This document shows, in pieces, positions 1 through 64,000 of a DNA stretch of 64,000 bases. Location: the NCBI GenBank assembly GCA_902613175.1, contig CACMGJ010000002.1, forward strand, positions 62,001-126,000, written 5' to 3'. The position numbers and the translations under genes were made by a program. The notes beneath the pieces are model-generated. The model saw nothing but the letters and a program-made list of their open reading frames with translations. It made no database searches and had not been told where the DNA came from. The stretch comes from Halieaceae bacterium. GTDB lineage: Bacteria; Pseudomonadota; Gammaproteobacteria; Pseudomonadales; Halieaceae. How positions within the stretch are numbered: the first letter of the stretch is position 1; each line of letters starts with the position of its first letter.

Positions 1-166
<166 letters not shown>

Positions 167-184
167 TTGGGCGAGGACTGAAGT

Positions 185-598
185 ATGTTGCAACCCAAGC
201 GAATGAAGTTCCGCAAGATGCAGAAAGGCCGTAACCGCGGTCTGGCAGAGCGGGGCAGTAAGGTAAGTTTTGGCGAGTACGCTTTGAAAGCGACTGGCCG
301 TGGCCGGATTACGGCGCGCCAGATCGAAGCGGCTCGACGAACCATGACGCGTCACATTAAGCGTGGCGGGAAAATCTGGATTCGTATTTTTCCTGATAAG
401 CCAATCACTGGTAAGCCCCTCGAGGTTCGTCAGGGTAAAGGTAAGGGTAACGTTGAGTACTGGGTAGCTCAGATCCAGCCAGGCCGAGTGTTGTACGAGG
501 TAGAAGGCGTTTCTGAAGAGTTGGCACGCGAGGCATTTGCACTTGCGGCGGCAAAACTTCCGGTACAGACAACATTTGTTAAGCGATCGGTGATGTGA
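185..598 (+). CDS. rplP: 50S ribosomal protein L16
   Basis: L16 (137 aa; E. coli 136) helps form the peptidyl-transferase and A-site region of the 50S subunit. The start [19 protein letters not shown] and the loop [12 protein letters not shown] are diagnostic. Arg82 in that loop lines up with the arginine that the oxygenase YcfD hydroxylates in E. coli L16. The start is an ATG at 185. The gene lies between rpsC and rpmC as in the S10 operon, and its TGA overlaps the rpmC ATG (TGATG), suggesting translational coupling. Confidence 0.97.
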
Positions 599-789
599 TG
601 AAAGCGAGTGAACTAGGAGAGAAGTCGGTCGACGATCTGAATAAGCAGTTGCTCGATTTGCGTGAAGAGCAGTTCAAGCTCCGCATGGCAAAGGCAACAG
701 GTCAGCTCGGTCAGACACACTTATTGAAGCAGACGCAGCGTGATATCGCGCGTGTCAAAACAGTATTGCAGCAGAAGGCAGGTCAGTGA
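598..789 (+). CDS. rpmC: 50S ribosomal protein L29
   Basis: L29 is a small helical protein near the nascent-chain exit of the 50S subunit. The 63-residue product begins [18 protein letters not shown] and contains the usual [17 protein letters not shown] helix. A GTG at 595 is also in frame and would add one residue, but the ATG at 598 overlaps the rplP stop and matches family starts, so I chose it. The gene ends in another TGATG overlap with rpsQ. Confidence 0.95.
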
Positions 790-1058
790 TGGAAGCAGCG
801 CAAGGCACAGCTCGTACGTTACAGGGTCGCGTTGTTAGCGACAAGATGGACAAGACGATCACTGTATTGATCGAGCGACGCGTGAAGCACCCCGTTTACG
901 GCAAGTACATCACGCGTTCTTCAAAAGTACACGCTCACGACGAAGGCAACCGTGCGGGCATGGGTGACACAGTATTGGTCGCCGAGTCGCGTCCGCTGTC
1001 CAAGACTAAGTCATGGAAATTGGTTGACGTTGTTGAGACAGCGACTGACATCGCTTGA
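789..1058 (+). CDS. rpsQ: 30S ribosomal protein S17
   Basis: S17 (89 aa) is a primary 16S rRNA-binding protein with an OB fold. The sequence has the family core [18 protein letters not shown] and the [13 protein letters not shown] loop. A GTG at 786 would add one Met; the ATG at 789 overlapping the rpmC stop is preferred. It is the last gene of the S10 operon. The following 45-base spacer contains a short GC hairpin (1073-1087) before rplN. Confidence 0.95.
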
Positions 1059-1072
1059 GTTAAAGGACCAAT

Positions 1073-1087
1073 GCGGCACGATGCCGC
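1073..1087 (+). other. Hairpin between S10 and spc operons
   Basis: The rpsQ-rplN spacer holds a perfect 5-bp GC stem, GCGGC-ACGAT-GCCGC. No T-run follows, so it is not a typical intrinsic terminator. It lies where the S10 and spc transcription units meet in E. coli and could be a processing or attenuation element. Function is unproven. Confidence 0.3.
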
Positions 1088-1103
1088 GGTATGAGGTGGG
1101 GAA

Positions 1104-1472
1104 ATGATTCAGACTGAATCGTATTTGGAAGTAGCAGACAACAGCGGTGCCCGTCGTGTTATGTGCATCAAGGTGTTGGGCGGCTCTAAGCGTCGATATG
1201 CGCGCGTGGGCGACATCATCAAGGTGACTGTTAAAGAGGCGATCCCCCGCGGCAAGGTCAAGAAGGGTCAGGTCATGCGTGCTGTTGTAGTTCGCACTCG
1301 CAAGGGTGTTCGTCGCCCCGACGGCTCGCTGATCAAGTTCGATGAGAACGCGGCGGTGTTGCTGAACAACTCAGATGCGCCGATTGGCACTCGTATCTTC
1401 GGCCCTGTCACACGCGAGCTGCGTGGCGAGAAGTTCATGAAGATCATCTCACTTGCGCCAGAAGTAATCTGA
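1104..1472 (+). CDS. rplN: 50S ribosomal protein L14
   Basis: L14 (122 aa; E. coli 123) lies at the subunit interface and binds 23S rRNA. The start [19 protein letters not shown] and the motif [15 protein letters not shown] are typical. It opens the spc operon. A GAGGTGGGG run a few bases upstream of the ATG is a good ribosome binding site. Length and order are normal. Confidence 0.97.
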
Positions 1473-1498
1473 GTAGCCGGTAGCTAGGAGAGAAGGTA

Positions 1499-1813
1499 AT
1501 GGCAAAGATTAAGCGCGACGACGAAGTAATCATCATCGCAGGTCGAGATAAGGGCAAGCGCGGCACCGTGCGTCAGGTCCTAGACACTGGCAAGTTGATT
1601 GTATCGGGCGTCAACATGATCAAGAAGCACACCAAGCCGAACCCGCAAGCGGGTGTTGCAGGTGGCATCGTTGAGAAGGAAGCGCCAATTCAGATTTCAA
1701 ATGTAGCTATCTACAACGCAGTCGCAGGTCGCGGTGATCGTGTTGGCTACAAAGTGGAAGACGGCAAAAAGGTTCGAATTTACAAGTCGACCGGCGACGC
1801 GATTGACGCGTAA
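1499..1813 (+). CDS. rplX: 50S ribosomal protein L24
   Basis: L24 (104 aa, same length as E. coli) is an early 50S assembly initiator near the exit tunnel. The N-terminal KOW motif is visible as [16 protein letters not shown], followed by [13 protein letters not shown]. The ATG is preceded by AGGAGA. It lies between rplN and rplE, whose start is 26 bases downstream. Confidence 0.97.
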
Positions 1814-1838
1814 CCGAAGGCTCTTGAGGTAGCTACTA

Positions 1839-2378
1839 ATGGCAACGCTTAAAGATAGATATCGCAGTGAGATTGCGCCAAAGCTCAAAGAAGAGCTGGG
1901 CCTCACGAATGTGATGGAAGTACCGCGCGTCACCAAGATCACTCTGAATATGGGTGTCGGTGAGGCAGTTGGAGACAAGAAGGTTCTTGAAAATGCAGTC
2001 GCGGACATGCAGAAGATTGCAGGTCAGAAGCCCATCGTAACCAAGTCGCGCAAGTCGATTGCGGGCTTCAAGATCCGCGACGGTTGGCCGATTGGATGCA
2101 AGGTCACATTGCGCGACGAGCGCATGTACGAGTTTTTAGAGCGCCTGATTGCTATTGCGATCCCTCGTATTCGTGACTTCCGTGGTATCAGCGGTAAGCA
2201 GTTTGATGGTCGCGGTAATTTCGCGATGGGTGTTACCGAGCAAATTATTTTTCCTGAGATCGATTACGACCAGGTTGATAAGTTGCGGGGCATGGACATT
2301 GTAATCACCACGTCGGCTAAGAACGACGAACAAGGGCGTGCGTTGTTAAGCGCCTTTAACTTCCCATTCAGGGGCTGA
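1839..2378 (+). CDS. rplE: 50S ribosomal protein L5
   Basis: L5 (179 aa, identical in length to E. coli) binds 5S rRNA and contacts P-site tRNA in the central protuberance. Diagnostic stretches are [34 protein letters not shown] and the C-terminal [17 protein letters not shown]. In E. coli the rplX-rplE junction carries the S8 feedback site; I did not resolve an equivalent structure here. Confidence 0.97.
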
Positions 2379-2387
2379 GGCAGAGTT

Positions 2388-2693
2388 ATGGCTAAGAAAT
2401 CGATGGTGGCCAGAGAGAATAAGCGCGCTCGTATTGTTGCTAAGTACGCGGCGAAGCGGGCCAAGTTGAAAGAAACAATCGCTGACGTTAATGCGAGTGA
2501 TGATGCGCGTTGGGAAGCCCAGATTGCGCTCCAGAAGTTGCCGCGAAATGCGAGCCCCGTGCGCCAGCAGCGTCGTTGCCAGATTACTGGTCGGCCGCAT
2601 GGTGTTTACCGCAAGTTCGGGTTATGCCGAAACAAGTTACGTGAAGCTGCGATGCGCGGCGATGTACCAGGCTTAGTTAAGTCAAGCTGGTAA
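2388..2693 (+). CDS. rpsN: 30S ribosomal protein S14 (zinc-independent form)
   Basis: S14 (101 aa, as in E. coli) binds the 30S head. It begins [16 protein letters not shown] and ends with [19 protein letters not shown]. Only two cysteines occur in the C-terminal half, and the CxxC pairs of the zinc-binding form are absent, so this is the long zinc-independent type. It starts 9 bases after rplE. Confidence 0.96.
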
Positions 2694-2708
2694 CGGAGAC
2701 GAACGACT

Positions 2709-3104
2709 ATGAGTATGCAAGATCCCATCAGTGATATGTTGACTCGCGTGCGCAATGCGCAAATGGCGGGTAAGAAATTCGTCGACATGCCTGGATCGAA
2801 ATTGAAAGCCGCTGTAGCGAAGGTACTTGAGGACGAGGGCTATATTGCTGGTCATCGTGTTGATGCTGGTGAGGACAAGCCCCGTCTTAGTATCGAACTA
2901 AAGTACTACAACGGTAAGCCTGTCATTGCTGAAATTGAGCGTTTCAGCAAGCCCTCTTTGCGCCGTTACGCGGGCAAAGATGGTATGCCAAGCGTCCGCG
3001 GTGGCCTGGGCGTCGCGATTGTCTCAACCTCTAAAGGTGTGATGACTGATCGTGCAGCCAAGGCACAGGGCGTTGGCGGCGAAGTGCTCTGCACAGTCTT
3101 TTAA
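2709..3104 (+). CDS. rpsH: 30S ribosomal protein S8
   Basis: S8 (131 aa) is a primary binder of the central domain of 16S rRNA and, in E. coli, the feedback repressor of the spc operon. The start [18 protein letters not shown] and the end [20 protein letters not shown] are typical. The ATG at 2709 is chosen; the second ATG two codons later is also in frame. It is followed by rplF after 22 bases. Confidence 0.97.
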
Positions 3105-3126
3105 TTGGTAGCGGGAGAATCGATTC

Positions 3127-3654
3127 ATGTCACGTGTAGCGAATAACCCCGTCAACCTCCCTAAGGGCGTTGAAGTCAATATTAATGGCAGTAACGTTTC
3201 TGTGAAGGGTGGCAAAGGGACAATGGAAATGACGTTGACGGACGGCATCGGCATCGATGTCAACGAAGGCGTTGCGCAGATTACTTTTGACTTTGATACC
3301 AACCGAGCCATGGCCGGTACCACACGAGCGTTGTTGAACAACCTGGTGGTTGGCGTAAGCGACGGTTGGGAAAAGAAGCTGGTATTGAATGGCGTTGGTT
3401 ATCGCGCCAAGGCGGCAGGCAAGACGGTTAATTTGAACCTCGGTCTGTCGCATCCAGTCGATTACGAACTGCCTGAAGGCCTGTCTGCAGAGACGCCAAC
3501 TCAGACAGAAATCGTAATTCGAGGTACTGATAAGCAGGCGGTGGGCCAGGCAGCAGCGGAGATTCGCAGCTTCCGTCCGCCAGAGCCATACAAGGGTAAA
3601 GGTATCCGTTACGCCGACGAGTATGTACGGCGTAAGGAAGCCAAGAAGAAGTAG
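3127..3654 (+). CDS. rplF: 50S ribosomal protein L6
   Basis: L6 (175 aa) has two repeated alpha/beta domains and sits near the factor-binding site of the 50S subunit. Diagnostic segments are [17 protein letters not shown], the central [19 protein letters not shown] and the C-terminal [19 protein letters not shown]. Length agrees with E. coli (177 aa). A GGGAGA ribosome binding site precedes the ATG. Confidence 0.97.
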
Positions 3655-3665
3655 CGGGTAGAGCG

Positions 3666-4016
3666 ATGAATGATAAGACTCAGGCGCGTTTGCGCCGCGC
3701 ACGCAAGTCGCGTGTTCGTATGCGTACCGCAGGTGACGTGCGTCTCACTGTGAATCGCACTCCGCGGCACATTTACGCGCAGATCATCAATGGCGAAGGC
3801 AATCGTGTATTGGCGCAGGCCTCAACGCTCGATAAGGACCTCCGCAGTGGTGCGACCGGTAATATCGAAGCCGCAGCGGCTGTCGGTAAGTTGGTTGCTG
3901 AGCGCGCCAAGGCCGCGGGCGTAACCGAGGTGGCATTTGATCGTTCTGGTTACAAGTATCACGGACGAGTTAAAGCGCTTGCTGACGCAGCGCGTGAAGG
4001 CGGATTGGAGTTTTAA
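3666..4016 (+). CDS. rplR: 50S ribosomal protein L18
   Basis: L18 (116 aa; E. coli 117) joins L5 in binding 5S rRNA. The N-terminus is the expected arginine-rich tail, and the C-terminal [20 protein letters not shown] is a family signature. It starts 11 bases after rplF and ends 3 bases before rpsE, so it is tightly packed in the spc operon. Confidence 0.97.
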
Positions 4017-4019
4017 GTT

Positions 4020-4535
4020 ATGGCAAACGATAAGAGACAGGGCGATCAGCGCACTGAAGGAGATCTTCAGGAGAAGCTGGTCCAAGTTAACCGTGTTGCC
4101 AAAACTGTAAAAGGCGGCCGTATCATGAGCTTCACTGCATTGACTGTTGTCGGCGACGGGAACGGTCGTGTTGGCTTCGGTCGCGGTAAGGCCCGCGAAG
4201 TGCCAGTCGCTATTCAGAAAGCGATGGAAGCAGCACGCCGCAACATGATATCGGTTGAACTCGTAAACGGTACGCTTCAGTACCCCGTGAAAGCCCGGCA
4301 CGGTGCGTCAAAGGTCTACATGCAGCCAGCCTCTGAAGGTACAGGTGTTATTGCAGGTGGTGCGATGCGTTCAGTACTTGAAATTGCCGGTGTGCAGAAC
4401 GTTCTGGCGAAGTGCTATGGCTCAACAAATCCCGCCAACGTAGTGCGAGCGACTTATAACGGTCTGCGCGACATGGTTTCACCCGAAGACGTTGCTGCAA
4501 AACGTGGCAAGTCAGTTGAAGAAATCTTCAGCTAA
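4020..4535 (+). CDS. rpsE: 30S ribosomal protein S5
   Basis: S5 (171 aa; E. coli 167) shapes the mRNA entry channel and affects decoding accuracy. The motif [21 protein letters not shown] and the glycine-rich [16 protein letters not shown] loop are diagnostic. Spectinomycin-resistance changes fall in the N-terminal loop of this family. The gene follows rplR by 3 bases and precedes rpmD by 13 bases. Confidence 0.97.
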
Positions 4536-4548
4536 GAGGAATTAGGTG

Positions 4549-4737
4549 ATGAGCAAAGAAATGATCAAAGTGAAGCTGGTGAAAAGCACCAATGGTCGCC
4601 TGAGGAATCACCAAGCTTGCGTGCGCGGCTTGGGTCTTCGTCGCATAGGCCACACCGTCGAAGTCGAAGATACGCCTTCAGTGCGCGGCATGATTAACAA
4701 GGTTAACTACTTGGTACGAGTAGAGGAGCAGGCGTAA
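4549..4737 (+). CDS. rpmD: 50S ribosomal protein L30
   Basis: L30 (62 aa) is recognised by [20 protein letters not shown] and [18 protein letters not shown] at 4546 is in frame, but the ATG at 4549 lies 8 bases after AGAGGA and is the better start. The stop overlaps the rplO start by one base (TAATG). It is a small 23S rRNA-binding protein found in bacteria with the full spc operon. Confidence 0.94.
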
Positions 4738-5183
4738 TGGGTGATGAACTCCGTTTGAATTCTTTAAGTCCTGCACCTGGCGCGAAGCGAGATGCGAAGC
4801 GCGTTGGTCGTGGAATCGGTTCTGGTGTGGGTAAGACTGCAGGACGTGGTCACAAAGGTCTGAAGGCGCGCTCTGGCGGTACAGTTCGTGCTGGCTTTGA
4901 GGGTGGTCAGATGCCGCTTCAGAAGCGTTTGCCAAAATATGGTTTTACCTCGCGTATCAGCAGGACAACGGCTCAGGTGCGCCTCCACGAACTCAATCGT
5001 GTAGAAGGTGACACCGTTGATCTGGCGGCATTGAAGGCGGCGGATCTTGTAAAAGACGATGCGTTGCGCGCGCGCGTTTTCCTGTCGGGTGAAATCGGTA
5101 AGGCAGTTAATGTCAAAGGCCTCAAGGTGACCAAGGGTGCACGTGAAGCCATTGAAGCTGCTGGCGGAAGTGTCGAGGCGTAA
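4737..5183 (+). CDS. rplO: 50S ribosomal protein L15
   Basis: L15 (148 aa; E. coli 144) is a late-assembling, extended 50S protein. The N-terminal [20 protein letters not shown] and [14 protein letters not shown] segments are diagnostic. The ATG overlaps the rpmD stop. Three extra residues (MGD) precede the usual start region. secY begins 3 bases after the stop, so translation of the two is probably coupled. Confidence 0.96.
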
Positions 5184-5185
5184 GC

Positions 5186-6511
5186 ATGGCTAACGGTATG
5201 CCATCAATGAACAACGCGGGTATGGGGGAGTTATTCCGCCGTCTCCGTTTTGTTCTTATTGCTTTGGTGATCTACCGAATTGGGACTCACATCCCGGTAC
5301 CCGGCATCGACCCTGCACAGCTCTCGGCCTTATTTGATCAGAATCAGGGAACGATCCTAGGTTTGGCCAACGTCTTCTCGGGCGGTGCACTCGAGCGCAT
5401 GAGTATTTTGGCGCTGGGCATCCTTCCCTACATTTCGGCTTCTATCATCATGCAGTTGATGACGGCTGTTACGCCCGAACTCGACGCGATTAAGAAGGAA
5501 GGTGAAGCAGGTCGTAAGAAAATCAGCCAGTGGACCCGTTACTTGACGGTTGCCCTTGCGCTGGTCCAGGGCACCGGTATGACGGTTGGCTTAGCGAATC
5601 AAGGCTTAACCTACGACTCCAGCCTCGGCTTCTACGTCATTGCTATTACGTCGCTGGTGACTGGTGCAGTCTTCATGATGTGGTTGGGTGAACAGATCAC
5701 TGAGAAGGGTATTGGTAACGGTATATCCCTCTTGATTTTTGCTGGTATCGTTGCGGGCTTACCTCAAGCGATTGGACAGTCGCTCGAACAGGCGCGACAG
5801 GGTGAGCTTAATATCCTGATTCTGTTGGGCGTACTGGCGCTCGCTATTATCGTGATCGCGCTCGTGGTCTTCATTGAGCGTGGTCAGCGGCGAATCACTG
5901 TTAACTATGCGAAGCGACAGCAAGGTCGTCAAATGTACCAAGCTCCCGCGTCGCACCTGCCATTAAAGGTCAACATGGCGGGCGTCATTCCCGCGATTTT
6001 TGCAAGTTCGATATTGTTGTTCCCAGCGTCGGTCGCACAATGGTTCGGCAGTGCTGACAGCTCTGATTGGTTGCAGGACTTGGCAGTGGCGATTGGTCCC
6101 GGTCAGCCGCTCAACATTATTTTGTTTACTGGCTTTATCGTCTTCTTCTGTTTCTTCTACACCGCGCTGATGTTTAACCCTAGCGAAGTGGCGGATAACC
6201 TGAAGCGTTCTGGCGCATTTGTGCCAGGTATTCGACCCGGTCAGCAAACAGCAAATTATATCGACGGCGTGTTAACGCGTCTGACGATTTTTGGATCCGC
6301 TTACATCGCGTTGGTGTGTCTGTTGCCACAGTTCCTGGTTGTAATGTTCAACGTCCCCTTCTATCTGGGCGGAACATCGATGCTCATCGTAGTCGTTGTG
6401 GTAATGGACTTCATGGCGCAGGTCCAGAGTCACTTGATGTCGCACCAGTACGAAGGTGTGATGAAGAAAGCAAACCTAAGCAATATCGGCTCAGCAGGCC
6501 GGGTTCGCTAG
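5186..6511 (+). CDS. secY: Preprotein translocase subunit SecY
   Basis: SecY (441 aa; E. coli 443) is the central pore subunit of the SecYEG channel that exports proteins across or into the inner membrane. Ten hydrophobic segments are visible. Family markers are [11 protein letters not shown] near residue 30, the [22 protein letters not shown] segment of TM2 and the cytoplasmic loop [15 protein letters not shown]. It has its conserved place between rplO and rpmJ at the end of the spc operon. Confidence 0.98.
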
Positions 6512-6527
6512 GTCTTGGGAGAGAGAA

Positions 6528-6644
6528 ATGAAAGTCCGAGCTTCGGTTAAGAAAATTTGTCGTAACTGTAAAGTCGTTCGTCGCAATCGAGTGGTCCGCG
6601 TGATCTGCTCTAGCGATCCACGTCACAAGCAGCGTCAAGGCTAA
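6528..6644 (+). CDS. rpmJ: 50S ribosomal protein L36 (zinc-ribbon form)
   Basis: A 38-codon frame gives [20 protein letters not shown] and ends RHKQRQG, nearly the same as E. coli L36. Cys11, Cys14, Cys27 and His33 form the zinc ribbon, so this is the zinc-binding form. GGGAGAGAG precedes the ATG. It lies directly after secY, as in enteric bacteria, and closes the spc operon. Confidence 0.96.
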
Positions 6645-6662
6645 TTTCGGAGTGGAAATTTA

Positions 6663-6707
6663 GGACCGCCAACTCGATGTGGTCCAAACGATGTGACAGA
6701 ACGTCAC
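6663..6707 (+). promoter_or_regulatory. Candidate alpha-operon leader with two hairpins
   Basis: The rpmJ-rpsM spacer contains two perfect stems: GGACC...GGTCC (6663-6685) and GTGAC-AGAAC-GTCAC (6693-6707), ending 19 bases before the rpsM ATG. In E. coli ribosomal protein S4 represses the alpha operon by binding a pseudoknot at this position. Similar use here is inferred from location; a pseudoknot was not modelled. Confidence 0.35.
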
Positions 6708-6726
6708 TCAACAATGGAGATTGGTA

Positions 6727-7083
6727 ATGGCACGTATTGCCGGTGTAAACATCCCTGAGAACAAGCATGCAGTGATCTCACTGACATACATTTATGGCGT
6801 GGGTCGCACGCAGGCGAAGCGGTTGTGCGCGGCGTCAAATATTCCAGAGAGCACCAAGATTGGAGAGCTTTCGGAAGCTGAATTGGATCAGTTGCGTGGC
6901 CTCGTTTCAGAACTGACTGTCGAGGGTGACCTGCGACGTGAGGTGTCGATGAACATCAAGCGTTTGCTCGACCTCGGTTGTAACCGTGGCCTGCGTCACC
7001 GGAAGGGTTTGCCCCTTCGCGGTCAGCGCACGAAGACAAATGCGCGCACGCGTAAGGGTCCCCGTAAGCCGATTCGTAAGTAA
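6727..7083 (+). CDS. rpsM: 30S ribosomal protein S13
   Basis: S13 (118 aa, as in E. coli) lies in the 30S head and forms bridges to the 50S subunit. The start [19 protein letters not shown] and the C-terminal [18 protein letters not shown] are diagnostic. An in-frame TTG two codons upstream is rejected because ATG 6727 has GGAG a few bases upstream and matches the family start. It opens the alpha operon. Confidence 0.96.
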
Positions 7084-7161
7084 TGGATGGAGTGCGTTAG
7101 CGCTCTTCACATGTGTAGCTACATCCCAATTTGTAGCGTTGATATAGAGATAGGATAAACA

Positions 7162-7554
7162 ATGGCAAAGCAAGCCAAAAAGACAACCAAAAGAAAGATT
7201 ACCAAGCAGGTAGTCGACGGTGTTGCGCATATCCATGCGTCGTTCAATAACACCATCGTAACGATTACTGACCGCCAGGGTAATACCTTGAGCTGGGCCA
7301 CTGCGGGTGGTTCAGGCTTCCGCGGTTCGCGAAAGTCCACTCCCTTTGCTGCGCAGGTTGCTGCCGAGCGTGCGGGAGAAGCGGCTAAAGAATACGGCCT
7401 CAAAAATCTTGATGTCGAAGTGAAGGGCCCCGGACCCGGTCGCGAGTCAGCGGTTCGCGCACTAAACGGCTGCGGCTACAAAATCACCAACATTACTGAC
7501 GTGACTCCGATTCCACACAACGGTTGTCGCCCACCTAAGAAGCGTCGCGTTTAA
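7162..7554 (+). CDS. rpsK: 30S ribosomal protein S11
   Basis: S11 (130 aa; E. coli 129) forms part of the platform where the mRNA Shine-Dalgarno helix lies. Diagnostic segments are [22 protein letters not shown] and the C-terminal [19 protein letters not shown]. The spacer from rpsM (78 bases) is longer than usual and contains a small hairpin, GAGTGC-GTTA-GCGCTC. Confidence 0.97.
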
Positions 7555-7579
7555 TTACGCCGCCTGAGGAAACAGATAA

Positions 7580-8200
7580 ATGGCTCGATATATTGGACCT
7601 AAATGTAAGCTTTCGCGTCGCGAAGGTACCGATCTTCAGCTCAAGAGCGGCGTTCGTGCACTCGAGAGCAAGTGTAAGGCAGAGACTGCACCTGGCATGC
7701 ACGGCGCACGCCGTGGCCGTCTGTCAGATTACGGCGTTCAGTTGCGTGAGAAGCAGAAAGTACGTCGAATCTACGGCGTGTTAGAGAAGCAGTTCCGCAA
7801 CTACTACAAAGAAGCTGCGCGCCTTAAGGGTGCAACCGGTGAAAACCTGCTGCAGCTCTTGGAAAGCCGTCTCGATAACGTTGTGTACCGCATGGGTTTC
7901 GGTTCCACACGTTCAGAGGCGCGCCAGTTGGTTTCTCACAAAGGCATCTTGGTTAACGGACGAGTGGTTAACATTCCGTCTTATCAAGTAGCGCCTGGCG
8001 ATGTTGTCTCCGTTCGTGAGAAAGCTAAGAAGCAGCTGCGTATACAGTCGGCAATGGGCCTTGCAGAACAGCGTCCTGATCTTGTTTGGATCGAGGTTAA
8101 CGCTGAGAAGCTTGAGGGCACCTTTAAGTCGAAGCCCGAGCGACAGGATCTACCGAGCGAAATTAACGAGAACCTGATCGTCGAGCTGTACTCCAAGTAA
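7580..8200 (+). CDS. rpsD: 30S ribosomal protein S4
   Basis: S4 (206 aa, as in E. coli) nucleates 30S assembly and is the translational repressor of the alpha operon in E. coli. It begins [19 protein letters not shown]. The S4 RNA-binding domain is seen at about residues 95-155 ([23 protein letters not shown], then [16 protein letters not shown]). There is no zinc-binding N-terminal cysteine cluster. Confidence 0.97.
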
Positions 8201-8250
8201 GGCTTGATTGCGTACAGCTAACTACACCGAATTCTTGAACGGGAAACACT

Positions 8251-9255
8251 ATGCAAAATTCAGTAAATGAGTTTCTTACCCCACGCGTTATCAAGGTGGA
8301 TGAAAAGTCACAAACCCGCGCGCTTGTCACACTCGAGCCGCTTGAGCGAGGCTTTGGTCACACGCTAGGCAATGCACTACGTCGTATCTTGCTGTCATCG
8401 ATGCCTGGTTGCGCTGTTACTGAGGTAGAGATTGACGGCGTCTTGCACGAGTACTCAGCTATCGAGGGCGTGCAGGAAGACGTTATCGAGATTCTGCTGA
8501 ACCTCAAGGGCGTCGCCTTGGTCATGAACGGTAAAGATGAAGCCGAGTTGACACTGACTGCATCGGGTGCGGGTGTTGTGACTGCGGGTGATATCCAGAC
8601 AGACCACGACATCGAGATCCGTAACCCTGAGCACGTTATTTGTACTGTGACTGGTGATCAGCCGCTGATGATTCGCCTTGTCGTACAGCGTGGCCGTGGC
8701 TACTCGCCAGCTGACTCTCGTGCTGACAGCGACGAAGAGACACGATCAATCGGTCGTCTGCAATTGGACGCATCGTTCTCGCCTATCCGTCGTGTCAGCT
8801 ACGTTGTTGACTCTGCGCGTGTCGAGCAGCGTACTGACCTCGATAAGCTGGTCATCGATCTCGAGACAAACGGCACGATCGATCCGGAAGAGGCGATTCG
8901 CCGCGCGGCAACGATTCTCCAGCAACAGCTGGCAGTCTTTGTTGACCTTGAGGGTCAGACACAAGCCGCCGCCGCTGACGCAGCCGATGAAGTTGATCCA
9001 ATCTTGCTTCGTCCTGTTGACGACCTCGAGCTCACGGTTCGCTCCGCGAACTGCCTCAAGGCCGAAAACATTTACTACATTGGCGACTTGGTTCAGCGAA
9101 CCGAGGTTGAGCTTCTGAAGACCCCCAACCTGGGTAAGAAGTCGCTGACAGAAATCAAAGACGTACTCGCATCACGTGGCTTGTCCTTGGGCATGCGTCT
9201 TGAGAACTGGCCACCAGCAAGCTTGAAAGACGACGAGCGTCTTCTGAGCGTTTAA
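8251..9255 (+). CDS. rpoA: RNA polymerase alpha subunit
   Basis: RpoA (334 aa; E. coli 329) dimerises to seed RNA polymerase assembly and contacts activators and UP elements. The N-terminal domain (about 1-235) includes [21 protein letters not shown]. The C-terminal domain (about 255-325) shows [17 protein letters not shown], the DNA-contacting arginine region, and [16 protein letters not shown]. It lies between rpsD and rplQ, the universal alpha-operon order. Confidence 0.98.
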
Positions 9256-9323
9256 CACTCTTAATTATTACAGATGATTTAGCGCTTACTCGAGAGTAAG
9301 TCAGACAGTAAAAGGGAATCGTC

Positions 9324-9725
9324 ATGCGCCATCGTCATAGTGGTCGACAACTTAACCGGAACAGCTCGCACAGAAAGGCGATGTTCCGAAACATGACAGT
9401 GTCACTGGTCGAGCACGAGCTGATCAAGACGACTGTTGCCAAAGCAAAGGAGCTCCGTGGTTATGCAGAGCCTCTCATCACTTTGGCTAAAAACGACAGT
9501 GTTGCTAACCGTCGACTCGCTTTTGATCGCACACGATCTAAAGAGGCTGTTGGTAAGCTCTTCACTGAGCTCGGTCCTAGGTATCAAGAGCGTCCCGGAG
9601 GTTATATCCGCATTCTTAAGTGTGGTTACCGTGCCGGAGACAAGGCGCCAATGGCGTACGTTGAACTCGTAGATCGTCCAGTACCTGAGGTGTATGACGA
9701 GCTAGAGGAGATGGATGACGAGTAA
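9324..9725 (+). CDS. rplQ: 50S ribosomal protein L17
   Basis: L17 (133 aa; E. coli 127) lies near the exit tunnel. The start [20 protein letters not shown] and the [18 protein letters not shown] end are diagnostic. A short acidic tail (residues 122-133) extends past the E. coli end. It is the last gene of the alpha operon and is followed by a strong terminator. Confidence 0.97.
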
Positions 9726-9750
9726 GTCGTTGTTCCATTGGTGAGGAATT

Positions 9751-9783
9751 AAAAAAGCCGCGATTAATCGCGGCTTTTTTTGT
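9751..9783. terminator. Bidirectional intrinsic terminator after rplQ
   Basis: A perfect stem GCCGCGATT/AATCGCGGC is flanked by A6 on the left and T8 on the right, so it can end transcription from rplQ and from the convergent hydrolase gene whose stop is at 9837. Confidence 0.9.
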
Positions 9784-9836
9784 TTTGCGGTTTTGTTTGC
9801 CGGCTTTTGTCCACCAGTTTTAGCCGTTTGCGGCGC

Positions 9837-11546
9837 TTATTCGAATAGCGACGCGAAGCGTTGATGGCGCTGTTGGTCACCGCTGGCCCGAATTCGACCG
9901 TTGGTAAGCGCCTCCATCATCGATAATTCATCGGTCAGAATGGCGATGATGGTTTGACGATCGGTGGTCCATTGGCCGGACGTTGCTCGCTCCATGTCGG
10001 GCCAACTCACTCGCAGAATATTATTGATGAGATGTAGATCAAAGGTCTCGCCATCTGTGAGTGCGAGTCGAACGACGATATCCACGTTGTCGGCTTGCTC
10101 CGCAATCACCCGATTTCGAAGTCGTGAAAGAAGCTCGCTGTCATCAACCGCACGGAGCGACCCGGCAACAGGTGCTCTTAGCATACGATCGAAGTCAATA
10201 TCGCCGTTTTCCTCAGCAACTAGCCCCAGCAGATAGTTGCGCTGATTGGTGCTGCTGGTGACTTGTGCGAATCGAATTGAGGCTTGCTGTCGAACCTGTC
10301 GTGCCTGGTCGTCACTGGAGTCGACGAGTATAAGATAGGTTGCGAGTCGTGCGGCCCATTGGGGATCGCTGGCTGTTGTATCAGCAGCCATCTGTAGGAT
10401 TTTTTCTCGGCCACCCAAGGCGGGCACGAGGCGTTGTGCCTCGTCGTAAGCGTTATGCGAGAGATAATCCATCCAGTCGTCGATGAAGCCCGCCCGCTTG
10501 GTAAAGCGCTGCTGCATCATCCATTCCCATCGATGGTAGTAAGGCTGTAACTGCGGGTGCGCAGCAACGGACGGGGGCAGCTCGATAGTATTCAGCAAAT
10601 CATCGACCGACCGGTTAGTTAAATAAAAGCGGTCAACTTGATCGATTAGAAACTGAATAGTGTCCCGTGTCAGCGTCATCAATTCGCGGATTTCCGCGTG
10701 ATCGTCAATGATGCTGCTGTGCCCCGGCACGATCGCGAGCGGGTCTAGATCGATGGTCTTTTGCACCGATGCCATCATCTTGTTGGGATCACGACCCATT
10801 TCAAATCTTGCCGTTTCGACAGCGGGGAAGACCCCATGCGGTGGCGCGTCTCCGCTGAATAAAATCCGATCCTCCGGTAACCACACCCATAAGTGCTCGG
10901 GCACGTCACCCTCGGCAGGGAAAATTTCTAAGGAAACGCCGTCTATGGTGACTTCAATTTTTTCAGCGACGTCTATCGTCGGCGGGTAACTCAAGGTATC
11001 GTTTCGCTCGAGTCGTGGGCTTGGACCAATACCATTGCCCACCGTACCGTCAAGGCCGTCAGGAATCGGAATGCCCATTTGCATAAAGGCGCGTCGTAAG
11101 GTGGCTTTGTGGGTGACGCTTTGCCCCATAGCGACGGTTGCCTCCCAGTCAGCGGGCCCATACACCGGTATATCTGCTGAGGCATCGGTCAGAACCGCTT
11201 GAATGCCCCCGTAGTGGTCCATGTGGAGATGGGTATAGATAACCGCGACGATCGGCTTGTTCGTGTATTCACGCAGCAGCTTCATTGCGTTTGCTGTTGG
11301 GGTGGGGAACCAGCCTGCATCTACCACAATGATTCCGGTATCGCCCTCGATAAAACCAAAATTCGAGTACCCCATGAACTCGGCACCATAAACCCGAGTG
11401 CCTAATTTCTTCAGCCCGGGAATCAGTGTTTGCTGATGGGCTAAGACGGTTGGATTTACCCGTTGGTCCGAGGGAGCAGTAACGGCTTGGGCGTGACCTA
11501 GGGGCGCAAGTCCAAAGCCGAGCAAAAGAAACAAAAACGTCTTCAT
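9837..11546 (-). CDS. Secreted MBL-fold hydrolase, alkyl-sulfatase type
   Basis: The 569-residue product has a signal peptide (MKTFLFLLLGFGLAPLGHAQA) and a metallo-beta-lactamase domain. The zinc motif THLHMDHYGG has His106, His108, Asp110 and His111. The middle part (GGREKILQMAADTTASDPQW...) resembles the alkyl-sulfatase dimerisation domain, and the last ~120 residues resemble its SCP2-like C-domain. Such enzymes (SdsA1, BDS1) hydrolyse alkyl sulfates to alcohols in the periplasm. The usual Glu ligand region is not obvious, so the substrate is uncertain. A TTG at 11576 could add ten residues; the ATG at 11546 starts directly with the signal peptide. It is downstream of the P450. Confidence 0.75.
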   Translation of the reverse strand: MKTFLFLLLGFGLAPLGHAQAVTAPSDQRVNPTVLAHQQTLIPGLKKLGTRVYGAEFMGYSNFGFIEGDTGIIVVDAGWFPTPTANAMKLLREYTNKPIVAVIYTHLHMDHYGGIQAVLTDASADIPVYGPADWEATVAMGQSVTHKATLRRAFMQMGIPIPDGLDGTVGNGIGPSPRLERNDTLSYPPTIDVAEKIEVTIDGVSLEIFPAEGDVPEHLWVWLPEDRILFSGDAPPHGVFPAVETARFEMGRDPNKMMASVQKTIDLDPLAIVPGHSSIIDDHAEIRELMTLTRDTIQFLIDQVDRFYLTNRSVDDLLNTIELPPSVAAHPQLQPYYHRWEWMMQQRFTKRAGFIDDWMDYLSHNAYDEAQRLVPALGGREKILQMAADTTASDPQWAARLATYLILVDSSDDQARQVRQQASIRFAQVTSSTNQRNYLLGLVAEENGDIDFDRMLRAPVAGSLRAVDDSELLSRLRNRVIAEQADNVDIVVRLALTDGETFDLHLINNILRVSWPDMERATSGQWTTDRQTIIAILTDELSMMEALTNGRIRASGDQQRHQRFASLFE

Positions 11547-11618
11547 GAAAAGATCCGTATTGTTATTGTTAGACAACGATAAGGTTTAAGAACAGGCGGA
11601 CTCAGAGCCCACTCGAAC

Positions 11619-12851
11619 TTACTTGTGTAAAACCACTGGCATGTATTCGATGCCGCGGACAAAGTTGGAGAGCACGCGCTTCGGTTCGCCCACCACTTCC
11701 ACGTCGCTATAACGTTTGAGAATCTCTTCCCAGACGATGCGTAATTGCATCTCGCCAAGGCGATTGCCCATGCAGCGGTGTATGCCAAACCCGAATGACA
11801 GATGCAAGCGCGGATTGGCGCGGTCGATAATAAATTCGTTGGCTTTTTCAATGACCGATTCGTCTCGGTTGCCCGACACATACCACATGACAACCTTGTC
11901 GCCTTTCTTGATTAACTTACCGCCCAGTTCGACATCTCGTGTTGCGATGCGTCGCATGTGCATAAGCGGGGTCTGCCAACGAATGATTTCGGGGACTAAA
12001 GACTTAATCAGTCCATGATCGGCTTTAAGCTTGTTAAACTGATCTCGGTTTTCGTTAAGCGCTAAGACGCCACCCGACAGACTGTTTCTGGTGGTGTCAT
12101 TGCCGCCAATAATAAGTAGCCCTATATTACCTAAGTACTCTAATGGGCGGTCGACCATATCATTCGTATCAGGATGATTGGAAAGCGCGGTAATGAAGTC
12201 CATTGAGTCCGACTGTCCACCTGAGCGTAGATGCCATAGTTCCGTAAAGTAGCCCAGGCATTCGTACATGGCTTTGGTCCGCTCTTCTGCGTTGGCATCT
12301 CCCCCTGCAATTTCGGGGATGGCGCCGGCCATATCTGACCAGTAGGTGAGCTTTGCTCGGTCCTCGAAAGGGAAGCCGAAAATAGTCGCTAGCATCTGGG
12401 TAGTGAGGTTTATGGAGACGTTGCTGACCCAGTCAAACGGCTCTCCTACAGGGAGCGCATCAAACATCTCGCTGACCCGAGTACGGATGAGTGACTCCAT
12501 TTGAGCCAAGTTCTTGGGTGCAACCACCGGCTGAACGACGGCGCGCTGCACATCATGCCTCGGTGGATCCATAGCAATGAATTGCTCGACGGGAACATCG
12601 TCTCCGTAGTCACCAATGGTGATCGCAGGTTCAGATGAAAAGGCCTCATGGTTTGAGTCAACCGCTACGATATCGTCATAGCGCGTCACTGACCAAAAGC
12701 CACCAAAGAGTTCGTTTGATGTGTAGTGCACCGGGTCGTCACGACGAAGGCGCTCAAAGTACGCGGGCCACGTATCCTTGAGATAAATGTGTGGATCGCT
12801 GACATCAATATCAGCGGTTGCACCGAGTGAGAGATGTGAGGGCACGTTCAT
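11619..12851 (-). CDS. CYP153-type cytochrome P450
   Basis: A soluble 410-residue P450. The I-helix motif is GGNDTTRN (249-256), the ExxR pair is E288-R291, and the heme loop FGFGIHRCMG has the Cys360 ligand. The stretches FIAMDPPRHDVQR, VVAPKNL, EIIRWQTPL and MWYVSGNRDE closely match what I know of CYP153 terminal alkane and fatty-acid hydroxylases. Such enzymes need a ferredoxin and a reductase; neither is encoded nearby. It probably oxidises aliphatic chains. The perfect repeat CTAAA-T-TTTAG lies upstream at 12942-12952. Confidence 0.85.
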   Translation of the reverse strand: MNVPSHLSLGATADIDVSDPHIYLKDTWPAYFERLRRDDPVHYTSNELFGGFWSVTRYDDIVAVDSNHEAFSSEPAITIGDYGDDVPVEQFIAMDPPRHDVQRAVVQPVVAPKNLAQMESLIRTRVSEMFDALPVGEPFDWVSNVSINLTTQMLATIFGFPFEDRAKLTYWSDMAGAIPEIAGGDANAEERTKAMYECLGYFTELWHLRSGGQSDSMDFITALSNHPDTNDMVDRPLEYLGNIGLLIIGGNDTTRNSLSGGVLALNENRDQFNKLKADHGLIKSLVPEIIRWQTPLMHMRRIATRDVELGGKLIKKGDKVVMWYVSGNRDESVIEKANEFIIDRANPRLHLSFGFGIHRCMGNRLGEMQLRIVWEEILKRYSDVEVVGEPKRVLSNFVRGIEYMPVVLHK

Positions 12852-12941
12852 GGACTTGTACCTACTTATTCAGTTGAGCCTTGGTAATGAGAAAATGAAA
12901 ACAGCCGGACCTTCTCAGAGTGTCACTTACTTAGCACTCGA

Positions 12942-12952
12942 CTAAATTTTAG
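12942..12952. repeat. Small inverted repeat in the P450 promoter region
   Basis: CTAAA-T-TTTAG is a perfect 11-base palindrome about 90 bases upstream of the P450 start. It may be a regulator site or chance in an AT-rich spacer. Confidence 0.2.
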
Positions 12953-12981
12953 ACCAGATGAAAAGGGCGGCGTTTGAGTTG

Positions 12982-13009
12982 TAAAAAAAACCGCTCGGTT
13001 AGAGCGGTC
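12982..13009 (-). terminator. Intrinsic terminator of the TonB-dependent receptor gene
   Basis: On the minus strand a stem ACCGCTC...GAGCGGT is followed by T8. It lies 40 bases after the receptor stop, so the downstream P450 must have its own promoter or depend on read-through. Confidence 0.85.
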
Positions 13010-13049
13010 TCTATTCGTAATAAAGCAATTGACTCAAAAGCCTAAGCCT

Positions 13050-15737
13050 TTAGAACTCGTATGCCACCGTTACCCCGTAGATGGCTGTAGTTCCGGAGTA
13101 AATGAAGTGCGAGCCTCTAGCAACAGGGAGGTCAGCGGCACCTGTTGCATACAACTCATCACCGATATTTCTGCCATAGGCCATAACCAACCAATTGTCG
13201 GTTCTGATACCAGCCCGAATGTTGTAGAGCTGGAATCCATCTTGATAATCGACGGAGTCACGGTCGCCGGTCATAAAGTAACCATCTGTAAAGTTGGCAT
13301 CAAAATGTGTAAACCACATCATGTCCTGACTAATGGGCGTTGCATATTCGAGAATTATTGACCCACTGTACTCGGCACCTAACTGAGCGCCGCTGATATC
13401 TTGGACTTGGCCTGCGGGTGCACCAGTAGCATCAAAAAGTTGCTGACAGCCATCAGCACTCGTTACCGGGGATGCAGATGTCAAAGCCCCGAGACCTTGA
13501 ACGGCACTTTGCTGCAATGCAGTGCACGCAGCACCCTCAAACTTGTCGTACTGGGCATCTAACAAACCTACCGCCGCTATAACCTTAAACTCATCGGACA
13601 GTTTCCACTGCATATCCATTTCAAATCCATTGGATGTGGAGCTACCAGCGTTAGCGATGACAAATCCAGTGCCCTGGAAGGTCGAAACCTGCTGATCCTG
13701 ATATTCGCTAGTAAACAAATTCCAGTTAAGTGTCATATCACCGTCCAGCAATGTGTGTTTGCCGCCCAGTTCGATTGACCAACCGGTCTCGTCATCAAAC
13801 TCGAAGCCAACACCAGGCTGATCGCGTAGCGCGGTTCTCTGGCCGTTGACGTTAGCGAATACGGGATCTTGATCGATTGCTGCATTGAAGCCACCACTCT
13901 TGAAACCCTCAGAGTAGGTGAGGTAGTAGCTACTGTTATTATCGGGTGTCCATGACAAAGCAACGCCCGGCAATAACTGATCGGTAGAACGACTTTCGTC
14001 GAAGTCCGTCTCATAGCGACCCAGCAGCGAAGCAAGCAAACTGTGTCCCATAAATGCACCAAGGTTCATTCCGGGCCCAATGCCCGAGAAGTCGACGGCG
14101 GTAGCAATACCGCCCCCACTGAGCCCGGCGCCTGCCCTTGAGGTGCCATCGTAGGTCACGTCGGTAATCGCAACGACATCCTTGTCCTCTTCGGTGTACC
14201 GTAGGCCCAAGGTGAGGTTCAGCGTGTCGCTGAGGTCGTAGCTAACTTGAGCAAAGATGGCTTGTGACTTTGTATCTTGTGTCCAGTCTGCCATCCCACC
14301 CATTGCATTAAACATTGTCACGCCTGGCATGCCCGGGGTGACACTTGCGAAACCTCCCAGGTTTGCGAGCGACGCACCACCAAAGGTTGGCACAGGCGTG
14401 TTTATACCTACACCTGGCCCCAGTAGGTTGTCTAGCTGAGCCGGACTATAGGCAAATGCGGTGGGTAGACCAAAAATAGCTGCCACCGTGGCAGGTGCAC
14501 CAAACGTACCATCGAGTACTGTGAGACGCTGGATGTGCTGGGTGGATTCAAGGTAGTTGAGACCTACGGTCCAATAAAGATCATCGCCGCCTCCCGCTAA
14601 GCGCAGTTCGTGCGAATTTTGATCAAATTGCTGATCATCACTGCGACCAATAAAACGAAGAGGACCCCAATCGGCGTCCAGACCATCTTGAAAGTTGTAC
14701 TCCGAGTAACCCGACGTCCAGGTCAAACTAACGTCATTATCGAACTCGTGAGAGATATTCAAAGACCACTCTTCGTTCTCCGTATTCGTGCCTTCAAGTC
14801 GCTCATCTGGGCCACCTATACCGAGTTGACGACCACTTAAGGCCGCCCCGCCAATCGAGTAACCAGCACGGTAATACTCTCCAACAGGAGCATTTGGGAA
14901 TAGAGCCCCGTTTAACGCGTACCCAGCTTGATCCAATGGTGCGAGGAATTGCGTGGGCTGAAATAGTGTAATGAACGATGTTGCCCCCACTCGGTCATGA
15001 TCGCTATACAGGTACTTCATGTCGACCAGAGTGTTCTCGCCAGCCTCCCAGCGAGTACTGATTCGAAAGATTTGCTCCTCAGTTTGCGGCGCCGTATCGA
15101 AAGCTGCAGGGAATTCCTCTGCGTATTTGTTGTCGAGGTATCCCTCGTCAGATCGTTCACGCGCGGCTATTCTCACGGCAAAGGTGTCTGAAAGACTTCC
15201 CTGCAGGTAGCCCTCGTAAATCTGCCCATCATAGCTTTCGTGGCTCATGGCGAGACGACCGGTGGTCTCACCTCCGACGTCAGGCGACGCAGAGCGAATA
15301 TTGACTGCGCCAGCCAACGTATTTTTTCCGAACAGCACGCTTTGCGGACCTCGAAGCACTTCTATCTGTGCTAGATCGAAGAAGCCCAGACGAATCTGAC
15401 GCATTCGACCGAGGTAGACTCCGTCCACAAATGTACCGACCGATTGTTCGAACGACTGGTTCGCGCCGACAGAGATACCACGCAGTGTGATTGAGGTTGC
15501 AATGGCATTTTCCGAGACGTCGAAGTTGGGGACGTAACTATCTAGGTCGTTAAAGCTGTTGATCGCAGCGTCTTGAATTCGATCGCCACTAATTGCGGTA
15601 ATCGAAATGGGTACGTCTTGAAGGCTTTGCTCTCGCTTCTGCGCTGTGACAACAATTTCTTCGAGTTGTGCTTGAACAGTTGTGCCTTGCAACAAAAACG
15701 TTGCGAAGACAGCCGCGGCTATCGGTTTACGATACAT
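13050..15737 (-). CDS. TonB-dependent outer-membrane receptor
   Basis: An 895-residue outer-membrane transporter with a signal peptide (residues 1-23). The TonB-box/plug start is LEEIVVTAQKREQSLQDVPI, the plug contains VEVLRGPQSVLFGKNTLAGAVNI, and the barrel ends in an aromatic strand (YGVTVAYEF). Receptors of this family move large or scarce ligands with TonB energy. The ligand cannot be read from sequence. Its position beside a P450 and an alkyl-sulfatase-like enzyme suggests a lipid-like or other organic ligand rather than iron, but this is inference. No TonB, ExbB or ExbD gene is in the window. It is divergent from a second receptor at 15930. Confidence 0.92.
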   Translation of the reverse strand: MYRKPIAAAVFATFLLQGTTVQAQLEEIVVTAQKREQSLQDVPISITAISGDRIQDAAINSFNDLDSYVPNFDVSENAIATSITLRGISVGANQSFEQSVGTFVDGVYLGRMRQIRLGFFDLAQIEVLRGPQSVLFGKNTLAGAVNIRSASPDVGGETTGRLAMSHESYDGQIYEGYLQGSLSDTFAVRIAARERSDEGYLDNKYAEEFPAAFDTAPQTEEQIFRISTRWEAGENTLVDMKYLYSDHDRVGATSFITLFQPTQFLAPLDQAGYALNGALFPNAPVGEYYRAGYSIGGAALSGRQLGIGGPDERLEGTNTENEEWSLNISHEFDNDVSLTWTSGYSEYNFQDGLDADWGPLRFIGRSDDQQFDQNSHELRLAGGGDDLYWTVGLNYLESTQHIQRLTVLDGTFGAPATVAAIFGLPTAFAYSPAQLDNLLGPGVGINTPVPTFGGASLANLGGFASVTPGMPGVTMFNAMGGMADWTQDTKSQAIFAQVSYDLSDTLNLTLGLRYTEEDKDVVAITDVTYDGTSRAGAGLSGGGIATAVDFSGIGPGMNLGAFMGHSLLASLLGRYETDFDESRSTDQLLPGVALSWTPDNNSSYYLTYSEGFKSGGFNAAIDQDPVFANVNGQRTALRDQPGVGFEFDDETGWSIELGGKHTLLDGDMTLNWNLFTSEYQDQQVSTFQGTGFVIANAGSSTSNGFEMDMQWKLSDEFKVIAAVGLLDAQYDKFEGAACTALQQSAVQGLGALTSASPVTSADGCQQLFDATGAPAGQVQDISGAQLGAEYSGSIILEYATPISQDMMWFTHFDANFTDGYFMTGDRDSVDYQDGFQLYNIRAGIRTDNWLVMAYGRNIGDELYATGAADLPVARGSHFIYSGTTAIYGVTVAYEF

Positions 15738-15929
15738 GCTGGTGCTCCCGTATTAATTATAGTTTTGAATTGTGCAACATAAGCATAGTGCTATTGCCTT
15801 TGCTAGCAAGCCGTTTTACTCTCAGAGCTATTGATGGTCGTAATAACATTTATTTCAAATTTTTATTTGACATATATAAGATTTTGGACGGCCCGCGATA
15901 TCTTACAAATGATAATTAAAGGAGAGCGT
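15738..15929. promoter_or_regulatory. Shared promoter region of two divergent receptors
   Basis: This 192-base spacer separates two divergent TonB-dependent receptor genes. It is AT-rich and includes TTGACATATATAAG near 15868 on the plus strand and an AAAGGAG ribosome site before the ATG at 15930. I could not fix a -10/-35 pair with confidence. Confidence 0.4.
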
Positions 15930-18803
15930 ATGAAGTCTCACGCAAACAAGTTGGCAATAGCAGTCGCTACCGCCTCCCTAGCAGTGTCAGGTCTCAGCCA
16001 AGCTCAGGTGCTGGAAGAGGTAGTGGTTACCGCTGCAAAGGTTGAAGCCTCTATCCAAGATACTCCCATTGCGGTAAGTGCGTTTTCGCAGGAAGCTCTT
16101 GATTCGCAGTTGATAAATGACACGTCCGCAATGCAGTTTTCGGTGCCAAACTTGAACATGACCAAAGGTAATTTTACCGCTGGTGATATTCGTATCAGGG
16201 GTATTGGATCAGGCGCGATCGGCACATTTGGGGATTCAGGTGTGGGTATCCACGTTAATGGAATTTACCAAGTTTCGACCCGAATCTTTGAAACACAATT
16301 TTTGGATATGGAGCGTGTAGAGGTGCTTCGTGGACCGCAAGGAACACTGTATGGCCGTAATACGACAGGTGGCGTTATAAACCTAATTACCGCCAAAGCG
16401 GACCCCACCGAGTTTAATGCGAGTATAGATGCGACCGTCGGTAATTATGGTGCGAATCAGGGCCGTTTCCACGTGAATACTCCGTTGAGTGACACATTGG
16501 CTTTTCGTGCGGCAGGCATGATGCTGAACCGCGACGGTTTCACTGAAAATTTGTATACCGGTAATGATGTTGACGATCGGAGTCTTTGGTCTGGTCGCCT
16601 GTCATTCACATGGGACGCGGGTGAAGACACGCGGGTAAACTTTATGTACAGCATGTTCGAAGAGGATGACTCTCGGATGCGCTCTCAAAAACAAGCGTGC
16701 AACACCGATCCTGCGGGAATTCTCGGTTGTCTACCAGGCGAATTGAGCTACGGGGTTGCGAATGGTGGCAGTATTGGAGACTTCTTGTTTGACGCAATAA
16801 GCGGAACCAATGACGGATCCCAGTTATTTTTGGGGCTTGCAGCTGCCCAGCTAGGGATAAATCCTGGTAACGCTGGTTTATTAGCTAACACAGCGACGTT
16901 TGGGTCTGGTGCTACGTCATTCGTTAGGCCTTTTCTCGTGGACAACAATCCAGATGACCTGAGAACGGTAAACATGGATTACGAACCCACGTATTTCTCC
17001 GAAGAGGAGATGTTTCAGCTGCAACTGACCCATGACGAGGGTGATCTGACGTTTAGTTGGTCAACTGGATATACTGAAACCATGTTTCGTTCCACTGAAG
17101 ACGTCGATAAGGCGGTGGCAACGGGTGATTGGCGGCCTACACTAGACACATTGGTGCAGTTGGGAAATGCTACGCCGCTTAGCCTTGAGCAATATGCTCA
17201 GTATCAGCAGATTGCTGCAGGATCGGGCGGTGCATTGCCGGCTATTCCAGACAGTCTGCTGCCCTTCATCGTCGATTTTATGGGTCCGGGGTCAGCATTT
17301 TGGGCCGGTAACAGTGCGCTTCTCGGTGGGTATGGTGCAGGTATTCCGATTTTGATGCCTGATGGGACGCAAGAAAGAACCTACGTTTCGCGTGGTGCTG
17401 ACCAGTCAATGTCTGATAACCAGGGGTGGTCCCATGAGTTTAGGATTCAGTCCAACTACGATGGCGATGTCAATTTCTTACTAGGTATATTCGACCTCGA
17501 TTATGAAGGTAGGAATCACTATATTGTGAGGAACACTGCAACATCGCTCCCAGGGCAAATATTTCCTATCAATCCCGCGGTATTCCCTGCACCAGCTAAT
17601 CTCACGGACCCTAGTAGTGAAACAAATCCGCATATGCAGGATTATGAGAATGATACGCGTCTTTATGAGCTTGATGCGAGGGCGATATTTGGTGAGCTTT
17701 ATTATGACGTATCAGACGATCTAAGGCTGACGCTCGGTGCCCGTTATTCTGAGGAAGAGAAGAAGAGCAAGCAGCGTACAATTTACGTAACGTTCTCCGA
17801 TCTACCCCCGCTCGATCCTGAGAATAACGCCTACGGATTCCCTAGCTATGACCAAGAGGAGTTTACGTGGAAGGTTAACGCTACTTACACTGTTGATGAC
17901 GACATGATGGTTTACGGTACAGTGTCGTCGAGCTTTAAATCAGGTGGCGTTAACCCAATTTCGGTTGATGATGATTTGGCCGATCCAGCTGCGGGAGGCG
18001 ACCCCGCTAACTTAGGCTTCAAGCCAGAGTTTATTGATGCTATCGAACTAGGCATGAAGACTACATTCATGGACGGAGCAGCTCAGTTTAACGGCGCGTT
18101 TTTCTTTTATGATTACAAGGATTTACAGCAGTCGAAAATAGTCTCAGTGACCTCACTTAATCAGAATACTGATGCTGAAATCACGGGCTTTGAGGGAGAG
18201 TTGCGTTGGTTACTGACCGAAAATCTGGAGTTCACTGCTAACGCGGGCTGGGTGGACGCAGAAATCGGGGAATACAATACAGTTGATACCGCTGATCCTA
18301 ATACGCTCGGTACTACTGAGGGCGTGACAAGTGTGAGGGGAGTCAATTTTATAATCCCCTACGCCGATTCAACTGGGAACTTGGTACCGGTTGACTACTC
18401 TCGTTGTGACCAGCCGGCACCATTCCCATGTGCCGGTTATCGAAAGAGTTTGGCAGGCAACCAAATTGCCAATACCCCTGAGTTTAATTACAACCTCGGC
18501 CTGATTTATACTTCAGAGATGAACGGAATGCCCCTGGTTATGCAGACAAACTACTATTGGCAAGACAAGATGTTCTCCTCAAACTTTAATGGCCCCCGCA
18601 CACAAATTGACGATTGGTCTATGTGGAATGCAAATGCCCGCGTTATGGGCGAGAGCTGGTACGCTGAGCTGTGGGTTCGCAACATCTTGGACGACGATAA
18701 CATCACTGGGGCATATCTAGCTTCATCGGTACAAAGCTTGTTCACCAACCAGTTTATTTTGGAGCCACGTACTTACGGTTTGACTGCAGGTATGCGCTTT
18801 TAA
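15930..18803 (+). CDS. TonB-dependent outer-membrane receptor
   Basis: A 957-residue receptor. The frame is open from 15831, but the ATG at 15930 follows AAAGGAG and begins a clear signal peptide (MKSHANKLAIAVATASLAVS), so it is the start. The plug contains LEEVVVTAAKVEASIQDTPI and VEVLRGPQGTLYGRNTTGGVINL; the C-terminus is TYGLTAGMRF. Long loop insertions lie at about 260-330 and 420-510. The ligand is unknown. It is divergent from the receptor at 13050 and ends at a strong terminator. Confidence 0.92.
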   Translation: MKSHANKLAIAVATASLAVSGLSQAQVLEEVVVTAAKVEASIQDTPIAVSAFSQEALDSQLINDTSAMQFSVPNLNMTKGNFTAGDIRIRGIGSGAIGTFGDSGVGIHVNGIYQVSTRIFETQFLDMERVEVLRGPQGTLYGRNTTGGVINLITAKADPTEFNASIDATVGNYGANQGRFHVNTPLSDTLAFRAAGMMLNRDGFTENLYTGNDVDDRSLWSGRLSFTWDAGEDTRVNFMYSMFEEDDSRMRSQKQACNTDPAGILGCLPGELSYGVANGGSIGDFLFDAISGTNDGSQLFLGLAAAQLGINPGNAGLLANTATFGSGATSFVRPFLVDNNPDDLRTVNMDYEPTYFSEEEMFQLQLTHDEGDLTFSWSTGYTETMFRSTEDVDKAVATGDWRPTLDTLVQLGNATPLSLEQYAQYQQIAAGSGGALPAIPDSLLPFIVDFMGPGSAFWAGNSALLGGYGAGIPILMPDGTQERTYVSRGADQSMSDNQGWSHEFRIQSNYDGDVNFLLGIFDLDYEGRNHYIVRNTATSLPGQIFPINPAVFPAPANLTDPSSETNPHMQDYENDTRLYELDARAIFGELYYDVSDDLRLTLGARYSEEEKKSKQRTIYVTFSDLPPLDPENNAYGFPSYDQEEFTWKVNATYTVDDDMMVYGTVSSSFKSGGVNPISVDDDLADPAAGGDPANLGFKPEFIDAIELGMKTTFMDGAAQFNGAFFFYDYKDLQQSKIVSVTSLNQNTDAEITGFEGELRWLLTENLEFTANAGWVDAEIGEYNTVDTADPNTLGTTEGVTSVRGVNFIIPYADSTGNLVPVDYSRCDQPAPFPCAGYRKSLAGNQIANTPEFNYNLGLIYTSEMNGMPLVMQTNYYWQDKMFSSNFNGPRTQIDDWSMWNANARVMGESWYAELWVRNILDDDNITGAYLASSVQSLFTNQFILEPRTYGLTAGMRF

Positions 18804-18815
18804 TCGATTGCTGAA

Positions 18816-18848
18816 ACAAAAAGCCCGGCACATGCCGGGCTTTTTTTG
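18816..18848. terminator. Bidirectional terminator between receptor and uvrA
   Basis: The stem AAGCCCGGCA/TGCCGGGCTT is flanked by an A-run on the left and T7 on the right. It can serve both the receptor gene (+) and uvrA (-). A second hairpin, GCAGTGAC-TAGTT-GTCACT-A-CTGC (18867-18890), lies between it and the uvrA stop. Confidence 0.9.
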
Positions 18849-18898
18849 TCTCTCTAACTCGAATGAGCAGTGACTAGTTGTCACTACTGCCAATGCGT

Positions 18899-21721
18899 TC
18901 AAGTCAGCAGGGGAGCAAGAAACCGGCCTGTATGAGATGACGGATTTTTAGCAACGTCCTCGGGCGTCCCGGTTGCCATGATTTGCCCGCCGCCAGAGCC
19001 TCCCTCGGGACCCAAATCGATAATCCAGTCGGCCGTCTTTATCACATCAAGGTTGTGCTCGATGATGACCACGGTGTTGCCCCCGTCGCGTAATCGGTGC
19101 AAGACCTCGAGCAGCTGTCGAATATCCTCGAAATGCAGGCCGGTCGTTGGCTCATCCAAGATGTACAAGGTGCTGCCAGTATCCCGCTTTGATAACTCGC
19201 GCGAGAGTTTGACGCGCTGAGCTTCACCGCCAGACAGCGTCGTCGCCGCCTGACCAAGCCGCACGTAGGTAAGGCCAACATCCGTGAGTGTTTGGAGTTT
19301 GCGGTAAATCGACGGCACAGGTTCAAAGAACTCGAGTGCATCCTCCACCGTCATATCGAGTACTTCGGCGATGTTCTTGCCCTTGTATTTAATCTCCAGT
19401 GTTTCCCGGTTGTAGCGTTTGCCTTTGCAGACATCGCAGGGTACATAAATATCAGGGAGGAAGTGCATCTCAACTTTGGTGACGCCATCGCCTTGGCAGG
19501 CTTCGCAACGACCACCGCGCACATTGAAACTGAAGCGACCAGGCTTGTAGCCGCGGGAACGGGCTTCTTGTGTGCCGGCAAACAGCTCTCTGACCGGCGT
19601 GAAAATGCCGGTGTAGGTTGCCGGGTTCGAGCGAGGTGTACGGCCAATCGGGGACTGGTCAATGTCGATGCACTTGTCAAAGTGATCGAGGCCTTGGCAG
19701 TCCGTATGATCCGCCGCGCGCAGGGTGGTGGCTCCATTCAGTGCCGTCGCCGCGAGTGGATAGAGTGTCCCGTTAATGAGAGTTGATTTACCCGAGCCGG
19801 ATACACCGGTCACGCAGGTGAGCAGGCCAACGGGAAGGTCGAGTTTGACGTTTTGCAGGTTATTACCTGACGCTCCCTCGATGACCAACTGTTTCTTGGG
19901 ATTAGCCTTACCACGTTTCTTGGGGACGGTAATGGTCTTCCTTCCCGACAGGTAGTCGCCCGTTAGTGATGCCTCTGACTCCATGATGACCTGCATGGGA
20001 CCTTCGGCGACGACCATACCTCCATGGACACCAGCACCGGGTCCAATATCAATCACGTGATCGGCCGTGCGAATCGCATCTTCGTCGTGCTCGACAACGA
20101 GAACGGTATTACCAATATCGCGAAGGTGAGTGAGGGTTCGAAGTAAGCGCTCATTGTCACGCTGATGAAGGCCAATCGATGGCTCATCGAGGATGTACAT
20201 GACACCGACAAGACCTGCTCCGATTTGCGAGGCCAAGCGAATACGCTGCGCTTCACCGCCAGATAAGGTTTCAGCGCTACGGTTCAGTGTGAGGTAGTTC
20301 AGTCCCACATCGACTAGAAAACGATATCTAGCACGGAGCTCCTTGAGTATTTTATCGGCGATTTCGCCCTGGCGGCCTTCCATCTCGAGCGCTTCAAAGT
20401 AGGCATGTGCTTCGCCCACGGCTAATTGCGTAATGCTTGGCAGTGTTTTTCCATCGACGTAAACACTCCGTGCATCGGCGCATAAACGTGTACCGCCACA
20501 ACTGTGGCAAGGTGCGGTAGAGACGTATTTTGACAGCTCCTCGCGGACACCCGATGACTCGGTATCGCGATACCGCCTTTCCATGTTAGAGAGAATGCCC
20601 TCAAAGGCATGGCGTCGTTTGAACACACTGCCACGATCATTGATGTAGGCGAACTCCAGTTCCTCGCCACCACTACCATACAAAAGGATAGCTTTGTGTT
20701 CTGGATCTAGATCCTCATAAGGCTTATCGATATCGAAGCCGAAGTGCTTGGCCAGCGATGTTAGTAAGTGAAAGTAGTACACGTTGCGCCGATCCCAGCC
20801 GCGAATCGCACCGGCGGCGAGACTTGCCTCAGGGTGAGCGACGACGCGTGCCTCATCGAAATATTGTGTAACGCCTAGGCCATCACAACTGTCACAGGCC
20901 CCAGCGGGGTTGTTAAAGGAAAAGAGTTTGGGCTCCAGTTCGTCAATGGAGTGGCCGCATTGAGGACAGGCGTATCGCGCCGAGAACAAGGTCTCCTGTC
21001 CATCGCCATCCATGGGGCAGACGCTGGCCAGGCCATCAGTAAGTTCGAGTGCTGTCTCGAACGATTCGGCGAGTCTCAAGGCAAGATCGTCACGCACCTT
21101 GAAGCGATCGACGACCACATCGACGCGGTGTTTTTTCTTCTTGTCGAGCTCGGGTACGTCGTCGAGATCACAGACAATACCGTCTACGCGAACACGGATA
21201 AAACCAGAAGCTCTGGCCTGCTCAAACACATGTAAGTGCTCACCTTTACGATCCCTAACCAGCGGCGCCAATAACATCAGTCGCTCGCCCTCTGGCATGG
21301 CCATCACCGTGTCGACCATTTGGCTGACAGTCTGGGCTTTCAGCGTGATGTCGTGGGTTGGGCAGCGTGGATCGCCGACGCGTGCGAATAGTAGTCGCAG
21401 GTAGTCGTAGATTTCGGTGATGGTGCCGACGGTTGATCTTGGATTGTGCGAGGTCGACTTTTGCTCGATCGAAATAGCAGGTGACAAACCCTCAATATGA
21501 TCGATGTCGGGCTTCTCCATCATGGACAAGAATTGGCGGGCGTAAGTCGACAGCGATTCGACGTAGCGCCTTTGGCCCTCAGCGTACAGCGTGTCGAACG
21601 CCAGAGAGGATTTACCTGATCCAGAGAGGCCTGTTATGACAACCAGCTTGTCGCGAGGTATGTCGAGATCGATATTTTTGAGGTTATGCGTGCGAGCGCC
21701 GCGTACCTGAATGGTATCCAT
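18899..21721 (-). CDS. uvrA: Excinuclease ABC subunit A
   Basis: UvrA (940 aa, same length as E. coli) is the damage-recognition ATPase of nucleotide excision repair. Both ATPase modules are complete: Walker [11 protein letters not shown] (31-40) and [10 protein letters not shown], with signatures [12 protein letters not shown] and [12 protein letters not shown]. Zinc modules CPQCGH...CDSCDG and CEACQG...CDVCKG are present. It is divergent from the MFS gene and ssb, the usual order in Pseudomonas relatives. No CTG-N10-CAG LexA site is visible upstream. Confidence 0.98.
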
Positions 21722-21857
21722 ACTGCAGTATCTGTATCCGTGGAATATTAGAAAGCCAAAACACCAGATTATACGCCGATACCTCGGCCATAGACTGCGA
21801 TCGCCGAGATTTGTCGCGATCGTGATAATCTACGCTTTTCCCAAAGGGTCGATGTAA

Positions 21858-23054
21858 GTGACGTCCTTTACCTACAGCGAAACCCGCGCGGTCACCATGC
21901 TCGCGACACTCTACATAGTGCGCATGTTGGGCCTGTTTATGGTCTTGCCGCTGATTGCTATTTACAGTGCAGACATGATCGGTGCCACGCCTTTCTTGCT
22001 GGGACTGGCCGTGGGTGCCTATGGGCTGACCCAGGCAACCTTACAGATACCGATGGGATGGCTGTCCGATCGTATTGATCGTCGCTGGGTCATCGTTTTC
22101 GGGCTTTGCCTTCTGCTGGCAGGGAGTCTGGTGGCCGCGTACTCGACCTCTATCTGGGGTGTGATTGCGGGACGATTTCTGCAGGGAGCAGGTGCTATTG
22201 CGTCAGCTACCATGGCGCTGGTCGCTGATTACACGCGGGTTGAGCAACGGGCAAAGGCGAGTGCCATTATTGGTGGCAGCATTGCGGTTGCCTTTGGCCT
22301 TGCGCTGGTTCTTGGACCCACGTTCGCCAATTTTGGCGGTTTGCAGGCTGTCTTCGCAGTCACGGCGATTTTAGCGCTGGCCGGGATATTGGTTGTGGGG
22401 TTCTTACCGAAGCCGGATCGCCAGGCCGCCAAAGCACGTGATGAAGCCGCCGAGTTTCACCGCTCACGTTTGACTGAGGTTTTGTCTATCAAGTCGCTGA
22501 ATACGATGTACGCCAGTATTTTTTTCTTACACTTCTTACTGATGGCGGTGTTCGTCGTCGTCCCCTCAGGGCTTGAGGCGGAAGCCGGTATCGCGAGAGA
22601 CCGCCACGCGCTGGCTTACCTTGGGGCGTTGGTCTTGTCAGTGCCGGGTATCTATTTTCTGGTGCAGGGGCGTCGATACCTGAGTGCACCCACCCGAACA
22701 TTACTCCTCTGTCTCTTCGTATTGCTCACAGGATTGGTCGCAATGTCACTGGGTGGTTTTATTGGGACACTGCTGGGACTACTGTTGTTCTTTACCGGCT
22801 TTACGGCACTAGAAGCCATGCTGCCCTCGCTGGCTTCCATTTACGCACCGGCCGCTTCACGAGGCACGGCCATGGGTGTTTTTGCCTCCTCGCAATTTAT
22901 AGGTGTCTTTTTTGGCGGCATGCTCGGTGGCGCGTTGCTGGATCAAGCCGGTGTGATGGGTGTCTGGCTGGGTATGTCGGTACTGACGTTGGTGTGGGCA
23001 ACGGTACTAGGGGTGTCGCATTTGGCGTCACCCGACAGCGTTAAAGTCGTATAA
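21858..23054 (+). CDS. MFS transporter, YajR-like
   Basis: A 398-residue inner-membrane protein with about 12 hydrophobic helices. The N-terminus (LYIVRMLGLFMVLPLIAIYS, then GLTQATLQIPMGWLSDRIDRR) carries the MFS loop 2-3 motif and resembles E. coli YajR, a proton-driven exporter of unknown substrate. The start is a GTG at 21858; the ATG at 21852 meets a stop at once. The gene lies between uvrA and ssb, as in pseudomonads. A hairpin at 23080-23097 follows it. Confidence 0.85.
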   Translation: MTSFTYSETRAVTMLATLYIVRMLGLFMVLPLIAIYSADMIGATPFLLGLAVGAYGLTQATLQIPMGWLSDRIDRRWVIVFGLCLLLAGSLVAAYSTSIWGVIAGRFLQGAGAIASATMALVADYTRVEQRAKASAIIGGSIAVAFGLALVLGPTFANFGGLQAVFAVTAILALAGILVVGFLPKPDRQAAKARDEAAEFHRSRLTEVLSIKSLNTMYASIFFLHFLLMAVFVVVPSGLEAEAGIARDRHALAYLGALVLSVPGIYFLVQGRRYLSAPTRTLLLCLFVLLTGLVAMSLGGFIGTLLGLLLFFTGFTALEAMLPSLASIYAPAASRGTAMGVFASSQFIGVFFGGMLGGALLDQAGVMGVWLGMSVLTLVWATVLGVSHLASPDSVKVV

Positions 23055-23079
23055 GTTGCATAAAGAGCACAATGGATCT

Positions 23080-23097
23080 CCCCGTAATCGAACGGGG
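23080..23097 (+). other. Hairpin downstream of the MFS gene
   Basis: CCCCGT-AATCGA-ACGGGG forms a perfect 6-bp stem. The bases after it (TTGGTA) are not a T-run, so intrinsic termination would be weak at best. Confidence 0.3.
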
Positions 23098-23133
23098 TTG
23101 GTATAGTGGTTCGATGTGAATAAAGCCCTTAAT

Positions 23134-23184
23134 CGCAACACAAAATCATCGATCGATGTGACTGATTAAATGTTTGGTGTTGCG
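23134..23184 (+). repeat. Nested inverted repeats in the ssb leader
   Basis: CGCAACAC (23134-23141) pairs with GTGTTGCG (23177-23184), and the pairing extends to about 11 bases with one mismatch. Inside lies the 12-base palindrome CATCGATCGATG (23147-23158). The block ends 41 bases before the ssb ATG, so it could fold in the mRNA leader or bind a regulator. Confidence 0.4.
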
Positions 23185-23225
23185 GTAGGCGAGAAAGCCG
23201 AGAAAGGTGAGACAGGAGAAAAAGC

Positions 23226-23699
23226 ATGGCGACGCGTGGCATTAACAAAGTAATTTTGGTGGGTAACTTGGGTAATGAGCCCGAGCATCGCGTGCTGCCC
23301 TCAGGCGGTGGTGTCACCAATATTAGTATCGCGACCTCTGAATCCTGGAAAGACAAAAATACGGGGCAGATGCAGGAGCGTACCGAGTGGCATCGTGTGG
23401 TGTTCTTCAATCGTCTTGCGGAAATTGCTGCGGAATACCTGCGTAAGGGTTCCAAGGTCTACGTCGAAGGTTCCCTTCGAACACGTAAGTGGCAAGACCA
23501 GTCCGGTCAGGACCGTTACACGACTGAAATCGTCGCAAATGAGATGCAGATGTTGGATAGCCGTAACATGAATCAGGACGGCGGCGGGTATGCGCCATCG
23601 CCCGCACCCATGGCACAGGCAGCGCCTGCTGATAATTACGCAGCGCCCACACCCACGTCGCAGCCTGCTGACTTCCCAGAGGATGACATCCCGTTTTAA
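23226..23699 (+). CDS. ssb: Single-stranded DNA-binding protein
   Basis: SSB (157 aa) coats single-stranded DNA in replication, recombination and repair. The OB fold covers about residues 1-110 ([20 protein letters not shown], then [20 protein letters not shown]). A Gly/Pro/Ala/Gln-rich linker follows, and the tail DFPEDDIPF (149-157) is the acidic partner-binding tip. CAGGAG lies upstream of the ATG. The uvrA-MFS-ssb order is conserved. Confidence 0.97.
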
Positions 23700-23746
23700 C
23701 TACTGCCGTCTGGCAAACATTAGCCGCTAAGAGGTAGCAGGGTTCC

Positions 23747-24640
23747 ATGCGTGTACTGGTTTTGGGGAATGATACGCCGCTGGGCTACTCCATCAGTGCG
23801 TTTGCCAGCCCGCTCAGACGCCACGAGCTGATTGGTATCAGCATTGAGAAAACGCGCTGGGGTCGGGAGAGAAAAGTACGCCGTGTAGTGAAAGACGTCG
23901 CTCCCGATATCGTCCTTGATACCCGCATTGTGACCCAGATCGATTCGTCTGACCGCATTGGACAACGCGATGTGCAGCGCACCGTTTGGTTGGCTGAAGC
24001 GTGTGAGCGTATTGGGGCCAGTTACTTTTACTTGTCCAGTGCTTTTGTTTTTTCAGGGCAAATGACACGACCCTATCTTGAGAGCGATACACCCGATGTC
24101 ACCTCAGGTTTGGGGCGGGTGCTCTTGGATATCGAGGAAACACTGACCGCGCGATTGGACGATGTTTTGATACTTCGATTGGGCCGACTGTTTGCCGGGC
24201 GTCGTCCCAATGCACTTTGCACAGCGCTGGATGCGCTGCGTCGTGGTCAAACGGTGCAGGTGTCCGATCGGTTGCAAGGCAACCCAGTTCACGTTGCCGA
24301 GGTTGCTCGGGTCTGTATGGGTATATTGGATCAGATGAGTACGGGTGCCGATCGGCATGGCGTGTTCCATTATTGCAGTTTAGGTGAGACGGGTTATCAC
24401 GACTTTGCCGAGGCCGCGATGGCCTGCGCTTCGCAATATGAACCCTTCGTCAAAGCGCGTGACCTGTTGGAGGATGTAACGGATAAGGCACACCCAGTAC
24501 GTAACCACACTCTAGATTGCAGTAAGATTAGGAGAGAGTTTGGTATTCAGCAGTTACCGTGGCGTAGCTTCATTGATCGTGCCGTAACGCGGTATCTAGA
24601 GCTATATGTTGAGGGTGAGGGGGTCATAGAGAAGCCATGA
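23747..24640 (+). CDS. RmlD/MAT2B-like SDR fold protein without catalytic Tyr and Lys
   Basis: A 297-residue protein of the RmlD (dTDP-4-dehydrorhamnose reductase) type of extended short-chain reductases. The segment YLSSAFVFSGQMTRPYLESD (residues 95-114) aligns with the RmlD active-site region. Where RmlD has Tyr-Gly-x-x-Lys this protein has Leu122-Gly-Arg-Val-Leu126, so both catalytic residues are lost. The N-terminal glycine motif is also altered (GNDTPLG). It is therefore more like a regulatory pseudoenzyme such as MAT2B than a working reductase. The stop overlaps moaB (ATGA), so the two are probably co-translated. No rhamnose genes are near. Confidence 0.7.
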   Translation: MRVLVLGNDTPLGYSISAFASPLRRHELIGISIEKTRWGRERKVRRVVKDVAPDIVLDTRIVTQIDSSDRIGQRDVQRTVWLAEACERIGASYFYLSSAFVFSGQMTRPYLESDTPDVTSGLGRVLLDIEETLTARLDDVLILRLGRLFAGRRPNALCTALDALRRGQTVQVSDRLQGNPVHVAEVARVCMGILDQMSTGADRHGVFHYCSLGETGYHDFAEAAMACASQYEPFVKARDLLEDVTDKAHPVRNHTLDCSKIRREFGIQQLPWRSFIDRAVTRYLELYVEGEGVIEKP

Positions 24641-25137
24641 GTGAAGGATTGAATGTTGCGGTTCTTACGGTGAGTGACACCCGTAACCACGCAACAGATA
24701 CGTCGGGCCAGTTTCTCAAAGAGTCACTCTTGGCCTCAGGGCATCAGCTCGCTGATCGTGCCATTGTCGTCGACGATATTTATCAGATTCGTGCGCGGCT
24801 TTCGTCTTGGATTGCCGATTCGGCGGTTCACGCAGTGCTGGTGACTGGCGGCACAGGTTTCTCGGGCCGTGACTCCACACCCGAAGCGGTGCTACCTCTG
24901 TTCGACAAGACAGTCGAGGGGTTTGGTGAGGTCTTTCGCGCTTTAAGTTTCGATGAGATTGGCTCCTCGACCGTGCAGTCGAGGGCTATTGCGGGTCTCG
25001 CTAATCGCACAGCAATTTTTTGCATGCCCGGATCAACAGGCGCATGTCGGACTGCGTGGAATGGCCTGATCAAAGACCAGCTGGATGAAACGCATCGCCC
25101 CTGTAACTTTGTAAAGGTGCTCCGCGGCGAGGTTTAG
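24637..25137 (+). CDS. moaB: MoaB/MogA-family molybdopterin protein
   Basis: A 166-residue protein of the MoaB/Mog fold, which binds molybdopterin and in MogA adenylates it during molybdenum cofactor synthesis. The start LNVAVLTVSDTRNHATDTSG and the loop TGGTGFSGRDSTPEA (70-84) are diagnostic, and the end PCNFVKVL matches MoaB. The ATG overlaps the upstream gene by 4 bases. No other moa genes are in the window. Confidence 0.9.
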   Translation: MSEGLNVAVLTVSDTRNHATDTSGQFLKESLLASGHQLADRAIVVDDIYQIRARLSSWIADSAVHAVLVTGGTGFSGRDSTPEAVLPLFDKTVEGFGEVFRALSFDEIGSSTVQSRAIAGLANRTAIFCMPGSTGACRTAWNGLIKDQLDETHRPCNFVKVLRGEV

Positions 25138-25161
25138 CAGAGGGGCAGTTTGGAAAGAAGC

Positions 25162-25182
25162 GAGCGCCACTTGGCGGCGCTC
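25162..25182. terminator. Hairpin between convergent moaB and fabB
   Basis: GAGCGCC-ACTTGGC-GGCGCTC forms a perfect 7-bp GC stem in the 62-base gap between two convergent genes. No strong T-run follows on either strand, so the role as terminator is a guess from position. Confidence 0.35.
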
Positions 25183-25199
25183 AAAACGGTTAGGCGCCC

Positions 25200-26420
25200 T
25201 TAGCCCTCGAAGCGCTGAAACACCAGTGTGGCGTTGGTACCACCAAAGCCAAAGCTATTGGACATTACCCGGTTGAGGCGCACGTCAGACCGCGCCTCTT
25301 GCACGACATCCATACCATCCGCACCCTCATCCAAGCTTTCAACGTTCGCTGATGCTGCTATGAAGTCGTTTTTCATCATGAGGAGCGAATAGATCGCTTC
25401 TTGCACGCCGGCGGCGCCTAGCGAGTGGCCCGACAACGATTTGGTTGAGGCAATGGCAGGCGTGGTGTCTCCGAAGACTTCTTGTACGGCCTTGAGTTCC
25501 TGAATGTCTCCGGCCGGTGTGCTAGTACCGTGCGCATTGATGTAGTCAATGCCACCATCGACAGTAGCCATGGCCTGCTGCATACACCGTACGGCGCCTT
25601 CACCCGAGGGAGCGACCATATCGTGGCCGTCAGAGGTGGCACCGTAACCCACAAGTTCTGCGTAAATTTTGGCACCGCGTGCCTGCGCATGCTCTAGCGA
25701 CTCAAGAACGAGCATGCCGCCGCCACCTGCAATCACAAAGCCATCGCGATCTGCATCGTACGCGCGCGATGCGCGATCGGGTGTTTCGTTGTACTTCGTC
25801 GACAGCGCACCCATGGCATCGAAAAGACAACTTAACGACCAGTCGAGCTCTTCACCGCCGCCCGCAAAAACAACGTCCTGCTTGCCGAGCTGAATCTGCT
25901 CCATAGCGTTACCGATGCAGTGGGCACTGGTGGAGCAGGCAGAGGAGATAGAGTAGTTAACCCCTTTAATCTGGAACGGTGTTGCGAGACAGGCCGATAC
26001 CGTACTGCCCATGGTCTGTGTGACACGGTAAGGACCCACGCGACGCAAACCACGCTCGCGGAGAATGTCGGCGGCTTCAACTTGGCTAGCCGAGGAGGCG
26101 CCACCTGAACCGGCGATGATGCCAGTGCGCACATTCGACACTTGCTCAGGTGTCAGTCCGGAGTCGGTAATAGCTTGCTCCATGCTGAGGAAGGCATAAC
26201 CCGCCGCATCGCCCATGAATCGCCATTGCTTGCGGTCTATGTGTTCGGATAAATCAATATCGGGCTTACCAGACACCCAAGACCGCATCCCAATTTCTTC
26301 TTGGGTGGCGTTATAAGTAATACCTGATTTTCCATGTCTGAGTGAGTCGGTGACTTCACTCGCATTGTTGCCTAGGCTCGAGACAATGCCCAAGCCCGTC
26401 ACTACGACGCGTTGTGTCAT
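25200..26420 (-). CDS. fabB: Beta-ketoacyl-ACP synthase I
   Basis: FabB (406 aa; E. coli 406) elongates acyl-ACPs and is required for unsaturated fatty acid synthesis. The catalytic triad is visible: Cys162 in [12 protein letters not shown], His297 in [11 protein letters not shown] and His332 in [11 protein letters not shown], with Lys327 nearby. Its start overlaps the fabA stop (TAATG), so fabA-fabB form one operon, the gammaproteobacterial arrangement for anaerobic-type unsaturation. Confidence 0.96.
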
Positions 26421-26953
26421 TAGAAGTTATCCGTAGATTGGAACAAGCCCACCCTCAGATCGGTGGCAGTGTATATTTCGCGGCCATCGACAGAGACAGA
26501 ACCGTCGGCGATCCCCATCACCAACTTGCGCTCGATGACGCGTTTCATTTCAATTTTATAGGTCACCAGTTTGCTGGTAGGCAGTATCTGTCCGGTGAAC
26601 TTAACTTCACCGGATCCTAGGGCACGACCTCTGCCGGGATTACCACGCCATCCTAGGAAAAAGCCAACCAGCTGCCACATGGCGTCAAGGCCCAGGCAGC
26701 CAGGCATCACGGGGTCGCCAGGAAAGTGGCAATCGAAGAACCACAAGTCTTTGTGGATATCGAGTTCGGCCAAAATGAGACCTTTGCCCGCCTTACCGCC
26801 ATCGCTATTGATCTCGGTGATGCGATCGAGCATCAGCATGTTGTCAATGGGTAGCTTGGCGTTACCGGGGCCGAATAAATCACCTATGCCGCAGGCGACT
26901 AACTGATCTTTGGCGTAGGAACTCTTGGGGGTAAATACAAATTCTTCACTCAT
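26420..26953 (-). CDS. fabA: 3-hydroxydecanoyl-ACP dehydratase/isomerase
   Basis: FabA (177 aa; E. coli 172) dehydrates 3-hydroxydecanoyl-ACP and isomerises the product to cis-3-decenoyl-ACP, the branch point to unsaturated fatty acids. The active site is His76 in [12 protein letters not shown] and Asp90 in [12 protein letters not shown]. It is the first gene of fabA-fabB. An inverted repeat with AGCG...CGCT ends lies just upstream (26972-26993). Confidence 0.96.
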
Positions 26954-26971
26954 TCGCGTAGGGTACCTTGG

Positions 26972-26993
26972 AGCGATGTGAGTTGCACTCGCT
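26972..26993. promoter_or_regulatory. Candidate FabR/DesT-like operator upstream of fabA
   Basis: A 22-base imperfect inverted repeat begins AGCGATGTG and ends CACTCGCT. It lies 19-40 bases upstream of the fabA ATG. FabR and DesT, TetR-type repressors of fabA/fabB genes, use palindromes with AGCG...CGCT ends as I recall them. The link to either regulator is inference. Confidence 0.35.
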
Positions 26994-27150
26994 TTCCTAA
27001 GGGGAAGTGGAGCTTGTCACAATTGAAGCTTCCTGCGGCGACGGCACTAATTAAGACCCGCGCTGTAACATTTCGTCACAAACTTGTAATACGCTATTAG
27101 TGAAAGCAATAGAGCATTTAAGCTTGGCGCTAAGGTCCTTTGAGGTCAAA

Positions 27151-27972
27151 ATGATTCAAAAATGTTTATTCCCGGTCGCCGGTTACGGAACCCGGTTTTT
27201 ACCAGCGACTAAGAGCACACCCAAAGAAATGCTCCCCGTCGTAAATAAGCCTCTCTTGCAGTACGGCGTGGAAGAAGCGCTGGAGGCAGGCATGTCCAAC
27301 TGCGCTTTCGTAACAGGACGCGGTAAACGTGCTATTGCGGACCACTTTGATATCTCCTACGAGCTCGAGCATCAGATTTCGGGTACTTCGAAAGAGAAGC
27401 ACCTTGAGGGTATCCGAAATGTCATTGAGAACGGCATCTTTACCATGGTGCGCCAGCGTGAAATGAAGGGGTTGGGACACGCCATTTTGACGGGGGAGCC
27501 CCTTATTGGCGATCAAGCGTTTGGTGTCCTTCTCGCCGATGATATGTGTGTCAATCAAGGGGGTGCTGGCGTGCTTGCGCAAATGTCGGAGCTGTACAAG
27601 CAGTTCCGCTGCTCCATCGTCGCCGTGATGGAAGTGCCTGAGGATGAGATCAGCGCCTACGGTGTTATCTCAGGTGAGGCCATGGGAGATCGACTTTACA
27701 AAGTCGACAAAATGGTCGAAAAACCCGCTCCAGAGCACGCGCCCAGTAACCTAGCGGTAATCGGCCGCTATATACTGACGCCTGATATTTTCGACATTAT
27801 TCGTGAGACACCTCCGGGTCGCAATGGCGAGGTGCAAATCACCGATGCACTTCAGACACAGGCTAATAAGGGCTGTGTGTTGGCTTACAAATTTGAAGGT
27901 CTGCGCTTTGATTGCGGCAGTGTTCCCGGTTTTGTCGAAGCGACGAATTTCGTCTACGAAAATTTGTATTGA
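27151..27972 (+). CDS. galU: UTP-glucose-1-phosphate uridylyltransferase
   Basis: GalU (273 aa) makes UDP-glucose from glucose-1-phosphate and UTP for glycans and lipopolysaccharide. The nucleotide-binding motif GYGTRFLPATKSTPKEM (11-27), VEKPAPEHAPSNLAVIGRY and the C-terminal FDCGSVPGFVEA are typical. The frame is open to a GTG at 27100, but the family starts at the MIQKCLFPVAG methionine (27151), which follows TGAGGT. The phosphomannomutase gene 37 bases downstream is probably co-transcribed. Confidence 0.95.
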   Translation: MIQKCLFPVAGYGTRFLPATKSTPKEMLPVVNKPLLQYGVEEALEAGMSNCAFVTGRGKRAIADHFDISYELEHQISGTSKEKHLEGIRNVIENGIFTMVRQREMKGLGHAILTGEPLIGDQAFGVLLADDMCVNQGGAGVLAQMSELYKQFRCSIVAVMEVPEDEISAYGVISGEAMGDRLYKVDKMVEKPAPEHAPSNLAVIGRYILTPDIFDIIRETPPGRNGEVQITDALQTQANKGCVLAYKFEGLRFDCGSVPGFVEATNFVYENLY

Positions 27973-28009
27973 GCTGATCCCCAGGTGATCTGTTTGTAAG
28001 GAGTAACCC

Positions 28010-29365
28010 GTGCCAGAACCGATTCGCTGTTTTAAATCCTATGACGTCCGTGGGCGTATTCCCGACGAGCTCAATGAGGACATCGCCAAGCGCATAGGGC
28101 AGGGGTATGCCGAAGTCATTCAGCCCGGTACTGTCGTGGTGGGTCACGATATTCGCCTCACCTCGGAATCCATAAAGGCGGCCTTGATCGATGGCCTGAG
28201 AGACCAGGGCCTCGACGTCTTTGATATCGGGCAGTGTGGTACCGAGGAAATTTACTTTGCGACGTCTCACCTCAAGGTTGGCGGTGGCATCTGCGTAACA
28301 GCGAGTCACAACCCGAAAGACTACAACGGTATGAAGTTTGTACGTGCTGGGTCACGACCCATTTCGGGCGATTCGGGGTTAAAAGAGATTCAGGGCAAAG
28401 CGGAAGCCAACGACTTCAGTCCCGCCGCAATTCGCGGAGGTTACGAAGCAGTCGATACCAGCGAGGCATACAAGGAGCACCTACTCGGTTACGTCGATAT
28501 CGACTTATTGAAGCCGCTTAAAATTGTCTGCACGGCCGGTAACGGTGGCGCGGGCCGCGTGGTAGACCTACTCGAGCCTCACTTGCCCTTTGAGTTCATC
28601 AAGCTTCATCACGAGGCTGATGGCAACTTCCCCAACGGTGTGCCAAACCCTATGTTGGAAGAAAACCGAGTCGCCTCAGCCTCGCTGGTCCGCGAGACAG
28701 GTGCGGACATGGGCATCGCCTGGGATGGTGACTTTGATCGCTGCTTCTTCTATGACCACGAAGGTAACTTCATTGAAGGCTATTACGTCGTTGGGTTACT
28801 GGCGTCAGCGTTTCTAGCCAAGTCTGGCGATCAGATCGTTGTCCACGATCCGCGCCTGACGTGGAATACGATCGATGTGGCCAAGGCTGCCGGTGGCAGC
28901 GTGGAGCAAAGTAAAACTGGCCACGCCTTTATTAAGGAAACCATGCGCCGCGTTGATGCGGTCTACGGCGGCGAGATGAGTGCGCACCATTACTTTCGCG
29001 ACTTTGCCTACTGTGATAGTGGCATGATCCCTTGGTTACTCGTCGCTGAGATCATGTCCAACACGAGTAAGACCCTGGCATCTCTGGTTGCGGAGCGCAC
29101 CAAGGCCTTCCCCTGTTCAGGTGAGATCAATCGAACTGTCTCAGATGCACACGCACTGATCGCCAAGGTCGAGGCGTTGTATGCCGAGGACGCGAATACG
29201 ATCGAGCATATGGACGGTCTGAGTCTGAGTTATGACGACTGGCGTTTTAACCTCCGTATGTCCAATACCGAGCCGATGGTTCGACTCAATGTGGAGAGCC
29301 GAGGGGACGAGGCGTTGATGGCTGCAAAAACTCAGGAGTTGCTAGCGATCATCGACGCTACCTAG
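28010..29365 (+). CDS. manB: Phosphomannomutase (ManB/CpsG type)
   Basis: A 451-residue alpha-D-phosphohexomutase that interconverts mannose-6-phosphate and mannose-1-phosphate for GDP-mannose synthesis. The phosphoserine is Ser99 in [14 protein letters not shown], the metal loop is DGDFDR (239-244), and the sugar-binding segment is [19 protein letters not shown]. It looks closer to E. coli CpsG/ManB than to the dual-function AlgC. The start is a GTG at 28010 after AAGGAG. With galU it forms a sugar-nucleotide pair. Confidence 0.9.
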
Positions 29366-29497
29366 CGACGCTCGAAAAACGGTATTTATTGAACAAACGC
29401 CCGCATGGCTCCGGATTGGTTTGACGTCCTCATCCGGCCCCCCTAGCCTGACGGCAACGTATGCGAGTCAGAATGTCACTGCGGAGGATCCTCAGTC

Positions 29498-30466
29498 ATG
29501 GAAATGAGGCCATTTAAACCCTTTGAATCGGTCAGCGCGCTCACCTTGGGCGGCGGCGGTCTAGGGCAGGTCTGGGGCGCCACCACACGCGATGAAGCGG
29601 TCGCTACGGCGAGGCTAGCTTTGGACTCGGGAATCACACACTTTGATATGGCGCCCATGTATGGTCGTGGAGAGGCCGAGTCTGTGATTGGTGAAGCGTT
29701 TAAAGGGACGGATACGTCGAACCTGAGATTTACCACTAAGTACCGACTGGGTCATGTCGCCCCAGAGCAGACCTATTACAAGCTCAATGCCTCGCTAACA
29801 CGCTCGCTTCAGACCATGGGCATTGAACGGGCAGACTTGTTCTTTCTTCACTCACAGTTAATCGAAGATGGCCATGTACTAGCCAAGTACGATGAGGTCC
29901 GCGACCGTCTGGCGACTCCACTCACCTACTTATACGAGTCGGTGATCCCCGTTTTTGATCGCTTGCAGGCAGAAGGGAAGATTGGCGGTTGGGGGTTTGC
30001 GCTCGGTCAGCAGTCCGCACTGGAATCCGTCATCGCTTCAGACACGCCCCCTACGGCAGTGCAGTGCGCAGTCAATCCGCTTAATTCTGTGGGCAGCATT
30101 GCGTATGTCACCGAGTCGTTCGATTGCCGAAGCGTGCTTGATGCCTGTCGGGCGAATGGCGTGCCTGCGCTGGCTATTCGCGCAGTGCAGGCGGGTGCGC
30201 TGACGTCGAAGATGGATCGTGAATTGCCTGCGGATGACGCAGATCAGCTGGATTTCGATCGCGCTCAGGGGTTTCGTCAACTAGCGGCTGACTGGGACCA
30301 GACCCCTGCTAGACTTGCGCACCGTTACGCGCTGTCTATCCCTGGTCTTGGCTCGGTCATTTTGGGCGTGAAGAATCGAGATGAACTTCGGGAGTGCTTG
30401 CAGGCCGAGCGTGACCCTCGACTGACCCCTGCGGAAATCGCATTAGTTGAGGCCGCCTGTCGCTGA
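29498..30466 (+). CDS. Aldo/keto reductase
   Basis: A 322-residue NAD(P)H-dependent oxidoreductase with a TIM barrel. The tetrad is visible: Asp50 and Tyr55 in FDMAPMYGRGEAE, Lys81 in TTKYRLG, and His118 in FFLHSQ. The sequence resembles the D-threo-aldose/L-fucose dehydrogenase and pyridoxal dehydrogenase branch, but the substrate cannot be fixed. GGAGG precedes the ATG. It stands alone between manB and the thiolase gene. Confidence 0.85.
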   Translation: MEMRPFKPFESVSALTLGGGGLGQVWGATTRDEAVATARLALDSGITHFDMAPMYGRGEAESVIGEAFKGTDTSNLRFTTKYRLGHVAPEQTYYKLNASLTRSLQTMGIERADLFFLHSQLIEDGHVLAKYDEVRDRLATPLTYLYESVIPVFDRLQAEGKIGGWGFALGQQSALESVIASDTPPTAVQCAVNPLNSVGSIAYVTESFDCRSVLDACRANGVPALAIRAVQAGALTSKMDRELPADDADQLDFDRAQGFRQLAADWDQTPARLAHRYALSIPGLGSVILGVKNRDELRECLQAERDPRLTPAEIALVEAACR

Positions 30467-30640
30467 TTCGCGAAGTATTATAGGCTCGAAGTCCTTCTTA
30501 GCCGAGCCTCGCTTTGAGAATTGTCAGTCTTGACCCTGCCATAAAGGCAACGTAGCGTAACGCGGCACAGTTGATCAGTAAGGTCATAACAATAGATGGA
30601 GTCCTCAAGGGCTCAAACACTCACTCTCAGGAGAAGCATT

Positions 30641-31882
30641 ATGGGTAACGCATACATTGTCGATGCATGCCGAACACCTCGAGGTATCGGAAAAGTGGGC
30701 AAGGGTGCCCTCGCACACTTGCATCCGTCTTATCTTGGTTCAACGGTGCTTAGCGCAATGGCTGAGCGGAACAATCTCAATACCTCTGAGGTTGATGACA
30801 TTATCTGGGGAACGTCATCGCAAAGCGGGAAGCAGGGCGGTGATCTCGGTCGTATGGCCGCACTGAATGCCGGCTATGACGTGCGTTCCTCGGGCGTAAC
30901 ACTCGACCGTTTCTGCGGTTCTGGCATCACGACCGTGAATCTTGCGGCGGCCCAGATCATGTCGGGTATGGAAGACCTTGTCATTGCTGGTGGTACCGAG
31001 ATGATGAGTTACCACTCTCAAATCGGCGATCCAAGTAAGCCGCCCATGATTGATTCGGGCAACCTGCACCTGCGTGAAATGCACCCGCAATCACAACAGG
31101 GTGTCTGTGCAGACGCGATTGCTACGCTGGAAGGTATCGATCGCGATGCTGCAGATAACCTAGCGTTAGTGAGCCAAGCTCGCGCAGCTCGCGCTATTGC
31201 AGAAGGTCGCTTTGACAAGTCGCTGATTACCGTCAAGAACCCTGATGGATCTGTTGCGCTTGATCACGAAGAGTTCCCTCGTCCCGAGACCACCAAAGAG
31301 GGACTGACTGATCTAAAGACAGTATTCAGCGTCGTCCGTGACGTACCTATTGACGAGGACGGCATAACCTACGGGGCTTTGATTCAACGTCGGTACCCTG
31401 AAATCACCGAGTTCAACCACATTCACCATGCGGGCAACTCTTCGGGTGTTGTGGACGGTGCAGCGGCACTCTTGCTCGCGTCTGAGTCCTACATGGAAAG
31501 AACCGGCATGACGCCGCGTGCGCGCATTGTTGCGACAGCGAACATGGGGGATTGTCCAACACTCATGTTGAATGCACCGGTACCAGCCGCCGAAAAGGTA
31601 CTTGCGAAAGCGGGTTTGTCCAAAGACGACATTGACGTGTGGGAGATCAACGAGGCGTTTTCGGTCGTAGCAGAGCGGTTCATTCGCCGACTCGATCTTG
31701 ATCGTGAGAAGGTGAACATCAACGGTGGTGCAATGGCCCTCGGTCACCCCATCGGTGCCACAGGCTCAATTTTGGTGGGCACGGCGCTGGATGAATTAGA
31801 GCGTCAACACGGCCGCTATGCCCTGATCACTATGTGTGCCGCCGGTGGTATGGCACCTGCGATCATCATCGAGCGCGTCTGA
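30641..31882 (+). CDS. Thiolase (acetyl-CoA C-acyltransferase family)
   Basis: A 413-residue thiolase. The nucleophile is Cys92 in LDRFCGSGITT, the base is His369 in ALGHPIGATGS, and the second cysteine is Cys399 in CAAGGMAP. Such enzymes cleave 3-ketoacyl-CoA or condense acetyl-CoA. The open frame reaches 30596, but the ATG at 30641 follows CAGGAGAAG and begins with the conserved AYIVDACRTPRG, so it is the start. There is no fadB partner beside it; chain-length preference is unknown. Confidence 0.9.
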   Translation: MGNAYIVDACRTPRGIGKVGKGALAHLHPSYLGSTVLSAMAERNNLNTSEVDDIIWGTSSQSGKQGGDLGRMAALNAGYDVRSSGVTLDRFCGSGITTVNLAAAQIMSGMEDLVIAGGTEMMSYHSQIGDPSKPPMIDSGNLHLREMHPQSQQGVCADAIATLEGIDRDAADNLALVSQARAARAIAEGRFDKSLITVKNPDGSVALDHEEFPRPETTKEGLTDLKTVFSVVRDVPIDEDGITYGALIQRRYPEITEFNHIHHAGNSSGVVDGAAALLLASESYMERTGMTPRARIVATANMGDCPTLMLNAPVPAAEKVLAKAGLSKDDIDVWEINEAFSVVAERFIRRLDLDREKVNINGGAMALGHPIGATGSILVGTALDELERQHGRYALITMCAAGGMAPAIIIERV

Positions 31883-31898
31883 TCAAAAACTTAACGAG

Positions 31899-31925
31899 AA
31901 GCCCGGCCTCGCCGGGCTTTTTTTT
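31899..31925 (+). terminator. Intrinsic terminator after the thiolase gene
   Basis: The stem AGCCCGGC-CTC-GCCGGGCT is followed by T8 on the plus strand, 16 bases after the thiolase stop. The left flank lacks an A-run, so it works mainly in the plus direction. Confidence 0.9.
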
Positions 31926-32051
31926 GCCTGTTGTGACGTGAGCAAAGGCTTAAGGACGTGCCTCAGTTCCCAATACCGCGTAAGTAATCAGCAGTCACTG
32001 AGTCTTGCGTTGAGCAACTGTTTTAGAGGGCCGGTGCTGGTTGGGAAATTG

Positions 32052-33659
32052 CTAGCGATTAGCGTTACGCCAAGCAGCCGCTAAGGCAGCGGTAGACGAG
32101 TCGAGTTCATCCAGCCCATCGCCGTTCTCAAGCGTTGCCCTAATCTGCTTGCCAATGACTTTGCCCAGCTCGACGCCCCACTGATCAAAGGCATTCAGCC
32201 CCATCAAGACTGATAGGAAGTAGGTCTTGTGCTCGTAGGTGGCGATAAGCGCCCCCAAGGTTTCCGGATTAACCGAGTTCATGACAAGCGTGCTGTGCGG
32301 GTGATTACCGGGCATCTCAAAGTGGGGTGCGAGTTCGCTTGGTAAGCCTTTCTCAGCGGCAAGCGCTTGTGACTCCGCAGCGCTTCGGCCAATCAAAAAT
32401 GCCCGGCTCTGTGCCAGCGCATTCGATGCAAGTTTTCGGTGGGCGTCGAGGTCAACATCGCCGTTGGTTAAGGGTAGGACGATGTCGGCACTGAAGCGTC
32501 GATTGCCCTGGTGCAAGAGCTGATAGTAGGAGTGCTGACCGATGGTACCCGCCGATCCCCAGAGTACCGGGGCTGTGACCTCGTTGATGGTTTTTCCGCC
32601 TAACGTTACCCGCTTGCCGTTACTTTCCATGGTGAGCTGTTGCAGGAAATCGGCAAGGTGTTCCAGTCGTTGCGAGTAGGGCAATACAAGGTGTGTTTCG
32701 GTGTTCAGATAGCGCGTATTCCATAGTTCGAGTAGCGCCATTATCATGGGAATATTCTGTTCGCAGTCAGCTGTTCGCGTGTGCTCGTCCAGTGCCTTCG
32801 CGCCATTCAGAAAGTCAGTAAAGGTGCGCCAGCCAAACCCCAGTGCAATTACGAGACCGATCGCCGACCATACGGAATAACGACCGCCCACCCAATCCCA
32901 CATTGGGAAACACGCCGCTTCACCAATGCCAAACTCGGCGGCTGCCGTGAGGTTGGTGGTGACGGCAAGGACGTGCTGGCCAATCGACGCCTCTGACACG
33001 CCACCGGCAATGAGCCAGGACCGCGCGCGTTGTGCATTGGTTAAGGTCTCTTCGGTTGTGAAGGTCTTGGAGCAGATGACGAGGAGTGTGGTTTGCGGAT
33101 TGAGCCCCCGAGTCACAACATCCAGATCATGAGGATCAACGTTGGAGATAAAGTGCGTGTTGAGCTGAGGCGAGACCTCCTCCAATGCGCGGCACACCAT
33201 TCGCGGACCGAGGTCTGAACCACCAATGCCGATATTAATCACGTTGGTGAAACGATCGCCTGAGGCGCTGACATGATCGCCAGAATGTATAGCTTCGGTG
33301 ACAGCACGCATTCGGCTGAGCGTTGCAGTTACCTCACCCGCCAAACCGGGCAACGTATCTTGAGCCGTCCCACGGAGTAATGTGTGCAAGGCGGCCCGCT
33401 CTTCAGTGATGTTGACTTCAGAGCCAGTGATCAAACGCTCGTACGCCCCTGCCAGATCCACACCTGCCGCCGACGCAGCTAGTGCCTGAAGTGACTGCTC
33501 GTCAATCAGTTGCTTTGATGCATCCAGCGTCAAGCCTGCGCCAGTGATAGTTAGCTGGGAAACACGGTTGGGGTTTTGCTCTAGCAGGATTGCTATAGAG
33601 TTCGGGAGAAGTCTCTCCGCCTCTGACAACAAGACGGCGTGATCACTGCTTTGCAGCAT
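32052..33659 (-). CDS. pgi: Glucose-6-phosphate isomerase
   Basis: Pgi (535 aa; E. coli 549) interconverts glucose-6-phosphate and fructose-6-phosphate. Diagnostic stretches are NIGIGGSDLGPRMVCRAL, VCSKTFTTEETLTNA, and WGSAGTIGQHSYYQLLHQG. The C-terminal LNAFDQWGVELGKVIGKQI carries the conserved catalytic-lysine region. It follows ispB by only 3 bases on the same strand, so the two are co-transcribed. Confidence 0.96.
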   Translation of the reverse strand: MLQSSDHAVLLSEAERLLPNSIAILLEQNPNRVSQLTITGAGLTLDASKQLIDEQSLQALAASAAGVDLAGAYERLITGSEVNITEERAALHTLLRGTAQDTLPGLAGEVTATLSRMRAVTEAIHSGDHVSASGDRFTNVINIGIGGSDLGPRMVCRALEEVSPQLNTHFISNVDPHDLDVVTRGLNPQTTLLVICSKTFTTEETLTNAQRARSWLIAGGVSEASIGQHVLAVTTNLTAAAEFGIGEAACFPMWDWVGGRYSVWSAIGLVIALGFGWRTFTDFLNGAKALDEHTRTADCEQNIPMIMALLELWNTRYLNTETHLVLPYSQRLEHLADFLQQLTMESNGKRVTLGGKTINEVTAPVLWGSAGTIGQHSYYQLLHQGNRRFSADIVLPLTNGDVDLDAHRKLASNALAQSRAFLIGRSAAESQALAAEKGLPSELAPHFEMPGNHPHSTLVMNSVNPETLGALIATYEHKTYFLSVLMGLNAFDQWGVELGKVIGKQIRATLENGDGLDELDSSTAALAAAWRNANR

Positions 33660-33662
33660 GGT

Positions 33663-34628
33663 TTAACTCTCCCGAGAGATAGAAAATTCAGCGATTTTCT
33701 GAAGGCTCAGCTTAGCGGGGCTTGATGACAGTTCTGCAAGCGCCGATGTAACGCGCTCACAGTGCTCGACAGCGGCGTTTCGTGTTTCACGGATGCCACC
33801 GGAACTGTCGGCGAGTGCGACAATCTCACTGAGTCGGTCAGCCGACTTGGTGCGTAGCGCATCAGCGATCAACGCTGCCTCATCGGGCGTGCTGTGACTC
33901 ATGGCATGAATCAGCGGCAGTGTTGGCTTTCCCTCATTTAGATCATCACCTACGTTTTTTCCGGTTGTCTCGGGGTCGCCCTCGTAATCGAGGACATCGT
34001 CGATCAATTGGAAAGCTATGCCAAGGTTTAGACCAATGCCATGCATGCGCTGAAGGGTTTCATCGCTCTCCCCATTGAGCATCACTGCGCCCTCGCAGGC
34101 AGCGGCAAACAGAATGGCGGTCTTTCGGGTGATGACATCGAAGTACTGTTCGCGCGTTGTGTCGGGGTCGCCAGCGCGCACCAATTGCATCACCTCACCT
34201 TCGGCAATCAGATTGGTCACATCTGCCATGAGCTTTAGGACGCGCATATTATCCAGTTGCACCATGAGCTGGAAAGCGCGGGTATACAAAAAGTCACCGA
34301 CCAGCACGCTGGGCGCGTTACCAAACTCACTGTTCACCGTAGGGCGGCCGCGTCTCAACGTTGAAATGTCGACGACATCGTCGTGCAGGAGTGTGGCGGT
34401 ATGAATGAATTCGATGATGGCCGCGAACTTGATGTGCTTTTCCGTTACCTCTCCCACGGATGCAGCTGCTAATAACGTCAGCAATGGGCGCAAGCGCTTA
34501 CCGCCGGCATCGACAATGTATTGCCCGACGTTTTCCACCATGTCGACATCTGAGTGCAGCTGGTCAACGATGAGCGCGTTTACTTTGGTGAACTCAGCCT
34601 CAACACTGGCTCTTATTTCGTTTATCAC
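33663..34628 (-). CDS. ispB: Octaprenyl (polyprenyl) diphosphate synthase
   Basis: IspB (321 aa; E. coli 323) makes the isoprenoid side chain of ubiquinone. The two Asp-rich motifs are HDDVVD (82-87) and LIDDVLDYEGD (208-218), and GGKRLRPLL (42-50) binds isopentenyl diphosphate. It is divergent from rplU, an arrangement widely conserved in gammaproteobacteria. Product chain length (C40 expected) is not provable from sequence. Confidence 0.93.
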   Translation of the reverse strand: MINEIRASVEAEFTKVNALIVDQLHSDVDMVENVGQYIVDAGGKRLRPLLTLLAAASVGEVTEKHIKFAAIIEFIHTATLLHDDVVDISTLRRGRPTVNSEFGNAPSVLVGDFLYTRAFQLMVQLDNMRVLKLMADVTNLIAEGEVMQLVRAGDPDTTREQYFDVITRKTAILFAAACEGAVMLNGESDETLQRMHGIGLNLGIAFQLIDDVLDYEGDPETTGKNVGDDLNEGKPTLPLIHAMSHSTPDEAALIADALRTKSADRLSEIVALADSSGGIRETRNAAVEHCERVTSALAELSSSPAKLSLQKIAEFSISRES

Positions 34629-34777
34629 AGGACTATTATCACTGGGTCGTCAGGCGACCTTTTCGCGGCGAGACGGGATTATAAGATGTCGCCGTCTTTG
34701 TTGTCACGAAGTGGGATATTCACCCTATCTTCGCCTTGCGTAAGCCCAATAAACCACGTATTCTCCGCGCCCTTGTT

Positions 34778-34783
34778 TATAAT
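34778..34783 (+). promoter_or_regulatory. Likely -10 element upstream of rplU
   Basis: A perfect TATAAT (34778-34783) lies 77 bases upstream of the rplU ATG in the divergent ispB-rplU spacer. I see no good -35 match 16-18 bases before it. Confidence 0.4.
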
Positions 34784-34860
34784 CAACACCCGAGCGCCTA
34801 CGCTCTGCCCCGCGACAGCGGTTTTCATACAGCGAGCAGGCTAACTGGAAGGAAATACAC

Positions 34861-35172
34861 ATGTACGCGGTAATTGTTAGCGGTGGAAAGCAGCACCGCG
34901 TTGAAGAAGGCGAATTCCTCAAGCTCGAGAAGCTTGAAGTGGCTACGGGCGAATCGGTCGAGTTTGACCAAGTACTGATGGTTGGCGAAGGCGCTGACGT
35001 TAAGATTGGTGCTCCGGTTGTCGAGGGTAGCTCAGTCACTGCTGAAGTCGTGAGCCATGGTCGCCACGAAAAGATTAAGATTGTGAAGTTCAACCGTCGT
35101 AAGCACTACCGCAATGAGACAGGTCATCGCCAGTGGTACACGGAAGTGAAGATCACAGGAATCAAGGGATAA
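34861..35172 (+). CDS. rplU: 50S ribosomal protein L21
   Basis: L21 (103 aa, as in E. coli) binds 23S rRNA. It begins [20 protein letters not shown] and contains [20 protein letters not shown]. It opens the rplU-rpmA-obgE-proB series. AAGGAAA precedes the ATG. Confidence 0.97.
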
Positions 35173-35187
35173 TCGGGGAGTAATCTA

Positions 35188-35445
35188 ATGGCACACAAAA
35201 AAGCTGGTGGTAGTACCCGTAACGGTCGCGATAGCGAAAGCAAACGCCTTGGCGTTAAGGCCTTCGGTGGTCAGGCAGTCTCAGCGGGCAGCATCATCGT
35301 TCGGCAGCGTGGCACAAAGTTCCACGCAGGCGCTAACGTTCGTGTAGGTAAAGATCACACATTGTTTGCCACAGCAGACGGTAAAGTTGAGTTCTACACA
35401 GGCGGACCGCAAAATCGTAAGCAAGTTCGCATTGTGACAGGCTGA
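35188..35445 (+). CDS. rpmA: 50S ribosomal protein L27
   Basis: L27 (85 aa, as in E. coli) reaches with its N-terminal tail into the peptidyl-transferase centre. The sequence [20 protein letters not shown] and [20 protein letters not shown] are diagnostic. It starts 15 bases after rplU and is followed by a terminator, so obgE downstream may be expressed partly from its own promoter. Confidence 0.97.
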
Positions 35446-35462
35446 TAGCAGCATAGTTTTCG

Positions 35463-35496
35463 GAAAAGCCCTGTCAGTCGACGGGGCTTTTTTTTT
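35463..35496 (+). terminator. Intrinsic terminator after rpmA
   Basis: The stem AAAGCCCTGTC/GACGGGGCTTT with an AGTC loop is followed by T9. It separates the two ribosomal protein genes from obgE, 43 bases downstream. Confidence 0.88.
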
Positions 35497-35536
35497 GGTT
35501 CACGGCTGATGTGTGAGCGAAAGCTTACGGGAGTGA

Positions 35537-37860
<2,324 letters not shown>

Positions 37861-37873
37861 CGGATAGGATTTC

Positions 37874-38689
37874 ATGACAACGCTTCTGGCTTACAGTACT
37901 GCTTTATTTATCGCCTCGTGGATTGGAGGGTGGTTGCCACGGCGCTTTGCCCTCACGCATGTGCAAACTCAGCTCGTGATGAGCCTCGTGGCTGGCTTGA
38001 TGCTGGGTGTCGCCGGTTTTCATCTGATTCCCCACAGCGTTGAACTGAGCCAGTCCATCGACCACACCATGTATTTTGTCGTGGGTGGTTTGGTCTTTAT
38101 GTTGTTGCTATTGCGTTTGTTCCACTTTCATCAGCACGACATTGCGACGGATGGTGAGGATTGCGGACACGCCAATGAGCATGATCACGCCCATGCGCAT
38201 GACCATGCGCATCCGCCGCGTGACGTGGGTTGGATGGGCCTGTTTCTGGGGCTGAGCATCCACACCATTCTGGATGGGGTTGCCTTGGGTGCGATTCTCC
38301 GTGTGGAGGTGGGTTCACTTTTATTGCCTGGTCTCGGCGTGTTCGTCGCCATCCTGCTTCACAAGCCGCTGGATGCACTGTCAATCGAAACCATGATGCG
38401 CTTGGATGGCTGGAGCGAAAAACATCGGGGCATTGCTAATACGCTGTTTGCACTGCTCTGCCCGATTGCGGCTATCCTATTCTATCTGGGGTTCAGTGGA
38501 CCGATTGCCAACGTTCTCCCGGCGGCTCTCGCGTTTTCCGCAGGCGCCTTCATTTGCATCGCGCTGGCGGACCTGTTGCCAGAAGTCCAGTTCCACAGTC
38601 ACGACCGCTTTAAACTGACGGCGAGTTTTGCCGTGGGTCTGCTAATCGCCCTGGCGTTGGGCGTCTTAGAGCCCCACTATCATCAATAG
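37874..38689 (+). CDS. ZIP-family metal transporter
   Basis: A 271-residue inner-membrane protein with about eight hydrophobic helices. A histidine-rich loop (HANEHDHAHAHDHAHPP, about residues 97-115) is a likely metal-binding site. The helix SIHTILDGVALGAI holds the conserved His/Asp positions of the ZIP metal path, and HKPLDALSIETMM is the next metal helix. It probably carries zinc or another divalent metal. It starts 13 bases after proB. The exact metal and direction cannot be told. Confidence 0.8.
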   Translation: MTTLLAYSTALFIASWIGGWLPRRFALTHVQTQLVMSLVAGLMLGVAGFHLIPHSVELSQSIDHTMYFVVGGLVFMLLLLRLFHFHQHDIATDGEDCGHANEHDHAHAHDHAHPPRDVGWMGLFLGLSIHTILDGVALGAILRVEVGSLLLPGLGVFVAILLHKPLDALSIETMMRLDGWSEKHRGIANTLFALLCPIAAILFYLGFSGPIANVLPAALAFSAGAFICIALADLLPEVQFHSHDRFKLTASFAVGLLIALALGVLEPHYHQ

Positions 38690-38774
38690 CGTATCAATCT
38701 TCCAAATAAGCTCTCGGACTTTAGTTCGGATCTTCTCGCCGCTGAGTAACACACCCTCAAGAGTAACTATCGGC

Positions 38775-39854
38775 TCAATTGCCACCTAGGCGAGTGGATT
38801 CTGCCTTAGCCACGTCGGCATCATATTTGGGTGCCATCCAGCCGTTTAGCTGCTCGGTTACCAAGGTCGTCAGTAAATCGATATGGTTATCTGTCGCGTT
38901 GAGGCAAGTAATGTACTCATAACGCTCGCCACCCGCTTCAATAAAGTAGTCGCGGTTTTCCATACCGATTTCTTCGATAGTCTCGAGGCAGTCCGCCGAG
39001 AAGCCGGGACATATGATTTGCAGTGACTTGACACCTGTTTCCGGTAGGCCCTGCAGTGTTTCGTCGGTGTACGGCTTTAGCCACTCGTCGCGACCAAATC
39101 GGGATTGAAACGTCGACATATAATCGTCTTCAGAGAGCCCCAGCTCGTCGGCAACAAGACGCGATGTCTTCATACACTGGCAGTGGTAGGGGTCGCCCTC
39201 CAACAGGTAGCGTTTTGGCATGCCGTGGTAGGACAGCACCAATTTGTCGGCGCGACCATGGGAGTCCCAATGCTCGCGAATGCTATCGGCAATGGCTTTG
39301 ATATAGGCGGGATGGTCATGATAAGAGCTGACGAACCGCAAATCCGGTAGCCATCGTTGCCCCTGAAGCTCATCGGATAATGCATCAAATGTTGAGGCTG
39401 TCGTTGGTCCCCCAAATTGAGGGTAGAGCGGGAGTACCACCAGCTGTTGAACTCCCTCGCCGAGAAGTGCTTGAACCTGAGAGCCGATGGAGGGCTGTCC
39501 GTAGCGCATGGCACCCTTAACAACAATATTGTCGCCCCAATGAGCTTGCAGCCGCTCCTTAACGCCGGTTACCTGATCTTCGAGGTGGTAGAGCAAAGGG
39601 GAGCCCCGGTCAGTCCAGACCTCAGAGTAGGCTTCAGCTGACTTCTTTGGACGAGTCGTCAAAATAAAGGCATGCAAAATCATCCACCACAGCAGGCGGG
39701 GTACCTCGACGACTCGGGGGTCCCACAGAAATTGCTTCAGGTACGGGCGCAACGCTTTCGCTGTTGGTGCCTCAGGAGTCCCGAGGTTGGTCAGCAGCAC
39801 GCCTATTTTGGGCTGGGTTCCGTGGTCGTAGTTCGACACACCAATAAATCGCAT
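38775..39854 (-). CDS. hemH: Ferrochelatase
   Basis: HemH (359 aa) inserts ferrous iron into protoporphyrin IX to make heme. Key residues are His210 in LSYHGMPKRYLLEGDPYHCQC and Glu291 in CPGFSADCLETIEEI. The N-terminus (KIGVLLTNLGTPEAPT) is typical. The C-terminus extends past E. coli HemH (320 aa). It stands alone on the minus strand between the ZIP gene and the acyl-CoA dehydrogenase cluster. Confidence 0.95.
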   Translation of the reverse strand: MRFIGVSNYDHGTQPKIGVLLTNLGTPEAPTAKALRPYLKQFLWDPRVVEVPRLLWWMILHAFILTTRPKKSAEAYSEVWTDRGSPLLYHLEDQVTGVKERLQAHWGDNIVVKGAMRYGQPSIGSQVQALLGEGVQQLVVLPLYPQFGGPTTASTFDALSDELQGQRWLPDLRFVSSYHDHPAYIKAIADSIREHWDSHGRADKLVLSYHGMPKRYLLEGDPYHCQCMKTSRLVADELGLSEDDYMSTFQSRFGRDEWLKPYTDETLQGLPETGVKSLQIICPGFSADCLETIEEIGMENRDYFIEAGGERYEYITCLNATDNHIDLLTTLVTEQLNGWMAPKYDADVAKAESTRLGGN

Positions 39855-40013
39855 GTTGGTACCTGTGATCTCGCTTTAAGGCCTAGTCGCCGCCTTACTC
39901 ACTACGCATACCTCGTATGCGCGGATGCCATTCTAGCGTGTTATTCAATTTGACTCGCCCCCTTCAGCCGCCTATAAACCCGTGAACAAGAAAAATAGTT
40001 CTAGGAACCCACT

Positions 40014-41180
40014 ATGAGCCTCACGTTTGACTCTGCACGCATTCCAAACCCTCATTTAACCCAGGATCACTTGGCCTGGCGGGATGCACTCCGGCGTTTT
40101 ATCGACAAGGAAATCATGCCTTATGCAGAGGACTGGGACGAGGCGGGTCACATCCCCATTGAGCTATGGCCCAAGGCCGCCGAAGTAGGGCTACTCGGCG
40201 CCGGTTATCCAGAGCAATACGGCGGCATGGAAACCGATAGCTGGCACAACTGGATCATCAATGAGGAGCTGTCGCGTGTGGGTGTGGGTGGCTTATCAGC
40301 ATCACTCATGGTTCACGGCATTGGCCTACCCCCGGTTATCAATTGGGGAACTGAGGAGCTGAAGGCTGAGATCGCACCACCCGTGCTGCGTGGTGAGTCC
40401 TGGATCTCGCTGGGCATCACCGAGCCCGGTGGGGGCTCGGATGTTGCGAGCTTGAAAACCACGGCCGTGCGCGACGGCGACCACTACATTGTGAATGGTT
40501 CCAAAACCTATATTACGGGCGGTATGCGCGCCAACTATGTATCCACGGCGGTGCGCACCGGGGGCGAGGGTGCGACCGGCGTTTCGATGTTGCTCATCCC
40601 AACCGACACAGAAGGGTTTTCGAGAACGGCACTTGATAAAAAGATGGGTTGGTGGGCATCAGATACGGCCACCTTGTATTTCGACAATGTCCGAGTCCCA
40701 GTCTCAAACCTCGTCGGGCAGGAGAATCAGGGCTTCAAGGTCATCATGACGAACTTTAATTCGGAGCGCATGGGCATGGCCGCCTCCATGGAGGCCTTTG
40801 GTCGCGTTTGCATGGAAGAAGCCGTTGCCTGGGCTACCGAGCGTCGAACCTTCGGCAAGCGTTTGGCGGACCACCAGGTTATTCGGCACAAGATTGCTAT
40901 GATGAAGCAGAAGCTCAACGCGACTCAGGCGTACATTCGTATGTGTTACGAAGCCATTGAGGCGGGTGAGCCCAACGCGGGCGATATTGCATTGCTAAAG
41001 GTGCAAGCGAGTGAAGTGATGGAGTTTTGTGCGCGCGAGGCCATGCAAATCCTTGGTGGCATTGGTTACATGCGCGGGAATCGCGTTGAGCGGATCTACC
41101 GCGAGGTCAGAGTCAATGCGATCGGCGGTGGCTCCGAAGAGATTATGAGAGATTTAGCGAGCCGTCAGTACGGGCTTTAA
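40014..41180 (+). CDS. Acyl-CoA dehydrogenase (isovaleryl/long-chain type)
   Basis: A 388-residue FAD-dependent acyl-CoA dehydrogenase. FAD/substrate segments are GITEPGGGSDVASLKT and VNGSKTYITGGMRA, and ILGGIGYMRGNRVERIYREVR is the C-terminal helix region. The glutamate at the medium-chain enzyme position is replaced by glycine (AIGGGSEEI), while Glu251 in NFNSERMGM sits where isovaleryl- and long-chain enzymes keep the catalytic base. It probably acts on a branched or long acyl-CoA. It is first of three such genes. Confidence 0.9.
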   Translation: MSLTFDSARIPNPHLTQDHLAWRDALRRFIDKEIMPYAEDWDEAGHIPIELWPKAAEVGLLGAGYPEQYGGMETDSWHNWIINEELSRVGVGGLSASLMVHGIGLPPVINWGTEELKAEIAPPVLRGESWISLGITEPGGGSDVASLKTTAVRDGDHYIVNGSKTYITGGMRANYVSTAVRTGGEGATGVSMLLIPTDTEGFSRTALDKKMGWWASDTATLYFDNVRVPVSNLVGQENQGFKVIMTNFNSERMGMAASMEAFGRVCMEEAVAWATERRTFGKRLADHQVIRHKIAMMKQKLNATQAYIRMCYEAIEAGEPNAGDIALLKVQASEVMEFCAREAMQILGGIGYMRGNRVERIYREVRVNAIGGGSEEIMRDLASRQYGL

Positions 41181-41200
41181 AAATAAGAAAGGTGAATCAT

Positions 41201-42406
41201 ATGAGTGCAACTGACACGAGCTTGCAGAACTTTCAAGCTGACATCGATAAATGGATGTCGGAGAATGTCCCCAAGAAACCTGGCTTTCTGCTTCCGCTGA
41301 CGTTTCTGGAAGTTGGCACTGAGCAGCAGCTGGACTTCCTACGCGAGTGGCAGCTCAAATTATGGAGCGCAGGATTCCTGGGTATGCACTGGCCAACGGA
41401 ATATGGTGGTCAAGGTGCTGACCCTGCCTATCAGGGCATTGTCGATAAAGCCTTGAGTGCTCACAACGCACCGATCATTTTTAACACCATCGGTCTCAAC
41501 TGGACTGGGCCATTGTTGCTCGACGTGGGTACCGAGGAAGATCGCAAGCGTTACATCAAAAACATTCTGACTGGAGAAGAAATCTGGTGTCAGGGTTTCT
41601 CGGAGCCAGACCATGGCTCCGACCTTGGTAATGTGCAGACAAGAGCGGTTCGCGATGGTGACGAGTTTATCGTGAATGGCAGCAAGATTTGGACGACGCT
41701 CGGCAATTATGCGGACCACATGATTTTGCTGGCACGAACCGACACCAGCACGGCCAGAAAGTACGACGGTCTGTCATTCTTCCTCGCGCCAATGAAAGTT
41801 GCAGGTGTTGAGGCGCGGCCCATCAGAAAAGTGACGGGTGAGTTCGGCTTTAACGAGACCTTCTTCACCGACGCGCGGATTCCCGCATCTTGCCTTTTGG
41901 GTGATGAGGGGGGTGGTTGGCGAATGGCGATGAAGACGCTCGAGTACGAGCGAGGTGTGATCGCCGGTCAGGCCAGCGCCCACTCGATGCAGTCGATAGA
42001 TCTCGAAGACCTGATGGATGCCATGTACGACTTTGAGCGAGATGGCGCTCCCATTCTGGAAGACGCCATGATCCGCGATGAGCTGGTCAAACTGGCGATT
42101 GAAGCGAAGGCTAATTCGATTAGTGATCGACGCGCGGGTATCCCCGCACTGAATACCGACTACCCCTTCGGAATTGCCCTGTCGAACAAGTACCGACACA
42201 CCGAATACGCGCGACGGCTCAAAATGATGGGTGCCCACGTTCAGGGTGCGCAAGGAGCACTATTTATGGACGACGATAAGGCGTACATGGGCGGGTTCTG
42301 GCAGCGGGCTTATTTTGCAAACTTCGGAACCACCATTGGCGGGGGTACTACCCAGATTCAAGCCAACATTATTGGCGAGCACGTGCTCGGCCTGCCCAAG
42401 TCGTAA
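41201..42406 (+). CDS. Acyl-CoA dehydrogenase, catalytic subunit candidate
   Basis: A 401-residue member of the acyl-CoA dehydrogenase family. FSEPDHGSDLGNVQTRAV and VNGSKIWTTLGNYADHMIL are the FAD/acyl-CoA segments. Glu250 in KTLEYERG is the likely base. The ATG at 41201 follows AAAGG and is preferred to the GTG at 41192. It resembles actinobacterial FadE proteins that act as heterotetramers with a second, degenerate subunit; the gene just downstream fits that partner. Confidence 0.88.
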   Translation: MSATDTSLQNFQADIDKWMSENVPKKPGFLLPLTFLEVGTEQQLDFLREWQLKLWSAGFLGMHWPTEYGGQGADPAYQGIVDKALSAHNAPIIFNTIGLNWTGPLLLDVGTEEDRKRYIKNILTGEEIWCQGFSEPDHGSDLGNVQTRAVRDGDEFIVNGSKIWTTLGNYADHMILLARTDTSTARKYDGLSFFLAPMKVAGVEARPIRKVTGEFGFNETFFTDARIPASCLLGDEGGGWRMAMKTLEYERGVIAGQASAHSMQSIDLEDLMDAMYDFERDGAPILEDAMIRDELVKLAIEAKANSISDRRAGIPALNTDYPFGIALSNKYRHTEYARRLKMMGAHVQGAQGALFMDDDKAYMGGFWQRAYFANFGTTIGGGTTQIQANIIGEHVLGLPKS

Positions 42407-42415
42407 GGAGGTCGA

Positions 42416-43546
42416 GTGATTAGCGCCATTATTGGAAGTAAGAAGATCGATTTTTCTGAAGAGCAGGGCATGTTGCTCGACGTTGCACGCGAGTTTGTGA
42501 AGGACAAGTCGCCCGGCAGCGAGGTACGGAAACTACTTGAGAGCGAGGCGGGCTTCTCGGAGCCTGTTTGGCAGGAACTGGTCGACCTCGGTTGGACCGG
42601 CATTAACCTTCCGGAATCCGTCGGTGGTTCCGGGCTTGGGATTGCCGCTTTGATTCCCGTTGTTGAATCGATGGGTAAAGGACTTATGGGCACGCCGCTG
42701 GTGTCGACGGTATTAGCGGCAGAGCTCATTCGCCGAGCCGGTGGTATTGCCGAGGAAGATGTACTCGAAGATATTTCCGGCGGCTGTGCTGCGACCGTTG
42801 CCTATCTAGACGGTAGCGACTGGGGTGGCGCCAATACGGGCGTCAGCGTTGATGAGAACGGTGTGCTATCTGGTAGTAAGTTCATGGTGCCCGATGCGGC
42901 GCAAGCAACGTGGATTGCGGTTGTTGGGTCAGATGCAGCGGGTGACGCCGTGGTTGCGCTGGTGGCGGGCAGTGATGTCGCGGTGCAGGCGCAAGCATCC
43001 CACGCGTTGATTGACCTCACCAAGCGTGCTTCAACACTCGACTTCGCCGGAGTCAAAGCGCAGCGTGTGCTGTCAGGTGACAAGGTGGACTCGGCCATCC
43101 GAGATTACCTGCTCATTGGCGCGCTGTTGACAGCTGCAGAGGCGGTGGGTTCCACCTCCGCTTGTCTGGCCGGAATTGTTGATTACCTAAAGACACGAAA
43201 GCAGTTCGGAAAACTGATCGGTTCGTTTCAGGCGTTAAAGCACCCTACTGTTGATATCTATGTGGGCATGGAGCACTCCCGGTCACTGGTCTATCACGCA
43301 TCGAGCGAGATTGACGACGGTCCTCTGAGTACTGAGGCGGAAGTTGCCTGTCGCATGGCAAAAGCCAAAGCGTCAGACACCATCCAATATGCGGGTGATC
43401 GATCGGTGCAATTCCACGGTGGTTTTGGTTTTACCTGGGAGTGTGATTCGTCGCTCTTTATTCGACGCGCGGCCTGGAGCCAACAGCAATTCGGTGACGC
43501 AATGCATCATCGCAAGCGTTTGGCACCGCTACTTCTCGACGCCTGA
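42416..43546 (+). CDS. Acyl-CoA dehydrogenase-like protein, probable partner subunit
   Basis: A 376-residue acyl-CoA dehydrogenase fold with a weak middle domain (no clear GITEPxxGSD motif) but a good C-terminal one (TRKQFGKLIGSFQALKHP, then QFHGGFGFTWECDSSLF). I see no clear catalytic glutamate. The GTG start at 42416 follows AAGGAGGTC, 9 bases after the upstream stop. The pattern suits the non-catalytic half of an alpha2-beta2 enzyme. Substrate unknown. Confidence 0.82.
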   Translation: MISAIIGSKKIDFSEEQGMLLDVAREFVKDKSPGSEVRKLLESEAGFSEPVWQELVDLGWTGINLPESVGGSGLGIAALIPVVESMGKGLMGTPLVSTVLAAELIRRAGGIAEEDVLEDISGGCAATVAYLDGSDWGGANTGVSVDENGVLSGSKFMVPDAAQATWIAVVGSDAAGDAVVALVAGSDVAVQAQASHALIDLTKRASTLDFAGVKAQRVLSGDKVDSAIRDYLLIGALLTAAEAVGSTSACLAGIVDYLKTRKQFGKLIGSFQALKHPTVDIYVGMEHSRSLVYHASSEIDDGPLSTEAEVACRMAKAKASDTIQYAGDRSVQFHGGFGFTWECDSSLFIRRAAWSQQQFGDAMHHRKRLAPLLLDA

Positions 43547-43678
43547 GTTACCCCCTTTTTGGACGGTTGGTGATATTAGCCACCTTCCTCATCTCATTTG
43601 GCTAAGCCTCCTTGTGTTGTTGATTGCTGCCGTCGCCCCTCAGTGACTCCCCCTTCATTGCTTGGCGCTTTGATGGTG

Positions 43679-44857
43679 CTAATCAGTGGCAGGTAAGTGT
43701 TCGAGGAAATACCTGACGGTATTGCCACCCATCACTGCGCGGATATCGTCTTCCGAGAGGCCTCGCTTGAGAAGTGCTGACGTTAAATAAGCAAGATCAT
43801 TAGCGGCTATGGGCGTTGTCACCGCACCATCCCAATCGGAACCCAATGCAACCGCCTCAACCCCAAAGGTCTCAGTGCCATAGGCGATGGCATCGGCTAT
43901 GGCGGTTACATCTGTGCCACAGACCGCCTCGGACCAGAAGCCTACACCGATCAATCCACCGCGCTCTGCAATTCGCGTTATCAGGTCGTCGCTGATATTG
44001 CGTTTGCGATCACAATGTCCTTTGAAGCCTGTGTGACTCACAATGAGGGGGCTGTCGATAAGATTCAGCACATCGTCAACAACCTGTGGCGAGGAGTGCG
44101 ATACATCGATCATGATCCCCATGCTGTCCATCAGGCGCACCGCCTGGCGGCCAAAGTCCGTCAAACCGGCATTTGACTCTCCGTGCAGCGAGCCACCTAG
44201 CTTGTTATCAAAGAAGTGCTGAAGCGACATCATACGAAAACCCACATCATAAAGCCGCTTGATGTTGTCCAGATCGCCATCCAAGGCGTGCGACCCCTCG
44301 GTGCCTAGGAGTCCGGCGATCAGCTTGCTGCCGTCTTCTCGCGATTTCAGTACCTGTTTGAGTTCTTCTGAGGAGGTGACCACTTCGAGTGAGTCGTTAT
44401 CAGCAGCAAACGCATGTAGACGATCTGCCTGATACATCGCGCGCTCGAACAGTGAGGTTCTCGTGCTGAGTGGCCAGCGGTGTAGCAGAGCGAGCAGGGT
44501 AATGTTGTCAGTGGCGTCAGCCGAATTGGAGTCATAGTTCTGACCGTTGGGGGACTTTGTGACTACGGTCAGCATCTGAATCGCCATGTTGCCATCCAGC
44601 ATTCGTGGTACATCTACCTGACCTCGCTCGGAGCGCTCCAGCATGGATCGGTGCCAGAGCAGTGTGTCGGCGTGCAGGTCCGCTATATCGAGTGACTGGT
44701 GCAGTGCCATGGCATCGGTAGAGGGTACCTCGCCTTTGTCGCCAGCTATGCGGTTTTGAGCATTCTCTAGCGCAGCGGGCCCGAGGGTATAAATCGCGAG
44801 CACGACACCGAGTGATAATACCGTGATGAGTGTAAGGAGCAGTCTGAGCGCAGTCAT
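43679..44857 (-). CDS. Membrane dipeptidase, M19 (renal dipeptidase) family
   Basis: A 392-residue zinc peptidase with an N-terminal membrane anchor or signal (residues 1-24). The first metal motif is DLHADTLLW, followed by GLLGTEGSHAL, IDVSHSSPQVVDD and SHTGFKGHCDRKRNI, all family features; GSDWDGA holds a further conserved Asp. M19 enzymes cleave dipeptides, including some with D-residues, or related amides. It is probably periplasmic. It is divergent from the photolyase gene. Confidence 0.88.
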   Translation of the reverse strand: MTALRLLLTLITVLSLGVVLAIYTLGPAALENAQNRIAGDKGEVPSTDAMALHQSLDIADLHADTLLWHRSMLERSERGQVDVPRMLDGNMAIQMLTVVTKSPNGQNYDSNSADATDNITLLALLHRWPLSTRTSLFERAMYQADRLHAFAADNDSLEVVTSSEELKQVLKSREDGSKLIAGLLGTEGSHALDGDLDNIKRLYDVGFRMMSLQHFFDNKLGGSLHGESNAGLTDFGRQAVRLMDSMGIMIDVSHSSPQVVDDVLNLIDSPLIVSHTGFKGHCDRKRNISDDLITRIAERGGLIGVGFWSEAVCGTDVTAIADAIAYGTETFGVEAVALGSDWDGAVTTPIAANDLAYLTSALLKRGLSEDDIRAVMGGNTVRYFLEHLPATD

Positions 44858-44917
44858 GTCTAACCTTTTTCTTGTGGTTGATGCGTCTGAACCAAGTTGC
44901 CGATCGTAAGCCTGGCC

Positions 44918-46444
44918 ATGAATGAATCCAAGCTTATCCTGGTCCTAGGCGATCAACTCAGTCTCAATCAGCCGGCCTTAAAGCAGGCCGATCCAGGGTG
45001 CGACCTTGTTGTGCTTGCCGAGGTCGCTGAAGAGGCCACCTATGTACGCCATAACCGACACAAGATCGTGTTGTTGTTCGCTGCCATGCGCCACTTCCGT
45101 CTGCAGCTTGAGGCGCTGGGGTACGATGTTCATTACACCGCCATCGATCAAGGCGTGGCGAGTCTAGAAGAAGCGGTGCGAAACGTCCTGGCGCAAACCG
45201 CCGCTACCGAAGTTGTTGTCTGTGAGCCGGGAGAATATCGCCTCGTGCATCAGATGCGGAATGCATGGTCATCCTCGCTTTGTGTACCGGTGACGGTCCT
45301 TGAAGATGATCGATTTCTGGCATCCCATGACGACTTCGAGCTCTGGGCTCGCGGTAAAAAGCAGCTTCGCATGGAGTTCTTTTATCGAAAGATGCGCGAG
45401 CGCTACCAGCTGTTAATGGATGACGGCCAACCCGCCGGCGGCAAGTGGAACTACGATGCCAATAATCGCTCGGGTTGGCGTAATCAGCGGGAGATTCCAG
45501 CGCGTCCTGACGTGCCTGTCGATGACATCACATCAACCGTGATTGCTGATGTTAATCAACGGTTCCCCAACAACCCCGGCGATCTGAGTCAGTTTCGACT
45601 GGCAGTGACTCGAATTGAGGCAGAGCGTCAGTTCGATTGGTTTGTAACCTACGCGCTAGCGGATTTTGGGACCTATCAAGATGCGCTGGTTGAAGAATCA
45701 CCTTGGGTCTTCCACGGCCTGATCTCCATGTACATCAACTGTGGGCTGCTTGATCCACTGGCGGTCTGTCAGCGCGTTGAGATCGCCTGGCGAGAAGGTG
45801 ACTGCTCGCTCTCTGCAGCGGAGGGCTTCATAAGGCAGGTGTTGGGGTGGCGCGAATACATACGCGGCATTTATTGGCTACTGATGCCCGAGTACAAAAC
45901 CCGAAACACATTGAGTGCGACGCGTCCCCTACCTGATTTTTTCTGGGACGCAAATACCGATATGCGCTGCTTGAGTCGCGCAATAGAACAATCGCTCGAT
46001 CATGGCTATGCGCATCACATTCAGCGCCTGATGGTCATTGGTAACTTCGCACTATTGGCAGGTCTCGACGTCATGGAGGTCTGTGACTGGTATCTCGGTG
46101 TCTATGTGGACGCGTACGAGTGGGTAGAGCTACCCAACACCCTCGGTATGGCCTTGTATGGCGACAATGCGGTTATCGCCAGTAAGCCTTACGCTGCCAG
46201 TGGTAAGTACATTCAGAAGCAGGGCAACCACTGTCAGCAGTGTCGTTACAAGCCATCTAAGACCACCGGTCCTGACGCCTGTCCCTACAACAGTCTCTAT
46301 TGGCGTTTTATCGACCGCCATCTCGATAACTTCGGCAGCAACCCGAGAATGGGTTTGGTCGCCGCGAACTGGCGTAAGCGCGATCCCGAGGAGCGAGCCG
46401 CTATCGTGCAGTGGGCAGATAAAATGATTGAGGAGTGGGCCTAG
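44918..46444 (+). CDS. phrB: Iron-sulfur (6-4) photolyase, FeS-BCP/PhrB type
   Basis: A 508-residue photolyase of the bacterial FeS-BCP class, which repairs (6-4) photoproducts with light. Four cysteines at 351, 439, 442 and 455 match, one residue offset, the 4Fe-4S ligands of Agrobacterium PhrB. The start LILVLGDQLSLNQPAL is typical. A TTG at 44897 is in frame, but the ATG at 44918 matches family starts. It ends one base before the convergent DUF2256 gene. The deazaflavin-like antenna is family knowledge, not seen here. Confidence 0.9.
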   Translation: MNESKLILVLGDQLSLNQPALKQADPGCDLVVLAEVAEEATYVRHNRHKIVLLFAAMRHFRLQLEALGYDVHYTAIDQGVASLEEAVRNVLAQTAATEVVVCEPGEYRLVHQMRNAWSSSLCVPVTVLEDDRFLASHDDFELWARGKKQLRMEFFYRKMRERYQLLMDDGQPAGGKWNYDANNRSGWRNQREIPARPDVPVDDITSTVIADVNQRFPNNPGDLSQFRLAVTRIEAERQFDWFVTYALADFGTYQDALVEESPWVFHGLISMYINCGLLDPLAVCQRVEIAWREGDCSLSAAEGFIRQVLGWREYIRGIYWLLMPEYKTRNTLSATRPLPDFFWDANTDMRCLSRAIEQSLDHGYAHHIQRLMVIGNFALLAGLDVMEVCDWYLGVYVDAYEWVELPNTLGMALYGDNAVIASKPYAASGKYIQKQGNHCQQCRYKPSKTTGPDACPYNSLYWRFIDRHLDNFGSNPRMGLVAANWRKRDPEERAAIVQWADKMIEEWA

Positions 46445-46594
46445 CTATGGCTTTTTCTTCAGCGTGTAACGACGGCCCGAGCAACGTTTCGAGCAATACA
46501 CCACAGAGTCCCAGTTGAGCTTCCACTTCGCACGCCAAGCGAACGGGCGGTCACACACAGGGCAGATTTTGATGGGTAGGTCAGCCTTTTTCAC
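46445..46594 (-). CDS. DUF2256 zinc-finger-like small protein
   Basis: A 49-residue protein with KICPVCDRPFAWRAKW and VVYCSKRCSGRR, the CxxC...CxxxC pattern of DUF2256, probably a small zinc finger of unknown role. Genes of this family are often beside DASH cryptochromes, as here. I chose the GTG at 46594, which overlaps the end of the cryptochrome gene (stop 46581-46583) and gives the usual ~50 residues; an ATG at 46618 is the alternative. It abuts the photolyase gene tail to tail. Confidence 0.75.
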   Translation of the reverse strand: MKKADLPIKICPVCDRPFAWRAKWKLNWDSVVYCSKRCSGRRYTLKKKP

Positions 46595-47885
46595 TGTCGA
46601 TAGGCCAATCGGCGGCATCGGTAATGTAGTCGGGTTGCAGAGGTCGAACACCGCCCCACTTAGCCACAAAAATGCCGTTCGGGTCATGATCAGCCGTCTG
46701 TTTTCCTAAATCGAAATGACGGCCACCTCGCGGATCGCTTCCTACTCCCGCAATGTATTGCCAGTTCCCATAGTTGCTCCCGACGTCATAGTCGATCAGG
46801 TGTTTCTCAAAAAAAGCCGCGCCGAACCGCCAGTCACCTTGCAGCTCGTTAATAAGACAGCTCGCTGCGATTTGACGCCCGCGGTTGCTCATCCAGCCGG
46901 TGGCCACCAACTGTCGCATCAAGGCATTGACGATGGGGTAGTTGGTGTCACCCGCGCACCAGCGCGCGAAATTGCGTGGCTCGAAGGTGGATCGTAACGG
47001 CTTACCCGTTAACCCTGAGAGAAGGAATAGTGCCTTACCATCAACCATGGCACGCCAGTAGAAGAATTCGCGCCACAACAATTCGAAAAATAGCCAATAT
47101 GTTGACTCATTGGCGACTTTACTTTTTTCGAAATTAAAAATGGTATGAGCCACCTCACGAACCGATAGATTGCCGTTGGCTAGCCAGGGAGAGAAGGTGC
47201 TTGAGCCATCAAATCCATCCAGGCAATTACGCGTCAGTTTGTACCGTGTGATGGATTCGTCGTCCCAAATAAATTGCTTAACTCTACGCAGGCCTGCCCG
47301 GCGACCCCCGGGCAGGGGTAGGCCAGGATGTGGCTTGTGCATGGAGGGTGGAATGGCATCGAACTGTGCCGACGGTGGCGGTGGCAGTTGTTCCGGTGCT
47401 GCGTTTGGACCTCTGACGTTCAGTTTTTCAACTTTTCGTCGGAAGGGAGAGAACACCTGTGGCAGGTCTTCAAGCGGCATTGGCAAATCAGTTTCAGAAA
47501 ATAAGGTATTACCGCGATGGATTTGAATGGGGATATCCAGTTTTCCCGCAAGATAGGCGACGGATTGCTTCTCTTCCCAGCCCGGATGGTCACTGACGCT
47601 GACTTCCGTGATGCCGTAACGTTCGATGAGGTGCGGTATGACTAGTTCGGGAGATCCCTCCAGAACCAGAAGATCTTGACCGAGCGTCTGAAGTTCTTTT
47701 TTGAGCTCTATCAACGACTCACGCAAGAAACGATCGCGCTGCGCACCGATACCTGTGAGGTTGCACCATGGCTTTGGCTTGGGTATGAGGAACAGACATA
47801 ACAATGAGTCCGCGGCTGCATGGCTGGCGAGCGCAGGATTGTCATTGAGTCGTAGGTCGGTTCGGAACCAGTGAAGATGACGCAT
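46581..47885 (-). CDS. DASH-type cryptochrome/photolyase
   Basis: A 434-residue flavoprotein of the photolyase/cryptochrome family. The photolyase domain begins MRHLHWFRTDLRLNDNPAL, and the FAD domain includes LWREFFYWRAM, LMRQLVATGWMSNRGRQIAA and NYGNWQYIAGVGSDPRGGR, with the DASH-like tail KQTADHDPNGIFVAKWGG. DASH proteins repair cyclobutane dimers in single-stranded DNA or sense light. The frame reaches 47933, but the ATG at 47885 follows GAGG and matches the family start. It overlaps DUF2256 downstream. Confidence 0.88.
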   Translation of the reverse strand: MRHLHWFRTDLRLNDNPALASHAAADSLLCLFLIPKPKPWCNLTGIGAQRDRFLRESLIELKKELQTLGQDLLVLEGSPELVIPHLIERYGITEVSVSDHPGWEEKQSVAYLAGKLDIPIQIHRGNTLFSETDLPMPLEDLPQVFSPFRRKVEKLNVRGPNAAPEQLPPPPSAQFDAIPPSMHKPHPGLPLPGGRRAGLRRVKQFIWDDESITRYKLTRNCLDGFDGSSTFSPWLANGNLSVREVAHTIFNFEKSKVANESTYWLFFELLWREFFYWRAMVDGKALFLLSGLTGKPLRSTFEPRNFARWCAGDTNYPIVNALMRQLVATGWMSNRGRQIAASCLINELQGDWRFGAAFFEKHLIDYDVGSNYGNWQYIAGVGSDPRGGRHFDLGKQTADHDPNGIFVAKWGGVRPLQPDYITDAADWPIDSEKG

Positions 47886-47908
47886 GCAGAGAGGCCTCGT
47901 GATGAACC

Positions 47909-47919
47909 TGTACTGTACA
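47909..47919. promoter_or_regulatory. Tandem TGTAC motif upstream of the cryptochrome gene
   Basis: TGTACTGTACA lies 24 bases upstream of the cryptochrome ATG. TGTACA half-sites are part of operators of B12-dependent light sensors (CarH/LitR) as I recall them, but the usual spaced pair is not present. Confidence 0.25.
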
Positions 47920-48118
47920 AGAGGTCGATGCAACGATGATGAGGGTCGAAATACTTCAAGTCGGACGTAGGCTCGACGCGCAACCGGGCTTTGTTTTGCG
48001 TTTAGGGCGAATGCGAGTCTATTCTTCTCCGCGTGTTTCGCTTTGCAAAAAAAACGAAGCGATGAGACGCCGTTAATAATAAAAACTGTATGAATGGATT
48101 AATTGAGAGGTTTTCTGC

Positions 48119-49228
48119 ATGAGCTCACACGACACGCTACTCAGCCCCACAACCGTTGGGGGACTCGAACTTAACAATCGTGTGGTGATGGCGCCCATGA
48201 CACGGAACCAGTCGCCGGACAATATTCCAACGGACGCCAACGCCGAGTACTACTGTAAGCGTGCCGCCGGCGGTGTGGGTCTAATCGTGACCGAGGGGAC
48301 CTGTGTTGATCACATCGCGGCTAGTGGATACCCGGGCGTTCCTTATATTCACGGTGATGATCGTTTGGCGGGGTGGAAACGTGTTGTCGACGCGGTTCAC
48401 GCCAAGGGCGGGAAGATTGCACCTCAGCTTTGGCATGTTGGTGGTATGCGCAAGCGTGGTGTCCTCCCCGAGGGTGATGTCGATGGGTACGCCCCCTCCG
48501 GAATGAATGTTCCAGGTAAGGTCAACCGTCACACGATGACCACCGCTGATATCGACGATGTGATAACCGCATTTGCCAAGGGTGCTCGTGATGCGCAGGC
48601 GGTCGGCTTTGATGCCCTTGAAATTCATGGCGCCCATGGCTATTTGCTCGATCAGTTCTTCTGGGAAGGCACCAACCGGAGAGATGACGAATACGGTGGT
48701 TCGATGGCAGAGCGCGGTCGTTTCGTATCAGAGATTATTGCCGCGTGTCGCTCCGAGGTCGGTAAGGACTTCCCCATTATTCTCCGTTGGTCACAATGGA
48801 AGCAGCAGGACTACACGGCGCGTTTGGCGCCAACAGAGGCATTGCTGGCGGACTTTCTCGAGCCACTGGTCGATGCAGGCGTAGACATTTTCCACTGTAG
48901 TCAGCGACGTTTCTGGGAGCCTGAATTCGAGGGTAGCGATCTTAATCTCGCTGGCTGGGTCAAGAAGTTGACCGGCATGCCCACGATTACGGTGGGTAGT
49001 GTCAGTCTTGACGCGGACTTCATCCCGGATCCTGGTGAGGTTGGCTTCAAAGCGGCCAAACCTGCGTCGCTTGACCGTCTCAACGAAATGTTGGACCGAG
49101 GTGAATTCGATCTGGTTGCTGTCGGCAGGGCGCTCATCGCTAACCCCGACTGGGTGCGAGTAGTGGAGCGTGGCGATGTTAGTGGATTGGCGGCCTTCGA
49201 AAAGTCCATGTTAATGACGCTAGACTAA
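48119..49228 (+). CDS. Old Yellow Enzyme family NADH:flavin oxidoreductase
   Basis: A 369-residue FMN-dependent ene-reductase-like TIM barrel. It starts with LNNRVVMAPMTRNQS. The substrate-binding pair His170 and His173 with Tyr175 is seen in EIHGAHGYLLDQFFWEGTNRR, and the C-terminal VAVGRALIANPDWV binds the FMN phosphate. Such enzymes reduce activated double bonds, nitro-compounds or related substrates. The gene is transcribed away from the cryptochrome and stands alone. Substrate unknown. Confidence 0.88.
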   Translation: MSSHDTLLSPTTVGGLELNNRVVMAPMTRNQSPDNIPTDANAEYYCKRAAGGVGLIVTEGTCVDHIAASGYPGVPYIHGDDRLAGWKRVVDAVHAKGGKIAPQLWHVGGMRKRGVLPEGDVDGYAPSGMNVPGKVNRHTMTTADIDDVITAFAKGARDAQAVGFDALEIHGAHGYLLDQFFWEGTNRRDDEYGGSMAERGRFVSEIIAACRSEVGKDFPIILRWSQWKQQDYTARLAPTEALLADFLEPLVDAGVDIFHCSQRRFWEPEFEGSDLNLAGWVKKLTGMPTITVGSVSLDADFIPDPGEVGFKAAKPASLDRLNEMLDRGEFDLVAVGRALIANPDWVRVVERGDVSGLAAFEKSMLMTLD

Positions 49229-49409
49229 CCAGCGCCCAGTAACTGTCATCCCAAAACCGGAATTGACTTTTTGACCGTAACATTACTGTCTTTTAACCGA
49301 CATGATTTATTAACTCGTCGCGATTACGGTGTAGGTGGCGTAAGTAGCGCTCTATTACGGTATTCACAATTTTAGTCGTAACCATATTTCCCTTAAAGAG
49401 GTTAAGGAC

Positions 49410-52400
49410 ATGACCAACTCCCTCAAACAAGTATCCGTGGCTGTAGCGATTGCTATATCGCTAGGCGCATCAGTAAATGCAGTTGCAAATACGACCACGT
49501 CGTCAATTCGTGGCACCGTGGCAACAGAGACTGGCGAATTATTTGCAAACGCCTCAATCAAAATTGTTCACACTCCCTCTGGTACGGTTTCGGCCACAAC
49601 CACAAACGAGAGCGGATCTTTTTCTGCTCGAAGTCTTCGCGTTGGCGGCCCCTATTCAATTGAGATCTCAGGCCCAGACTTCAAGAGCGTGACGATCGAT
49701 GATGTTTATCTGACTTTAGACTCAGCCCTTAACATGCCTGTGACCGTACAAGCGTCTGGCGCGATCGAAGAAATATTGGTAACAGCGTCGGCACTCGGTG
49801 ATGACGGCTTTCGGAATGAGGGTTTGAGTACAACGCTAGGACTCAGTGCTCTACAAGAAGTAGTGTCCATCGATCGTGATATCACTGACGCTGCGCAACT
49901 CGATCCGTTTGCCTCCGTCAATGTTCAAAGCGGTGGAGCCAAGGAGCTCTCGATTGCAGGCGCGAATAATCGCTTTAACTCTTTGACTATCGACGGCGTG
50001 GCATTGAACGACCGGTTTGGTTTGAACGCAAACGGTTACCCATCGCAGCGATCGCCAATCTCATACGACGCCATCGAATCATTGTCGATCCAAACAGCAC
50101 CTTTTGACGTTGAATACAACGGGTTTACCGGGGGCACTATCAATGCAGTCACCAAGTCGGGGACCAACCGCTTCGAAGGTTCGGTGGCGTACTACTCTAC
50201 TGACGATAGTATGATTGGCGACAAGAGCGGCGATGATGAGTTTGACTTCAACTTTGAAGAAGAGACTTTTGTGGCGACACTGGGTGGTCCCATTATCAAA
50301 GATAAGCTGTTTTTCTTCGTTGCCTATGACAAATACGAAGAAGTGGCTCCACTACAGAGCGGGCCTGCCGGTTCCGGTGCGTTAAATACCCGTGCGGGTA
50401 TTACGTCAGACGATGTGAACCAAGTTGCTCAGATCGTAAATGACGTGTGGGGTTTTGATATCGGCGGCTTCAGCAAGGGGCCGGCGGAAGACGAGAAGAT
50501 CCTGGCAAATATCGACTGGAATATTAGTGACAACCATCGCGCCAAATTTACTTACATTCAAACCGAAGGCAACACGATCAGAGAGCAAAACGGCAATAAC
50601 TTCCTCGCTTCTGATGTGAGATTGGGAGCATCCTCGGCCTGGTACGATCGTTCGGAAGAGGTAGAGAGCGTTATTGGTCACATTTTTAGCGATTGGACAG
50701 ATGACTTCTCAACTGAATTGAAAATCGCAAGTACGACGCAGGCGACAGGTCAGGATTCGCTCAATGGTGCTGAGTTCCCTTCCATGGCGGTTAAGTTGCG
50801 TGAGATAGAAGGCGAGGAACAATATCTGGTTTTTGGTCCTGACCGTTTCAGGCACGGCAACGAGCTCGATCAGGAATTCTTCCAGATTAAGTTTGTGGCG
50901 GAATACTCGATGGGCAATCATTTGCTCAAGGCAGGTATCGAGCGCGAGGACGTTGATGTAAATAACCTATTCGCTCAAAACGCAGAGGGTTCATATGTCT
51001 TCGATAGCGTGACTGATCTGCAGAACGCCACGGCATCCGGTTTGCTATACAACAACGCGATCACTAACGACGAGAATGATCTGCGAGCCATTTGGGGCTA
51101 TGAAACTACGTCGCTCTACATACAGGATAGTTGGAATGTAAGCGCAGACTTGGATGTTGACTTTGGGCTGCGCTACGACCGATATGCAAGCAATGGATCA
51201 ATTCGATTGAATAGCAACTTTGTCCAGCGCTACGGTTATGCCAATACCACAGATGTCGACGGCTTGGACGTCGTTTTACCAAGAGTGTCCTTTAAGTGGT
51301 ACGCCTCTGAAAACACCACTGTTCGCGGTGGTATCGGCGTCTTCAGCGGTGGCTCGCCGGGCGTATGGATTTCTAACAGTTATTCAAATGACGGGGTCAT
51401 TTCTGACAGCTCAAACGCTTTTGGCGTGGTTTCGGTCCCTACGACACCTGATGCAGCAACTGGTCAGTACATTCCTGCTGACGTACTAGCGGCACTCGCA
51501 AATGAGGCGCCGGATGGTTCTGTTAATGCGTTGAGTCCGGACTTTGAAATTCCAACGACAACAAAGATCAGTCTTGGTGTCGCTCATGAGAGGGACATCC
51601 CGTATCTGGGTGATGACTGGTTGCTGTCGGCAGACGTGCTTCACAACACAATCGATAACGCATCTTACTGGTATGATCAGCGATGCGAGCTACCAGTAGC
51701 TACTGCTCCAGACGGTCGTGGTGTCTACGACTGTAGTGGGGGTGGGTCTCGTGAAGCCATTGTGGTTGGTTCATACGACGGTGGTACGAGCACGTTGTTT
51801 GCTCTTTCAGCAACAAAAGAGTGGGAAACGCGCTTTGGCCAATTTGACATGTTTGCGAGCTACACTCATGCAGACGTGAAAGACATTGGTTACGGCACCT
51901 CGTCCACTGCCACTTCTAACTACTCAGATTTCGCCGCTTACGATCGCCAAGCGCCTCGCGAGGGAATCTCAAACTTCCAGGTTGAGCATCTTTTCAAACT
52001 CCGTCTGAACTGGCGTAAAGAGTTGATACCTGGGTACGAAACACGAGTTTCTCTATTCGGCACTCGGCGTAGTGGTCAGCCTTACAGCTACACTTTCTCT
52101 GAGAATAATAACTGTGTACTGGATGTCGGCGGCGGTCGTTGCCCTCGAGAGAGTCGTAATGACGACGCGGGACACCTCCTTTACGTGCCCAACGGGTTAA
52201 ATGACCCATTGTTCTCCCCGGCTTCTTTTGGTGGTGATATCGCTCAACAGCAGGCCTTTATCGACTATATCAATGGTTCTGAACTTGCACAGTACCGCGG
52301 CGGTATTGCGTCTCGTAACGGTGACAACTCTCCGATGACTAGTATTGTTGATCTGAGAATCCAGCAAGAGTTGCCAGCTTTCGATGGTGACCACTCCTTC

Positions 52401-52622
52401 CGCTTGTTTCTTGATATCGAAAACGTAGGAAATCTTTTGAACGATGACTGGGGTCGCATCGAGCGCACGCGTTATGAGTATGAGCGTGACGTTGTGTCCG
52501 CTGTCATCAATAACGGTCAGTATGAATACCTGCGCTTGAACAGTGATAGCAGTATCAAAAACTTGCAAGTTCTGAGTCAATCCGTCTGGCAGGTTCAGGT
52601 TGGTATCCGCTACGACTTCTGA
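49410..52622 (+). CDS. Oar-like TonB-dependent receptor
   Basis: A 1070-residue outer-membrane receptor with a signal peptide (1-26), then a carboxypeptidase-regulatory-like beta-sandwich (about 28-110: SIRGTVATETGELFANASIK), then the plug (IEEILVTAS; ELSIAGANNRFNSLTIDGV) and a barrel ending VQVGIRYDF. This layout is that of Oar-like receptors, which import large ligands such as peptides or glycans. TTAAAGAGG precedes the ATG. It has its own terminator. No enzyme gene beside it shows the ligand. Confidence 0.92.
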   Translation: MTNSLKQVSVAVAIAISLGASVNAVANTTTSSIRGTVATETGELFANASIKIVHTPSGTVSATTTNESGSFSARSLRVGGPYSIEISGPDFKSVTIDDVYLTLDSALNMPVTVQASGAIEEILVTASALGDDGFRNEGLSTTLGLSALQEVVSIDRDITDAAQLDPFASVNVQSGGAKELSIAGANNRFNSLTIDGVALNDRFGLNANGYPSQRSPISYDAIESLSIQTAPFDVEYNGFTGGTINAVTKSGTNRFEGSVAYYSTDDSMIGDKSGDDEFDFNFEEETFVATLGGPIIKDKLFFFVAYDKYEEVAPLQSGPAGSGALNTRAGITSDDVNQVAQIVNDVWGFDIGGFSKGPAEDEKILANIDWNISDNHRAKFTYIQTEGNTIREQNGNNFLASDVRLGASSAWYDRSEEVESVIGHIFSDWTDDFSTELKIASTTQATGQDSLNGAEFPSMAVKLREIEGEEQYLVFGPDRFRHGNELDQEFFQIKFVAEYSMGNHLLKAGIEREDVDVNNLFAQNAEGSYVFDSVTDLQNATASGLLYNNAITNDENDLRAIWGYETTSLYIQDSWNVSADLDVDFGLRYDRYASNGSIRLNSNFVQRYGYANTTDVDGLDVVLPRVSFKWYASENTTVRGGIGVFSGGSPGVWISNSYSNDGVISDSSNAFGVVSVPTTPDAATGQYIPADVLAALANEAPDGSVNALSPDFEIPTTTKISLGVAHERDIPYLGDDWLLSADVLHNTIDNASYWYDQRCELPVATAPDGRGVYDCSGGGSREAIVVGSYDGGTSTLFALSATKEWETRFGQFDMFASYTHADVKDIGYGTSSTATSNYSDFAAYDRQAPREGISNFQVEHLFKLRLNWRKELIPGYETRVSLFGTRRSGQPYSYTFSENNNCVLDVGGGRCPRESRNDDAGHLLYVPNGLNDPLFSPASFGGDIAQQQAFIDYINGSELAQYRGGIASRNGDNSPMTSIVDLRIQQELPAFDGDHSFRLFLDIENVGNLLNDDWGRIERTRYEYERDVVSAVINNGQYEYLRLNSDSSIKNLQVLSQSVWQVQVGIRYDF

Positions 52623-52646
52623 TTCCGGCCAAAGTTTCAATTCATT

Positions 52647-52677
52647 AAAAACCCCGGTTTTCGCCGGGGTTTTTTTA
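52647..52677 (+). terminator. Intrinsic terminator of the Oar-like receptor gene
   Basis: The stem AACCCCGG-TTTTCG-CCGGGGTT is followed by a T-run, 25 bases after the receptor stop. An A-run on the left makes it potentially bidirectional. Confidence 0.9.
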
Positions 52678-52879
52678 CGCCTGTACTTTAGTGTTCGTAC
52701 CCGCTCGGTATGCCGTTAGTTTTTCCCGCTACGGCTAAACTACATGATATCAGTGGGAACCATATGTGCTTAACATGAGGCTGAAGACAACGAGCCGAGT
52801 CACGTATCGGTGGTGCGTCGCTCTGGGAGATCCGAATCGGGGCCGAGTATCGCTTCTAATACACGGCTTTACATTTGAT

Positions 52880-52904
52880 AAGGCGCCTTAGTGCGCCTTT
52901 TCTT
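52880..52904 (+). terminator. Orphan intrinsic terminator
   Basis: The stem AAGGCGC/GCGCCTT is followed by TTCTT. It lies about 200 bases past the receptor terminator with no gene between, which hints at a small transcript ending here. Confidence 0.6.
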
Positions 52905-52918
52905 ATGAAATAAAAACA

Positions 52919-53048
52919 GTTACTTCTTGCTATTAAATAACTAAAAAGAATGTATATAATTATATATATGAATATAATGAATAATTAACACTAATTTTTG
53001 TTACTCTTTTTGAGTTGATAAGTAACATATGTCGTATTAGAAAGTAAC
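52919..53048. repeat. GTTACT/AGTAAC repeat cluster
   Basis: GTTACT occurs at 52919 and 53000, and its complement AGTAAC at 53021 and 53043 (another at 53392). The last three of the main group are spaced 21 and 22 bases, about two helical turns. The 53000/53021 pair forms an inverted repeat. They lie just upstream of the small frame at 53071 and may be binding sites. Confidence 0.4.
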
Positions 53049-53070
53049 ACAGTTATTGGAGTACGACATC

Positions 53071-53172
53071 ATGAGGGCGAAGTTACCCGCCATCCTCGAA
53101 AGCGCCAGCACAACGATTACCTTCATCGTGATGGTTTCTGTCCTTTTCTATTCCGTGGGCGCCATGGTGTGA
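53071..53172 (+). CDS. Possible 33-residue single-pass membrane peptide
   Basis: ATG at 53071 follows GGAG by 9 bases. The product begins MRAKLPAILESASTT and continues with one hydrophobic helix (ITFIVMVSVLFYSVGAMV). No family is recognised. The stop overlaps a second small frame (GTGA). A good ribosome site and the hydrophobic stretch favour translation, but a frame this short may be chance. Confidence 0.35.
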   Translation: MRAKLPAILESASTTITFIVMVSVLFYSVGAMV

Positions 53173-53324
53173 CTCGTTCCGCGGTCACTACGACACGAAC
53201 GGTCTTTGTGGTTAGCGTAATGGTCATGGCAATGATCAGTGAGCGGGGTCTGGCCTCTACGTTTCGTAAGCCACTCATTCGTCCAGTGTTCCCGACGCAT
53301 CCGATTGCTGCACAGCACGCATAG
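53169..53324 (+). CDS. Possible 51-residue small protein, coupled to the previous frame
   Basis: A GTG at 53169 overlaps the stop of the preceding frame in the GTGA pattern typical of coupled genes. The product has a short hydrophobic stretch near residues 10-23 (RTVFVVSVMVMAMI) and a basic, proline-containing tail. No homolog is recognised and no independent ribosome site is seen, so support is weak. Confidence 0.25.
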   Translation: MTRSAVTTTRTVFVVSVMVMAMISERGLASTFRKPLIRPVFPTHPIAAQHA

Positions 53325-53744
53325 AAGCGAATCATATTCTCTAGCAATCACCACTCATCGGAGTCTCTGATGCCTCAGAGAACTGGGTACAAGTAACTTC
53401 TAACCGATGCGGTCAGTCTCTTAAAGAAATTGTTTCGACGATATCACTCGATGGGTTATGAGATAGACGGTGAGATAGTTTACGAAAAGCCCCAAGCCTT
53501 AGCGTTCGATCGAGGTCCGAAGTTCGAGATAAAGATGCCTCGAGGTGGGTCTCACAGAGGCGACACTTAACCGACTTTTTAAGTCTCGTTTCATCCGGCT
53601 GCAGACGTCGTTGGATGCAATGTTATGCAGACATACCGGTGCTTGGTCTCGCGGTCTTAAAAACACCACGAATCGCCTCCTTTTTCATTTGGATGACTGC
53701 GCAAATGTCGGTATCGTGACGGCACACAATTTCCGGAAATTACG

Positions 53745-54974
53745 ATGCACAGTGTCCTCGGCATGCTTGCCATTGTGGCTTTCGCTTACGCAGTGTCGTC
53801 GAATCGACAGGCCGTGGCATGGAAAACGATCGGAATGGCGTTTGCCATTCAGTTTACTGTCGGTGGCATCGCTCTCTTCACGTCCTGGGGTAACCGGGCC
53901 TTGGGCGCTACCGCCGATGTCATTGGCTCACTGCTGAGCTACTCGCGCGCTGGCATTGATTTTATGTTCGGCGAGTTAGCGGCTTACGATGGTCCTATCG
54001 GCTTTGTCTTTGCCGTCAACGTGCTACCCGTGGTCGTCTTCTTTAGTGCTTTTATTGCAGTGCTGTATCACTTGGGTGTCATGATGTGGGTGGTGCGAAT
54101 CCTCGGAGGCGGATTGCGCCGCTTCCTTGGTAGCAGTCACGCCGAGTCTATGTCTGCTGCGGCGAATATTTTCGTGGGTCAGGCGGAGGCTCCGCTGGTT
54201 GTGAAACCGTTTATCCCCGCCATGACGCGATCCGAGTTGTTTGCCGTGATGGTCGGTGGCCTGTCTACCATTGCAGGCTCTGTGATGGCGGGTTACGTGG
54301 CGCTGGGAATCCCGCTGGAATATCTCGTAACCGCGAGTTTCATGGCAGCGCCTGGTGGCTTGATGATGGCGAAGCTTATCGAGCCTGAAACAGGGACACC
54401 GGTTGTCCCAAAGGCTGGTGACGACGCCACCACACCGCGTTACGTCAATATCATCGATGCGGCGGCGACCGGTGCTCTGGATGGCCTGAGGATGGCTGCG
54501 GCGATTGCCGCGATGCTGATTGCCTTTGTTGCATTGATCGCGCTGATTAACGGTCTACTGCAGTACTTTGGCGACTTCGTGGGCTTTGAGGACATAACGC
54601 TGGAGCTGCTCCTTGGCTACCTTTTGGGTCCGGTCGCCTGGCTACTCGGTATCCCATGGGCTGAGGCGTCTACTGCGGGGAGCCTCATTGGTCAGAAACT
54701 GATATTGAATGAATTTGTGGCCTACGTTGCCTTCTCCGGTGTCAGTGAGTCGCTATCGCCCATTGCACAAGCGGTGGTGATTTTTGCTCTTTGTGGTTTC
54801 GCCAATTTATCCTCGATTGCCATTCTGCTGGGCGGCTTGGGCGCTATTGCGCCGAGCAGACGCGATGATATTTCCCGGCTTGGAGTCAGGGCCTTGATCG
54901 CAGCTACTTTGGCCAATCTAATGAGCGCTGCGCTGGCTGGGTTCTTTCTATCGCTTCCGGGAGCCGCAGGTTAA
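53745..54974 (+). CDS. Concentrative nucleoside transporter (NupC/CNT family)
   Basis: A 409-residue inner-membrane symporter with about 8-10 hydrophobic helices. The CNT signatures are GQAEAPLVVKPFI (about residues 145-157) and LILNEFVAYVAFSG near the C-terminus, which line the nucleoside and cation sites. It imports nucleosides with Na+ or H+. The stop overlaps the next gene (TAATG), so the transporter and the oxygenase are probably made together. No nucleoside kinase or phosphorylase gene is near. Confidence 0.9.
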   Translation: MHSVLGMLAIVAFAYAVSSNRQAVAWKTIGMAFAIQFTVGGIALFTSWGNRALGATADVIGSLLSYSRAGIDFMFGELAAYDGPIGFVFAVNVLPVVVFFSAFIAVLYHLGVMMWVVRILGGGLRRFLGSSHAESMSAAANIFVGQAEAPLVVKPFIPAMTRSELFAVMVGGLSTIAGSVMAGYVALGIPLEYLVTASFMAAPGGLMMAKLIEPETGTPVVPKAGDDATTPRYVNIIDAAATGALDGLRMAAAIAAMLIAFVALIALINGLLQYFGDFVGFEDITLELLLGYLLGPVAWLLGIPWAEASTAGSLIGQKLILNEFVAYVAFSGVSESLSPIAQAVVIFALCGFANLSSIAILLGGLGAIAPSRRDDISRLGVRALIAATLANLMSAALAGFFLSLPGAAG

Positions 54975-55846
54975 TGGCTGATTCCGCACACGCGCGCCAC
55001 GCGAGCGAAGTGCGCGAACTCCCCCTGATTGATTACACCGCCTCGACTGCCCCCGAAGCTTTTTTCGACAGCCTGAAACAGTACGGGTTTGCTACCTTGA
55101 TTTCGCATCCACTGGACATGGAGCGAGTCAATCGCATCTACAGCGCGTGGCGCGCACATTTTGCCGAAGGAGTCGCATCTGAGTTCACGATGGATCCGAT
55201 AAGGCAGGACGGTTACTTCGCACTTGATCAGGCAGAGAGCGCGAAAGGGCAGGCCGTGCGCGACTACAAGGAATATTTCCAGTTCTATCGTTGGGGTCGC
55301 TGTCCCAGTCACTTAAAGCACGACCTGGAAGCGCACTTTGAAGATTGCCTCAGATTCTCTACGACGCTATTGCGCTGGGTGGCTGAGTACCTTCCTGCGG
55401 ATATCGTAAACCGTCTGTCCATGCCCCTTGAGTCCATGATCGAGGACAGTGCGCAAACCATGCTACGCGTTCTGCATTATCCGCCCGTCGAGTCGGGCGT
55501 CGTGTTACCCAGAGCCGCTGCTCACGAGGACATTAATCTACTGACCATTTTACCGGCATCCGATGGGCCCGGCCTCGAGCTTCAGTTGTCCGATGGTCAA
55601 TGGATCGAGGTGGTTAATCGTCCGAGTCAAGTGGTGGTGAATATTGGGGACATGCTGCAGGAGGCAACAGAGGAGTTTTTGCGATCTACGACCCATCGTG
55701 TCGCGTCACCTGATGACGGGCAGGCGGCGAGTGGTCGTATGTCGCTGCCCCTGTTTTTACATCCGAGGCCCGAGGTAACGCTGTCGTCCCGTTATACGGC
55801 AGATAGTTATCTTGGTGAGCGCCTGCAAGAGCTGGGTGTTATTTAG
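54974..55846 (+). CDS. Isopenicillin-N-synthase-like Fe(II)/2-oxoglutarate oxygenase
   Basis: A 290-residue non-heme iron oxygenase. The iron triad is His184-x-Asp186 in AAHEDINLLTIL and His241 in STTHRV; Arg255 and Ser257 in GRMSLPLFL bind 2-oxoglutarate. Such enzymes hydroxylate or desaturate small molecules. It overlaps the nucleoside transporter by one base and its last 8 bases overlap the convergent EamA gene. The substrate may be linked to the transporter, but this is only inferred from coupling. Confidence 0.85.
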   Translation: MADSAHARHASEVRELPLIDYTASTAPEAFFDSLKQYGFATLISHPLDMERVNRIYSAWRAHFAEGVASEFTMDPIRQDGYFALDQAESAKGQAVRDYKEYFQFYRWGRCPSHLKHDLEAHFEDCLRFSTTLLRWVAEYLPADIVNRLSMPLESMIEDSAQTMLRVLHYPPVESGVVLPRAAAHEDINLLTILPASDGPGLELQLSDGQWIEVVNRPSQVVVNIGDMLQEATEEFLRSTTHRVASPDDGQAASGRMSLPLFLHPRPEVTLSSRYTADSYLGERLQELGVI

Positions 55847-56750
55847 CTCGATCCAGCAATTGCTGCCCGGCGAGTCCAATGAGAATAATCACCAGCCCAA
55901 TCATCGTACTGCCGGCGATGAACTCCTTCAGCACCATACCAATTAGAACTAGCGACAGCGGTGGAGCCAAAAAAATAAGGCTACTAATACGGAGCGGATT
56001 ATCGGTCAGCCGCAGTGCATTCATCCAGAGTACGAATGCAATCCCCATTTCGAACAGACCAATATAGAGACCGCCTAGCAACGAGCCCATACCGACACTG
56101 GGCAGCTGTCCTGCAAGCCCTGTAATGACCCAGAGCAAGGGCAGGGCGGCGGAGAAATTGAGAAACAGGGCGATCTCCGGATCGATGCCATTCGCATCGA
56201 CGACCCGTGAATTGACTACCCAGGACAGACCCCAAATCACCGTCGAAAATAGTGCGAGTGCCACACCCGTAGGCTGATCAAACTGGAAAGACGTGAGGTT
56301 GCCATTGGTGGCAATAACCAGAATGCCAAGATAGCTGAGGAGAGCCAGTCCTGCTTCAGATTTAGCGGGGAGTTTTCGTGAGAACATGGAGGCAACCAGT
56401 GGCAGCGTCAGTCCCCAGGTGTAGTTGATTGCCATGGCGTCTTGGGCTGGCAACAGCTCATATGCCGTAAACAGAATCCAGTAATAAAAAGCCGGGTTGA
56501 TCAGTCCCAACAGTAAGCAACGTAAAATCAGCCCATTGCTCATCGTAGAAACCGATTTAAAGCTACCTGCCACAGCAACCCTGATACCAAAGAAGCACCA
56601 TGACACCGTCGCCGCGAGGGTAATCAGTGCCATCGGCGTACTGAACTCGAGCACCCACTTAAAGGCGGTGGCCATGGTGCTCCACAGCCCTACCGCGGCT
56701 AACGCGCAGATAAGCGCGCGTTTATTCGATGCAGATGAATGATCAGGCAT
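55839..56750 (-). CDS. EamA-family (DMT) transporter
   Basis: A 303-residue inner-membrane protein with ten hydrophobic helices in two EamA repeats (about 12-140 and 155-300). The frame extends to 56855, but the ATG at 56750 starts MPDHSSASNKRALICALAAV, leading straight into the first helix, and avoids an odd extension. This family exports metabolites or amino acids, and the substrate is unknown. It is divergent from the gamma carbonic anhydrase gene. Confidence 0.82.
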   Translation of the reverse strand: MPDHSSASNKRALICALAAVGLWSTMATAFKWVLEFSTPMALITLAATVSWCFFGIRVAVAGSFKSVSTMSNGLILRCLLLGLINPAFYYWILFTAYELLPAQDAMAINYTWGLTLPLVASMFSRKLPAKSEAGLALLSYLGILVIATNGNLTSFQFDQPTGVALALFSTVIWGLSWVVNSRVVDANGIDPEIALFLNFSAALPLLWVITGLAGQLPSVGMGSLLGGLYIGLFEMGIAFVLWMNALRLTDNPLRISSLIFLAPPLSLVLIGMVLKEFIAGSTMIGLVIILIGLAGQQLLDRAK

Positions 56751-56829
56751 AACTGAGGAGGCTGTATTCCTGTGGTTCCAATGGCGTAGACTCTGCGCAG
56801 AGTTAATCAACGCCTGTAAGGAGTTAACG

Positions 56830-57378
56830 ATGGGCCATATTAGTGAGAATGTCACCTTAGATAATCCAGCCTTTATTCATGAGTCAGCGTGGCTCTACGG
56901 CAAGGTCACCATTGGCCCGGGTGCATCGGTATGGCCAAATGTGGTAACGCGCGCAGAAAACTTTGAGATCCGCATCGGCGCGCGCACCAACATTCAGGAC
57001 TTTGTCATGATTCACGTTGGTGCTGCGTCACCTACCATCGTTGGCGAAGACTGCTCCATTACTCACCATGCGACCCTGCACGGATGCACCATTGGTGATC
57101 GATGTCTTATTGGCATCAATGCGACCATCATGGACGGTGCCAAAATCGGGAATAACTGCATTGTCGCAGGGCATACGATTGTCACCGAGGGAAGCGAGTT
57201 TCCCGACAACACCATCATTGCGGGTGTTCCAGGAAAGGCTGTCGCGTCTCGTGATTGTGGTGATGCCAATTTAGTGAACGCCAAGTTCTACAGTGCCATG
57301 GCCGACACCTACGCTAACGGCGAAGATCGACTGTCGAAAGAACAGGTTGACGAGGTTCTGGGCTCGATTGGTCAGTAA
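56830..57378 (+). CDS. Gamma-carbonic-anhydrase-family protein
   Basis: A 182-residue left-handed beta-helix protein like YrdA and PaaY. Hexapeptide repeats run through most of it. The metal histidines are His62 in FVMIHVG, His79 (or His80) in SITHHATLHGC, and His84. The conserved Arg-Gly-Asp of the archetype is Arg41-Ala-Glu here, with Gln56-Asp57 kept. It may have carbonic anhydrase or acyl-CoA thioesterase-like activity. AAGGAG precedes the ATG. It is convergent with the rhodanese-SulP pair. Confidence 0.85.
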   Translation: MGHISENVTLDNPAFIHESAWLYGKVTIGPGASVWPNVVTRAENFEIRIGARTNIQDFVMIHVGAASPTIVGEDCSITHHATLHGCTIGDRCLIGINATIMDGAKIGNNCIVAGHTIVTEGSEFPDNTIIAGVPGKAVASRDCGDANLVNAKFYSAMADTYANGEDRLSKEQVDEVLGSIGQ

Positions 57379-57407
57379 GGCAATGTCTCAGCAAATAGTC
57401 ACTCGGA

Positions 57408-57761
57408 CTACGGCTGCTCGAGTGCCCGCTCGAGTTGCGTCATGGGGCCGCCGTCAAAAACCAGTTGAAAGCCCGCTTCCTTGAGCAAGGTCTTTGCTTG
57501 CGCAGACCTACGTCCGCTGCGGCAGTAGACAATGACTTCCTCATCGAGCTCGACGCCCATGTCGAGTAAGGTACCGGGGAGGCCCTGAAGCGGATGATTG
57601 AGCGCGCCATCGATAGCACTGGAGGCGTATTCACCCTCGGAGCGCACTTCGACAATAAAGGGAGAGCCCAGGCCCTGCTGGATCTTGACGAGATCGTCTG
57701 CCGCCTGAACCCACAGACTGGAAACGGTGAATAAGAGGGCGCTGAGTCGCGCCCCTGTCAT
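57408..57761 (-). CDS. Periplasmic rhodanese-like protein
   Basis: A 117-residue single-domain rhodanese with a signal peptide (MTGARLSALLFTVSSLWVQA). The active-site loop is VYCRSGRRS with Cys80, so the nucleophile is kept. It resembles PspE/GlpE-type sulfurtransferases that move sulfane sulfur to cyanide or other acceptors. It overlaps the SulP gene by one base (TAATG) and is probably co-translated with it, hinting at sulfur chemistry. Confidence 0.85.
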   Translation of the reverse strand: MTGARLSALLFTVSSLWVQAADDLVKIQQGLGSPFIVEVRSEGEYASSAIDGALNHPLQGLPGTLLDMGVELDEEVIVYCRSGRRSAQAKTLLKEAGFQLVFDGGPMTQLERALEQP

Positions 57762-59431
57762 TAGGCTGCGACCGACGCGTCGTTACTCTGAGGTTCCTGT
57801 GACTCTTCTTCCAAAATCCATTCTTTTGCCGCCTCAAGCGCTTCTAATCGGGTGAGATACTGCATGTTAGCAGGTAAGTGATCGGCAACGCCCAGCCCCT
57901 TAAGAACGTGAGCCACTTCCTGCTTAATACCGCAGGCATATAAGCGTTTTCCCGCGTTATGTGCATCAACAGCAATAGTCTCTACCGCTCGAGCGGCCGA
58001 CACATCCATAAAGGGCACGCGATCGAAGTCGAGCACAATGGCGATGTGGTCGTTGCGTCCGACACGCTCTCGGACGTGGTGCCCCATATCGGCGGCAGCG
58101 CCGAAGCTCAATGGACCACCAAAATCAAACAAGGTGAGATGGTCATCAACTGCGTTGAAAATTTCTGTTTCAGCTTCGGTCAGCGCGACTTCGCCGCCAT
58201 CACCCTCACCACTAACCGCTTTCAGTTGCTCGTCCGCAATCTGTTTGACGAATGCTAGTGCTGCAATGACAACGCCCGCCATGACCGCAGTGATGAGGTC
58301 GACAAAGACAGTGAGACCCAGCACTAGCGCCATCAGCATCAGATCGAATCGAGGTCCCTGATGAGCCCGCTTGAGGTAGGCGATGTCGATAATATCGTAG
58401 CCAACCTTTACCAGAATGCCGGCTAGAACAGCGTGCGGGATCTTGGCGGCGAAAGGGGCGAGGACAAGAACAACGCCCAGGAGTAACGCGCTGTGGAACA
58501 TGCCTGAAATTTTGGTGCTACCACCTGTGCGAATATTGACGACCGTACGCATAGTCGCGCCCGCACCCGGGATACCGCCGAAAAACCCGGCGATGGTATT
58601 GCCGATCCCCTGACCCACGAGCTCGCGGTTTGAGTTGTGTCGGGTGCGAGTCATGTTGTCGGCGACGAGCGACGTCAGCAGGCTATCGATAGCGCCCAGA
58701 GCAGCAAGAATGGCCGCCGCCTCGAATATGATGATGGCGGTATCCGCTTCGATCGAGGGCACAACAAAACTCGGCAAGCCTGTCGGAATGGCACCCAAAA
58801 CAGGCAAGCCTTCGAGAGACAGCCCAATGAGTGTGCCGGTCACCAGCGCTGCAAGTGGTGCTGGGATGACGCGACCCCAGGTTGCGGGCCAGCTAAAGAC
58901 CATCACGAGCGTCAGAAGGCCCACAAACAATGCACCAAAATGAGGTTCCATAACCGCCGTTGGTACCTCCAGTAGCGCCGGAATCGTGCCGCCGCCCTGA
59001 GGCTCATGTCCAAACAGTCGCGCGAGTTGCAATGCAATGATGATGCAACCAATACCGCTCATGAAGCCTGAGACTACGGGGTAGGGAACCAGCCGGATGT
59101 ATTGTCCGAAGCCTAAAACCCCGAATACGATTTGCATGATCCCAGCGAGAATCACGGTGGCAAATACGAGCGACGGGTCCCCGTTTAACGAAGCAAAAAC
59201 ACCGGCGAAGACAACAACCATTGGACCGGTGGGACCCGTGATTTGTGAGCCGGTGCCGCCAAAGAGAGCGGCGAAAAATCCGACAATAATCGCCCCATAG
59301 ACACCGGCAATGGGACCTGCACCTGACGCCTCACCAAAGGCAAGTGCCAGTGGGAGCGCAACAACACCAGCGGTTAATCCGCCGTAAATGTCCCCGCGAA
59401 GATTACTCGTATCGAAAAACTTGCTGCTCAT
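57761..59431 (-). CDS. SulP-family anion transporter, BicA-like
   Basis: A 556-residue inner-membrane transporter with about 12-14 helices and a C-terminal STAS domain (about 430-540). The start RGDIYGGLTAGVVALPLALA, the segment TGPTGPMVVV, and LLTSLVADNMTRTRHNSNRE are very like cyanobacterial BicA, a Na+-dependent bicarbonate importer, though the family also carries sulfate. The downstream rhodanese suggests sulfur, the nearby gamma carbonic anhydrase suggests carbon. Both remain open. Confidence 0.9.
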   Translation of the reverse strand: MSSKFFDTSNLRGDIYGGLTAGVVALPLALAFGEASGAGPIAGVYGAIIVGFFAALFGGTGSQITGPTGPMVVVFAGVFASLNGDPSLVFATVILAGIMQIVFGVLGFGQYIRLVPYPVVSGFMSGIGCIIIALQLARLFGHEPQGGGTIPALLEVPTAVMEPHFGALFVGLLTLVMVFSWPATWGRVIPAPLAALVTGTLIGLSLEGLPVLGAIPTGLPSFVVPSIEADTAIIIFEAAAILAALGAIDSLLTSLVADNMTRTRHNSNRELVGQGIGNTIAGFFGGIPGAGATMRTVVNIRTGGSTKISGMFHSALLLGVVLVLAPFAAKIPHAVLAGILVKVGYDIIDIAYLKRAHQGPRFDLMLMALVLGLTVFVDLITAVMAGVVIAALAFVKQIADEQLKAVSGEGDGGEVALTEAETEIFNAVDDHLTLFDFGGPLSFGAAADMGHHVRERVGRNDHIAIVLDFDRVPFMDVSAARAVETIAVDAHNAGKRLYACGIKQEVAHVLKGLGVADHLPANMQYLTRLEALEAAKEWILEEESQEPQSNDASVAA

Positions 59432-59507
59432 ATCAATGCGCCCGCTTAAATTTGTTCCCGTTAGTACTGCTTAGTTTAGTAAAGCTATCCCTGATGAATG
59501 CGGTTGC

Positions 59508-59891
59508 TTAGCCTTCAGGCATCGCAGAGCTGTGGTGCTGAATAATTTTCCAGGCACCGTCAATGAGCTCATAGGTATAGTTAAAACGTGCGGCTACGGT
59601 TGACCCGTCGCCAAAGGTAAAGACGTAGACCCCAGCGTTGGTCGCCAACGTGTCAGATAGCACCCGTGCATTCGACTCCGTGATTACCCCTTGAGGTTGT
59701 TTGGCGAGAAATGCAACGAAGTAATCTCTGATCTCGGCATGATTGTGACGAACTTGGTTGGATACCGTTGGCAGTAAGACCGCATCTTCAGCATACATGG
59801 CAGTGACAACATCAGGGTCTCCCGTTGCCAGAGCGTCGTTCCAGTCATCAAATAGCGCAATTACCTGCTCTTCGTTCACAGTTATCTCCAT
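59508..59891 (-). CDS. NTF2-like/SnoaL-fold protein
   Basis: A 127-residue protein of the NTF2-like fold, near the SgcJ/EcaC and CaMKII-association-domain group (FDDWNDALATGDPDVVTAMY; YAEDAVLLPTVSNQVR; WKIIQHHSSAMPEG). These bind or isomerise small ligands; the reaction here is unknown. The frame extends to a GTG at 59996, but the ATG at 59891 starts at the conserved first helix. It is divergent from the LysR gene. Confidence 0.7.
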   Translation of the reverse strand: MEITVNEEQVIALFDDWNDALATGDPDVVTAMYAEDAVLLPTVSNQVRHNHAEIRDYFVAFLAKQPQGVITESNARVLSDTLATNAGVYVFTFGDGSTVAARFNYTYELIDGAWKIIQHHSSAMPEG

Positions 59892-59961
59892 TAAATTTGA
59901 AAAGGGTGTAAACCAAGCCCACCACCGTCCCTCATCTCGCTCGGATAAGTTTGACTTCAAC

Positions 59962-60000
59962 GTGCGTGCAAAGTTCGTACAGTGCAATATACGCACGCAC
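59962..60000. repeat. Inverted repeat upstream of the NTF2-like gene
   Basis: GTGCGTGC (59962-59969) and GCACGCAC (59993-60000) are exact reverse complements separated by 23 bases. They lie in the divergent spacer between the NTF2-like and LysR genes and may be an operator. Confidence 0.4.
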
Positions 60001-60015
60001 CCTATTGATTGGATG

Positions 60016-60065
60016 TGATAGTTGTTACTAATATATCAATATCTTTTGATAGTAAAAAACTATCA
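60016..60065. promoter_or_regulatory. OxyR-type LysR box: palindrome plus half-site
   Basis: TGATAGT-AAAAA-ACTATCA (60047-60065) is a perfect palindrome that contains ATAG-N7-CTAT, the spacing of OxyR half-sites. A further TGATAGT is at 60016-60022. It ends 17 bases before the LysR ATG, the usual place for autoregulation. Confidence 0.6.
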
Positions 60066-60082
60066 CCTACAAAGGAGTCGTA

Positions 60083-61021
60083 ATGCAGTCAAAATTGAAT
60101 GTCAGTCTGCGACAAATCGCCTATTTCAAGGCTATCGGCGAAGTGGGAAGCTTCCGTGGCGCTGCGGAACGTCTCGGTGTGACCCAGCCCACATTGACAG
60201 CTCAGATAGCGACGCTCGAGGAGTCTTTAGGCGTCAAGTTATTCGAGCGAACACGATCTGGCGCTACGCCGACGGTTGCTGCCAGAGAGCTGTTACCCGT
60301 CTGTAACCGCATTCAAGAAGAAGTGCAGAGCTTTGTCGACACGGCGCATGGGTTTACCGGGGGTGAAACGGGAACGTATCGAATCGGTGTAACGCCGACC
60401 TTGGGGCCATACCTCCTTCCTCAGGTCCTTCCTGAAATTCATGAACGTTTCCAAGAGCTTCGCCTGTTTGTGCGCGAGGGAGTGCCAGCGGAACTGAATC
60501 AGGATCTCAGGGGCGCTAAGCATGACCTTATCTTGTCGACTCAGCCAATAGCCGAGGCAGGTTTAGAGATAAGCCCTCTGTTCAGAGAACTGTTGAAATT
60601 GGTATTGCCCCTCGATCATCGCCTAGCAAATAAGAAAGTGATTAATCGTACGGACCTCGTGGGTGAGGAGGTACTGACGATTGACGAACACCACCTGTAT
60701 CACAGACAAGTCACCGAACTCTGCCAGACACTGGGTGCCACGACACGTCGAGACTTTGAGGGGACGTCGCTCGATACGTTACGGCAGATGGTCGTGATGG
60801 GTATGGGGATCACCTTCTTACCGTCACTGTACGTTGCGTCCGAGATTCGAGACTCGGACCCGCTTCGCGTCACGGATGTTTTTGGGGTCAATATGTATCG
60901 TGATCACGCGCTGGCGTGGCGGAATCGATCGCCTGCCCGTCCGTTGTTCCGCAGGCTCGCACAAACCATCAGAGAGTTGGTTCCCGCGACTGGCGCCAGT
61001 GACCTACGACTGTTGTATTAG
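60083..61021 (+). CDS. OxyR-like LysR-family regulator lacking the sensor cysteine
   Basis: A 312-residue LysR regulator. The N-terminal HTH is GSFRGAAERLGVTQPTLTAQI (about 22-43). The effector domain follows OxyR closely: IGVTPTLGPYLLPQVLPEIH, SLDTLRQMVVMGMGITFLP. OxyR's peroxide-sensing Cys199 falls on Leu205 here, whereas Cys208 is kept as Cys214, so disulfide sensing should not work. It may sense a small ligand instead. AAAGGAG precedes the ATG. The divergent NTF2-like gene and the downstream crotonase are likely targets. Confidence 0.85.
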   Translation: MQSKLNVSLRQIAYFKAIGEVGSFRGAAERLGVTQPTLTAQIATLEESLGVKLFERTRSGATPTVAARELLPVCNRIQEEVQSFVDTAHGFTGGETGTYRIGVTPTLGPYLLPQVLPEIHERFQELRLFVREGVPAELNQDLRGAKHDLILSTQPIAEAGLEISPLFRELLKLVLPLDHRLANKKVINRTDLVGEEVLTIDEHHLYHRQVTELCQTLGATTRRDFEGTSLDTLRQMVVMGMGITFLPSLYVASEIRDSDPLRVTDVFGVNMYRDHALAWRNRSPARPLFRRLAQTIRELVPATGASDLRLLY

Positions 61022-61122
61022 TGATTCCGGCGTTTAGGGCCGTGTCTGAAGCGTCGTGGGCAGGTGTTTTAAGTGAGCGCGCCAGAACCATGGCGCTGCT
61101 ATGGTTGTTTGATGGACTTACC

Positions 61123-61152
61123 TTGATAAGATTCAGCAAATAACGCTAATAA
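61123..61152 (+). promoter_or_regulatory. Candidate promoter for the crotonase gene
   Basis: TTGATA (61123-61128) and TAATAA (61147-61152) lie 18 bases apart, about 100 bases upstream of the crotonase ATG. Fair match to a sigma-70 promoter. Confidence 0.35.
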
Positions 61153-61250
61153 ATAGCACGGCCCGGTGAGCGCAAGGTAATTGAACGCCTGCAGAAAGGG
61201 CGGTTGAAAAGTGCAGACCGTATTGAAAGTAACTAAGGGGAGTAACTGAC

Positions 61251-62015
61251 ATGAGCTACCAATCCACGACACCATTGATTAACACCGGACTGGATTCGAG
61301 CTGCCTGACGGTGGAGTTTAATCGACCCGATGCGCTCAACGCATTGCGCCCTGAGATGCTCTCTGAGGCGGCTCGGTTGGTAGAGCAGGCGAGTGATGAC
61401 CCTGCGGTAAAAGTAATTGTGTTGCGGGGCGCCGGCCGCGCCTTCTCCGCCGGCGTCGATTTGAAGGTACTCCAGGGTATTAAACCCGAGGGTGGGATCA
61501 TCGGTAACGTGTTTGATGAGCCCGCTGCGCGTTTAGCGGCAGCGATCCGTGATTCGGGTGTTCCTGTAATTGCACGTGCCGTGGGTGCGTGCTTCACGGG
61601 CGCCCTAGAGGTCGCCCTTCACTGCGATTTTGTCTACACCACAGATTCGACGAAGTTTGGCGACACCCACACAAAATTTGGTTTGCGACCCACCTGGGGA
61701 ATGTCGCAAACACTATCCCGTGCGGTGGGCCAGCGACGCGCCCGCGAGCTGTCGTTTACGGCGCGTATCTTCACGGGCGCTCAAGCGGTTGAATGGGGTG
61801 TTGCTAATGCGAGTTTTGAAACGCCTGAAGCACTCGATGACGCCTTGGCCTCGACGTGCGCACAGATTGCAGGCAACAGTGCAGAGGCGGTTGCGGCCAT
61901 AAAAGACCTCTATCGACTCGCTGAAACAGAGCAAGGTATTCGCCCCTCTTTGGCCGGCGAAACCGCTTCAAGTTACGAGATTTCGGACACCGACGATCGG
62001 CTCTCTGCCTTCTAG
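61251..62015 (+). CDS. Enoyl-CoA hydratase/isomerase (crotonase) family protein
   Basis: A 254-residue crotonase. The oxyanion segments are AFSAGVDLK (64-72) and GACFTGALE (112-120). The first catalytic glutamate is kept (Glu120), but the position of the second (Glu164 of rat hydratase) is His140 in GDTHTKFG. A Thr-His at this place also occurs in other crotonase subfamilies, so the reaction may not be simple hydration. GGGGAG lies upstream. It precedes the MTHFR-like and DmdA-like genes. Confidence 0.87.
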   Translation: MSYQSTTPLINTGLDSSCLTVEFNRPDALNALRPEMLSEAARLVEQASDDPAVKVIVLRGAGRAFSAGVDLKVLQGIKPEGGIIGNVFDEPAARLAAAIRDSGVPVIARAVGACFTGALEVALHCDFVYTTDSTKFGDTHTKFGLRPTWGMSQTLSRAVGQRRARELSFTARIFTGAQAVEWGVANASFETPEALDDALASTCAQIAGNSAEAVAAIKDLYRLAETEQGIRPSLAGETASSYEISDTDDRLSAF

Positions 62016-62117
62016 TCTCAGTTGCGCCTAACCCCTCGGGGGGACTCGTTTTTACGTACCTATTGCGTCGCAAAAAAAAGACGGTTACCGTCGCGTTTTT
62101 CGTAGATGAGATAGGTC

Positions 62118-62942
62118 ATGAGTACGGCAAAAACCTTGCTAGAATCGCTGTACTTCGAAGTCATCCCAATGAAGGGATTCGAAGAAAAACTGGACGTGCT
62201 CAAGGCGGGCGATCGCGTGGGAATCACGTGCTCGCCAAAGCAGGGTTTACAGGTCACACTTGATACGGTGGCCAAGCTCTCTGACCGCGGATTCTCGCTG
62301 ACACCTCACCTTGCGGCACGTCAGGTCATGCATAAGTACCATCTCAAAGAAATCGTGTCTCAGCTCACAGACAGTGGGATTACCTCCATCTTTGTGCCGG
62401 GTGGTGATCTTGATGAGCCCATGGGTGAATACGACAGCTCTGCAGCGGTGCTTCGCGATATAGCCGAAATGGATCATCCCTTCAAACGAATTGGTGTTGC
62501 ATCATATCCCGAAGGTCATCCTGCAATATCAGACGACATTTTGTTTGAGGCCTTGTCGGCAAAGCAGGGTATCGCCACGCACATGGTGACTCAGATGTGC
62601 CTCGACATGCCCGTACTCGTCAAGTGGCTTTCAGAGATGCGCGATCGAGGCATTACGACACCCGTATGGATCGGTCTACCCGGCGTGATGGACCGGATGC
62701 GCCTGTTCAAGACGTCGCTGCGCATTGGTGTGGGGCAGTCGGCTAAATACGCGAAGAAGCAAAAGGGCCTCATCGGTATGTTCTTGCGAAGCCCAAATTA
62801 CAAACCCGACTCGCTTTTCAAAGAGTTAACACCAGCGATGAATGATGAACGTATGGCCATTGAAGGCCTCTATATGTTCACGTTTAATCAAATCGACAAC
62901 ACTGTTCAGTGGTCTCAAGAACAACTTAAACGCCTGGCCTAG
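62118..62942 (+). CDS. Methylenetetrahydrofolate-reductase-like protein
   Basis: A 274-residue TIM-barrel protein of the MTHFR family (RVGITCSPKQGLQVTLDTV; TPHLAARQV; RIGVASYPEGHP; PVWIGLPGVMDRMRLFKT). It is a little shorter than E. coli MetF (296 aa). In this setting it would most likely turn methyl-THF made by the next gene back to methylene-THF. A role in methionine synthesis is less likely because no met genes are near. The DmdA-like gene starts 24 bases downstream. Confidence 0.85.
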   Translation: MSTAKTLLESLYFEVIPMKGFEEKLDVLKAGDRVGITCSPKQGLQVTLDTVAKLSDRGFSLTPHLAARQVMHKYHLKEIVSQLTDSGITSIFVPGGDLDEPMGEYDSSAAVLRDIAEMDHPFKRIGVASYPEGHPAISDDILFEALSAKQGIATHMVTQMCLDMPVLVKWLSEMRDRGITTPVWIGLPGVMDRMRLFKTSLRIGVGQSAKYAKKQKGLIGMFLRSPNYKPDSLFKELTPAMNDERMAIEGLYMFTFNQIDNTVQWSQEQLKRLA

Positions 62943-62965
62943 CCCGCCCACCGGAGACTTTTTCA

Positions 62966-64000
62966 ATGACAGACAGCACCCCACTCGCGATAGCTATAGG
63001 GCCGCGCGTTCGCCGGTCGCCTTTTTTTGACTCGACTATTGACGCCGGTGTTCGGTCGTTCACGATTTATAACCACATGTATTTGCCGGTTCATTTTGGG
63101 GACCCCCTGGCGGAATACTGGGCCATGGTGAATGGCGTTATTTTGGCGGACCACGCGGTGCAGCGGCAGGTAGAAATTAAGGGACCGGACGCGCTGGCAC
63201 TGACGCAACTTTTGACGCCCAGAGACATCTCGACCTGTCCCGTGGGCCGAGGTCGTTATGTCGTTTTTTGTAATGATCAGGGCGGTATCATCAATGACGC
63301 TGTTTTGTTTCGAACGGCAGAGGACTGTTTTTGGTTGTCGCCGGGTGATGGCGACGTCATCTTATGGGCGACAGGGCTCGCACTGGGCAAAGGCTACGAT
63401 GTTGAAGTGAGCGAGCCCGATGTATCGCCGTTGCAGCTTCAGGGTCCCGCCTCGCCGCATGTGGCAAAGAAGCTGTTTGGTGAGATTGCACTCACGCTTG
63501 GTTACTACCAATGCGTTGAACTTGAGCTTAACGATATTCCTGTTGTTCTTACTCGGACCGGCTGGAGTGGGGAGCTGGGCTATGAAATTTACCTCCTTGA
63601 CCATACGCGAGGCGGGGAGCTCTGGGACCTCATAATGGAGGCTGGGAAAGAGTTTGGGATAATGCCGGCTTGCCCATCGCTGATGCGTAGTGTCGAGGGT
63701 GGGATTTTGTCGCACGGCTCGGATATTACGCCCTGTGATTCGCCATTCACTATTGGTCTTGAGCGACTCATGGATCTCGACAAACCGTCCGAGTTTATTG
63801 GCCGTGATGCGCTTAAGCGAATTGAACAAGAAGGGACGCCGCGCAAGTTAGTCGGGGCCAATTTTGGAGGTGAGGCCATTGGTGGCAATGATAAGTTCTG
63901 GGATGTTTACTCCGACGGCGAGGTTGTTGGGCAGATTACCCGCTGCTGCTATTCGCCACGACTCGAGCACAACATTGCCCTGGTCAACGTGCCAACCGAG
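62966..64000 (+). CDS. dmdA: DmdA/GcvT-family tetrahydrofolate-dependent methyltransferase (partial)
   Basis: 345 codons without a stop, running off the window end; DmdA proteins are about 365-370 residues, so little is missing. Segments IAIGPRVRRSPFFDSTI, SFTIYNHMYLPVHFGDPLAEY, RQVEIKGPDA, SEPDVSPLQLQGP, RTGWSGELGYEIYL and GLERLMDLDKPSEFIGRDAL closely follow SAR11 DmdA, which moves a methyl group from dimethylsulfoniopropionate to tetrahydrofolate. GGAGA precedes the ATG. A related O- or N-demethylase is possible. Confidence 0.8.
   Translation, partial: MTDSTPLAIAIGPRVRRSPFFDSTIDAGVRSFTIYNHMYLPVHFGDPLAEYWAMVNGVILADHAVQRQVEIKGPDALALTQLLTPRDISTCPVGRGRYVVFCNDQGGIINDAVLFRTAEDCFWLSPGDGDVILWATGLALGKGYDVEVSEPDVSPLQLQGPASPHVAKKLFGEIALTLGYYQCVELELNDIPVVLTRTGWSGELGYEIYLLDHTRGGELWDLIMEAGKEFGIMPACPSLMRSVEGGILSHGSDITPCDSPFTIGLERLMDLDKPSEFIGRDALKRIEQEGTPRKLVGANFGGEAIGGNDKFWDVYSDGEVVGQITRCCYSPRLEHNIALVNVPTE

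Follow-up and report, generated by a model that had tools for sequence, protein, structure and literature searches.

A conserved Halieaceae locus pairing a DmdA-like demethylase with a likely methyl-THF oxidase

In the sea, methylated compounds such as DMSP are major sources of carbon and sulfur. At the end of a 64,000-nucleotide stretch of Halieaceae DNA (the window), we find four genes that probably form a methyl-salvage and oxidation module, in which a DmdA-like demethylase would transfer a methyl group to THF and an MTHFR-like protein would oxidize the resulting methyl-THF to methylene-THF. Overall, the locus appears to be a variant of a known demethylase-MTHFR module, for which DMSP is a conceivable but doubtful substrate.

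A conserved four-gene arrangement

The four-gene set is a real, conserved arrangement, beyond what chance would give. As originally noted, four genes lie in order on one strand: a LysR-type regulator of the OxyR branch that lacks the peroxide-sensing cysteine (60083..61021, +; PF03466 and PF00126), a crotonase-fold protein that keeps the glutamate of its GALE motif and has histidine in place of the second catalytic glutamate (FGDTH; 61251..62015, +; PF00378, 143.9 bits), a short MTHFR-like protein of the S6MTHFR type, a likely 5-methyl-THF oxidase (62118..62942, +; PF02219, 40.8 bits against a cut-off of 24), and a putative DmdA-like, THF-dependent demethylase (62966..64000, +; GCV_T and GCV_T_C) whose gene is cut by the window end. 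The stop of this last gene lies at the window equivalent of 64114 (L005:6115 in the assembly), giving a full protein of 382 amino acids. Gaps of 229, 102 and 23 bases separate LysR from crotonase, crotonase from MTHFR and MTHFR from DmdA. After a further 193 bases begins frmA, encoding S-(hydroxymethyl)glutathione dehydrogenase, inside which the contig stops, 1,362 bases beyond the window.

The G+C content of the four-gene stretch (0.536) is close to that of the window (0.532), and its relatives belong to Halieaceae. Every one of the 11 close-relative loci long enough to hold them keeps the crotonase-MTHFR-DmdA order, and all 11 have the LysR gene upstream, with an intervening gene in one. Where dN/dS was computable (five of 12 gene pairs, the other seven being saturated) it lay between 0.009 and 0.079, below 0.1, at a high dS of 1.2-2.8.

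FrmA and FghA are only partly kept as operon members. Directly after the dmdA-like gene, frmA stands in seven of 12 loci (with a small frame between in L065) and it follows an inserted gene in one; in relatives' loci fghA comes after it. In the remaining loci the dmdA-like gene is followed by an MFS/GH43 stretch (three of 12) or by the contig end (one). A consensus scan of the 193-base dmdA-frmA gap found no terminator-like site, a result of little weight because there were fewer sites than in shuffles. The first reading had proposed looking for an acyl-CoA ligase and a dehydrogenase past position 64000; up to the contig end we found frmA instead, and no ligase or DmdC-type dehydrogenase (dmdB/C) was found within the locus. 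Neither gcvH nor gcvP follows the DmdA-like gene, in keeping with the original prediction. In seven of 12 loci a second crotonase-family gene (262 amino acids, PF00378) follows beyond fghA on the opposite strand; its product has both catalytic glutamates. Some relatives also have carbohydrate genes (GH43, polysaccharide lyase), beyond dmdA on the opposite strand in three of 12 loci and between LysR and crotonase in one; we set these aside as a clue to the substrate, since their position and strand look like insertions.

The regulator matches the OxyR model best among NCBIfam profiles, scoring 186.6 bits where the cut-off is 329, and aligns to solved OxyR chains. It has leucine where 6g1b has its peroxidatic cysteine, presumably Cys199, as do all 12 ortholog rows from 11 genomes. 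With this leucine, an identity as a peroxide-sensing OxyR is not supported; the protein may still control the gene set, as had been suggested, conserved synteny being what points that way. For the crotonase, the best NCBIfam model is PRK06190 (170.4 bits, under the cut-off of 253). Aligned to solved hydratases, it keeps the first catalytic glutamate and has histidine at the second in all 12 ortholog rows, which come from 11 genomes, one of them entered twice, whereas DmdD keeps both glutamates, according to a passage in PMC5395565. The histidine counts weakly against DMSP. We dropped the lost glutamate as strong evidence against DMSP because the hydratase adjoining dmdA in SAR92 strain H921 has neither catalytic glutamate, so that such a loss does not exclude DMSP.

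The demethylase and its relation to DmdA

The demethylase has the two domains (GCV_T, 135.4 bits; GCV_T_C, 59.5 bits) and, at 382 amino acids, matches the DmdA format of about 370. Among NCBIfam profiles it scores 330.6 bits with the DmdA model NF009133, 162.7 with GcvT, 87.8 with soxA, 62.4 with DesA and 55.1 with LigM; among solved chains its best match is 3tfh (E 6.2e-68), followed by an aminomethyltransferase (1.3e-39), TMAO demethylase (2.5e-38) and LigM (9.3e-13). We take 3tfh to be Pelagibacter DmdA, the structure entry itself being labeled a GcvT-like aminomethyltransferase. These profile and PDB scores support a protein nearer to DmdA than to GcvT, the sarcosine/dimethylglycine enzymes or LigM, as the original prediction held; closeness to DmdA over GcvT is a matter of those scores and lies outside the scope of our tree. 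THF-dependent demethylation is a well-supported prediction for the protein. The first reading had named DMSP or another THF-dependent route; the scores sustain a THF-dependent demethylase nearest DmdA, and DMSP as its substrate is not established, given a clade of its own and four differing positions. The protein does not reach the NF009133 cut-off of 410, and we considered calling it 'not DmdA' on that ground, but rejected this since the SAR92-type protein of H921 fails the cut-off too (373 vs 410).

In the tree, clades A and B together form a separate clade (support 100/100), with the SAR92-type clade C as its sister (95/75) and 3tfh outside both (100/99); the root is uninformative, as the only outgroup is a dimethylglycine-dehydrogenase-like branch of 10 in all and there is no GcvT row. 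Four columns, chosen by rule and without a null, set clades A and B apart: A112, S242, T262 and R326 replace the Pro, Arg, Glu and Ser of all 29 other DmdA-family rows aligned (P109, R239, E259 and S323 in 3tfh numbering, as counted in the alignment). The pocket motif is kept, W200, E207 and Y209 aligning with Trp197, Glu204 and Tyr206 of 3tfh, which we mapped to W171, E178 and Y180 of PMC7487153. Because the pocket tryptophan also occurs in non-DmdA clades (PMC7487153), the motif is not diagnostic. We suggest that the demethylase represents a distinct subfamily, which should not yet be named DmdA.

Paralogues scoring over the DmdA cut-off occurred in none of the 14 genomes with clade A and in 24 of the 43 without; we give this association no weight, as common descent would be enough to account for it. 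In two of the 14 (G064 and G071) a SAR92-type paralogue occurs in addition to the clade A protein.

The MTHFR-like partner and the fate of the methyl group

The best solved chain for the MTHFR-like protein is 7xg9 (E 2.8e-29, the next match being at 2.4e-06), whose short form it shares in alignment. We take 7xg9 to be S6MTHFR of SYK-6, the entry being named only 5,10-methylenetetrahydrofolate reductase. S6MTHFR oxidizes the 5-CH3-THF that LigM produces (PMC12585457). Among 57 genomes of the genus (PF02219, E 0.001), all 14 that have our DmdA clade carry this MTHFR form and none of the other 43 does. The co-occurrence is perfect for this form alone: beside a clade C gene, G102 has an MTHFR relative of 28% identity, which PF02219 does not detect. 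An order-wide search of 390 genomes that used only the MTHFR-like protein as its seed gave 37 matches, and in 23 of the 30 loci fetched a THF demethylase lay within 1.5 kb (22 DmdA-like, one LigM); at the other seven no demethylase was found within that distance. The LigM neighbor scores over its cut-off and represents the known module. Control loci gave no such pairing, with a THF demethylase beside ordinary MetF in 0 of 14 and beside the third MTHFR type of the genus in 0 of 18. Marinobacterium loci combine two DmdA-like proteins and an MTHFR-like protein with FolD and a formyl-transferase-domain protein.

In four of the eight operon genomes at least 90% complete (G058, G070, G075 and G098) we found no PF02965, PF01717 or MetF-grade PF02219 match (MetH, MetE and ordinary MetF), absences from draft genomes that are not proof; all four have PF02574 homocysteine methyltransferases, relatives of which use other methyl donors, as stated in part of PMC12366255. 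Because no folate-dependent methionine synthase was found there, the methyl group is likely re-oxidized, and methyl-THF would be a dead end without the MTHFR-like partner. Ordinary MetF occurs in three of 12 operon genomes (G060, G071 and G072), two with MetH and the third with a partial PF02574 frame beside metF, and methionine synthesis is a possible methyl sink in these. Taken with the 7xg9 kinship and the demethylase pairing, the lack of a methionine synthase match in those four genomes indicates that the MTHFR-like protein most likely re-oxidizes methyl-THF, the recycling role originally assigned to it. All 12 operon genomes encode the glycine cleavage P-protein, with gcvP matches on separate contigs or, where the genome is a single contig (G058 and G060), more than 1 Mb away; the module is therefore no replacement for glycine cleavage, unlike in SYK-6.

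In the mechanism we propose, the DmdA-like enzyme would, judging by its family, transfer the methyl of a small methylated substrate to THF, giving 5-methyl-THF. Working in the oxidative direction, as its S6MTHFR kinship and the genomes suggest, the MTHFR-like protein would convert this to 5,10-methylene-THF, which could enter biosynthesis or be burned to formate and CO2. More speculatively, the crotonase might act on the demethylated product or its CoA thioester, and the LysR protein might sense the substrate rather than peroxide.

Candidate substrates and known systems

By descent, DMSP or a close sulfonium or betaine relative is the most natural candidate substrate. A true DMSP demethylation locus, with a functional DmdA_like enzyme, DmdB and DmdC for MMPA encoded elsewhere and the MTHFR re-oxidizing the methyl group, is possible, though we would not expect it. 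The tree brackets the protein between 3tfh and the SAR92-type clade that contains strain H921, a dmdA of which brought MeSH production by a dmdA mutant of R. pomeroyi back to 34.3% of wild type, according to a passage in PMC10746254; the bracket is soft, however, given the 95/75 sister support and uninformative root, and clades A and B stand apart within it at their four positions. With the H921 protein in L091, our protein shares 47-48% identity. We softened an earlier equation of L091 with the tested gene to a probable one, since no dmdC lies beside it and it is 33.1% identical to 3tfh in our alignment, against 34.6-39.0% in the relevant part of PMC10746254, where strain H921 itself is also described as giving no detectable MeSH from DMSP. 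The corrections concerning L091 and the crotonase glutamate pull in opposite directions and so leave our estimate for DMSP unchanged. The retained pocket motif and the two-glutamate crotonase-family gene past fghA are in favor, as are DmdB-type ligase matches elsewhere in 12 of 12 genomes (10 at 791-817 bits and two fragments, against a cut-off of 822) and the listing of Luminiphilus among predicted DMSP degraders in a section of PMC13310141; the missing ligase and DmdC-type genes in the locus and the SAR92-type paralogues in two of 14 genomes argue against it.

Other methyl donors and fates are less probable. An O-demethylase acting on methoxylated aromatics or sugars in the LigM-S6MTHFR style, with the crotonase in side-chain removal, would account for the MTHFR partner type shared with LigM, the formaldehyde-oxidation genes next door and the polysaccharide genes of some relatives, but is unlikely, since the LigM and DesA models give the protein no more than 55 and 62 bits and the carbohydrate genes are apparent insertions. 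It is also improbable that the protein removes N-methyl groups from glycine betaine, dimethylglycine, sarcosine or TMAO: the fold is common to TMAO demethylase and dimethylglycine dehydrogenase, which rank with the next-best matches, yet their chains of about 800 amino acids have an extra catalytic part that our protein lacks, and they fall 97 to 130 bits short of the 3tfh score. Just as little speaks for a demethylase that supplies methyl-THF to methionine synthesis, or for the MTHFR-like protein as a reductive, biosynthetic MetF. It is indeed the sole PF02219 member found in nine of 12 operon genomes, but in eight of those nine neither PF02965 nor PF01717 was found (the ninth, G063, shows a weak MetE-type PF01717 match, 113.5 bits), PF02574 is present in 10 of 12, and the gene tracks the demethylase perfectly rather than canonical MetF.

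A bolder reading, to which we give somewhat less than even odds, is that clades A and B form a novel subfamily of THF-dependent demethylases whose substrate is a methylated compound different from DMSP. Clade A and its dedicated methyl-THF oxidase would then constitute a stand-alone methyl-burning module, methyl-THF would be purely catabolic where a folate-dependent methionine synthase is absent, and SAR11_1265/metF could be the alphaproteobacterial counterpart. At least one survey assigns DmdA_like genes by a 40% identity rule, as a passage in PMC13310141 has it, and the DmdA-like protein could pass this rule through SAR92-type relatives. If the clade acts on another compound, counts of DMSP demethylation in Halieaceae may be too high, and a different flux of methyl groups may be going unnoticed. 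Among the papers covered by our literature search, none pairs a DmdA-like with an S6MTHFR-type gene in Gammaproteobacteria; a summary of Yu et al. 2025 (Commun. Biol.) describes similar gene sets in many bacteria.

Compared with DmdA (3tfh and the SAR92-type DmdA_like), the demethylase has the same two domains, best solved match and Trp/Glu/Tyr motif and a neighboring clade, but forms its own clade in which Pro109, Arg239, Glu259 and Ser323 of 3tfh are replaced, scores, like H921, under the NF009133 cut-off, and has an MTHFR neighbor in a locus where dmdB/C were not found. OxyR chains are the closest solved LysR relatives of the regulator, which differs in its invariant leucine and its score below the model cut-off. 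LigM-S6MTHFR of Sphingobium lignivorans SYK-6 likewise joins a THF-dependent demethylase to the same short MTHFR type with predicted 5-methyl-THF oxidation; here, by contrast, the demethylase is DmdA-like rather than LigM-like, the P-protein is present and the two genes lie 23 bases apart. The SAR11_1265/SAR11_1264 pair, compared from published descriptions only, resembles our locus in placing a DmdA-related aminomethyltransferase, of unknown function according to part of PMC3160333, beside metF in a genome said to have neither MetE nor MetH (in a passage of PMC12366255). A point against the module is that the transcripts of this pair fall together while their proteins rise slightly, as excerpted from PMC5069961. 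Passages among PMC3160333, PMC5069961 and PMC12366255 speculate that SAR11_1265 removes the second methyl group in DMSP breakdown. Pairing with a likely methyl-THF oxidase offers a testable idea for the fate of the methyl group at this SAR11 locus as well.

Gene order at the locus and its conservation

The locus lies at the end of the window (G000:C2:62001-126000), in a draft source genome of 58.57% completeness and 82 contigs. As originally predicted, four genes follow one another on the + strand: a LysR regulator (60083-61021), a crotonase (61251-62015), an MTHFR-like gene (62118-62942) and a DmdA-like gene that starts at 62966 and reaches its stop beyond the window end, at window-equivalent 64114. 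No CoA ligase or DmdC-type gene lies in the 1.4 kb from base 64000 to the contig end (1,362 bases beyond the window); the DmdA-like gene is followed there by frmA, whose product matches the S-(hydroxymethyl)glutathione dehydrogenase model TIGR02818 above cut-off (620.7 bits). In seven relatives, frmA is followed by the S-formylglutathione hydrolase gene fghA (one scanned, TIGR02821 above cut-off). Among the part of the genes scanned further downstream in relatives, none is a CoA ligase or DmdC-type gene; they encode a second crotonase-family protein, an acetyltransferase, a carbamoyltransferase, a TPR protein and an MFS transporter.

Among named sequences, the DmdA-like protein is closest to those of uncultured Halieaceae (82% and 60-63% identity) and Luminiphilus (61%). 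We compared synteny across 12 genomes of the genus, the source genome and 11 with DmdA-like proteins 77-95% identical to that of the window. The MTHFR-like and DmdA-like genes adjoin in all 12, and in each of the 11 loci that reach far enough the order crotonase-MTHFR-DmdA is kept with LysR upstream, a polysaccharide-lyase gene being inserted between LysR and crotonase in G060. Two additional genomes, G057 and G084, carry partial DmdA-like matches (97 and 95% identity) adjoining the MTHFR-like gene. One DmdA-like reading frame, in G075, contains a stop; dN/dS is 0.009-0.079 in the five of 12 gene pairs with unsaturated dS.

Two further genes in the window were annotated. A SulP-type transporter (57761-59431; best match the BicA bicarbonate transporter, 498.2 bits, below the cut-off of 880) lies near the locus in 10 of the 12 genomes, and a DASH-family cryptochrome is encoded at 46581-47933 (TIGR02765, 446.7 bits, above cut-off).

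The MTHFR-like partner and the fate of the methyl group

The MTHFR-like protein matches the Pfam MTHFR family weakly (40.8 bits) and keeps, by eye on printed sequences, the functionally important Glu, Asp and Gln of E. coli MetF. Its best solved chain is the 5,10-methylenetetrahydrofolate reductase 7xg9 (E 2.8e-29; next 2.4e-06), which we take to be the SYK-6 enzyme. The SYK-6 MTHFR homologue is reported to oxidise 5-methyl-THF produced by LigM (PMC12585457). Within the genus, this form (PF02219) occurs in 14 of 57 genomes, exactly those with clade A, the DmdA-like protein and its close orthologs (E 1e-60; Fisher p 1.3e-13, uncorrected for shared ancestry). A 28%-identical relative that PF02219 misses adjoins the clade C gene, from another DmdA-family group, of G102.

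With the MTHFR-like protein as sole query, a search of 390 genomes from the order returned 37 matches, distributed over 34 of them. A GCV_T-type demethylase lies within 1.5 kb in 23 of the 30 loci examined and is absent from that distance in seven, one of which (L168) ends early with its contig. These neighbours comprise 22 DmdA-family proteins (349.8-650.8 bits with our own profile) and a single LigM (773 bits against a cut-off of 580); setting aside four that belong to clades A and B leaves 18 of 26 other loci. In a control with the same profile and flanks, such a neighbour was found at none of 14 ordinary MetF loci and at none of 18 loci of a third MTHFR type of the genus, several control stretches being cut short by contig ends. 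Sixteen of the 57 genus genomes have this third type (PF02219 116-138 bits; for example L202 on G085:C123 and L203 on G059:C18), and 15 of these also carry a DmdA paralogue above cut-off.

Among the 12 operon genomes, MetF-strength PF02219 is found in three, PF02965 (MetH) in two, PF01717 (MetE type) in two and PF02574 in 10. Four of the eight that are at least 90% complete (G058, G070, G075 and G098) yielded no MetF-grade PF02219, PF02965 or PF01717, and all four have PF02574. Relatives of PF02574 proteins can take betaine, DMSP or S-methylmethionine directly, according to PMC12366255. Re-oxidation would be the only evident use of methyl-THF in such cells. A similar sink logic may apply in SAR11, where metF is described as adjoining an aminomethyltransferase of unknown function (PMC3160333); in stationary phase, transcripts of the pair are reported to drop together to 0.10-0.20 of control, with proteins up slightly (PMC5069961). 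SAR11 is reported to lack MetE and MetH (PMC12366255), although a published table gives two other strains a metH or metE.

In Marinobacterium, DmdA-like genes cluster with one for an MTHFR-like protein and with two for further steps of a methyl-to-formate route, FolD and a formyl-transferase-domain protein; the MTHFR-like member scanned has no Pfam match and is named by its ~26% identity to the window's protein alone. Three of these loci (L087, L092 and L099) hold two near-identical DmdA-like genes within about 4-5 kb, the first adjoined by the formyl-transferase-domain gene. The glycine cleavage P-protein is present in all 12 operon genomes, which rules out the module as a glycine-cleavage substitute.

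Ancestry and substrate of the demethylase

Against the DMSP demethylase model the DmdA-like protein reaches 330.6 bits, below the cut-off of 410; the TMAO demethylase, GcvT and LigM models give 192.9, 162.7 and 55.1 bits. The GTDB-type family of the host carries several DmdA-family groups, A to E, with identities to the window's protein of about 55-65% (B), 43-50% (C), about 38-42% (D) and 35-38% (E). Group D is mostly above the DmdA cut-off and group E scores 441-574 bits; the two were told apart by trees. A 48-row maximum-likelihood tree places A, B and three outside rows in one clade (100/100), which joins clade C (itself 100/99) with support 95/75, and the solved Pelagibacter DmdA (3tfh) and E fall outside both (100/99).

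Clade C includes a protein of SAR92 strain H921 (L091). According to PMC10746254, a dmdA of this strain works by complementation, although no MeSH was detectable from the strain itself. L091 is probably that tested gene, as both come from H921 and both have hydratase and ligase genes as neighbours. The published order is dmdA-acuH-dmdB-dmdC, whereas in L091 a TerB/DnaJ protein follows the ligase in the position of dmdC; identity to 3tfh is 33.1% in our alignment, against 34.6-39.0% in PMC10746254. If L091 is the tested gene, A+B are flanked on the tree by tested DmdAs, and descent favours DMSP unless the tree is rooted on the branch leading to A+B.

The crotonase does not settle the matter. 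Of its two catalytic Glu positions, the first is conserved and the second is occupied by His in all 12 rows (11 genomes), whereas DmdD, like the rat hydratase, is described as keeping both (PMC5395565). However, the hydratase adjoining the H921 gene has neither, with Gln and Gly at these positions, and seven of 12 loci (L063:5368-6156 and cluster-mates in six; one scanned) carry, past fghA on the opposite strand, a second crotonase-family gene (PF00378) that has both Glu.

The residues, by contrast, count against DMSP and set A and B apart. Twenty-six columns of a 47-row alignment, picked by rule and without a null, divide A from C+E. At four of these, A+B carry a different residue from every one of 29 comparison rows (C, D, E and three basal rows): Ala112 in place of Pro, Ser242 in place of Arg (Thr in two of eight clade B rows), Thr262 in place of Glu and Arg326 in place of Ser. 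Bar one Val at 262, the three outside rows share all four residues. His63 is confined to clade A in this alignment.

Clade D paralogues above the DMSP-demethylase cut-off in G104, G078, G085 and G111 (L047, L048, L050, L051; one member of each neighbour cluster scanned) adjoin aldehyde dehydrogenase and sodium/solute symporter genes, with an iron alcohol dehydrogenase in three of the four. Over-cut-off paralogues occur in 24 of 57 genus genomes, never together with clade A. In one clade B group (L077, L079, L080) the neighbours are an MFS transporter and a PF02574 homocysteine S-methyltransferase gene (scanned in L077, assigned by cluster in the other two). Of the three outside rows that group with A+B, two (L083, L084) are tail to tail with a FadB-like gene and a PF12806 acyl-CoA dehydrogenase (L083 scanned), PF12806 being also a DmdC domain. 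Where SAR11 genes fall in the SAR92-type DmdA clade (L088, L103, L110, L113, L126, L137 and others), an isocitrate lyase cluster gene lies directly upstream of them on the same strand (PF00463 scanned in L137 only).

Relation to known systems

Our preferred reading, which we hold quite probable, is that the locus pairs a THF-dependent demethylase with a methyl-THF oxidase. That much of the original prediction stands; DMSP, its suggested substrate, is a possible physiological substrate, though less likely than not. The regulator, predicted to be OxyR-like, does fall in the OxyR branch, yet in 12 of 12 rows Leu stands at the position of Cys199 of OxyR, so that a small-molecule ligand appears more likely than peroxide.

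The DmdA-like protein shares with DmdA the Trp/Glu/Tyr pocket motif (kept by alignment), of which the Trp occurs in non-DmdA clades too, as noted in PMC7487153. It differs at the four A+B residues and scores below the model cut-off, as does the H921 protein, and it should be named DmdA-like, not DmdA. The SYK-6 LigM module offers the nearest match to the window's MTHFR-like type, through 7xg9, but the demethylase here is DmdA-like rather than LigM-like.
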